From positions 1-37,604 of the IMG/VR virus record IMGVR_UViG_3300025652_000206: 37,604 nt of DNA. The stretch is one strand, 5' to 3'. This document shows positions 1 to 37,604 of this stretch, piece after piece (the stretch's first letter is position 1; every line of letters starts with the position of its first letter). This DNA comes from a virus. The position numbers were made by a program, and so were the translations under genes. Under the pieces are notes generated by a model. That model ran no database searches. It was not told the DNA's origin and saw only the letters and a list, made by a program, of their open reading frames with translations.

Positions 1-1
1 T

Positions 2-1276
2 ACAAAAACTTGTTTAAGATTAGGATCTAGAATCATCGGTAAGTGTATGATGGGATCAACATCAAATGCTTTAGATAAAGGAGGTGAAAACTTTAAAAAA
101 TTATACAATGCTTCAGATGTTACAAAAAGAAACAGAAATGGCCAGACAAAGTCTGGTTTATACTCTTTGTTTATCCCAATGGAATGGAACTACGAAGGAT
201 TTATTGATGAGTTCGGAATTCCAGTTTTCACTACTCCTGATGTCGATAGGTTCGACCCAAGCGGTGAATTAATAGATGTAGGTGTAATAGATAACTGGCA
301 GAATGAAGTAGATGGTTTAAAAGATGATTCAGATGGTTTGAATGAATTCTATAGACAGTTCCCAAGAACTACAGAACATGCATTTAGGGATGAGACTAAA
401 GGAAGTATATTTAACTTAGTCAAATTATACGAACAGATAGATTACAACGAAGAGATGACAAACACTCTAGGTATTACCCAGGGTAATTTCCAATGGGTTA
501 ACGGGGTTAAAGATTCTCAGGTTATATTTTACCCAGATAGAAAAGGTAGGTTTAAAGTTAGCTGGGTTCCGCCTTCTAGTATACAAAACAACGTTGTACT
601 TAAAAACGGAGTTAAACATCCAGGCAACGAACACATGGGTTCATTTGGCTGTGATTCATATGATATATCAGGAACAGTGGATGGAGTAGGATCTAAAGGA
701 GCTTTACACGGTCTAACTAAATTCTCCATGGAAGATGCTCCGGCAAACAGCTTTTTCTTAGAATATCTATCAAGACCTCCGACAGCTGAGATGTTCTTTG
801 AGGATGTTCTAATGGCTTTAGTATTTTACGGGATGCCAATATTAGCAGAGAACAACAAACCGCGTCTCTTGTACTATTTAAGGCGAAGAGGTTACAGAGG
901 GTTTAGTATGAATAGACCTGACAAGATATGGAACAAGCTATCTGTAGCAGAAAAAGAAGTTGGTGGAATACCCAATTCAAGTGAAGATATAAAACAAGCA
1001 CATGCCGCTGCGATCGAGATGTATATTCAAGATCACGTAGGTATTAAACAAGATGGAACGCACGGAGATTGTTATTTTAACGAGCTGTTAAATGACTGGT
1101 GTAAGTTTGACATAAACAAAAGAACAAAGCATGATGCATCTATAAGTTCTGGTTTGGCTATAATGGCTAACAACAGGCATTTATATAGACCAAATGCTGA
1201 GGTTAAAAAACCTCAACTAAACATAAACGTTTCTAGGTACACAAACACAGGAACAAATTCACAAATAATCAAGTAA
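2..1276 (+). CDS. terL: Terminase large subunit, 5'-truncated (nuclease half)
   Basis: The frame is open from base 2, so the gene begins upstream and only the last 424 codons are present; the ATG at 47 is internal. The visible part covers the end of the ATPase domain (GSRIIGKCMMGSTSNALDKG, then a SLFIPMEWNYEGF segment) and the RNase H-like nuclease that cuts concatemeric DNA at the end of packaging. Three acidic positions fit the two-metal nuclease site: Asp in FGCDSYD (about base 653), Glu in PILAENNKP (about 848) and Asp in HGDCYFNELL (about 1067). These assignments come from motif spacing, not alignment. The next gene is the portal, the usual packaging partner, only 5 bases away. The Walker A and B motifs must lie outside the window. 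The family call is firm; catalytic residues are likely. Confidence 0.92.
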   Translation, partial: TKTCLRLGSRIIGKCMMGSTSNALDKGGENFKKLYNASDVTKRNRNGQTKSGLYSLFIPMEWNYEGFIDEFGIPVFTTPDVDRFDPSGELIDVGVIDNWQNEVDGLKDDSDGLNEFYRQFPRTTEHAFRDETKGSIFNLVKLYEQIDYNEEMTNTLGITQGNFQWVNGVKDSQVIFYPDRKGRFKVSWVPPSSIQNNVVLKNGVKHPGNEHMGSFGCDSYDISGTVDGVGSKGALHGLTKFSMEDAPANSFFLEYLSRPPTAEMFFEDVLMALVFYGMPILAENNKPRLLYYLRRRGYRGFSMNRPDKIWNKLSVAEKEVGGIPNSSEDIKQAHAAAIEMYIQDHVGIKQDGTHGDCYFNELLNDWCKFDINKRTKHDASISSGLAIMANNRHLYRPNAEVKKPQLNINVSRYTNTGTNSQIIK

Positions 1277-1281
1277 TAAAT

Positions 1282-3702
1282 ATGGCAGAGTCTGGCATTA
1301 AAAGTTATTTCCCAAGTCAAACCGTTAGCGATGCTGAAAAGTTGAGCTATGAGTATGGGTTAAAGGTAGGTAAAGCTATAGAGCAAGAATGGTTTAATCA
1401 TGATAGAGGTTCTAATAGGTATAAAGCTAATCAAAATGATTTTCATAATTTAAGGTTGTACGCTAGAGGCGAGCAGTCTATTCAAAAGTATAAGGATGAG
1501 TTATCGATCAACGGTGATTTGTCCTATCTTAATTTAGATTGGAAGCCTGTTCCGATTATATCTAAGTTTGTAGATATAGTTGTTAATGGTATTGCTGAGA
1601 GAACTTACGATATAAGAGCTTATTCACAAGATCCTTTTAGCCTGAGCAAGAGAACCAAGTACATGGAGTCCATATTAAATGATATGGAATACCAAGACTT
1701 CGATAAGTTTGCGGCAGAAAACATGGGCGTTAACACTAGGGAGAGCGAAGAGAAAAAACTACCTGAAAGCCCAGAGGAACTGCAGTTACACATGCAGTTG
1801 ACTTATAAGCAATCTATTGAAATCGCTGAAGAGCAAGCCCTAAATATACTGTTTGAAGGAAATAACTATGAGTTAATTAAAAAGCAATTTTATTACGATT
1901 TAACTGTACTTGGAATTGGCGCTGTTAAAACTAATTTTAACACATCTGAGGGTGTTGTTGTGGACTATGTTGACCCAGCAAACTTAGTTTACTCATACAC
2001 CGAATCACCATACTTTGAAGATATATACTACGTTGGAGAGGTAAAGACTATACCAGTAAACGAATTAGCAAAGCAATTTCCTCATTTATCAGAAAGCGAT
2101 CTTGAGGACATAATGAAGAATAAGTCTAATAGTAGATCGAACTATAACTCAAGACACGCTAGCGATAAAGAAGACAACAATACAATTCAGGTTATTTACT
2201 TTAACTACAAGACTTACATGAATGAGGTTTACAAAGTTAAAGAAACAGCAACGGGTGGAGATAAGGTTATATTAAGAGACGACCAGTACAATCCACCAAA
2301 AGAAAAAGAAGGTGGATATGGCAGAATGCTAAGATCTATAGAATGCCTTTACGAAGGCGCTATGATACTTGGTACTGACAAACTGCTTAAATGGGAGATG
2401 GCTAAAAACATGATGCGCGAAAAGAGCGATTTTACAAAAGTAAAGATGAATTACGCTATAGTTGCTCCTAGAATGTACGATGGTAGGATAGATTCTTTGG
2501 TTAAAAGAATAACTGGTTTCGCTGACATGATTCAGCTTACTCACCTCAAACTACAGCAGGTGATGTCTAGGTTGGTTCCAGATGGCGTTTATTTAGATGC
2601 TGATGGTTTAGCTGAAATAGATTTAGGTAATGGAACCAATTACAACCCACAAGAAGCTCTAAACATGTACTTCCAAACAGGTTCGGTTATAGGTAGATCG
2701 TTTACTTCTGACGGAGATATGAATCCAGGGAAAGTACCTATTCAAGAAATAACATCTGGATCTGGTGGTAATAAAATGCAGGCCCTAATCGGTACGTATA
2801 ATTATTATCTTCAAATGATAAGAGATGTGACGGGTTTAAATGAGGCTAGAGACGGAAGCACTCCAGACAAAAACGCGTTAGTTGGTGTTCAAAAGCTAGC
2901 GGCAGCAAATTCTAATACAGCAACTAGACATATATTACAGGCTGGTTTATTCTTGACAGCTGAAACCGCTGAGTGTTTGTCTCTCAGGATATCTGATATT
3001 ATAGAGTATTCTCCAACTAAAGATGCTTTTGTACAGCAAATTGGCGTTCATAACGTAGCTACTTTAGAGGAAATATCAAACCTTCATTTATATGATTTTG
3101 GCATATTTTTAGATTTACAACCAGACGAGGAAGAAAGGCAATTGCTAGAAAACAACGTTCAAATGGCAATTCAGCAGCAAGTTATAGAGCTAGCTGACGC
3201 TATTGACATAAGAGAGATAAGGAACATTAAACTCGCAAACCAACTTCTAAAAATACGTAGAAAACAAAAGCTAGATAAAGATCAAGCTCTACAAGAAAGA
3301 AACATGCAGATGCAAAGCCAGACAAACCAACAAGCGGCACAATCAGCAGCTCAAGCAGAAATTCAAAAAAACCAAGCAATAACAGCTAGTCAAGCAGAGC
3401 TAGAGCAATTAAAGGCTCAATTGGCTTCTCAGAAAATGATGCAGGAAGTTGAGCATAAAAAAGAGTTGATGCAGATGGAGTTCCAGATGAACATGCAGTT
3501 AAAGGGGGTTGAGGCTGAGGGAAAGAGAGTAGGTGAAAAAGAAAAAGAAGACCGTAAAGACGAAAGAACAAAAATTCAAGCTACTCAACAAAGTGAGATG
3601 ATTGAACAAAGAAATGGTGGTAAACCACCTAAAAACTTTGAGTCCGCAGGTAATGATATACTAGGTGGCGGATTCGATTTAGGTAGTTTTGACCCTAGTT
3701 AA
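1282..3702 (+). CDS. Portal protein with long Gln-rich coiled-coil tail
   Basis: 806 aa. The portal is the dodecameric ring at the capsid vertex through which DNA enters and leaves. Support: position directly after the terminase, length in the range of podovirus portals, and a portal-like core (KPVPIISKFVDIVVNGIAER near residue 95; KNALVGVQKLAAANSNTATR near 533). Residues about 640-785 form a long Gln/Lys/Glu-rich predicted coiled coil, as in portals with a barrel or crown. The extreme C-terminus (786-806) leaves the coiled coil and reads FESAGND, then a Gly-rich FDLGSFDPS end. The same FESAG motif occurs at the N-terminus of the following scaffold gene. The start has an A/T-rich leader (aagtaataaat) and no Shine-Dalgarno sequence. 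An alternative role is unlikely given context. Confidence 0.88.
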   Translation: MAESGIKSYFPSQTVSDAEKLSYEYGLKVGKAIEQEWFNHDRGSNRYKANQNDFHNLRLYARGEQSIQKYKDELSINGDLSYLNLDWKPVPIISKFVDIVVNGIAERTYDIRAYSQDPFSLSKRTKYMESILNDMEYQDFDKFAAENMGVNTRESEEKKLPESPEELQLHMQLTYKQSIEIAEEQALNILFEGNNYELIKKQFYYDLTVLGIGAVKTNFNTSEGVVVDYVDPANLVYSYTESPYFEDIYYVGEVKTIPVNELAKQFPHLSESDLEDIMKNKSNSRSNYNSRHASDKEDNNTIQVIYFNYKTYMNEVYKVKETATGGDKVILRDDQYNPPKEKEGGYGRMLRSIECLYEGAMILGTDKLLKWEMAKNMMREKSDFTKVKMNYAIVAPRMYDGRIDSLVKRITGFADMIQLTHLKLQQVMSRLVPDGVYLDADGLAEIDLGNGTNYNPQEALNMYFQTGSVIGRSFTSDGDMNPGKVPIQEITSGSGGNKMQALIGTYNYYLQMIRDVTGLNEARDGSTPDKNALVGVQKLAAANSNTATRHILQAGLFLTAETAECLSLRISDIIEYSPTKDAFVQQIGVHNVATLEEISNLHLYDFGIFLDLQPDEEERQLLENNVQMAIQQQVIELADAIDIREIRNIKLANQLLKIRRKQKLDKDQALQERNMQMQSQTNQQAAQSAAQAEIQKNQAITASQAELEQLKAQLASQKMMQEVEHKKELMQMEFQMNMQLKGVEAEGKRVGEKEKEDRKDERTKIQATQQSEMIEQRNGGKPPKNFESAGNDILGGGFDLGSFDPS

Positions 3703-3704
3703 AA

Positions 3705-3733
3705 TTATTAATTTATATTATATTATATTATGG
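3705..3733 (+). promoter_or_regulatory. AT-rich leader repeat, copy 1 (upstream of scaffold)
   Basis: 29 bases identical to 6463-6491, ending in the first four bases of the gene (ATGG). It contains three tandem ATATT units directly before the ATG. Identity this long in two non-coding gaps suggests function. It could be a phage promoter giving a very short leader, or an AU-rich, unstructured translation-initiation region, which suits Bacteroidota genes that lack Shine-Dalgarno sequences. No standard -35/-10 pair or Bacteroidota TAnnTTTG box is visible in it. Confidence 0.5.
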
Positions 3734-4908
3734 AAGAACAAAATGAAAAAGTAGTCGAAGAGATTACGCAAGAAACAACTGAACAAGTTGATGAAAGTAA
3801 ATTTGAGTCTGCAGGTGATGATAGCGTCATGAAGGTAGATTTAAGCAAACCCCCAACACCAAAAGAAGATGAAGTTAAAGAAAGTGACGCTGACGACAGC
3901 GGAGTGGTTGCAAGCGCTGAAAATGCCGACGCCCCACAAGAACAAGAAGAAGTACAACCGGAAGCACAAGCACAAGAAACTACAGTATTAGAAGAAATTA
4001 CTGAAGAAGAAGTGGAAGAGGTTGAAGAGCAGGTTGAAGAAGCTATAGCGGAAGCTCAAGCTACTGGAAAACCATTACCAGAGAACATCCAAAAGTTAAT
4101 GGACTTTATGGATGAGACTGGTGGAGATTTAAGTGACTATGTTAAGCTTAACCAAGATTATAGCAAATTAGATGATACTAGTTTATTGCACGAATTTTAC
4201 AAGCAAACAAAGCCTCATTTAGATGCAGAAGAAATTAACTTCCTTATGGAAGATACATTCTCATTCGACGAAGATATAGACGACGAAAGAGATATACGTA
4301 GAAAGAAATTAGCGCTTAAAGAGCAAGTTGCCAGCGCTAAAAGCCACCTAGACGGGCAAAAGTCTACATACTATGAAGAAATTAAAGCCGGATCGAAGCT
4401 CACAACTGAGCAACAGAAAGCGATTAACTTCTTTGATAGATATAACAAGGAGTCAGAAGTAACTCAAAAAGCAGTTAAGAAAAACACTGATGTTTTTACC
4501 CAGAAAACCGAGCAGGTTTTCAATGACAAGTTCAAAGGTTTTGAATATAACGTCGGGGATAAAAAATACAGGTTTAACGTTAATAATGCCAACGAGGTTA
4601 AGAACACTCAAAGCGATATAAATAATTTTACCAAAAAGTTTTTGGATAAAAATAATACATTATCAGACGCTAAGGGTTATCACAAATCTCTTTACACGGC
4701 TATGAACGCTGATGCTGTTGCAAAACACTTTTACGACCAAGGTAAAGCCGATGCTATGAAAAATAGTATTGCTAAAGCTAAGAACGTTGACATGAACCCA
4801 AGACAAGCTCATGGTGTTGTTGAAGCAGGTGGTATAAAAGTAAAGGTGCTAGGCAGTGATTCTTCTGATTACAAGTTTAAAATTAAAAACAATAAATTTA
4901 AAAATTAA
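3730..4908 (+). CDS. Probable capsid scaffolding protein
   Basis: 392 aa, between portal and major capsid protein, the standard place for a scaffold. Composition fits: residues 1-120 are extremely acidic and disordered-looking (runs of Glu/Asp with Pro, Ala and Gln). A helical middle follows, with DETGGDLSDYVKLNQDYSKLDDTSLLHEF near 130, and a Lys-rich C-terminal third ends KFKIKNNKFKN. Scaffolds typically bind the capsid protein through a basic C-terminal helix, so the charge polarity fits. No protease motif is visible, so a fused maturation protease is unlikely. Residues 25-31 repeat the FESAG(N/D)D motif of the portal C-terminus. The gene has a 27-base gap before it that holds an AT-rich leader repeated before the gene at 6488. 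No sequence family was recognised; the call rests on context and composition. Confidence 0.75.
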   Translation: MEEQNEKVVEEITQETTEQVDESKFESAGDDSVMKVDLSKPPTPKEDEVKESDADDSGVVASAENADAPQEQEEVQPEAQAQETTVLEEITEEEVEEVEEQVEEAIAEAQATGKPLPENIQKLMDFMDETGGDLSDYVKLNQDYSKLDDTSLLHEFYKQTKPHLDAEEINFLMEDTFSFDEDIDDERDIRRKKLALKEQVASAKSHLDGQKSTYYEEIKAGSKLTTEQQKAINFFDRYNKESEVTQKAVKKNTDVFTQKTEQVFNDKFKGFEYNVGDKKYRFNVNNANEVKNTQSDINNFTKKFLDKNNTLSDAKGYHKSLYTAMNADAVAKHFYDQGKADAMKNSIAKAKNVDMNPRQAHGVVEAGGIKVKVLGSDSSDYKFKIKNNKFKN

Positions 4909-4919
4909 AACAAAAAATT

Positions 4920-6413
4920 ATGGCAATTACTGCAGGAGGTAGTTTAAACGCTACGCCAACCCCAAGGAAACAGGCGTTAGCAACAAACTATCTAGATTTT
5001 ACAGGTACTACGGACACAACGTGGGCACAACAATATTTACCAGATCTTATGGAAAAAGAAGCTGAAGTTTTCGGACCGAGAACTATTTCAGGATTTCTTT
5101 CACAAGTAGGAGCTGAAGAAGCGATGTCAGCTGACCAAGTTGTTTGGTCTGAGCAAGGTCGTTTACACTTATCTTACACAGCACAGCTTACTAATGGTGA
5201 TGCTGGTACTATCGCTGGTGGACAGATTACTATCGGCAAAGATATAGATGGTCACGATGCTGGTGTTAACCACGGTATTAGAAAAAACGATACTGTTATC
5301 ATCGCTAGTTCTGAGGGTACTGTTAAAGCATTAGTTACTTTAACTGATGCAACAGCTGTTATTGAAGTAGCTCCTTATGGAGTTGTTGATTTAAACGATG
5401 TATTTACGGATGCTCAAGGTGCTGACTCACTTACTATATTAGTTTATGGTTCTGAGTACGGAAAAGGAGACAACTACGATGGTTCTGAGTCAAGAGGAGC
5501 TAACGAGCCTAAAATGCAAACTTACTCTAACAAGCCAGTTATAATGAAAGACTACTATGAAGTATCAGGTTCTGATGTTTCTAGAATTGGTTGGGTTGAA
5601 ATTTCTGGTGAAACTGGTCAAAGTGGTTACATGTGGTACTTGAAAGCGGAAGCTGACACAAGAGCTAGATTTACTGATTACTTAGAGATGTCAATGTTAG
5701 AAGGAGTTAAAGGTGGAGCTGCTGGTGGTTATACTGGTGGTGTTGCTGATTTAACTGATGCTCACGTTGGTAATGATGCTCAAGTAACTGGTACGCAAGG
5801 TTTATTTAATGCTGTTGAAGAAAGAGGTAATATTACTTCTGGCGTAACTGGTGTTAATGCTGCTACTGATTTAGCTGAGTTTGATGCTATCTTAGCTGAG
5901 TTTGACAAGCAAGGTGCTATTGAAGAAAACATGATGTTTGTAAACAGAGCTACTTCGTTAGCAATGGACGACATGTTAGCTTCTATGAATTCTTACGGAG
6001 CTGGTGGTACTTCTTACGGAGTATTTGACAATTCTGAAGATATGGCGTTGAACTTAGGTTTCTCTGGTTTCAGACGTGGATCTTATGATTTCTACAAATC
6101 TGACTTTAGATACTTAAACGACAAAGCTACTAGAGGTGGTATTAACTCTGCGTACGCAGCTGGAGCTGTTAGGGGTATAATTATTCCTGCTGGAACTTCA
6201 ACTGTTTATGACCAGCAATTAGGAAAGAACCTTAAACGTCCTTTCTTACATGTTCGTTACAGAGCTTCACAAACTGATGACAGAAGAATGAAAACTTGGA
6301 CTACTGGTTCTGTTGGAGCTGCTACATCTGCTTTAGATGCGATGCAAATCCACATGTTAACTGAAAGATGTCTAGTTACTCAAGGTGCTAACAATTTCAT
6401 GATGATGAAATAA
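4920..6413 (+). CDS. Major capsid protein (HK97-fold likely)
   Basis: 497 aa. It forms the icosahedral shell. Support: it follows the scaffold, precedes a strong terminator, and has capsid-like segments: an N-terminal arm (PTPRKQALATNYLDFTGTTD), WAQQYLPDLMEKEAEVFGPR, and a C-terminal region HVRYRASQTDDRRMKTWTTG leading to MQIHMLTERCLVTQGANNF. Residues about 88-185 are a Gly/Asp/Val-rich beta segment (QITIGKDIDGHD, NDTVIIASSEGTV), which I read as an inserted surface domain. Codon use differs from neighbours by eye: strongly T-ending GGT, GCT and ACT, as expected of the most highly expressed virion gene. The leader is acaaaaaatt. Confidence is high from context; the fold is inferred. Confidence 0.88.
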   Translation: MAITAGGSLNATPTPRKQALATNYLDFTGTTDTTWAQQYLPDLMEKEAEVFGPRTISGFLSQVGAEEAMSADQVVWSEQGRLHLSYTAQLTNGDAGTIAGGQITIGKDIDGHDAGVNHGIRKNDTVIIASSEGTVKALVTLTDATAVIEVAPYGVVDLNDVFTDAQGADSLTILVYGSEYGKGDNYDGSESRGANEPKMQTYSNKPVIMKDYYEVSGSDVSRIGWVEISGETGQSGYMWYLKAEADTRARFTDYLEMSMLEGVKGGAAGGYTGGVADLTDAHVGNDAQVTGTQGLFNAVEERGNITSGVTGVNAATDLAEFDAILAEFDKQGAIEENMMFVNRATSLAMDDMLASMNSYGAGGTSYGVFDNSEDMALNLGFSGFRRGSYDFYKSDFRYLNDKATRGGINSAYAAGAVRGIIIPAGTSTVYDQQLGKNLKRPFLHVRYRASQTDDRRMKTWTTGSVGAATSALDAMQIHMLTERCLVTQGANNFMMMK

Positions 6414-6425
6414 GCATTTATATTT

Positions 6426-6464
6426 AAAACCGTCCCCTGAAATACGGGGATGGTTTTTATTTTT
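6426..6464 (+). terminator. Intrinsic terminator after the major capsid gene
   Basis: A 12-bp stem (6426-6437 with 6446-6457, one G-T wobble) encloses an 8-base loop and runs into a T-rich tract (6454-6464). It starts 13 bases after the capsid stop codon. It would end or attenuate transcripts after the most abundant message and so raise capsid mRNA relative to downstream genes. It is the clearest terminator in the window. Confidence 0.85.
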
Positions 6465-6491
6465 ATTAATTTATATTATATTATATTATGG
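6463..6491 (+). promoter_or_regulatory. AT-rich leader repeat, copy 2 (after the capsid terminator)
   Basis: Identical over 29 bases to 3705-3733, including three ATATT units and the ATGG start. It begins inside the T tract of the terminator at 6426-6464 and leads straight into the next gene. Being just after a terminator favours a role in restarting expression. The short distance to the ATG favours either a near-leaderless promoter or a translation signal. Confidence 0.5.
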
Positions 6492-7342
6492 CTAAAAAAG
6501 CTAACACAAAGAAAGTTGAGGTAGAACCTCAAATTGAAACAATGGAAGAAGTGGTTACAGAATTCTTTGAAGATACTGTAATTGCAGAACCAAAAGCAAG
6601 AGAAAGATTGAAGCCCTCAAACGAGTGGGAAATTAAAAACAGAATATATTATCTCAAAGGAAATGAAAAACCTTTATCTTACCTGATAAAAGGCAGTAAC
6701 ATATACCATTTTGATAAAGAAAAAGGCTATGAACGTGAGTTAAAATATTGTTCAAACCAAAAAACAACTTTTGTTGATGAAATGAAAGGCGACCAAAGGC
6801 TGGAGCATATTGTGTTTAGAGCTGGATCGTTGTTTGTTCCAAAAGAAAAAACAGTTTTACAAAAACTATTATCTTTGTATCACCCTTTAAAAGATAAACT
6901 GTTCTACGAGTACAAACCAGCTGCAATAGCTAAAGAAGAGATAGAAGTCTTAGAATTACAAGTTGACGCTTTAACAGCAGCAAGAAACATTGATATTGAT
7001 TTAGCAGAAGCTGTAATGAGAGTGGAGAGAGGCTCTGAGGTATCTAAGTTGAGTTCTAAGGAACTTAGAAGAGACTTACTATTATTTGCTAGAGAAAACC
7101 CAAAACTCTTCTTAGAATTAGTCGATGATGAGAATGTAATCCTAAGAAACTTTGGTATTAAAGCTGTTGAAGCTGGAGTACTAAGATTGTCTTCTGATCA
7201 AAGAAACTTTATGTGGGGTAGTAACGGAAGAAAGCTAATGGTTATACCGTTTGACGAGCATCCTTACACTGCTTTGGCACACTGGTTTAAAACAGACGAA
7301 GGAATGGAGATTTACTCCAATATTGAAAAAAGATTAAATTAA
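6488..7342 (+). CDS. Unidentified virion-module protein, 284 aa
   Basis: I do not recognise the family. Residues 1-35 are charged and tail-like. Residues 45-120 look like a small beta domain (EIKNRIYYLKGNEKPLSYLI, SNIYHFDKEKGYERELKYC), followed by RLEHIVFRAGSLFVPKEKTVLQKLLSLYHP. After a helical linker (150-180) comes AVMRVERGSEVSKLSSKELRR and a compact C-terminal part ending HPYTALAHWFKTDEGMEIYSNIEKRLN. Its place between capsid and adaptor genes suggests a head-completion, decoration or neck protein. There is no signal peptide, membrane segment or enzyme motif. Expression is probably reset here by the terminator and leader immediately upstream. Confidence 0.6.
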   Translation: MAKKANTKKVEVEPQIETMEEVVTEFFEDTVIAEPKARERLKPSNEWEIKNRIYYLKGNEKPLSYLIKGSNIYHFDKEKGYERELKYCSNQKTTFVDEMKGDQRLEHIVFRAGSLFVPKEKTVLQKLLSLYHPLKDKLFYEYKPAAIAKEEIEVLELQVDALTAARNIDIDLAEAVMRVERGSEVSKLSSKELRRDLLLFARENPKLFLELVDDENVILRNFGIKAVEAGVLRLSSDQRNFMWGSNGRKLMVIPFDEHPYTALAHWFKTDEGMEIYSNIEKRLN

Positions 7343-7348
7343 TCTAAC

Positions 7349-7387
7349 TGTAGATGCGGTCGCTCTACGGAGCGATCGTAAACTACA
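7349..7387 (+). promoter_or_regulatory. RNA hairpin with UACG tetraloop before the 7402 gene
   Basis: In a 59-base gap, TGTAG (7349-7353) pairs with CTACA (7383-7387). An inner 10-bp stem (7356-7365 with 7370-7379, two G-T wobbles) closes a C(TACG)G loop, the exceptionally stable UNCG type. No T tract follows, so it is not a standard terminator. It could be an RNase processing site, an mRNA stabiliser or a translational element for the gene 15 bases downstream. Confidence 0.6.
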
Positions 7388-7401
7388 ACTAAAAAGAAAT
7401 T

Positions 7402-8577
7402 ATGGCAATAAGTATAGATAGAGTATATCAAAAAGTTTTAGCATTTGCTAATAAAGAACAAAGGGGTTATATAACGCCTCAGGAGTTCAACTTATTTGCC
7501 CATCAAGCACAAATGGAAATATTTGAGCAATATTTTTATGATGTAAACCAATGGTCAAGGCAGCACGGTAATGACTTGGGCTATTCTGATATGCTAGAGA
7601 ACTTACAGGAAAAAATAAGCTTGTTTGAATTCACGGCTGTGAGTGATAATATAAAGGTGCTAAATAGATGGGGCGACGTTAATTTATCAGCTGATATACC
7701 AAACTTATATAGACTAGGCGCCGTTCGCGTAAAATACCCCGATCAAAAAAACTACAATGAAGCCGAGGTTGTCAACAACATGAAAGAGTACAGGCTGCTT
7801 AATGACAGTAAGCTTACCCGTCGTAGCAATAAAAGGCCTCATTACCTTAGATACTACAATAAATACGATAGAATAAAAATATACCCATACCCAGTAGAAG
7901 ACGATGGAAGTAGCATCGATTTAAACACAAACGAACTTAATCCAAATGTAAATAACGTAACCGTGAGCTCAGTTACGTTTACAGGCGCGCAATCATGGGG
8001 TGTTGGTAAGTACATGTATTTTAGCGAGTCTGAAATGGTGGGCTTAGTAGGTGTAGACTACATTAATAATGATATTTTTGATGTTAAAGTTGTTCGTAAT
8101 GTAAATGGACAAGATGTTATTATATATAACGATAAAATGGAGTTTTTTCATTCTTCATCACCTTCAATAACACAACAATGGGGCGCAAATTCTAATGTTT
8201 CATCTGCTAGAAAGTGGCCACATCTTTTTGACGACACTATTTCAGCATACGAACCTGGTAACTTAAACGCAAAAGAAGGTGATTGGGAGGTTGGAGACAA
8301 AGTTTTTGTTACAACTAACATATATCTTGGTGATAAAAGAAACGTTCGAGTTGATTATATTAGAAAGCCAGACTCTCCAAATTGGAACTATATAGTTGTA
8401 AATGACAAGGCACTTTACAATTCAACCACCTCAACGGATTTTGAATTGCACGGATCAGAAGAATCTGAGTTAGTGTACAGGATATTAGCTTACGCTGGTA
8501 TCGCAATGGAAAAACCAAGATTAACACAAGTAGCCGCTGGTTTAGAGCAGGCCAAAGTGCAACAAGAAAAACAATAA
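7402..8577 (+). CDS. Putative neck/adaptor structural protein, 391 aa
   Basis: No enzyme motif or membrane segment. The N-terminus is helical (ISIDRVYQKVLAFANKEQRGY, then TPQEFNLFAHQAQMEIFEQY), the kind of segment seen in phage connector proteins. The middle (about 95-320) is beta-rich with Asn/Asp turns and polar surfaces. The C-terminus returns to helix after FELHGSEESELVYRILAYAG and ends with Gln/Lys-rich residues. The helix-beta-helix plan resembles the gene that follows it by 4 bases, and both sit where podoviruses place head-tail adaptors. The role is inferred from place and architecture; I recognise a general resemblance to structural proteins of marine phages but no named family. Confidence 0.6.
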   Translation: MAISIDRVYQKVLAFANKEQRGYITPQEFNLFAHQAQMEIFEQYFYDVNQWSRQHGNDLGYSDMLENLQEKISLFEFTAVSDNIKVLNRWGDVNLSADIPNLYRLGAVRVKYPDQKNYNEAEVVNNMKEYRLLNDSKLTRRSNKRPHYLRYYNKYDRIKIYPYPVEDDGSSIDLNTNELNPNVNNVTVSSVTFTGAQSWGVGKYMYFSESEMVGLVGVDYINNDIFDVKVVRNVNGQDVIIYNDKMEFFHSSSPSITQQWGANSNVSSARKWPHLFDDTISAYEPGNLNAKEGDWEVGDKVFVTTNIYLGDKRNVRVDYIRKPDSPNWNYIVVNDKALYNSTTSTDFELHGSEESELVYRILAYAGIAMEKPRLTQVAAGLEQAKVQQEKQ

Positions 8578-8581
8578 ATAA

Positions 8582-10291
8582 ATGGGATTATTAGAAGGTA
8601 ATGATAGGGAATATTACAAAGGTAACGACCATGGTAATTATCAATTTACAAGCTTAGAGGATATTATCACGCAGTTTGAAATTGCTTATGTAGGTGAAGA
8701 TAAAATAATATCTAAAGTTAGAAGAGCTGATATAGCTTTTCATGCTCAAAGAGCTTTGGCTGAGTTGTCGTTTGACACGTTGAAATCTACAAAAGCACAT
8801 GAGATAATACTACCTCCATCTCTAACAATGACCCTGCCGCGTGACTATGTCAACTACACAAAGATAAGCTGGAGTGATAATTCTGGTATAAAACACCCGC
8901 TGTACCCGACTAGCGCAACATCAAATCCTTTTAACATTAAACAAGAAGAAGATGGTTCTTACAGTTTTTTAGCGCTTGAAGAACTTGTGGAAAACCCAAA
9001 CTTCGATTTGGCTTTAAACGAGACTTGGGAGTTTACTAATGCCGGCAAAATATTAGGGCCTTGGCAAGGACAATATATTTATCAAAAAACCATCAGTGGG
9101 GTTGTAACGGACTTGTATAATGTAAATTACAAAGAAGATAAAGTTAGAATTAACAACAATCAACTAGAATTCTCTAGTCATTGGAATGCTGATTTTGGCG
9201 TGCTTGGATGGGGTAGACACTATGGAGCTTGGCAAGAAGTAGACGTTAAAGGTCTTGATTTTGTAGATTTAGCTGCCTTTGGATCATCGGCGCCGCAAAT
9301 TCAAGACAACGTTGATGTAGCGTGTTTACCAGGTGTTTTAAGAATCGGTATATCATCTGTATCTCCACAGGCTCGAGCAGAAGAGCTAGGACTATCAGAT
9401 GCGGGTAGCAGTACCCCTGATTCAGTCACTAATGGTAAATATAGTATTCACGACAACACTGACCACTTAGACCTAGGGTATGTCGAGTGGATTGATGGGA
9501 CAAGCAGCGAGAAGGGCTTGCAAGAGGTGAACGTTAGTAGTTACGACGTTATCTATGTTTGGATTCAAAGTAAGTCGCCTTGGACAAGTTATAGTATCAA
9601 CTCTTTTACAAGCTTGGCCAATCCAGAATACAACGCCAGCCAGCTACCACCTCTCATGCCGAACAACACTCCATATAGTAACTTTAAAGCTGGACAAGGA
9701 TTCAACGCCGGTCCCGGTTACTCATCACCAGTATCACCTAATTCTTCAACGTTTATAGATCCAAGTGTTAATACTATAGATAGTATCACGCTAACGTCCA
9801 GCACAGAGCCAAACACGCTGAGAGGAACTGCTGATAGAAAATCTACAACTCAAAAAAACTTTAGTTCTAGCACATCTTCTAGTGTTCAGGATGATTATAT
9901 TGACGATAACTATTGGCCGGTAGATGGATCTAGATACGGACTAGACGCGCAACAAGCCCAAGTCAACGGATCTTACTACATCGATAATAGGTTAGGTAAA
10001 GTTAACTTTAGCTCTAATATTTCTGGAAAAACTGTGATCTTAGACTACATAAGCGATAGCCTTGGCACCGACGAGGAAATGCTTGTTCACAAATTTGCCG
10101 AAGAAGCTATATACAAATGGATAGCTCACGCTATATTATCTACTAGAGCCAACACACAAGAATACATAGTGCAGAGGTTTAAAAAAGAAAGGTTTGCAGC
10201 TATTAGAACCGCAAAATTAAGATTATCAAACATTAAATTAGAAGAGCTTACTCAAATTTTAAGAGGTAAATCGAAACAAATAAAACACTAG
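8582..10291 (+). CDS. Putative head-tail adaptor / tail tubular protein with inserted jelly-roll-like domain
   Basis: 569 aa. The outer parts look like an adaptor of the T7 tail tubular A / P22 gp4 kind: an N-terminal helical part with RRADIAFHAQRALAELSFDT (48-66) and IILPPSLTMTLPRDYVNYTK (75-94); a beta hairpin region YYIDNRLGKVNFSSNISGKT (465-484); and a C-terminal helical bundle (498-569). Residues about 138-350 are inserted. They begin VENPNFDLALNETWEFTN and include a WQEVDV strand and VNVSSYDVIYVWIQS, the look of a carbohydrate-binding jelly roll. A Ser/Thr/Asn-rich linker (350-435) rejoins the core. The insertion is likely surface-exposed on the neck. The leader is caataaata. The adaptor role is moderately sure; the insertion's ligand is unknown. 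Confidence 0.62.
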   Translation: MGLLEGNDREYYKGNDHGNYQFTSLEDIITQFEIAYVGEDKIISKVRRADIAFHAQRALAELSFDTLKSTKAHEIILPPSLTMTLPRDYVNYTKISWSDNSGIKHPLYPTSATSNPFNIKQEEDGSYSFLALEELVENPNFDLALNETWEFTNAGKILGPWQGQYIYQKTISGVVTDLYNVNYKEDKVRINNNQLEFSSHWNADFGVLGWGRHYGAWQEVDVKGLDFVDLAAFGSSAPQIQDNVDVACLPGVLRIGISSVSPQARAEELGLSDAGSSTPDSVTNGKYSIHDNTDHLDLGYVEWIDGTSSEKGLQEVNVSSYDVIYVWIQSKSPWTSYSINSFTSLANPEYNASQLPPLMPNNTPYSNFKAGQGFNAGPGYSSPVSPNSSTFIDPSVNTIDSITLTSSTEPNTLRGTADRKSTTQKNFSSSTSSSVQDDYIDDNYWPVDGSRYGLDAQQAQVNGSYYIDNRLGKVNFSSNISGKTVILDYISDSLGTDEEMLVHKFAEEAIYKWIAHAILSTRANTQEYIVQRFKKERFAAIRTAKLRLSNIKLEELTQILRGKSKQIKH

Positions 10292-10294
10292 TAC

Positions 10295-13200
10295 ATGCCA
10301 GAAATTAAACATCAGTTTACCGGTGGTAAGATGAATAAGGATCTCGACGAGAGACTTGTTCCAAATGGAGAATATAGAGATGCGATGAACATACAAGTAT
10401 CGACTTCAGAGGGATCTGACGTTGGTACTGTTCAAAATATATTAGGAAACTCTTTAATACCTAACCAAGGGTTTATTGATAGCGAAAGTTTTTGTGTCGG
10501 ATCTATAGCGGACGAAAGTAACGATGCTTTGTATTGGTTGGTATCTGGCCAAAACCACTCTAAAGATGACTTTATAAACGGAATTGTAAGCAATACTATT
10601 ACAATACCATCTTATAACAAGGATTTAATTATTCGTAGCAAAGGTGGTGAAACCAGACCCATTGTCGTTGACAAGCACGCTGCCTTGATTGACAACTACG
10701 CTTCTAATACTCTAAACGATAACTTTATAGTACTGCCAACAGCTAATTTATTTGATATTACAGTTGGAATGTCTGTTATGGGTATTAAGAGCGACGGTAC
10801 TACTACCAGTGAGGACGTTAAGGTTGAAAGTGTCGACGAAGTAACCAGCCTAGTTATACCAGTAGAGCTGTTAAAAGAAGTGGTAGTAACGCCAACCGAC
10901 TTGATATTTGATTTTTCTTTAGGACACCTGCCTTTATTAGCTGGGTCAACCGCAACAACCTCGGCACCAGCGCCATACATATTTATAACAAAAGATGACT
11001 GGAGGCTAGCAAGCACGTGGGGCATGGTAGCTGGCGATCCAATATCCTTCAACTTACCGGGCACTAGTGACTTGGGTGTTCCCCCTGGAACCACGGTAGT
11101 TGGAATAACACCTAACTACCAGTTTAGTTTTAGCGATGGAACATACGCCGACTATACTAGAATAGAGGTTTCTAACACAATAATGAATTACAGCACAACT
11201 ACGGTTGTTACTTATAACATTATAGCTGGCGGTTTTTCAACTGCCCATTCTATTGGTTTTTTAGATACAGGTGGCACGGGGAGTGCAACTATAACATCTG
11301 ACATTAACGTAAGTCAATTTAGTGGCCAAGTGTTAATACCGTCAACCAACCCTTGGTCAGACAACATCGAGGAAGGCATGCTAGTTAATGCGTCTATACA
11401 GTATCCCTCTGGTGGGCTTTTGGAAACAATAACACCGGTAGGCGGTGGGTATCAAATAGAGATATTTGACGCATTAACCGATACACTGATTATTCCGAGT
11501 GCCACGGCTGCTCCGTACTCAGATTACTTATCATTCTCTCTACCAGCTACAATATCTCTGGCATTAGGAGAATCTTTAGTGCAGTTATCAGGAAATTTAG
11601 ATTTAACTGAGGCTTATGACTATCTTTACTTTAAAGGCGATAGAACACTAAACTTTAATAAAGAAAATCTCATAACAGGCGTGAACATTATTGATGACAT
11701 GCTGTTTTGGACCGACAACCACACTGAGCCAAAGAAAATAAACATATCCAAGTGCATTGAGGGAACTGATATTCTTGGAAACAAGCATACTAAACTTATT
11801 AACAATGAAGTTAGTGGTGAAGTGTTCTTGACAGAAGAACACATAACGGTTATTAAAAAAGCGCCTACAACACCACTATCGTTAGACTTAAAAACAAGCA
11901 GAGAAGAGGATGTTAATTACTCTGGTAAAATAACGGTATCAGACGACGTTGCTACTTCTTCGTTTACTAGTACCTCATCTGCAATAACTGACTTTAACAC
12001 GCTTGTTGTTGGCGATACATTTAGAGTTATAGTATCCGAAGATTTAGCAAACAATAGTGACTTTAAACTATTTGAGACAGCGGGAGAACCTGGTAAACTA
12101 TGGAAGGAAGGCACTAAGGTGTTGTTAAGAGAGTATGATGATGAAGAGCCTCCAATTGTACCCATTAGCGAATATACTATCAAAGGTGTTGTGGAAGCTT
12201 GGGCTGGTAATAATTTTAATAGTGATAATGGAGACGTAAAGGTATCTATAAAAATAACATCTATAGATGGTTTTCCACCACAAGCCGCTGCTGGCACTAC
12301 ATTAGATTATGCTATAGATGTTTTTGAGGAGGAAGAAAAATTGTTTGAGTTTAAATTCCCTAGATTTTCCTATAGATATAAGTATCAAGATGGCGAATAC
12401 TCTGCATATGCTCCGTTTAGTGAGGTAGCTTTTTCTCCAGGCACTTTTGATTACCACCCAAAAAAAGGTTATAATCTAGGCATGACAAATAGGATAAAAT
12501 CTGTTTTACTTAAAAACTTTATCACACAAGATATTCCGGGCGACGTTATAGAGATAGATCTGTTATACAAGGAAGATGCTAGTCCCAACGTGTATGTGGT
12601 TGACACGATAAAACCAGGTTCACCACCACAGATTGGTGAAGCATTTAACCATTGGAACAAAAACGCCTATGAATTAAATTCAGACGTAATACACTCTGTG
12701 TTACCAAGCAATCAATTGCTTAGGCCTTGGGACAACGTACCTAAAACTGCCTTAGCGCAAGAGGTTACTGGTAACAGAATTGTTTATGGTAACTACTTAC
12801 AAAACTACAATCTTCTAGGCCCAAATGGTAATCAATTTGTACCAGAGTTCACGCACAGTTTAGCTTCAATTGCACCAACAAACTTATCTATAAAATCTAT
12901 AAAGTCTCTTCGAGACTATCAGTTGGGCGTGGTTTTTGTAGATAAATATGGTAGAGAGACACCCGTTATATCAAACCCAAGCGGGGCGTTTAAGGTGGAA
13001 AAAAGTAAAGCTAACTTGGAAAATAGGCTAGTAGTTGGATTTAGAGGAACCGAGGCTAATGCGAGTATACCCAACGACTTTAAGTACTACAAGTTTTTTG
13101 TAAAAGAAACTTCAGGAGAGTACTACAACATGGCTATGGATCGTTTTTACGATGCTGAGGATGATAACTATTGGTTGGCATTCCCTTCGTCCGATAGAAA

Positions 13201-16200
13201 CAAAGTTGATATTGATACTGTTTTAATACTAAAGAAAGGTCCTGATTCTGACGAATTAATTCAAGTGCCCGCTAGATACAAGATTCTAGCTATTGAAAAC
13301 GAAGCCCCAGATTTTATCAAGACATCGAAATACAACATAGCACAAGTTAGCCACAACATGTTGCTTGGCGCTAATTCCTTGGCGATATCTGATTTATTCG
13401 GCAATACCGGAGAGACAGCTCCTCTTAAAGGTAGAGATTCTTTTAGTATGAGCGCTGGGCCACTAGAAAGTAGTTCCGCATCAAACCTTCACGAAATAAA
13501 AGACGACTTATATGTTGAGTTTGGACTATCCGGCAGCGGTAGAACTAGTGATATGTATAAGATAACTAACGTGTCAAAAGAAGGCACCACTGATTTTCAC
13601 TTTCAGCTTGATAGAGTACTTGGCGAAGATGTTGATTTTATATCCTCGCAAAGTGGTAACGGGCAAAAGATATTAGATCTAACGCAAGTGAGGATCTATA
13701 AGCACGTAGTGGAAAACAAGCCAAATTTTGATGGAAGATTTTTTGTAAAGATATATGCTGACGACACGTTCAACAGCCAGGTGAAGGTGAAGGCTGAAGC
13801 GGATACACCGGAATACAGGGTAAACGCTAGTAAAAGGATATTTGCCTTGAAGGATAATCACGTCACGATACATACTGGGGATTATGGCTCAAACGTTTAT
13901 GACGACAAGGATGAGCGGTTCAACTTCGCCATACATGGTAATGGTATGCTTGGTGAAGGGCCTATGGATAGCCAGGTTGATTCTGATCGTTTTATTGATG
14001 CTGACAGCTCAGGTATATACGCTAGTTTTAAAGCTTATTATGGGAACTGGATTATAGACACCAAAGGTTTTGAGCGTAGCTCCATCTTTGAGTTAGAAAG
14101 CGCAAATGTATCATCCGATAATAACTACATGCCACTAAGGCTAGAACAAGCCACTCCCGCCTCTAGCGCGGCTGACTTGCGCTCTATAGAAAGAGATTTT
14201 GTTGTTGCAATTGATAATAGCTACCATATAGGTTCACACTTTCCTAAATGGAAATTCAAGGGGAACAACGTGTCTGGTAAAAGCCTTGGCATCAGGGATT
14301 TTGGTGGCACCGAAGAGGGTTCTATGGAGCTAAGCTTTGGTAGTATTCAACCGCCTTTCTTTCGCACGTGGAAAAAATCTATGGCGTTTTGGGATCTAGA
14401 AAACAGAACAGATGATAAATATAACTTTATAAAACCGCTTCTAAAAGAAATAAATGCTGGCAAGCAATTTAGGTGGAAAGAAGATCCTTCCGGCACTATA
14501 TACACGGTAGTGAGGCAGGTTGAATCATACAATAGACTAAACTTCACCAATAAACACAACAACGACTCCTATACCGAAGATTGGGGTGACGACAATATTC
14601 CAAGTTACGCTGATAGGGGTAGAGCTTACAACAGACCATACAATTACAAGTTAAACAAAAGATTTCACTTCACACCGTCAATGAAGGATGGATGGAATCC
14701 AACTGGTCAGCTCGGGGCTATAACAGGTGGGAAGAAAGTTAACTACTTCTATAATACATCTACATCTACGGTTCAGAGTTTGAAAGCAAGCAGCTCGCAC
14801 CCGGGTGGTTTATCAAATACAGTTTTAATTAGCAAGATGCATTTTGAAGAATCATTAAACGGCAATGAGTTGGATAGCGCCGGTAACCCTGTTTCCCCAC
14901 AGAGAATTGAAGTGGGTATGATACTTACTTATGTTGAAGGTGGTAGCTTACCATATCCACTTCTTGTTAAAGAGATAAACCCAATAGCCGGTGGTGCTAG
15001 TGGTTATGAGATAGTTTTTACTGGTTATCAAGACATTAACGACGAAGTTACAATCGCAGCTAGTAAAAGCTTGAATTTCGAGCAACCTACTATGAACGGG
15101 CTAAGTATAGCCTCGGCCCGCAACATAAGTCAGTATGCTGCTATTGGATCAATTGGAGCTGTTGGATACACTTTAGAGTTTATAGAGCCTATAGTGGAGG
15201 AGGTTCTATTACCAGAAAACCCAGCGGTGTGGGAGACTGAGCCAAAAGAATCTACAGACCTAGACATATACTACGAGATGAGTGGTAACAATCCTATAAA
15301 ACTAGATAGACACACTATAAAAACAGCGTTGCCAATTGGTTCTAAAATAGAGGGGCTAGGTGGAGCAGGCGGCGGAACTCCTGACATGTACATTGAGTAC
15401 AACAGCAGCGTCAATGGTGACACCATAGTTGTATCTGAAGATTTGGATTTAACAGGTGAAAATAGGATAGGGGCAAATGATATGTTTAAAGTAACTAGAG
15501 CGGATGGGGTTTCACTAGTGATCAGCGTGGTAGCTGTTATAAACCACACTGTTTACAATCAAAAATCTAGAACGTTTAAGATTAGCAAGTTTCTGTACAA
15601 CTCTGATATTCAGTTAACTTGGCACAATTGCTTTTCTTTTGGTAATGGCGTCGAGTCTAATAGAATTAGAGACAACTTTAATCTACCATACATGTCTAAT
15701 GGTGTTAAGGCATCAACAACGCTTGACGGGGAGTACAAAGAAGAGCATCGTAAATACGGGTTAATCTTCTCTGGTATTTACAACTCGATATCGGGTATAA
15801 ACAACTTAAATCAATTTATAGCTGCAGAAAAAATAACTAAGGATATTAATCCTATTTATGGTAGTATTCAAAAACTACACTCAAGAGACTCTGATTTAAT
15901 AGCCTTGTGTGAAGACAAGTGCCTTAGAATACTAGCTAATAAAGATGCTATTTATAATGCTGACGGAAATCCCCAGTTAACAGCGAATCAAAATGTGTTG
16001 GGTCAAACGATTCCTTTTAGTGGGGAGTTTGGCATATCTACAAATCCAGAATCATTTGCATCGGAATCATATAGAGTTTATTTTGCAGATAAAGTTAGAG
16101 GCGCAATAATGAGGTTGTCCAAAGATGGGTTAACCCCGATATCTGATCATGGAATGAAAGATTGGTTTAAAGATAATTTAAGGCCGTCAAGCAGGTTAAT

Positions 16201-17107
16201 TGGTAGTCATGACGATCAAAAAAATGAGTACAACATAACTCTTGACGTAACGGTTGATGAGCCAGTTTTAGGCCAAACAGTTTCGTTCAAAGAAGATGTT
16301 AGAGGTTGGGTCAGTTTTAAATCGTTTGTTCCAGAAAATGGCATCAGTTGTGCTAACTATTACTACACGATGTTAAACGGTAAGCTTTGGCGACATCACA
16401 ACGAAAGTGAAGATAGAAACACTTTTTATAAAAACGATACTAGTGATGGTTTTACTCAATCAAGTATAAATGTATTATTGAACGATCAACCTGGGAGCGT
16501 TAAATCTTTCCACACTTTAGCTTATGAAGGAAGTCAATCAAAAGTTGATACAAACCTACAGGACACCGAGCACTACAACTTAGTAGCTAAAGATGGTTGG
16601 TATGCTAGTCACATAGAAACGGATAAACAGGAAGGTAGTTTAAATGAATTTATAGAAAAAGAAGGAAAGTGGTTTAACTACATCAAAGGCGTAGATTCTG
16701 ATATATCGGTAAACACCGATTTTGGAGCTTTTAACATTCAAGGTATAGGAATACTGTCTAGCATAAGCTCAAGCGTCTTGGCTTTTGGTTACCCTGTCAA
16801 TGCTTCTTTACAAGTCGGTGATGTTATATATCACAAGACACCTAGCGATGTTAGTGGTTTTTCAGTTATAGATTCTAGCGGTATTACAAGGTGCGGTGTA
16901 GTCGAAAGCATAGCTGCTAGCACTGTAACAGTCACACTTGACGGCACTGCACCTATGGCTGGCGATTTTATTCTATTCGCAAAAAACAGCACGGTTAATA
17001 CGTCTAGTCTTTTGGGTTACTATGCGGATGTTAAGCTTGAAAACAATTCCAAGGTTAAGGCTGAAATTTTTTCAATTGGCTCTGAAGTAACGGAAAGTAG
17101 TAAATAA
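10295..17107 (+). CDS. Giant tail nozzle/stabilisation-like protein, 2270 aa
   Basis: The largest tail gene, 3 bases after the adaptor. The N-terminus (MPEIKHQFTGGKMNKDLDER, then NGEYRDAMNIQVSTSEGSDVG) and repeated blade-like segments (DALYWLVSG near 85; TGVNIIDDMLFWTDNH near 465; ESYRVYFADKVRGAIMRLSK near 1925) suggest a beta-propeller or beta-rich nozzle such as T7 gp12 or P22 gp10. Residues about 100-440 are Thr/Ser/Gly-rich beta insertions. The last 200 residues include VKSFHTLAYEGSQSKV, SLNEFIEKEGKWFNYIKGV and a closing GYYADVKLENNSKVKAEIFS. At 2270 aa it is far longer than T7 gp12 (about 800 aa), so extra domains may bind fibres or receptors. No enzymatic motif was seen. Tail role is likely; the exact counterpart is uncertain. 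Confidence 0.65.
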   Translation: MPEIKHQFTGGKMNKDLDERLVPNGEYRDAMNIQVSTSEGSDVGTVQNILGNSLIPNQGFIDSESFCVGSIADESNDALYWLVSGQNHSKDDFINGIVSNTITIPSYNKDLIIRSKGGETRPIVVDKHAALIDNYASNTLNDNFIVLPTANLFDITVGMSVMGIKSDGTTTSEDVKVESVDEVTSLVIPVELLKEVVVTPTDLIFDFSLGHLPLLAGSTATTSAPAPYIFITKDDWRLASTWGMVAGDPISFNLPGTSDLGVPPGTTVVGITPNYQFSFSDGTYADYTRIEVSNTIMNYSTTTVVTYNIIAGGFSTAHSIGFLDTGGTGSATITSDINVSQFSGQVLIPSTNPWSDNIEEGMLVNASIQYPSGGLLETITPVGGGYQIEIFDALTDTLIIPSATAAPYSDYLSFSLPATISLALGESLVQLSGNLDLTEAYDYLYFKGDRTLNFNKENLITGVNIIDDMLFWTDNHTEPKKINISKCIEGTDILGNKHTKLINNEVSGEVFLTEEHITVIKKAPTTPLSLDLKTSREEDVNYSGKITVSDDVATSSFTSTSSAITDFNTLVVGDTFRVIVSEDLANNSDFKLFETAGEPGKLWKEGTKVLLREYDDEEPPIVPISEYTIKGVVEAWAGNNFNSDNGDVKVSIKITSIDGFPPQAAAGTTLDYAIDVFEEEEKLFEFKFPRFSYRYKYQDGEYSAYAPFSEVAFSPGTFDYHPKKGYNLGMTNRIKSVLLKNFITQDIPGDVIEIDLLYKEDASPNVYVVDTIKPGSPPQIGEAFNHWNKNAYELNSDVIHSVLPSNQLLRPWDNVPKTALAQEVTGNRIVYGNYLQNYNLLGPNGNQFVPEFTHSLASIAPTNLSIKSIKSLRDYQLGVVFVDKYGRETPVISNPSGAFKVEKSKANLENRLVVGFRGTEANASIPNDFKYYKFFVKETSGEYYNMAMDRFYDAEDDNYWLAFPSSDRNKVDIDTVLILKKGPDSDELIQVPARYKILAIENEAPDFIKTSKYNIAQVSHNMLLGANSLAISDLFGNTGETAPLKGRDSFSMSAGPLESSSASNLHEIKDDLYVEFGLSGSGRTSDMYKITNVSKEGTTDFHFQLDRVLGEDVDFISSQSGNGQKILDLTQVRIYKHVVENKPNFDGRFFVKIYADDTFNSQVKVKAEADTPEYRVNASKRIFALKDNHVTIHTGDYGSNVYDDKDERFNFAIHGNGMLGEGPMDSQVDSDRFIDADSSGIYASFKAYYGNWIIDTKGFERSSIFELESANVSSDNNYMPLRLEQATPASSAADLRSIERDFVVAIDNSYHIGSHFPKWKFKGNNVSGKSLGIRDFGGTEEGSMELSFGSIQPPFFRTWKKSMAFWDLENRTDDKYNFIKPLLKEINAGKQFRWKEDPSGTIYTVVRQVESYNRLNFTNKHNNDSYTEDWGDDNIPSYADRGRAYNRPYNYKLNKRFHFTPSMKDGWNPTGQLGAITGGKKVNYFYNTSTSTVQSLKASSSHPGGLSNTVLISKMHFEESLNGNELDSAGNPVSPQRIEVGMILTYVEGGSLPYPLLVKEINPIAGGASGYEIVFTGYQDINDEVTIAASKSLNFEQPTMNGLSIASARNISQYAAIGSIGAVGYTLEFIEPIVEEVLLPENPAVWETEPKESTDLDIYYEMSGNNPIKLDRHTIKTALPIGSKIEGLGGAGGGTPDMYIEYNSSVNGDTIVVSEDLDLTGENRIGANDMFKVTRADGVSLVISVVAVINHTVYNQKSRTFKISKFLYNSDIQLTWHNCFSFGNGVESNRIRDNFNLPYMSNGVKASTTLDGEYKEEHRKYGLIFSGIYNSISGINNLNQFIAAEKITKDINPIYGSIQKLHSRDSDLIALCEDKCLRILANKDAIYNADGNPQLTANQNVLGQTIPFSGEFGISTNPESFASESYRVYFADKVRGAIMRLSKDGLTPISDHGMKDWFKDNLRPSSRLIGSHDDQKNEYNITLDVTVDEPVLGQTVSFKEDVRGWVSFKSFVPENGISCANYYYTMLNGKLWRHHNESEDRNTFYKNDTSDGFTQSSINVLLNDQPGSVKSFHTLAYEGSQSKVDTNLQDTEHYNLVAKDGWYASHIETDKQEGSLNEFIEKEGKWFNYIKGVDSDISVNTDFGAFNIQGIGILSSISSSVLAFGYPVNASLQVGDVIYHKTPSDVSGFSVIDSSGITRCGVVESIAASTVTVTLDGTAPMAGDFILFAKNSTVNTSSLLGYYADVKLENNSKVKAEIFSIGSEVTESSK

Positions 17108-17120
17108 ATAAATTATATAG

Positions 17121-18767
17121 ATGAAAGTAATAAATAGCTTTACACTAAACACAAAAAACGCAGCTGCAGCTGGAGAGACTAGGGTGATAAACATTTCTGG
17201 AACTAATGGTGCTATTTTTTCTCTAGAGATTAAAAGTGGTTCTAACTATTATAATTTTCAAACAAACTTATTTCAAGCCACTAAAACCATGCTAACTAAT
17301 ATTAGCTTAGCTTCAAATGGTTATCGCGCTAACATAAGGTTTCCAAGTGTAGCCGCTGGAACTAAGTATGATATATACTTAACGGCAGGAGAAGATACTG
17401 AGCATGCTAGCTACAACGAGGTTAGATTTTTAGATGGTAGTTTAGATATAAATTCCACTACAGGCTCTAACTCTAAATTAGTGCAAAAAGTAATATACCA
17501 AACACTAAACGTTACAACAACAATAGGTGGTTACTCTCCGAACGGTTTAGTAATACACGCAAACACCACTCAACCAGCTATAAGCACTTCGGTAGGAAAT
17601 ACAAGCAATAAAATACCTTTCACACTAGTAGTTACAACAACAAACGCTACTAATGCTTTTTCCATCAACAGACAACCACGAGCTGAAGATATAATGGCTT
17701 TTATAACAGCTACGGTTGGTGCTAACCCAATACCAATACCTGGCGAAGACCAATACCCAGTGATATCAACACCGGTAGCGGATGTAGAAGGTGGAGGTAC
17801 TAGGATTAATGGTGAGGTAGCGGACGATAGCACCACGGTCACTACGTACGTTGTGTCTAGTACTATAGCCACTGTTGGCGATAGAGTGCTGGGCAATGCG
17901 GCGTTAGCAGCTACCACTGTGACAGTTACGGCTGTTAGTAGCGGTACTGGTAAAACATTTACTATATCTGAGCACGTAGATATAGCTGACAATACGCCCT
18001 TAAGCTTTAGCAACAGAAGAAATTACAGGTGGCCAATGTCTTCAACAACAGAAGACCTTAGTAGAATAATACCTGGAATGGCACAGCTTAAAGGAACTTT
18101 CTTTAGCACGCAGCCTCTTGTTAGTGGATATCTAGATCAAATAACAATATTTGAAAATGAAATAGGAGAATATAAAGTTGATAAACTTAAGTTGCCAGCC
18201 GTAGATCTTTTAGGTATAAAACCAGTAATATCAAGGCACGCTGACACTAAGGTTGTTACAACAACTTATGGTTCGTCTAGTAATCCTATTAATGTGATAT
18301 TTAACAACCAAGCTTTAGCAACTTTTGGCGGTGGCGCAAATGCTAGGATATTTGCCTACGGTGCTAAAGAAGTAGAGCGTTTAACTGGGTATGACGTTGA
18401 GTTTAGTAATTTAGCCGTTGTCTTGTCATCAGTAAAAACAACAACATCTAGTAGTACTATTGGTTCGTCTAGCACTACAGTGGGCGTTGACAGTAGAGAA
18501 GGTATAATAGACAATATCAGCACTGTTAGTGGTATAGGTATTGATCCTGGGGCGGTAAATCCGACCGTCTCTAGTGGCGCCACTGGCCAAAGCTCTAGTG
18601 GTAACATAGTTTTAAGTGCCGCTCAAGAGCTAGAAGACAATGCTTCACTTACGTTTACAGGCGCTAGTAGAGTGGCTACTATAACTGGTTATGTTAAAAT
18701 AAGTGACACTAGCGACAAAGATGTGACACTAAGGTTTGATTTAGAGAAGTTCCTAACGATGCATTAG
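17121..18767 (+). CDS. Thr/Ser/Val-rich virion appendage protein, 548 aa
   Basis: Unrecognised family. The N-terminal 110 residues look like an all-beta domain (NSFTLNTKNAAAAGETRVIN, then SLEIKSGSNYYNF). Two stretches, about residues 234-297 and 443-517, share a plan: Thr/Ser-rich strands, a 'vGDRVLG'-like turn (VGDRVLGNAA; ISTVSGIGID), Thr-Val strands, then 'tiSEHVDIADNTPLSF' versus 'vLSAAQELEDNASLTF'. Such pairs are common in phage appendage proteins and probably build stacked beta modules. The segment SRIIPGMAQLKGTFFSTQPL (about 311-330) separates them. Placed after the nozzle gene, it may be a fibre-attachment or tail-spike component. It is followed by the largest gap in this part of the window, 54 bases. 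Confidence 0.5.
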   Translation: MKVINSFTLNTKNAAAAGETRVINISGTNGAIFSLEIKSGSNYYNFQTNLFQATKTMLTNISLASNGYRANIRFPSVAAGTKYDIYLTAGEDTEHASYNEVRFLDGSLDINSTTGSNSKLVQKVIYQTLNVTTTIGGYSPNGLVIHANTTQPAISTSVGNTSNKIPFTLVVTTTNATNAFSINRQPRAEDIMAFITATVGANPIPIPGEDQYPVISTPVADVEGGGTRINGEVADDSTTVTTYVVSSTIATVGDRVLGNAALAATTVTVTAVSSGTGKTFTISEHVDIADNTPLSFSNRRNYRWPMSSTTEDLSRIIPGMAQLKGTFFSTQPLVSGYLDQITIFENEIGEYKVDKLKLPAVDLLGIKPVISRHADTKVVTTTYGSSSNPINVIFNNQALATFGGGANARIFAYGAKEVERLTGYDVEFSNLAVVLSSVKTTTSSSTIGSSSTTVGVDSREGIIDNISTVSGIGIDPGAVNPTVSSGATGQSSSGNIVLSAAQELEDNASLTFTGASRVATITGYVKISDTSDKDVTLRFDLEKFLTMH

Positions 18768-18821
18768 AGTAAATTAGTGGTTAAAAGTGTGACTATTATA
18801 GTATAAATTAAATTAAATATA
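18768..18821 (+). promoter_or_regulatory. AT-rich intergenic gap with small dyad; possible promoter
   Basis: This 54-base gap separates the tail genes from the GNAT-like gene. It contains an 11-base dyad, ACTATTATAGT (18792-18802), a TATAAA-like stretch and repeated AAATTA units up to the ATG. Its length, compared with 3-13 bases at most other junctions, suggests a promoter or operator, but no recognised consensus is present. Confidence 0.3.
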
Positions 18822-19247
18822 ATGGATATCAAAGAGTTTAACAAAGAAACTGATTACGAAGAATTACGTAGTTGGTGGGAGAGCTGGGGGTTACCACAAC
18901 ACCACCAAAACGTACTTTCAGAAAACGGACTTATTATAAGTATAGACGGTGTTAATATAGCTAGTGCTTTTATATATAGTACAGATAGTTATATTTGTTG
19001 GTTAGAACACTTAACATCAAATAAAAAAGAGTGGTTACTTTTATCACAAGAAGAAAAGTTAGATATATTAAATAAGTTAGGAGATGCTATTTTTGATAAA
19101 GCAAAAGAAATGGGTTTTAAACTAGCTTTTACTCTAGCCACAGAAGAACAAGATAAGTATTCCAAAGCTCTAACAGAGTGGAAGGTAAAAAACTTAGGAG
19201 ATGTAATAACTAAGAATATGACACAATATTTTAAAATATTAACATGA
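18822..19247 (+). CDS. GNAT-like acyltransferase-fold protein
   Basis: 141 aa. The order of elements fits a GNAT N-acetyltransferase: helix (DYEELRSWWESWGLP, 12-26), strands ENGLIISIDGVNIASAFIY (34-52) and YICWLEHLTSN (57-67), a long helix (ILNKLGDAIFDKAKEMGF, 81-98), a strand KLAFTLAT, then a C-terminal KNLGDVITKNMTQYFKIL unit. The acetyl-CoA pyrophosphate loop (Q/RxxGxG/A) is not evident after the fourth strand, so it may be divergent or inactive. The gene looks more AT-rich than its neighbours (TTA, ATA and TAT codons) and has its own longer upstream gap, suggesting separate acquisition or expression. Small GNAT-like proteins next to internal-virion genes are familiar in podoviruses; the target is unknown. 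Confidence 0.6.
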   Translation: MDIKEFNKETDYEELRSWWESWGLPQHHQNVLSENGLIISIDGVNIASAFIYSTDSYICWLEHLTSNKKEWLLLSQEEKLDILNKLGDAIFDKAKEMGFKLAFTLATEEQDKYSKALTEWKVKNLGDVITKNMTQYFKILT

Positions 19248-19260
19248 AAAAAATAACATT

Positions 19261-19932
19261 ATGCCAGTAATACCATTTGTACCTTTAATAGCGGCGGGGG
19301 TTGGAGCGGCTTCTTCTATGGTCACGGCAGGCAAGCAAAGAAAAGCGGCAGCCGATCAATCTAGACAGGCAAAAGCAGAGAGGGATAAACAAAATGCAGT
19401 TTTAGAAAAACAAAAAAAAGAATACAGAGATATTAAGTTTACAAATCCGTACGAAAATATGGAAAACACAATGGAAGACTTACAGGTTAATACTCAGCAA
19501 GCTGACTTTCAAATGCAACAAGGTAACCAGCAAAGAGCTAATATAATGCAGGGCCTCAAGGGAGCGGCTGGCTCAAGTGGTATAGCTGGACTAGCACAGG
19601 CGATGGCTAATCAGGGTCAGTTTCAAACACAACAAATATCAGCTTCTATAGGAGCACAAGAAAGTCAAAATCAAAGAATGAAAGCTAGCATGGCTGGCAA
19701 CATACAGAGTTCAGAGAGACTTGGAGCATCAATGGTGCAAGAGGCCGAATCTGGAAGGCAAGCAACTTTGTTGGGTATGGCACAAGGGCAAGCAGCTGGA
19801 GCGGGTACGGCTTACCAGCAGCAAATGCTAAACCAACAAGCAGCTAATGCTTCTTCTGACAAAATGAACATAGACGCTATAACTGGCTTAACAAAAGCTG
19901 CTGTCGACCAAGATTGGAGTAGTTTAACATAA
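19261..19932 (+). CDS. Internal virion / DNA-ejection protein, T7 gp14-like
   Basis: 223 aa. Residues 3-22 (VIPFVPLIAAGVGAASSMVT) form a hydrophobic segment, followed by a basic, Ala/Lys/Gln-rich helix (25-55), then a Gln/Ala/Met-rich, Gly-dotted helical region to the end (for example LAQAMANQGQFQTQQISASI). This is the plan of small ejection proteins such as T7 gp14, which leave the virion and help form a conduit across the outer membrane. The two longer downstream genes would correspond in place to gp15 and gp16. Sequence identity to gp14 is not claimed; the call rests on composition, size (gp14 is about 196 aa) and gene order. Confidence 0.65.
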   Translation: MPVIPFVPLIAAGVGAASSMVTAGKQRKAAADQSRQAKAERDKQNAVLEKQKKEYRDIKFTNPYENMENTMEDLQVNTQQADFQMQQGNQQRANIMQGLKGAAGSSGIAGLAQAMANQGQFQTQQISASIGAQESQNQRMKASMAGNIQSSERLGASMVQEAESGRQATLLGMAQGQAAGAGTAYQQQMLNQQAANASSDKMNIDAITGLTKAAVDQDWSSLT

Positions 19933-19942
19933 TAATCATAAA

Positions 19943-21652
19943 ATGGCAAATTTACTAGGAAAAGCAGATCAAACACTTGTCAAGGGAGCTTACTCCGTTG
20001 CTAAAGCAAATTTACCCGGCGACATGTCTGGAGTATACGATCAGAGGGCAAAAAACATGGAGGGCTTGATGGCTGGAATAAGCACCGTGTGGGAAGAACT
20101 AAACAGCGAATGGAACGATAGGCAAAATGCTCTATCCACCAAAGGCGACGCGGTATACGAGAACGTACTGACCGGTAAGTATAATGATCAAATGGTTGAA
20201 GCTACAGACGCAGCTGTGCTCGACATAAAGAGTAGGTTGAAAGGTCAAAAAGCAGACAAAAAAGGCTTAGGTGCTAGGAAAATAGAAGCTGAAATGAATA
20301 GTTTTGCAAAGAACACCCAGCAAAATGCCTTGGACTTTGAGGAGCTAGCCGATCTAAGCAAAAACAATGAACTGATAATCAAAGGTAGTGGCAGTGAAGC
20401 GAAGCTTTTAGAAGCTATATTTGATGATTTTAATAACAACACAAACAACACTCAAGTTACTTATAAAGACGGTAACTTCACGTATACTCTTGATGGCGTG
20501 TCTATGACAATGGGTGATATAAAGAAGGCGATGATAAAAAAGGACAACGCTAAACCTAGTGCTGTTCAAAAGATTTTTAACGAAGTTGTAACGAAAGCCG
20601 GTAGTGAAAAAAGGGAGTCAAGTGATGTTTATAAAAACGACATTAAGAATAGAATAAAAAGTAATATGACAAGCAAGTCTGACAAGACTAACATAATGCA
20701 CTCTCACTTTGAGGGCTTACAATATACTTTTTACGAAGCTCTAACAGGTAAAGACCAGGGTTTGCAAGATCAAATATTTGACACGCTAATGGCAATAGGA
20801 ACTGACATCGACAAGGATGGTGTTGCCGACACTAAAGATACTTACCTTAACACCGAGAATGCTGTTGCATTACAGCGGGAAATACTTAACAATGACAATA
20901 GCGGTGATATAATCGCTGGCTTTTTAACAGACAACTTGTTTCAAGATGCTTATGATAGAGGTGTTAAAGAAAGAAAAGTAATTAAAACCGGTGGTAAGGA
21001 GAGTGATAAAGAATCTAATCCCTACGGCTTGCCTGATAAAATAAGGTTAGGTCCTATACCGTACCCAGGTGGATATGCACAAGAGGAAACTAGGGCTCAA
21101 GTAACAAGATGGATTGATAGTTTACATAATGGCACGAAAATCCAATACCAGGGTAATGAGTACACTTTTAGAGATAATAATTGGGTAGAAAACTATGGTA
21201 TAAAAGAAGGTGATGAAGATTTAACTAAAATAATAGGTAGTGCTAACGACATGAGGGATATTGTATTTTCAACCGATCATCCTGGTTTCAACGACATAAC
21301 AACAAAAGCAGAGACCGAAAAGATTGATCACACTACAGGTTTAAAACCTAGTCAAAATCCGTTTGGAAATGGAGCTGGTGAAATAGCCGCATTACCTAGT
21401 GACTTTACAAGAGCGGTGGGTAAAGATGATTTAAAAGCTAAAGAGTACTTAGACGGTATGAAAATAAAAGGTTTAGAGGTGAGGGCATCAGGCTTTGGAT
21501 CTGACTCTATCACACTTAAGCTTGGTGGTAAGTCTAAGACGTTTATAGTTGATACTAACTTCACAGACGATGAGGATAGGGCTGCTGAAATCTGGAAATG
21601 GCTACACACTAATTGGTCTGGAAATAATAATCAAGAAAAAATAGATTGGTAA
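19943..21652 (+). CDS. Putative internal virion protein with EF-hand-like loop
   Basis: 569 aa, unrecognised family. It sits between the gp14-like protein and the giant protein, the gp15 slot of a podovirus ejection series. The N-terminal third is helical and charged (MEGLMAGISTVWEELNSEWN). Residues 288-299 read DIDKDGVADTKD, a 12-residue loop with Asp at 1, 3, 5, 9 and 12 and Gly at 6, matching EF-hand or thrombospondin-type calcium sites. The C-terminal part has mixed alpha/beta features (KGLEVRASGFGSDSITLKLG) and ends in NWSGNNNQEKIDW. No membrane segment or signal peptide was seen. Function is inferred from place only. Confidence 0.55.
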   Translation: MANLLGKADQTLVKGAYSVAKANLPGDMSGVYDQRAKNMEGLMAGISTVWEELNSEWNDRQNALSTKGDAVYENVLTGKYNDQMVEATDAAVLDIKSRLKGQKADKKGLGARKIEAEMNSFAKNTQQNALDFEELADLSKNNELIIKGSGSEAKLLEAIFDDFNNNTNNTQVTYKDGNFTYTLDGVSMTMGDIKKAMIKKDNAKPSAVQKIFNEVVTKAGSEKRESSDVYKNDIKNRIKSNMTSKSDKTNIMHSHFEGLQYTFYEALTGKDQGLQDQIFDTLMAIGTDIDKDGVADTKDTYLNTENAVALQREILNNDNSGDIIAGFLTDNLFQDAYDRGVKERKVIKTGGKESDKESNPYGLPDKIRLGPIPYPGGYAQEETRAQVTRWIDSLHNGTKIQYQGNEYTFRDNNWVENYGIKEGDEDLTKIIGSANDMRDIVFSTDHPGFNDITTKAETEKIDHTTGLKPSQNPFGNGAGEIAALPSDFTRAVGKDDLKAKEYLDGMKIKGLEVRASGFGSDSITLKLGGKSKTFIVDTNFTDDEDRAAEIWKWLHTNWSGNNNQEKIDW

Positions 21653-21653
21653 T

Positions 21654-24600
21654 ATGAACGAAGAACTAAATTCATTATGGACATCGCTATCTAGTAAGTT
21701 TGACATCGGTGGCTTCGAACAGTTTAGCAGTAAGATGCAAACTCCAGAAGAGAGAAAAAGATTTTTTGACACTATGGCTTCTCGCAATGTTGATCTTGGT
21801 GGTTACGAGGAATATGAGAGTAGGCTGGGAAAAGCACAAGACTTGACGGTAGATCCGACGATGAGTCAGAGCGATACGGGGTCACAATCGGCGGATGGTT
21901 TATCGGAATCACAAGACGATAATGTAAATTGGTTTGATCAAACTTGGTTTGGTAGAGGTTACGCCGCGGCCAGTACAACCGGCGAGGCTACAGACTTGTT
22001 TATGGAGGGTTCTGACGTAAGCATGGAAACCATACAAGAGTTTATAAAAGCTAAAGAAGGTGAAGCTAAAGCTCACGTTCCATCTGAACGTATGAATAGG
22101 TTTCAAAAAAAATACAAAGAAGAGGGCTCTTCTTGGACTGCTTTTTTTAGAGGAGTAAGGGATGAGCCGAGTTTATTAAGTGAATTGTTTGTACAGTCCT
22201 TGGGTACTCAGGTAGGAACTTTTTTTGATTCAGACAAAGCTAGAATGGCTACCGCGGCTGGTGGTGCCGCTGGGGCTGGAGCGACAGCATACTTAGGTTA
22301 TGGCGCTATAGCTGGTGGTGCTGCTGGAGCTATGGGTGGTTTAGCCACTTCAATGGAGACAGCTTTGACGTTTGGCGAGTTAATAGAAACTGAGTTAGCC
22401 AAAGACAAGCTAGAGTTTACTGATAAGAATATAAAAGCACTTTTAGAGAGTTCTAAGGGTAAAGAAATAAGAAACAAGGCCATAGGAAGGGGTTTAACTA
22501 TTGGAGCCGTAGAGGCTCTTACTGGTGGCGTTGCTGGCAGGGTGACTACGGGTGTTTTAAAGACTGCTAAAACAGCTGGAAAAGCCGTCACTAAAACAAG
22601 GAAGGTGGCAGCGGCGGGAGCAGGTATAGTAGTTGAAGGTGTTGGTGGTGGTGCCGGTGAGGTTGGTGGTAGATTAGCTGCTGGCCAAGAGATGGATGCT
22701 GCAGAAATTGGTTTTGAAGCTATTACAGGTACAACTACAGCGCCGCTTAATGTTGGTGGGGCTTTATTGCGTTACAAAAAACCTGTTTACAAGTTAAACG
22801 GGAAAGTTGTTGAATACAAGGATATGAAAGACTTTGTGGAAACAGCTGACGATATTGATGTTGCGAAAGCAAACATCGTGATGGAAAACGATTTAAGCGG
22901 TTTAGATGCTTTGGCCAACAAAAAACAAACTGATGCTATAACAGACTCTCAAGTCGATAAATTGGTTACAGACAAAAAAGATAGAGCTAAGTTAGTGCAG
23001 CTAGAGTACGAAAGAAGAAAAGCAGAGTTTAATGCCAAGAAAAAAGGAATCGACCAAGTACCTGGCGCTGAGGAGAAACTTACCAAGGTGCAAGCTGAGA
23101 TTGATGGTATTATAGGTAAGTATGATGGAGCTATAGACAAGTCTCTAACCGAAGGAGCCGCTGAGGTTCGCAAAGCTCAACGAGAAAACAACCTTATTGA
23201 CACTATTGCTTTTTTGCAGAAAAATAAAAAGTATGCTGGTAAGGATGTTGTGATAGCCGATGACGATGCGGCTGCTCAATTGGCTCACGACAAAGCTATT
23301 AAGGAGTATAACGCTAAAAACCCAAACAACAAAATTAAAGCGGAAGATGTATCGGGTTCTGATGGATTTATAGTGGGTGATGTAATTGTAATCAACAAAG
23401 ATATAGCCGGTCAGACGGGCGCCATAAACGTCGGAGCACATGAGCTACTACATGGTATCATGGGTAAGCATATGAAAACATTGGATGACGCGGGCAAAGT
23501 GGAGTTAGGAAAAAGCTTTATGGATGTTTTAACAAAAGATCAAGATGCTGCTGTAAGAAAAAGATTGAAAGAAAACTACAATCTTGAAGGAGACAACGTT
23601 TTTGCTTCAGAAGAAATATTTACTGCTTTTTCAGATGCCATTACAAAAGGCGAAATAACTTTCGACAAAGGAGTTTTTGGTAAACTGAAAGAAGTTATAG
23701 AAAGAATATTTAAAGGAAAAGGTTACAATAAAGAGTTTGAAAATGGAAAAGCAGTTTATGACTTTTTAAAAGATTATCAAAAAAGTGTCGCTGCAGGCGG
23801 TGAAATAAGTACTAGAGCTCAAAAGTTGGCGGGTGGTGGAACTACAGCTACGGATACAAAAGCATCCAAAACTTTAGACAAGAGAAGTCCAGAAGATTTA
23901 ATTAAAATAATACAAAGAGGTGGAAACCCAAGGCAAGTTAAGAATGCTGAAGATGCTTTAGTACCTCAATATGAGGCTATGGTCGTGGAGGCTTTGAAAT
24001 ACAACGAAGCAAAAGGTGATATAAGGAGAGAAAACGTTGTGTCTGCTGCTAGAGAGTATTACAAGGCTATAGTAAAAAACTATGATCCTAAAAAAGGAAA
24101 GTTCTCAACACATGTTTATGGTAATATAGCGCCGAAAAATGACACTATATTTGAAAAAGCTAAAACATTAGAAAAGCGTGATGAAAGTGTTAGTTTAAAC
24201 GCTCCAGAGGCTATGCAGGTAGAGGGTGATGCTGGCAAGACAACAAACACTGAGAAAACTTTTGTACAAAAAATAAATATACTACAGGATTTCGCTATAG
24301 CAAATAGAGTTGCTGATAAAATAAAAGCTTTAGTCAAAGTCACTAAAGGTGATAACTTTAAAAGTATAATATCTAAGTATGCTGGTAAAGTTGGTGAGCT
24401 TATATTTGAAGTGCCTGCTAATAAAATTATGGAAGGAGGCGCTAATCTAGCGGCTGTCACAAAGTACACCGAAGGCATGCCGGCTCCAGCTGAAGCTCAG
24501 AATATACAAAGATTTTTTAATGCACCAAACAACGCGGATAAGTTTATCAAAACGTTACCACTGTATAATGTAACCGATAAAACCGCTGATATAAACAAAA

Positions 24601-27600
24601 TAGGTGAAAACATAGAAGTATCAAGAGACACTTATGGCTATGCTATTGGTTTAAAAGGCTTGCCACTAGATTATTTTTACGAAAAATACACTGATCCCAA
24701 GGCTCTTAGTAAAGATCCCAAAGTTTATGAGCAAAGAGTCACCTCTAAAGCTGGGAGAAGTATGGGTCTAACAAGTCAGACGCCAATGAAAAGGCTAAAA
24801 CCACAGTTCAGAAAGCCTACACCAGAAACCGTTGAGCAGTTTAAGAAAGACTTAGGTATTACGCCAAAGAATGAAGCAAATGTGTATAGCAGGGACATCG
24901 GACAGCTACTAAAAGGTGTTGCTAAGGTTCACTCTATAAACGCGGCTATATCTGGAGCGCAAAGATTTCAAGAAGCTAAACTTAAGGCAACGCCCGTGAC
25001 AGAGCAAAAAGCCATAAAACAACAAACAGCTGATATTACAGCCGCTCAAAATAAAGTTGCTTTTAGCACTAGCACACAGAGAACTGGTAAACTTATGCGG
25101 CAAAATCTTAGGATAGATGACGCTAAATTTAGAGACAAGTTGCTATTATTAAATAAATTAGCACCTACACTTCGGATCAAAAAGGAGGCCGACATTGGGA
25201 CTTACATCGAGATGCTCAAAAAGGATGTATTCCCGTTACTACCAAAAGCCGCTTGGTTTGGACCAGGAAAGGGAACTGCTTTTGATAGTTCAAGCAAGGG
25301 CATAGGTGTTGATAGTTCTTCCGACCCGCTGTGGGTTAAATTTCAAGAAGAAATCAAGAAATTAAAAAACGATGATTCAATAGTTTACGGCCCAGATATA
25401 AAAGGTGTTGATGCGGACAGCATGTGGTCGTTAAGAACCAAGTACACGCCTCTCTTTAGCACCCCAGAAAAAGCTAGAAAAAACATTAAAAATGGTGAGA
25501 TCGCTAAGTTCAACGAGCAGGTTGGGCTTATACACAAAGCACTTTGGAAAAGAATAAATAAATCTATAAAAGATACTAAAGGGGAGTCCGCGCCCGGTAT
25601 TGCTACTTACCTAGGCTTAGTAGCTAACGACACGGGTCACTGGCATAAGATGGGCGCTCAATTCGCTGGTTTTTCAAGAAAAATTACAAAAAGAAAAAAA
25701 GATAAAAAAGGTAAGGATCAAAAAAGCAGAGTTGAATACGAACACGCTATGGTAGCTACAGAAGCCTACATATATCTGTTAGATGCTGCTATAAACCACA
25801 ATCAATCTTTTGATTACATCTACGGTAAGATTATCGAAAATTATAAGTTAATAGCTCTAGACAAAGCTATGGACGATAAACTGAAAAATGCTAGGACAAA
25901 AAGCGGTCGCAGCCTAATGACAAACATGCCTGATGGTTGGAATGCTGAGTTTGGGTCTTGGTGGGAAAGGTACTTCAATAACATAGTAGGCGAGCAAGAT
26001 GGTGGTATAGACCCATCTTCAATAGAAGGACTAGATGGCAAAACCTTTGCCGAAGCGCTTAACGTTAATGCAGAGGGCAATTCTTCTGTTATTAAAACTG
26101 GTATACAACATTCTAAAACTCTAACTAAAGCAGTTAACTTCTCTAGATCAACTAACAACCCTACAAAAGGCATTACAGTTCTAGACTTTGACGATACACT
26201 AGCTACTAGTAAATCTTTAATTAGGTTTACAAAACCCGACGGAACCAAAGGCACGTTAAACGCAGAGCAGTACGCTAGTACATATCAAGAGTTAACAGAA
26301 TTAGGTTATAAATGGGATTTTTCAGAGTTCACTAAAGTTGTAGATGGTAAAACCGCACCACTATTTAACAAAGCAATGAAATTGCAAGGTAAGTTTGGTC
26401 CTGAGAACATGTTTGTATTAACAGCTAGACCAGCAGCCGCGGCTCCAGCTATATTTGCTTTCCTACAAGCTAATGGCTTAAACATACCACTAAAAAATAT
26501 TACTGGCTTAGCTAACTCTACAGCCGAAGCAAAGGCATTGTGGATGGTTGAAAAAGTAAGCGATGGTTATAATGATTTTTACTTTGCAGACGATGCTTTG
26601 CAGAACGTACAAGCTGTAGACAATATATTAGAACAATTCGATGTTAAGCGTAAGGTTCAGCAAGCTAGAGTTAATTTTAGTAAGTCAATGAACGAAAGGT
26701 TTAACGATATACTAGAAAATGTAACGGGTATTAATTCTGAGAAAAGATTTTCAGCTATTAAAGGTAGAAAGCGTGGTGAGGGTAAAGGTAAGTTTAGAGT
26801 GTTTATACCACCGTCTCACGAGGATTTTGTAGGTTTATTATACAACTTTTTAGGTAAAGGCAAAGAAGGTAATGCACATAGAGATTTTTTTGAACAAGCC
26901 TTAGTTAGACCTTTAAACAGAGCTAATAGAGAGTATGATACAGCTAGGCAAAGCGTGGCTAATGATTACAAAAATCTAGCAAAAAGATTTCCTAAGGCAG
27001 CAAAAGCACTAATTAAAAAAACGCCAGACGGTGACTTTACCTACCAAGACGCCGTAAGAGTGTACCTGTGGGATAAGCACGGCCACAAAATCCCTGGCTT
27101 ATCGCCAACTGATCAACAAAAATTAGTTGAACTCGTTAACTCAATGCCTGGCCTGAGGTCTTATGCTAAAAACGTAAACATTATATCTAAACAAGAGACT
27201 TATGTAGGCCCAACTGAAGGCTGGAACTCTGGTGATATACGCATGGATCTAGATGATGCCACAAGTAGAATAGGTAGAAAGCAATTTTTTGCTGAATTTA
27301 TTGAAAACGCAGGCATTATATTTTCTGAAGAAAACCTAAATAAAATCGAAGCTGGTTATGGTAAGGGTGTTACAGAGGCCTTAGAAGATATGTTATATAG
27401 GATTCAGACCGGTAGAAATAGGCCAACTGGACAAAACGGACAGGTTAATAAGCTAATGAACTTTTTAAATGGCTCTGTTGGTACGGTCATGTTCTTTAAT
27501 ATGAGATCTGCTTTACTGCAACAAATGTCCATCGTCAACTACATTAACTTTGCCGACAACAATGTACTTGCAGTGGCTAAAGCTTTTGCAAATCAAAAAC

Positions 27601-28769
27601 AGTATTGGGCTGATTGGTCATTCATATTTAACTCTGACATGCTAAAGCAGAGAAGGGGTGGTATACAGACCGATGTCAATGGCGCTGAACTCGCTGCTAG
27701 TCTGCGCAACTCTAAAGATATAACTAGAAAATTAATATCTAAACTATTGGAGTTAGGATTTTTGCCTACACAAATTGGTGATAACATTGCAATAGCAACT
27801 GGTGGAGCTGCTTATTATAGAAATAGAATAAACACGTATTTAAAACAAGGCTTAAGTCAAAAAGAAGCCGAAGCTAAAGCATTCACTGATTTTCAAGATA
27901 TAACTCAAGCTACTCAACAGTCAGCAAGGCCTGATATGGTTTCTAAGCAACAAGCATCTGTTATTGGTAAAGTTATATTAAACTTCCAAAACGTTACGTC
28001 TCAGTTTAATAGGTTAGGTAAAAAAGCTTTTCAAGATATATACAATAGAAGAATAACAAAACCTAACAATACTCAAATGCAGAGCGATATATCTAACGCT
28101 GCTAGAATAACGTATTACTTCGCTGTTCAAAACATGATATTCTACACGCTACAAACAGCCCTGTTCGCTATGATGTTTGACGATGACGAAGAGGATAATA
28201 ATAATTTATTTTTAAAGAAAAGAGAAAGGTTAATAAACGGTAGCATTGATTCTGTATTAAGAGGCACTGGTTTAATTGGCGGTGTGGTTGCCACGTTAAA
28301 AAACGTTGCAATTGCTTTTGCTAGACAAAGAGATGTTAAGTATAATCCAGATGAAAGTGCTGTTATCGTAGAAGCTTTAAACTTATCGCCAGTTTTAGGT
28401 ATTAAAGCCAGGCAGGTTGTTAACGCTGAAAAAACTCTTAATTACAATAAAAAAGTTATAGATGAAATGGAAACTCTTGACATTGACAATCCACAGTGGT
28501 CTGCTATTACGGGCTATACTCAGGCTTTTACAAACATACCTTTAAATAGATTATACAATAAAACTCAGAATGTCAGGCAAGCTCTAAACAACGACCACTC
28601 TTCTTGGGAAAGATCTTTAATGTTTTTAGGTTGGAGTCAATATAATCTTGATATTAAGAATGAAAAAATGGAGAAAATTAAAGCTCAAGCAAAGTCTAGT
28701 AAAAAAACAAATTCTAAGTCAAATACGAAAACAAGGACAAGAACTAGAACTAGAACGAGAACACGTTAA
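21654..28769 (+). CDS. Giant polyvalent-type ejection protein: zincin, sigma-r2-like and HAD domains
   Basis: 2371 aa, the last and largest gene of the ejection module, starting 1 base after its neighbour. Order: twin motifs FDIGGFEQF (16-24) and VDLGGYEEY (46-54); a Gly/Ala-rich membrane-active-looking region (about 195-350); a zincin metallopeptidase with H596-ELL-H600 and a likely third ligand Glu653 or 654; a sigma-70 region-2-like segment (about 765-830, YDPKKGKFSTHVYGNI); unassigned parts (about 850-1500); a HAD phosphatase with D1511-F-D1513, T1590, K1627 and D1646-D1647; a large helical C-terminal domain (about 1720-2330) resembling the conserved end of phage large polyvalent proteins, with a hydrophobic stretch near 2150-2180; and a (Thr-Arg)6 tail. 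Such proteins are thought to enter the cell with the DNA. No lysozyme or transglycosylase motif was seen. Confidence 0.75.
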   Translation: MNEELNSLWTSLSSKFDIGGFEQFSSKMQTPEERKRFFDTMASRNVDLGGYEEYESRLGKAQDLTVDPTMSQSDTGSQSADGLSESQDDNVNWFDQTWFGRGYAAASTTGEATDLFMEGSDVSMETIQEFIKAKEGEAKAHVPSERMNRFQKKYKEEGSSWTAFFRGVRDEPSLLSELFVQSLGTQVGTFFDSDKARMATAAGGAAGAGATAYLGYGAIAGGAAGAMGGLATSMETALTFGELIETELAKDKLEFTDKNIKALLESSKGKEIRNKAIGRGLTIGAVEALTGGVAGRVTTGVLKTAKTAGKAVTKTRKVAAAGAGIVVEGVGGGAGEVGGRLAAGQEMDAAEIGFEAITGTTTAPLNVGGALLRYKKPVYKLNGKVVEYKDMKDFVETADDIDVAKANIVMENDLSGLDALANKKQTDAITDSQVDKLVTDKKDRAKLVQLEYERRKAEFNAKKKGIDQVPGAEEKLTKVQAEIDGIIGKYDGAIDKSLTEGAAEVRKAQRENNLIDTIAFLQKNKKYAGKDVVIADDDAAAQLAHDKAIKEYNAKNPNNKIKAEDVSGSDGFIVGDVIVINKDIAGQTGAINVGAHELLHGIMGKHMKTLDDAGKVELGKSFMDVLTKDQDAAVRKRLKENYNLEGDNVFASEEIFTAFSDAITKGEITFDKGVFGKLKEVIERIFKGKGYNKEFENGKAVYDFLKDYQKSVAAGGEISTRAQKLAGGGTTATDTKASKTLDKRSPEDLIKIIQRGGNPRQVKNAEDALVPQYEAMVVEALKYNEAKGDIRRENVVSAAREYYKAIVKNYDPKKGKFSTHVYGNIAPKNDTIFEKAKTLEKRDESVSLNAPEAMQVEGDAGKTTNTEKTFVQKINILQDFAIANRVADKIKALVKVTKGDNFKSIISKYAGKVGELIFEVPANKIMEGGANLAAVTKYTEGMPAPAEAQNIQRFFNAPNNADKFIKTLPLYNVTDKTADINKIGENIEVSRDTYGYAIGLKGLPLDYFYEKYTDPKALSKDPKVYEQRVTSKAGRSMGLTSQTPMKRLKPQFRKPTPETVEQFKKDLGITPKNEANVYSRDIGQLLKGVAKVHSINAAISGAQRFQEAKLKATPVTEQKAIKQQTADITAAQNKVAFSTSTQRTGKLMRQNLRIDDAKFRDKLLLLNKLAPTLRIKKEADIGTYIEMLKKDVFPLLPKAAWFGPGKGTAFDSSSKGIGVDSSSDPLWVKFQEEIKKLKNDDSIVYGPDIKGVDADSMWSLRTKYTPLFSTPEKARKNIKNGEIAKFNEQVGLIHKALWKRINKSIKDTKGESAPGIATYLGLVANDTGHWHKMGAQFAGFSRKITKRKKDKKGKDQKSRVEYEHAMVATEAYIYLLDAAINHNQSFDYIYGKIIENYKLIALDKAMDDKLKNARTKSGRSLMTNMPDGWNAEFGSWWERYFNNIVGEQDGGIDPSSIEGLDGKTFAEALNVNAEGNSSVIKTGIQHSKTLTKAVNFSRSTNNPTKGITVLDFDDTLATSKSLIRFTKPDGTKGTLNAEQYASTYQELTELGYKWDFSEFTKVVDGKTAPLFNKAMKLQGKFGPENMFVLTARPAAAAPAIFAFLQANGLNIPLKNITGLANSTAEAKALWMVEKVSDGYNDFYFADDALQNVQAVDNILEQFDVKRKVQQARVNFSKSMNERFNDILENVTGINSEKRFSAIKGRKRGEGKGKFRVFIPPSHEDFVGLLYNFLGKGKEGNAHRDFFEQALVRPLNRANREYDTARQSVANDYKNLAKRFPKAAKALIKKTPDGDFTYQDAVRVYLWDKHGHKIPGLSPTDQQKLVELVNSMPGLRSYAKNVNIISKQETYVGPTEGWNSGDIRMDLDDATSRIGRKQFFAEFIENAGIIFSEENLNKIEAGYGKGVTEALEDMLYRIQTGRNRPTGQNGQVNKLMNFLNGSVGTVMFFNMRSALLQQMSIVNYINFADNNVLAVAKAFANQKQYWADWSFIFNSDMLKQRRGGIQTDVNGAELAASLRNSKDITRKLISKLLELGFLPTQIGDNIAIATGGAAYYRNRINTYLKQGLSQKEAEAKAFTDFQDITQATQQSARPDMVSKQQASVIGKVILNFQNVTSQFNRLGKKAFQDIYNRRITKPNNTQMQSDISNAARITYYFAVQNMIFYTLQTALFAMMFDDDEEDNNNLFLKKRERLINGSIDSVLRGTGLIGGVVATLKNVAIAFARQRDVKYNPDESAVIVEALNLSPVLGIKARQVVNAEKTLNYNKKVIDEMETLDIDNPQWSAITGYTQAFTNIPLNRLYNKTQNVRQALNNDHSSWERSLMFLGWSQYNLDIKNEKMEKIKAQAKSSKKTNSKSNTKTRTRTRTRTRTR
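28725..28766 (+). repeat. Coding hexanucleotide repeat: (Thr-Arg)6 tail
   Basis: The last 14 residues of the giant protein are TK followed by six TR pairs. Codons vary (ACA/ACT/ACG for Thr; AGG/AGA/CGT for Arg), so the repeat is kept at protein level and is not simply a fresh DNA slippage product. A Lys/Ser/Asn-rich stretch precedes it. The tail is strongly basic and could contact packaged DNA or membrane. Confidence 0.85.
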
Positions 28770-28799
28770 AGAATTCAAAAAATAAGTGATAATAAAAGG

Positions 28800-29849
28800 A
28801 TGGTGAAAAGATTAATTATACTACTGCTACTAGCGTCTAACATAGTAACAGCGCAAACGTTTAGTAAAGAAGATGTTAAGAAGCTATTTAAGTTCTCTAC
28901 ATTTTATGCTGCTGTAAACGGTGGGACCTCCTTGTCGAATGTGGAGGTTTTCTCTGTAGACAACGGCTTATCAACACAAACAATTTCAACTCCCTATGAT
29001 TATAATCTCACCATGGGACTACGTAAAATAGCTAGATTCGGTTACGAAAATAAAGCAAATACATTTTATGACGGAACCGAGACGAATTACAGTGATGCGG
29101 CCACTGTAGGTAAGCTAAGAGGAGTTGAATACTTATTTGAAATGGATTTCAAGAGACAAGAAGGTAACGAGTATCTTGATCAACACCATTTTATAAGGTA
29201 CGTTAGCGATCACTATACTATCAAGGGAGAATACTTGGAGGATGGTTTTGCTGATATAAAGTACTTTGAAGCATCGGAAAGATATAGATATAAAGTTAAT
29301 AGAAAATTCTCTGTTAACGCTGGAGCTGTTCAAAGGTTATCAGAACCTTATGGTTATAACCCTTTAGACGAGTGGTTATTAGCAAATGGAGATATACACT
29401 ATACTTACTTAGCTCTACAAGAGGGTTATAATGTTGATGTATGGCATCAACTATATTACGATCCTAGTGGAAAAGTTGTAGCTAATAGTGCAGAAGTTTG
29501 GGAGGCAGTTGTAATACCACAGGTGTTAGCTGATTACTCAGAAAGAAAAAGAAACGAAATGGAAAACAGCACACTACATTCATTTGTACTGGGCTTTGAT
29601 TTCTATCATTATAATAAAAACTACTGGTGTCATGGTTGGGGCAATTTAATGCCTTATCATTATGATGATGGTAGCAAGTACAACTATCATAAATTTGCAG
29701 GTGAACAATGGTTAGATTACTCGGGTGGAGTTATACTCGGTGTTAAGATCAACAAACACTTAGGAGCATTTGCAGAAGGAAAATACAATAAGTACTGGAA
29801 CAGAGAGTGGTACGACTTCAAGTTTGGAGTAAACTACGTAATATTTTAA
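28800..29849 (+). CDS. Phage-encoded outer-membrane beta-barrel-like protein
   Basis: 349 aa. Residues 1-18 are a Sec signal peptide (MVKRLIILLLLASNIVTA) with Q19 at +1. The mature part alternates polar and aromatic/hydrophobic residues in strand-like runs (GVEYLFEMDFKR; HTLTL-like YDYNLTMGLRK; HSFVLGFDFYHYN; GVILGVKIN; AFAEGKYNKYW) and ends DFKFGVNYVIF. A C-terminal Phe after alternating aromatics is the recognition signal of the BAM outer-membrane assembly machinery. It opens the envelope-related block after the ejection genes. Candidate roles are receptor masking or superinfection exclusion, altered permeability, or a lysis helper. A virion protein is less likely because of the signal peptide. 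The family was not recognised; the barrel call is from pattern. Confidence 0.62.
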   Translation: MVKRLIILLLLASNIVTAQTFSKEDVKKLFKFSTFYAAVNGGTSLSNVEVFSVDNGLSTQTISTPYDYNLTMGLRKIARFGYENKANTFYDGTETNYSDAATVGKLRGVEYLFEMDFKRQEGNEYLDQHHFIRYVSDHYTIKGEYLEDGFADIKYFEASERYRYKVNRKFSVNAGAVQRLSEPYGYNPLDEWLLANGDIHYTYLALQEGYNVDVWHQLYYDPSGKVVANSAEVWEAVVIPQVLADYSERKRNEMENSTLHSFVLGFDFYHYNKNYWCHGWGNLMPYHYDDGSKYNYHKFAGEQWLDYSGGVILGVKINKHLGAFAEGKYNKYWNREWYDFKFGVNYVIF

Positions 29850-29857
29850 ATAAAAAA

Positions 29858-30406
29858 ATGGCATACACACAGAAATCAAAAGGTTCAACATTTAAAATGA
29901 TGGGATCTTCACCGGCTAAAGCAAAAACAAACCCAAAGATTAGTCTTGGTATGGGTAAAGAAGCAGACGCTAATTTAAGTAAAAAAGTAAGCGCTAAAAC
30001 AGGTAAAGGCGCTGTTTCCTTAAGAGATGCTAAAGGCGGGAGGGGTAGTTTAGATTTTTGGAATCAGTCAGCTGATGAAGTGGAGGTAGCAAGTAAGCGC
30101 GCGGCTAGAGAACACTACGTTGCTAATGACAATTTTTCTAAAAATAAAAAACCAGCAAACTTCAATATGAAAGGTGGTAAAACCACTACACCTGGTTATA
30201 GCACTACAAAAGCAGCTAAAGCAGCGAAGAAGGTTGGCAAGGTGGCTAAAAAAGTTGTTGGGAAAGCAGGTAAGTTTTTAGGTGGTAAAACTTTAGGCGT
30301 TGCTGGAATGCTGATGGCTACAAGCTCAAAAGCTGATCAACCAACAAAAGGAAAAGGCAAAAGAGAATATGAAGGTGGTAAAATAGATTTTACTAAGAAA
30401 AAATAA
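29858..30406 (+). CDS. Cationic Lys/Ala-rich small protein, unknown function
   Basis: 182 aa. I start it at 29858 (MAYTQKSKG); an in-frame ATG at 29807 would overlap the barrel gene by 43 bases and add an atypical N-terminus. The chosen start has the A-rich leader (taaataaaaaa) and ATGGCATAC opening shared with the genes at 31052 and 31336. The protein is strongly basic. Residues 60-110 contain GGRGSLDFWNQSADEVEVAS, then Lys/Asn-rich sequence. Residues about 117-160 form KAAKAAKKVGKVAKKVVGKA followed by GKFLGGKTLGVAGMLMAT, an amphipathic cationic helix running into a short hydrophobic segment, like membrane-active peptides. It ends KIDFTKKK. It could be a minor virion, DNA-binding or membrane-acting protein. 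Confidence 0.65.
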   Translation: MAYTQKSKGSTFKMMGSSPAKAKTNPKISLGMGKEADANLSKKVSAKTGKGAVSLRDAKGGRGSLDFWNQSADEVEVASKRAAREHYVANDNFSKNKKPANFNMKGGKTTTPGYSTTKAAKAAKKVGKVAKKVVGKAGKFLGGKTLGVAGMLMATSSKADQPTKGKGKREYEGGKIDFTKKK

Positions 30407-30691
30407 ATGGCAAAGGAATTAAACGAGAACTCGGGTTTTCAGGTAAGCATAAAAACGTTGGTAGGCATTGGGGTAGGCATGGCGACTGTTATAAGTATGT
30501 GGTTTATGCTACAGGCTGATATCGCTGAGGCAAAGACCTTACCTATTCCACCACCTCAAGACGTGTCGCGCATGGAGTTTGATATGAAAGACAAGAACAT
30601 TAGACTTTCTATAGAGAACACCGAAAAAGCTGTTGACGATTTAAAAGATAGGTTGATCCGAATGGAAGATAAACTAGATAAATTAAGATAA
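30407..30691 (+). CDS. Single-pass membrane protein with coiled coil (holin or spanin candidate)
   Basis: 94 aa, starting at the base after the previous stop codon. A single hydrophobic segment (about 15-35, IKTLVGIGVGMATVISMWFML) is followed by a Pro-rich turn (PIPPP) and a heptad-like helix to the end (IRLSIENTEKAVDDLKDRLI). A short N-terminus with one membrane span and a long charged coiled coil fits an inner-membrane spanin-like or holin-like lysis protein, or an anchor for a neighbouring periplasmic partner. Its stop overlaps the next start (TAATG), so it is probably translationally coupled to the thioredoxin-like gene. The specific function is not established by sequence. Confidence 0.6.
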   Translation: MAKELNENSGFQVSIKTLVGIGVGMATVISMWFMLQADIAEAKTLPIPPPQDVSRMEFDMKDKNIRLSIENTEKAVDDLKDRLIRMEDKLDKLR

Positions 30692-31050
30692 TGAAGAATA
30701 TAGATGTTTCTTGGAAGATACTAGGTATATACGTTTTAGTACTACTCTTAGTATGCTTTGCTCAAAGGGCGTCTGGACAAATTGTTGTCACACACTTCAA
30801 TGCTGCTTGGAATGATCCTAATAAAGTAAAGTACATTGGAGAACTAACAGACTGTGACATTGTATATGTAGACATAGCGGCAGCACCTAAGCTACAAGCT
30901 AAGCACGAGATAGTGGTTGTACCAACTGTCGTTATATATAAGGATGGTGAAGAGATGAAAAGATATCAAGCTGACATATCATTTAGTATGAAAGCCACGA
31001 GAAGAGAAATGCAGGACTACATAGATGAATTATTAATGAGCGACTTTTAA
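30691..31050 (+). CDS. Exported thioredoxin-fold protein lacking the CxxC motif
   Basis: 119 aa. Residues 9-29 form a signal peptide or anchor, with predicted cleavage after G29 leaving Q30. The rest follows the thioredoxin plan: strand IVVTHFNAAW (31-40), the active-site turn, strand DIVYVDIAA (56-64), helix, EIVVVPTVVIYKDGEE with the characteristic cis-Pro78, and a C-terminal helix (MQDYIDELLM). Where thioredoxin has WCGPC, this protein has W40-N-D-P-N44, so both redox cysteines are absent; the only mature Cys is C55. It therefore cannot do classical disulfide exchange and may be a binding protein or chaperone in the periplasm. Expression is coupled to the preceding gene by a TAATG overlap. 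Confidence 0.7.
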   Translation: MKNIDVSWKILGIYVLVLLLVCFAQRASGQIVVTHFNAAWNDPNKVKYIGELTDCDIVYVDIAAAPKLQAKHEIVVVPTVVIYKDGEEMKRYQADISFSMKATRREMQDYIDELLMSDF

Positions 31051-31051
31051 C

Positions 31052-31333
31052 ATGGCATACGACAACAAAAGTGTTGGACCACTTAAGATAACAGAGAAAT
31101 CTTACAACAAGCAAAACCGTAAGATGAGAAAAGAAAACCCTACAATGGGCAGTAAACTAACTAGTGGCACGAGCCCTAGAAGAGTAAGCTTTGCCTGTAG
31201 GTTTGGTAGTATGCAGGGAGATATGAAAGATAAAAATGGAACCCCAAGTAAACTGTCTAAAGCTCTAAAGAAATGGGGGTTTGGTAGCAAAGAAGCTGCC
31301 AGAAACTTTTGTAGAACACATAGAAAATCATAA
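31052..31333 (+). CDS. Small basic phage protein with WGFGSKEAARNF motif
   Basis: 93 aa, very basic, 1 base after the previous stop. The N-terminal half is Lys/Asn/Arg-rich. From SPRRVSFACRFGSMQGDMKD (about 41-60) on, the sequence looks structured: KLSKALKKWGFGSKEAARNFC and a basic end, THRKS. The combination of RRVSFACRF, MKDKNGTPSKL and KKWGFGSKEAARNF reminds me of a small conserved family in marine phages, but I cannot name a function. It has two Cys and no signal peptide. It shares the ATGGCATAC start with 29858 and 31336. Nucleic-acid binding is possible from charge alone. Confidence 0.65.
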   Translation: MAYDNKSVGPLKITEKSYNKQNRKMRKENPTMGSKLTSGTSPRRVSFACRFGSMQGDMKDKNGTPSKLSKALKKWGFGSKEAARNFCRTHRKS

Positions 31334-31335
31334 CC

Positions 31336-31509
31336 ATGGCATACAACAACAATTTTTGTAAAACTGGAAAAAGCAAATCTTCTCCAATGACTTTCAAAGG
31401 AGCAGACTCTTCAAATTCATCTTGCTGGAAGGGTAAAGTAAAAGTAGGTACTAAAAAAGGAAAATATGGTAGAACTGTAAACGATTGTAAAGATCCAAAG
31501 GATATATAA
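31336..31509 (+). CDS. 57-aa basic Cys protein
   Basis: A complete short ORF fills the gap between 31333 and 31509. It starts MAYNNNFCKTGKSKSSPMTF and ends KDPKDI. Support: it begins 2 bases after the previous stop, its TAA overlaps the next ATG (TAATG), and its ATGGCATAC opening matches two neighbours. The protein has Cys at 8, 30 and 51, is Lys/Gly/Ser-rich, and carries an SPMTFKG segment similar in feel to GSTFKMMGSSP at the start of the 29858 product. No signal peptide or membrane segment. Function unknown; coding status is likely from packing and coupling. Confidence 0.7.
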   Translation: MAYNNNFCKTGKSKSSPMTFKGADSSNSSCWKGKVKVGTKKGKYGRTVNDCKDPKDI

Positions 31510-33863
31510 TGAAAAAACTACTAATACTACTATTATTACCACTAAGTATATTCGCTCAAGACTCATGGGTTCGATTTCAAGTACAATTTGATTTCTACGC
31601 ACCACAAGAATCTAATTTCTTTATGGTATCTGATGGATACGGTGATACTTCTATATTTTTTCAACCAACTAATCAGTACGAATATTTAGATACTGTTTTA
31701 GATGTTAACAGTGGTAGTTATACTATAAGTTTAAGAGATAGTTATGGAGATGGATGGGTGTCATCTCAGCCAGCTTCTTTTAAAATGGGTAATACTTGTC
31801 AAGGAGATATAATAGATTGGTCTCCAGTGCTTGGATCTTTCTTTCAAAGAGACACAACTGTAACTATATATCCTTGCCCACCACCGCCACCACCAGTATG
31901 TATACCTGCATTGCTGCATATAAACTTAGATCAATACCAAAGCGAAACCTCTTGGGATATTAAAGATTCAAATGGTATTATAGTTGAATCAGGCGGTTCT
32001 TATGGTTCTATGGTTGACTATCAATCATTCAGCGTTCCAATGTGCTTACCAGTTGGTCAATTCAGCTTTACTATGTACGATACATATGGAGATGGTTTAG
32101 CAGGATCGTTATGGGGAGGACAAGATGGATCGTACTACCTAACACAATGCAATGATACCTTGGTCAATGGTAGCGTCGCAAATTTTGGTTTTGACTCAAC
32201 GCATGTGTTTGCATCAGATAGCTGTCCACCCGTCTACGGTTGTATGGATACTTCTTATATTGAGTTCAACCCTCTCGCAGATACAGATGACGGAAGCTGC
32301 TTAGACTTAGTGGTTGTAGGTTGTACGGATTCTACAATGTTCAACTATGATCCACTGGCCAACAGAATGGCTCTAATACCTAATTGTGATTATACCTTAA
32401 CTCTATATGATTTAATGGGTGATGGTTGGGTTGGTTCTTACCTAAGAGTTATACAGGGCACGGACACAAATCAATTTATACTTACCTCTGGCTTTAGCCA
32501 AAACTTTACTATAAACTTAAACGCTCCAGAGCAAGTTCGTTTTAAGTTCTTTATAACACAACAAGCTCAACTAACAGCTGCTCACTGTGGTTTTAAATTA
32601 ACAAATCCATTAGGAAATGTTATTATAGAAACTCCAGCTCCATTTATACAGCCTCTGTTTAATTACACTACACTGACTTATTGTGGTAACTTATGCATAG
32701 ACAAAGTCTTTGGGTGTTTAGATCCGTTAGCGGTCAACTATGACACACTAGCGAACACAGAGGACAGCACTTGTTACTATGTACCTGGTTGTATGAATTC
32801 TTCATACTTAGAGTATTACACTCAAGGGTTTTTGGCTGACTATGACGATGGAAGTTGTGTGGTCTCTGCGATTTGGGGTTGTACGGATTCCATTGCATTT
32901 AACTGGGATTCGCTAGCAAATATCGATAATGGCGGGTGTTTACCTGTGATCTTAGGATGTATGCAGCCGTTAGCTTTTAACTTTAATGCTTTGGCTAATA
33001 CTTCAGATACGTGTATAGCAGTCGTCTACGGTTGTATGAGTTCGATAGCTATAAACTATGATTCTCTGGCTAACATAGATGATGGTAGCTGCATCGGAAT
33101 TACATATGGATGTATTGATACCTCAGCGTTTAATTATTCCCTTACAGCTAACGTAGATGACGGTAGTTGCATTCCAGTTATATACGGATGTATAAACCCA
33201 ACACAATTTAACTATGACTCTACAGCTAACACTAATGACGGAACTTGCATACCATATATTTATGGGTGTACAGACTCTACAATGTTTAACTATAACCCAT
33301 TAGCAAATGCTGACAATAGTAGCTGCACTCCTTATGTATTCGGTTGTACGGATCCTTCTATGCTTAATTACGATCCCTTGTCGAATACAGAGGATTTTAC
33401 TTGCATTGAATTCTTATATGGATGCATGGACAGCTTGGCTCTTAACTATGATTCACTTGCTAACACAGAAAATCAATCGTGTATTGCTATCGTTAAGGGT
33501 TGCATGGATCTTAATGCCTATAACTATCTTGTCGAGGCCAATGTTAGTGATAGTAACTGCCTTTATGCTGCTAGCTGTGCTACTGGCCCTGGTATTCCTT
33601 ATTGGTTAAATGATCCTTGTTATGCTTGGGTTATCGATGTCGATAATTACTGCTGTGATAATCAGTGGGATGAGGTTTGTCAATTAACCTACGATTACTG
33701 CGATGGAACTTACATCGGTAATATACCAGCTAGAAAAGCTGCTATTAAAAAACTAGTGGCAATAACAGATCTACTGGGTAGACCTTCAAAAGAAGGTAGC
33801 AACAAACTACTGTTCTACATCTATGATGATGGAACGGTTGAAAAGAAAATAAAACAAAACTAA
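31509..33863 (+). CDS. Secreted Cys-repeat adhesin-like protein with T9SS-type sorting tail
   Basis: 784 aa. Signal peptide 1-16 (MKKLLILLLLPLSIFA), then Q17. Residues about 17-235 hold two beta modules, each with a D-x-YGDG turn (DSYGDGW 77-83; DTYGDGLAGS near 196), joined by C123-PPPPPP-V-C131. From 243 to 684 come 13 repeats of the form GCxDxxxxNYDxLANxDDGSC; after repeat 2 a third module (DLMGDGW) is inserted. Next is a Cys-rich unit (DNYCCDNQWDEVCQ). The C-terminus, from KKLVAITDLLGRPSK to LFYIYDDGTVEKKI (about 747-781), looks like a type A sorting signal of the type IX secretion system. Such architecture is typical of secreted surface proteins of Bacteroidota, not of phage virions. Likely role: display on the infected cell or an adhesive appendage. 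Confidence 0.72.
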   Translation: MKKLLILLLLPLSIFAQDSWVRFQVQFDFYAPQESNFFMVSDGYGDTSIFFQPTNQYEYLDTVLDVNSGSYTISLRDSYGDGWVSSQPASFKMGNTCQGDIIDWSPVLGSFFQRDTTVTIYPCPPPPPPVCIPALLHINLDQYQSETSWDIKDSNGIIVESGGSYGSMVDYQSFSVPMCLPVGQFSFTMYDTYGDGLAGSLWGGQDGSYYLTQCNDTLVNGSVANFGFDSTHVFASDSCPPVYGCMDTSYIEFNPLADTDDGSCLDLVVVGCTDSTMFNYDPLANRMALIPNCDYTLTLYDLMGDGWVGSYLRVIQGTDTNQFILTSGFSQNFTINLNAPEQVRFKFFITQQAQLTAAHCGFKLTNPLGNVIIETPAPFIQPLFNYTTLTYCGNLCIDKVFGCLDPLAVNYDTLANTEDSTCYYVPGCMNSSYLEYYTQGFLADYDDGSCVVSAIWGCTDSIAFNWDSLANIDNGGCLPVILGCMQPLAFNFNALANTSDTCIAVVYGCMSSIAINYDSLANIDDGSCIGITYGCIDTSAFNYSLTANVDDGSCIPVIYGCINPTQFNYDSTANTNDGTCIPYIYGCTDSTMFNYNPLANADNSSCTPYVFGCTDPSMLNYDPLSNTEDFTCIEFLYGCMDSLALNYDSLANTENQSCIAIVKGCMDLNAYNYLVEANVSDSNCLYAASCATGPGIPYWLNDPCYAWVIDVDNYCCDNQWDEVCQLTYDYCDGTYIGNIPARKAAIKKLVAITDLLGRPSKEGSNKLLFYIYDDGTVEKKIKQN
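32235..33560 (+). repeat. 13 Cys-bounded protein repeats (GCxD...NYDxLAN...DDGSC)
   Basis: Coding repeat array, residues 243-684 of the 31509 product. Most units are 26-27 residues (about 80 bases). Each starts at Gly-Cys and ends with Cys after an Asp/Asn-rich turn, so each probably has one internal disulfide and perhaps a bound cation. Units 3-13 are contiguous; unit 2 breaks off after YDPLANR into a separate module. Nucleotide divergence between units is high, so this is an old array. Confidence 0.85.
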
Positions 33864-33888
33864 ACAATAATAATTAAAAAGTAAAAAC

Positions 33889-34314
33889 ATGGCAACAACA
33901 ACAGCAACAATTACGCTTGCGAGCGCGGACCTGCTATCTGACAACTTGTCGTTGTCGGCTACACAGACGCTACACAAAGCTGGTACAACAACTGGTTTAG
34001 ATGGTATTCAATATGAAAGACTAGAGGTTGCTACTGGCGACGTTTATGACTTAACAGATCAATTAGGCGCTACTGCACTTGGAGCAAACAAAGCAAATAA
34101 AGTCTACATAGCTAACAAGCATACAGACCCAACTAGATATGTTGATATTTATATAGCAGCCGTAAACATTGGTAGACTTTACGCTGGAGACTGGATGTTT
34201 ATTCCTTTAGAGGCGGCTTCGGCGGCTCAAGACGTAGGTATAGATGCGGTAACCGTGTCTCAAGTAATAGAATTTGCTTTAATCCACGAGGGAAAAACGC
34301 TTCCACAATCATAA
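33889..34314 (+). CDS. Small beta-rich structural protein A (tandem family)
   Basis: 141 aa. It begins MATTTATITLASADL, nearly the same as the next gene, and ends with KVYIANKHTDPTRYVDIYIA, INIGRLYAGDWMF-like strands and IEFALIHEGKTLPQS. The all-beta look, small size and position just before the fibre gene suggest a virion surface, fibre-base or decoration protein. No signal peptide. It follows the adhesin gene by 25 bases of A-rich leader (ttaaaaagtaaaaac). Paralogous to 34338 by common start, the shared IGRLY(A/G)GDWM motif and equal length. Function not recognised. Confidence 0.6.
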   Translation: MATTTATITLASADLLSDNLSLSATQTLHKAGTTTGLDGIQYERLEVATGDVYDLTDQLGATALGANKANKVYIANKHTDPTRYVDIYIAAVNIGRLYAGDWMFIPLEAASAAQDVGIDAVTVSQVIEFALIHEGKTLPQS

Positions 34315-34337
34315 TAACGACAAATAAATAAATAAAT

Positions 34338-34751
34338 ATGGCAACAACAACAGCAACGATAACATTAGCTAGCGCTGATATTGCAGACAATGCGTTATCT
34401 ATTTCGAATACAATGACACTTACTACCGCTGGCACAACAACCGGTATTACAGAGACAACTGGTTTGGCTAGGGTAAAAATGGCTAGTACTACCTTAACAG
34501 ATCTTATAACAGTAGCGAACATAAATGGATTTACAGCCGCTTCGTCAGCTAAGGTTTACATTAAAAATACTGGTACGGCTACAGATAAATATGCTATCAT
34601 AGGTTTAGCGGGTAGTGCTGTTACCATAGGTAGATTATACGGTGGTGATTGGATGTTATTTCCTTGGGATGGGAATTCAGACGAAGACATCACTATAGAT
34701 ATGTCTGATGCTACCGAAACTATTATCGAGTACATGGTGTTCTTCGAATAG
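34338..34751 (+). CDS. Small beta-rich structural protein B (paralogue of A)
   Basis: 137 aa. The first 14 residues (MATTTATITLASAD) are identical to the preceding gene, and the first 20 bases of the two genes are identical. The shared motif IGRLYGGDWMLFPW and the IxEYM/IEFAL ending confirm duplication; the middles have diverged strongly. The leader has four AAAT units just before the ATG. Probably a virion protein assembled with its paralogue, possibly as a hetero-oligomer at the fibre base or capsid surface. Confidence 0.6.
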   Translation: MATTTATITLASADIADNALSISNTMTLTTAGTTTGITETTGLARVKMASTTLTDLITVANINGFTAASSAKVYIKNTGTATDKYAIIGLAGSAVTIGRLYGGDWMLFPWDGNSDEDITIDMSDATETIIEYMVFFE

Positions 34752-34754
34752 TAA

Positions 34755-35066
34755 ATGGCTAGTTACCATAATATATCTGGTGAACTAACTCAGGAATTAC
34801 TAGCAGTGGGAGGTGGGGTCAACGTGACATCTATCTCCCTTGTTAACACTCACACTAGCACCACATGTACCGTAGACTTATATATTGAGAAACAATTAAC
34901 TGGTAAATTCTATATAATGAAGAGTTTACAGTTGCCCGTTGGATCGACTTTAGTTCTAGAGGGTAATGATGTTAAATTTAGCAACAAAGCAAATCAATTT
35001 GGCTTGTATATAAAGCTAACTCAAGGAGCATCAGAAACACCAACAGTAGACGTAATAATATCATAA
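34755..35066 (+). CDS. Small beta-rich structural protein C (distant relative of A and B)
   Basis: 103 aa, starting 3 bases after gene B. It has the strand pattern VTSISLVNTHTSTTCTVDLY (about 24-43), which parallels KVYIANKHTDPTRYVDIYIA in gene A, then FYIMKSLQLPVGSTLVLEGN and a GLYIKLTQG strand. I read it as a shorter, distant member of the same fold. It precedes the fibre gene by 9 bases, so a role as fibre-associated or baseplate-like protein is plausible. No signal peptide or enzyme motif. Confidence 0.55.
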   Translation: MASYHNISGELTQELLAVGGGVNVTSISLVNTHTSTTCTVDLYIEKQLTGKFYIMKSLQLPVGSTLVLEGNDVKFSNKANQFGLYIKLTQGASETPTVDVIIS

Positions 35067-35075
35067 CAATTTAAT

Positions 35076-37604
35076 ATGAGGTGGATAGGTCAAATAACAT
35101 ACGATGAGGTAGCTTATTTCCGTGAAGATGTAATAATCGAAGCGGGTAATAAACTTGGTATTGGAACGGCTTCGCCTGGGTTTGCATTAGATATAAAAAC
35201 ATCTACAAGTGACGATGGTATTTCATTGTCAGCCACGTCTGGTAGAAAAGGTATTGAGATGCTGTTAGATAACGGGACAAACGGTGGTGGTGACATTAAA
35301 ATGTACACTGGCTCTAGTGTTCTAACAAATAGAATAACTGCACAAGGCTCAAGTTTTATTAATGGCGGAAATGTCGGTATCGGAACGACGAGTCCATTAT
35401 ATCCATTAGATGTTGTAGGAAGATTGAGGGCTTCAAGTCTTAAATTAGGTGGCACGGATGGAGCAGATGCATTTAATATTTTTTATTCTTCTGACAATGC
35501 TACTTTATGGAACTATGAATATGGTTACATGAGATTTGGAACTAATGCCACCGAGAGAATGCGTATCACATCTACTGGAAACGTCGGTATTGGAACGACT
35601 AGCCCGAGCGCTAAGTTAGATGTTTTTGTTAACAGCTCGTCTGGAGCTGCGGCAGGTAGTGATGATAACTTAGTTATTGAAGATAATGGGAATTCTTTTA
35701 TCAATATAAAAACACCAACTAATTCTGTTTCTGGTATTTTATTTTCCGACGCCACGAGAGCGAGAGGACAGGTAACATACGCTCACTCAGATGATGCGTT
35801 AAGACTTGTGACTGCAGGTACAGAAAAAATGCGCATCACATCAACTGGAAACGTCGGTATCGGAACAACTTCGCCAGCCACTAAGTTACATATAAACGAC
35901 GGAACAAATGTAAATTTAAAAATAGGAGCGGTTTCTGGTGAGCTACAAATTAAAACAACAAATGATGCTGACACTGGTTATACTCCTATAATTTTTAGAG
36001 CAAGTGAATATAATATTTTAAATGGAAACGTCGGCATCGGAACGACTTCGCCTGCAAGCTTACTCCACGTAGTAGGTGGTTTCACAAGGTTGGAGTCCTC
36101 TGGGGATAAACAATTGCAATTTCTTGGCTCTGGTAAAAATACTTTTTCAATAGAACACGACACTTCAAGGATTTATTTTTACAATAGCACAACATCTTCT
36201 TATCCACTAGCTATAATGAATAGTGGAAATGTCGGCATTGGAACAACAGCACCAACAAGACCTTTATCTGTATATAAAAATTCAGCTGGTTCAGTTGCTA
36301 ATTTTCTTCATTATACAGATGCATCAAATTTTCAAGGTTTATATATAGATGTTAGTCAATCAACTGATTTAGTTAGTTTAAAATCAAGTGGTGCAAACGC
36401 TGGTGGTTTCAATTTCTTTTGTGGTAATGCAGAAAAAATGCGTATCACATCAGATGGAAACGTTGGGATAGGGACAACAGCACCAACAGGAAAGCTAAAT
36501 ATAGTTAGTAGTTCTTCTGGAAGCTATTTATTAAATCTTGATTACAACGATAATACAGATGGTGGTGGTTTTTACCAATCAGGCTCTACTGGGCTTACTT
36601 TGTTCTTAAAAAATTCTTCTGCTGCTACAAAAGTTCAAATATCAAGTGAAAGCGCTAGTTATTTCAATGGAGGAAACGTCGGCATCGGAACGACTAGTCC
36701 TACGTCAAGGTTAGAATTAGCTGGTTACTATGTTGCGTCTAGTATTAGCAATGTAGGAGCAAATAGTTTGTTTACTCTTGACACAACTGTAAACACAGGA
36801 ATAAATCTAAAAGCCGGTATAACTAACAATTATAACGCGTACATACAAGGATATAATTCTCAAAGTGTAAGTTCTAGGTCTTTAGTGTTAAACCCATTCG
36901 GAGGCAACGTCGGTATAGGAACAACTAGTCCGACAAATATACTTCATACTTATACATCATCAAATAATGTTGGACGATTTGAGTCTTCTGATTCTGACGC
37001 GCATATTAGAATCAATGACAATGCTGATTCTTTATATGTTGGAACTCAAAACCAAAAAGGGTATATTGGTAGCACTGCTGCTAACAGTAGTAATAATCTA
37101 ACTATTGAGCTTACTAACGGCAACGTCGGCATAGGAACAACTTCGCCTGGTTATAAACTTCATGTCGCTGGTGGGGGTCTCCAAACCACAACGGCAACGG
37201 GTAATAAAATAGCTTATTACAATGGCGATAGCATTAACACTTACAGTTCTTCTGGTTATAGCATAAGCAATTTTACTGGTAATTTAACCATCAAAAACTC
37301 CGCCGATGACGGTGACATCATATTCCAATCAGACAATGGTGCTGGTGGTGGTGCTACTTACTTCTCTTTAGACGGTTCAGCGGCTACGCATGATGGATCT
37401 GCGACGACAGCTTTGTATACAAATTGGCCAGATAAATCTAGAATTAGTTTAGGTGCAAGTCATGATCTACGTTTTTATCATGATGCTACTACAAGTCGTG
37501 TTGAAAATCATACAGGTAATTTAGATTTTACAAATTATGCCGACGACGGTGACATAATCTTCCAATCAGACGACGCTTCAGGAGGAGTAACCGAATATTT
37601 TAGA
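35076..37604 (+). CDS. Tail fibre with GNVGIGTTSP repeats, 3'-truncated
   Basis: The frame is open from the ATG at 35076 to the window edge: 843 codons without a stop, so the gene continues to the right. It starts MRWIGQITYDEVAYFREDVI, then carries ten units centred on GNVGIGTTSPxxxLxV (starts at 35145, 35367, 35577, 35847, 36024, 36225, 36456, 36672, 36903, 37119; 59-90 residues apart), three of them preceded by (E/K)MRITS(T/D). The last part has two ADDGDIIFQSD units (37302, 37539) and LGASHDLRFYHDATTSRVEN, both familiar from marine phage fibres. Such fibres usually end in an intramolecular chaperone (peptidase S74) domain, which would lie outside the window. Role: trimeric host-recognition fibre. 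The leader is caatttaat. Confidence 0.85.
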   Translation, partial: MRWIGQITYDEVAYFREDVIIEAGNKLGIGTASPGFALDIKTSTSDDGISLSATSGRKGIEMLLDNGTNGGGDIKMYTGSSVLTNRITAQGSSFINGGNVGIGTTSPLYPLDVVGRLRASSLKLGGTDGADAFNIFYSSDNATLWNYEYGYMRFGTNATERMRITSTGNVGIGTTSPSAKLDVFVNSSSGAAAGSDDNLVIEDNGNSFINIKTPTNSVSGILFSDATRARGQVTYAHSDDALRLVTAGTEKMRITSTGNVGIGTTSPATKLHINDGTNVNLKIGAVSGELQIKTTNDADTGYTPIIFRASEYNILNGNVGIGTTSPASLLHVVGGFTRLESSGDKQLQFLGSGKNTFSIEHDTSRIYFYNSTTSSYPLAIMNSGNVGIGTTAPTRPLSVYKNSAGSVANFLHYTDASNFQGLYIDVSQSTDLVSLKSSGANAGGFNFFCGNAEKMRITSDGNVGIGTTAPTGKLNIVSSSSGSYLLNLDYNDNTDGGGFYQSGSTGLTLFLKNSSAATKVQISSESASYFNGGNVGIGTTSPTSRLELAGYYVASSISNVGANSLFTLDTTVNTGINLKAGITNNYNAYIQGYNSQSVSSRSLVLNPFGGNVGIGTTSPTNILHTYTSSNNVGRFESSDSDAHIRINDNADSLYVGTQNQKGYIGSTAANSSNNLTIELTNGNVGIGTTSPGYKLHVAGGGLQTTTATGNKIAYYNGDSINTYSSSGYSISNFTGNLTIKNSADDGDIIFQSDNGAGGGATYFSLDGSAATHDGSATTALYTNWPDKSRISLGASHDLRFYHDATTSRVENHTGNLDFTNYADDGDIIFQSDDASGGVTEYFR
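35145..37151 (+). repeat. Ten coding repeats of the GNVGIGTTSP motif
   Basis: Each unit has a core of about 30 bases encoding G-N-V-G-I-G-T-T-(S/A)-P. The core is much better conserved in DNA than the sequence between units: the copies at 36024-36047 and 36672-36695 are identical over 24 bases. That makes them good substrates for recombination that adds or removes units. The spacers encode variable beta sequence. Confidence 0.85.

Follow-up and report, generated by a model that had tools for sequence, protein, structure and literature searches.

The window analyzed here is the whole of a 37,604-base virus record (IMGVR_UViG_3300025652_000206, our record G000). Its phage origin is shown by a terminase, a portal and a major virion protein that match PHROGs at E ≤1e-90; the portal shares 42-53% identity with its counterparts in Elemovirus, Maribacter phage Panino and an uncultured spring podovirus. 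In the late region of this marine phage lies a gene that an earlier sequence-only reading had taken for a phage-encoded cargo of the host type IX secretion system (T9SS) (Table 1). The open reading frame runs uninterrupted where that reading placed it, and its ATG overlaps the TAA of a 57-aa ORF (TAATG), which confirms the tight coupling to the preceding gene. The frame is under purifying selection: against the L001 orthologue, dN/dS (NG86) is 0.22 for the whole gene and 0.13 for its tail. With a tail kept in every classifiable relative, this makes the observation more than a product of chance. Between the structural genes and the genes described below, a 2371-aa protein with a basic RTRTRT tail (21654-28769) has a weak chance Pfam match only. 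A fiber-like protein with many GNVGIGTTSP repeats (35076-37604) ends at the contig edge.

Table 1. Features of the phage window around the proposed T9SS cargo gene
Feature	Position	Strand	Remarks
Terminase large subunit (partial), marks phage identity	2..1276	+	phrog_6681, E 3e-97
Portal protein	1282..3702	+	related to Elemovirus, Maribacter phage Panino, Cellulophaga phages
Exported beta-barrel, outer membrane (predicted)	28800..29849	+	mean column identity 74%
94-aa protein, one likely membrane segment and likely coiled coil (by eye)	30407..30691	+
Exported thioredoxin-like protein without CXXC	30691..31050	+
57-aa ORF	31336..31509	+	TAA overlaps cargo ATG
Cargo gene, proposed T9SS substrate	31509..33863	+	784 aa, frame uninterrupted
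Signal peptide, residues 1-17, MKKLLILLLLPLSIFAQ	31509..31559	+	from sequence; relatives have the same type
Beta-sandwich module 1, residues 18-121	31560..31871	+	AF2 pLDDT about 76-90
Beta-sandwich module 2, residues 131-236	31899..32216	+	AF2 pLDDT about 65-85
13 Cys repeats (GC...NYDxLAN.DDGSC)	32238..33560	+	two at residues 244-293, eleven at 402-684
Beta-sandwich module 3, residues 290-390	32376..32678	+	AF2 pLDDT about 75-89
Conserved Cys cap, residues 690-731, DPCYAWVIDVDNYCCDNQWDEVCQLTYDYC	33576..33701	+	invariant columns of alignment A1
Short C-terminal sorting-type domain, residues 748-784	33750..33860	+	37 aa

The product, P0001, has the architecture described by the sequence-only reading. 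It begins with a signal peptide, judged by eye, of a type also found in its relatives (56 of 77 recognized by a crude rule, the other 21, P0001 among them, by eye). YGDG occurs at about residues 43, 79 and 193, with MGDG near 303, and there are exactly 13 GC...C units between residues 244 and 684 out of a total of 41 cysteines. AF2 gave no confident structure for the Cys repeats. Foldseek searches of the AF2 model against the PDB returned weak C2, laminin-G and adhesin-like matches only, which we do not use as evidence because most of the model is of low confidence. Neither the whole protein nor its pieces matched a relevant family in Pfam, NCBIfam, PHROGs or PDB sequences. By sequence, the modules resemble surface modules of the host type.

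Several observations concern these parts individually. The N-terminal module of the relatives at L057, L059, L063, L065, L066, L069 and L073 occurs in at least three types (DSWVRFQVQFDFY, EVVIHIKTDSYP and INTFPWxxDFEN), and such swapping suggests a varying binding specificity. Some leaders of the barrel and of cargo relatives resemble those of lipoproteins (..SCSTPKKCCSQ, ..AACSTPKECCGQ), as if the leader for export had itself been exchanged. The YGDG module (residues 135-244) has matches of 37-39% identity on large Vibrio replicons (NZ_CP050465, NZ_CP046066, NZ_CP046163 and NZ_CP045356), in stretches without a listed gene. Cys repeats without a sorting tail occur in other phage ORFs (L062:991-5256, L018, L019, L003, L004 and L069), possibly fiber proteins.

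A scan of IMG/VR viral contigs, the search in related phages proposed by the sequence-only reading, found at least 186 stretches encoding relatives of the cargo, from which 80 loci were retained. The gene travels with a cassette of exported proteins, linkage being seen in 66-74 of the 80 loci. The thioredoxin-like gene lies upstream of the cargo in all 73 relatives, abutting it in 33, and is itself abutted by the gene for the 94-aa membrane protein in 71 of 71. In 66 loci there is a barrel gene, which overlaps the cargo stop in seven and directly abuts it in two more. By the crude rule, signal peptides are found in 64/64 barrels and 70/74 thioredoxin-like proteins, as against 1/274 other ORFs; the same rule flags the 94-aa protein in 23/71 because of its membrane segment. 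The barrel has about 12 predicted strands and its top Foldseek matches are generic outer-membrane barrels such as NanC and autotransporters. It has no match in Pfam or NCBIfam, PorV and PorP/SprF included, and we rejected on sequence the idea that it is a PorV or PorP shuttle: what it shares is a barrel fold only. A role of the thioredoxin-like protein as disulfide maker was likewise rejected as stated, CXXC being present in 0 of 74 relatives.

Judged by the genes around it, the cassette is spread over several unrelated phage lineages. It accompanies a close portal in 15 of the 50 contigs searched and a portal of 21-23% identity in nine; it also occurs on large contigs without a detectable portal and on a contig that encodes a tail tube and an ssDNA-binding protein of T4 type. 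A portal of 42-48% identity and a similar order of head genes are shared with Elemovirus (Flavobacterium phages vB_FspP_elemo) and Maribacter phage Panino, which, unlike our window, have no barrel homologue. The phage collection contains no isolated phage with the cassette: no record has a barrel homologue, the cargo is matched only in its Cys repeats, and the thioredoxin-like protein has a sole, weak match in a Streptomyces phage. One 43-kb T4-type phage fragment with the cassette, a TIGR04183-tailed cargo and an adjoining endolysin (L225/L226, on G125:C32) sits in a Flavobacteriales bin. This bin contains several T4-type portal genes and its binning is therefore doubtful; it is probably contaminated with phage DNA, and we rejected the fragment as proof of host.

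The C-terminus reads as quoted by the sequence-only reading (DLLGRPSK...LFYIYDDGTVEKKIKQN), with the consensus KLIxITDLLGRP.K..KN.LLFYIYxDGTVEKKLIK among relatives. That reading had called it a type A sorting signal and proposed searches with TIGR04183 and TIGR04131. These profiles, NF033708 and Pfam matched neither the whole cargo nor its tail (TIGR04183 cut-off, 23 bits), and the "type A" label therefore fails literally. A profile-profile comparison of short and canonical phage tails (hhalign) was also not significant. As to structure prediction, another check proposed at the time, AF2 folds the tail into three strands (749-753, 767-772 and 777-781, pLDDT near 80) like published short C-terminal domains (CTDs), and Foldseek gave no match for it.

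The short tail can be compared with known classes of sorting signal. Like type A CTDs (TIGR04183), it is C-terminal and paired with a signal peptide, has an LLGR-like motif B and basic residues at the very end, and takes their place at the same position in families of phage and host alike. It differs in having three strands in 37 residues instead of a seven-strand beta-sandwich of about 70, no YPNP segment, no motif D GxY and no profile match. Type B (TIGR04131) and type C (NF033708) domains are likewise C-terminal T9SS sorting signals, and the short tail matches neither. The closest description comes from Prevotella intermedia, according to its authors the only species reported with both short and long CTDs; its short CTDs, of 40-51 residues, contain motifs B, D and E in a three-strand sheet, undergo cleavage and glycosylation, and were modeled to bind PorV like long CTDs (PMC11969387). 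The phage-type tail shares with them the three-strand sheet, a motif B with a basic residue after the Gly, a basic motif E, the presence of long CTDs in the same genome and a similar length (37-44 residues, at the lower end of about 40-55). In contrast, P. intermedia belongs to another Bacteroidota order, most of its short CTDs were picked up by earlier CTD models, which miss the phage-type tail, and the motif D glycine of known CTDs (GxY, or GxN, invariant in the P. intermedia type) is replaced at the equivalent place by N-x-L. As in T9SS cargoes, the conserved C-terminal domain reaches the last residues, and a targeting signal within the last 22 residues has been described for HBP35 (PMC11285876). 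Given the departure in motif D, we file the tail as working like a short T9SS CTD and not as a proven member.

One argument for a sorting function comes from the exchange of tails among phage relatives. Their bodies are about 45-68% identical and their C-termini differ: among the 74 members whose tail can be classified, 59 (P0001 included) have the short tail, 15 a canonical one, and none is tail-less. In one relative, an early stop of the ORF leaves the tail type unclassifiable. The canonical tails score above the TIGR04183 cut-off in 7/7 tested (26.8-37.1 bits), and the relative on the T4-type contig reaches 53.6 bits. On a tree of the bodies, built without the tails, tail type changes eight times, and at least seven of these changes are forced by well-supported (starred) branches. 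Recombination may distort the body tree, yet it leaves the constant presence of a tail unexplained.

The same short tail is used by cellular proteins. In six marine Flavobacteriales genomes chosen via Cys-repeat similarity, a tail-alignment search found 9-27 matches per genome; the tail lies 0-3 residues from the C-terminus in 53 of 53 recovered proteins, nearly all with signal peptides. Their bodies are unrelated (LRR, M43 peptidase, CotH, BD-FAE esterase, plastocyanin, DUF4886-PKD), and none of those tested had a T9SS profile match. These six genomes also contain 33-49 TIGR04183 matches each, and SprA in five. More widely, the short tail was found in 57 of 148 Flavobacteriales, 1-47 times per genome, and in 2 of 297 genomes drawn across the phylum, one being the center genome; it is thus almost confined to one group of Flavobacteriales. 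Of the 57 carriers, 56 have genomes of ≤2 Mb and 56 encode SprA; the association with SprA (Fisher p 5e-5, with no correction for kinship) is confounded by phylogeny, as most SprA-negative genomes sampled are reduced genomes of 0.6 Mb. A second, cellular swap is seen among M43 peptidases, of which 12 end in the short tail and 13 in a canonical one. Their bodies are 43-84% identical to the query body, and 63-72% to the same query across the swap; TIGR04183 was confirmed in 8/8 non-short members tested and 0/2 short ones. In one host protein (L227), the short tail is combined with a signal peptide and five Cys repeats; TIGR04183 tails terminate longer Cys-repeat proteins of the host. The tail and the modules suggest that the phage may infect a host of this group.

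Taken on these sequence patterns, the gene very probably encodes a phage cargo of the host T9SS. That central claim of the sequence-only reading is favored by the tail swapping and by the presence of the same tail in T9SS-bearing Flavobacteriales, and what does not survive is the assignment to type A. Phage-encoded T9SS cargoes have a precedent in Cryophage, described in 2020 from glacier cryoconite holes, where three variable genes (endoglucanase, GH39 and PA14) carry type A tails and are presumed to hijack host export (PMC7468147); we found no further example in the open-access literature searched. Unlike Cryophage, the phages studied here share one conserved family and a fixed exported cassette in several lineages. 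What is new is this conserved exported cassette and an uncatalogued sorting tail.

Among other explanations, one concerns the purpose of the cassette and competes with the role proposed below, not with export by T9SS. The barrel, the thioredoxin-like protein, the coiled-coil membrane protein and the cargo might all serve lysis, acting at the envelope just before burst. Common neighbors resemble, by eye, an M15-type endolysin, a holin and a DUF5675 protein, and a PHROG endolysin follows the cassette in the T4-type contig. Lysis requires neither a T9SS-type tail nor a large modular body, and nothing links the barrel to known lysis proteins; we consider this explanation unlikely.

It is improbable that the short tail directs secretion or anchoring by some other machinery also present in marine Flavobacteriales. 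The lack of a profile or profile-profile link to type A and the near-restriction of the tail to one group would fit such a machinery. Against it stand two unrelated families in which short and TIGR04183 tails replace each other at one and the same place, the occurrence of SprA in nearly all carriers, and a three-strand layout and length that fit the P. intermedia short CTDs, for which cleavage and glycosylation were shown.

We give as little credence to the cargo being a virion protein, a tail spike or fiber encoded among late structural genes whose N- and C-terminal features are incidental. The downstream genes (33889-37604) do look like fiber genes, a Cys repeat is present under "virion structural protein" in cyanophage S-CAM3, and the sorting tail is absent from other phage ORFs with such repeats; a virion protein would nevertheless fit poorly with signal peptides that are exceptional among the ORFs of these phages, with a host-type sorting tail kept through at least seven swaps, and with a host protein, L227, of the same architecture. 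Finally, that the cargo is a recently captured host surface gene without function is hardly credible, and we reject a reading against which the sequence-only reading had also argued: the modules are of the host type, but selection on the frame, 186 relative-encoding stretches in viral contigs, a fixed cassette order and the lack of a full-length cellular orthologue in the genome-contig scan all contradict capture of a dead gene.

Under the preferred reading of a phage cargo of the host T9SS, the precursor would be exported by Sec, lose its signal peptide and fold in the periplasm. Its C-terminal 37 residues would then be recognized by the host T9SS, presumably the SprA translocon and, by analogy, the PorV shuttle, PorV serving type A tails and PorP/SprF type B tails (PMC12618676). 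The protein would cross the outer membrane and lose its tail, and the body would either stay attached to the infected cell's surface or be shed from it. The tail may represent a minimal signal (a strand, the DLLGR turn, strand FYIY, the DDGT turn and strand VEKK) that replaces the 70-aa type A tail and that the host uses for its own secreted proteins. The body would consist of three beta-sandwich modules of the host surface type on a Cys-repeat stalk, and would act together with the co-inherited outer-membrane barrel and periplasmic thioredoxin-like protein.

The phage protein carries export tags of the host type, so the phage probably borrows the host's own route to coat or re-dress the infected cell. 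What this would achieve is a more tentative matter, as the computed evidence discriminates between none of the proposed roles. The sequence-only reading had suggested blocking of the receptor, a change in adhesion or the gathering of hosts. Remodeling of the surface or masking of receptors, leading to superinfection exclusion in which further phages do not adsorb, is the role that we prefer, though we hold it loosely, and a role in adhesion seems to us somewhat doubtful.

If correct, these findings make the use of a complete host secretion system by a phage directly testable in one conserved gene. The short tail can serve to identify the hosts of viral contigs, and the natural swap series should be useful for defining the minimal T9SS signal. 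Our results also suggest that a class of T9SS cargo in marine Flavobacteriales with small genomes escapes current profiles, with up to 47 matches per genome, so the secretomes of these bacteria would be under-counted. We lean, on balance, towards a picture in which streamlined marine Flavobacteriales use an uncatalogued minimal class of T9SS signal on many secreted proteins, and in which unrelated phages carry a dedicated cassette (a tailed cargo, an outer-membrane barrel and a periplasmic thioredoxin-like protein) that would remodel the surface of the infected cell.
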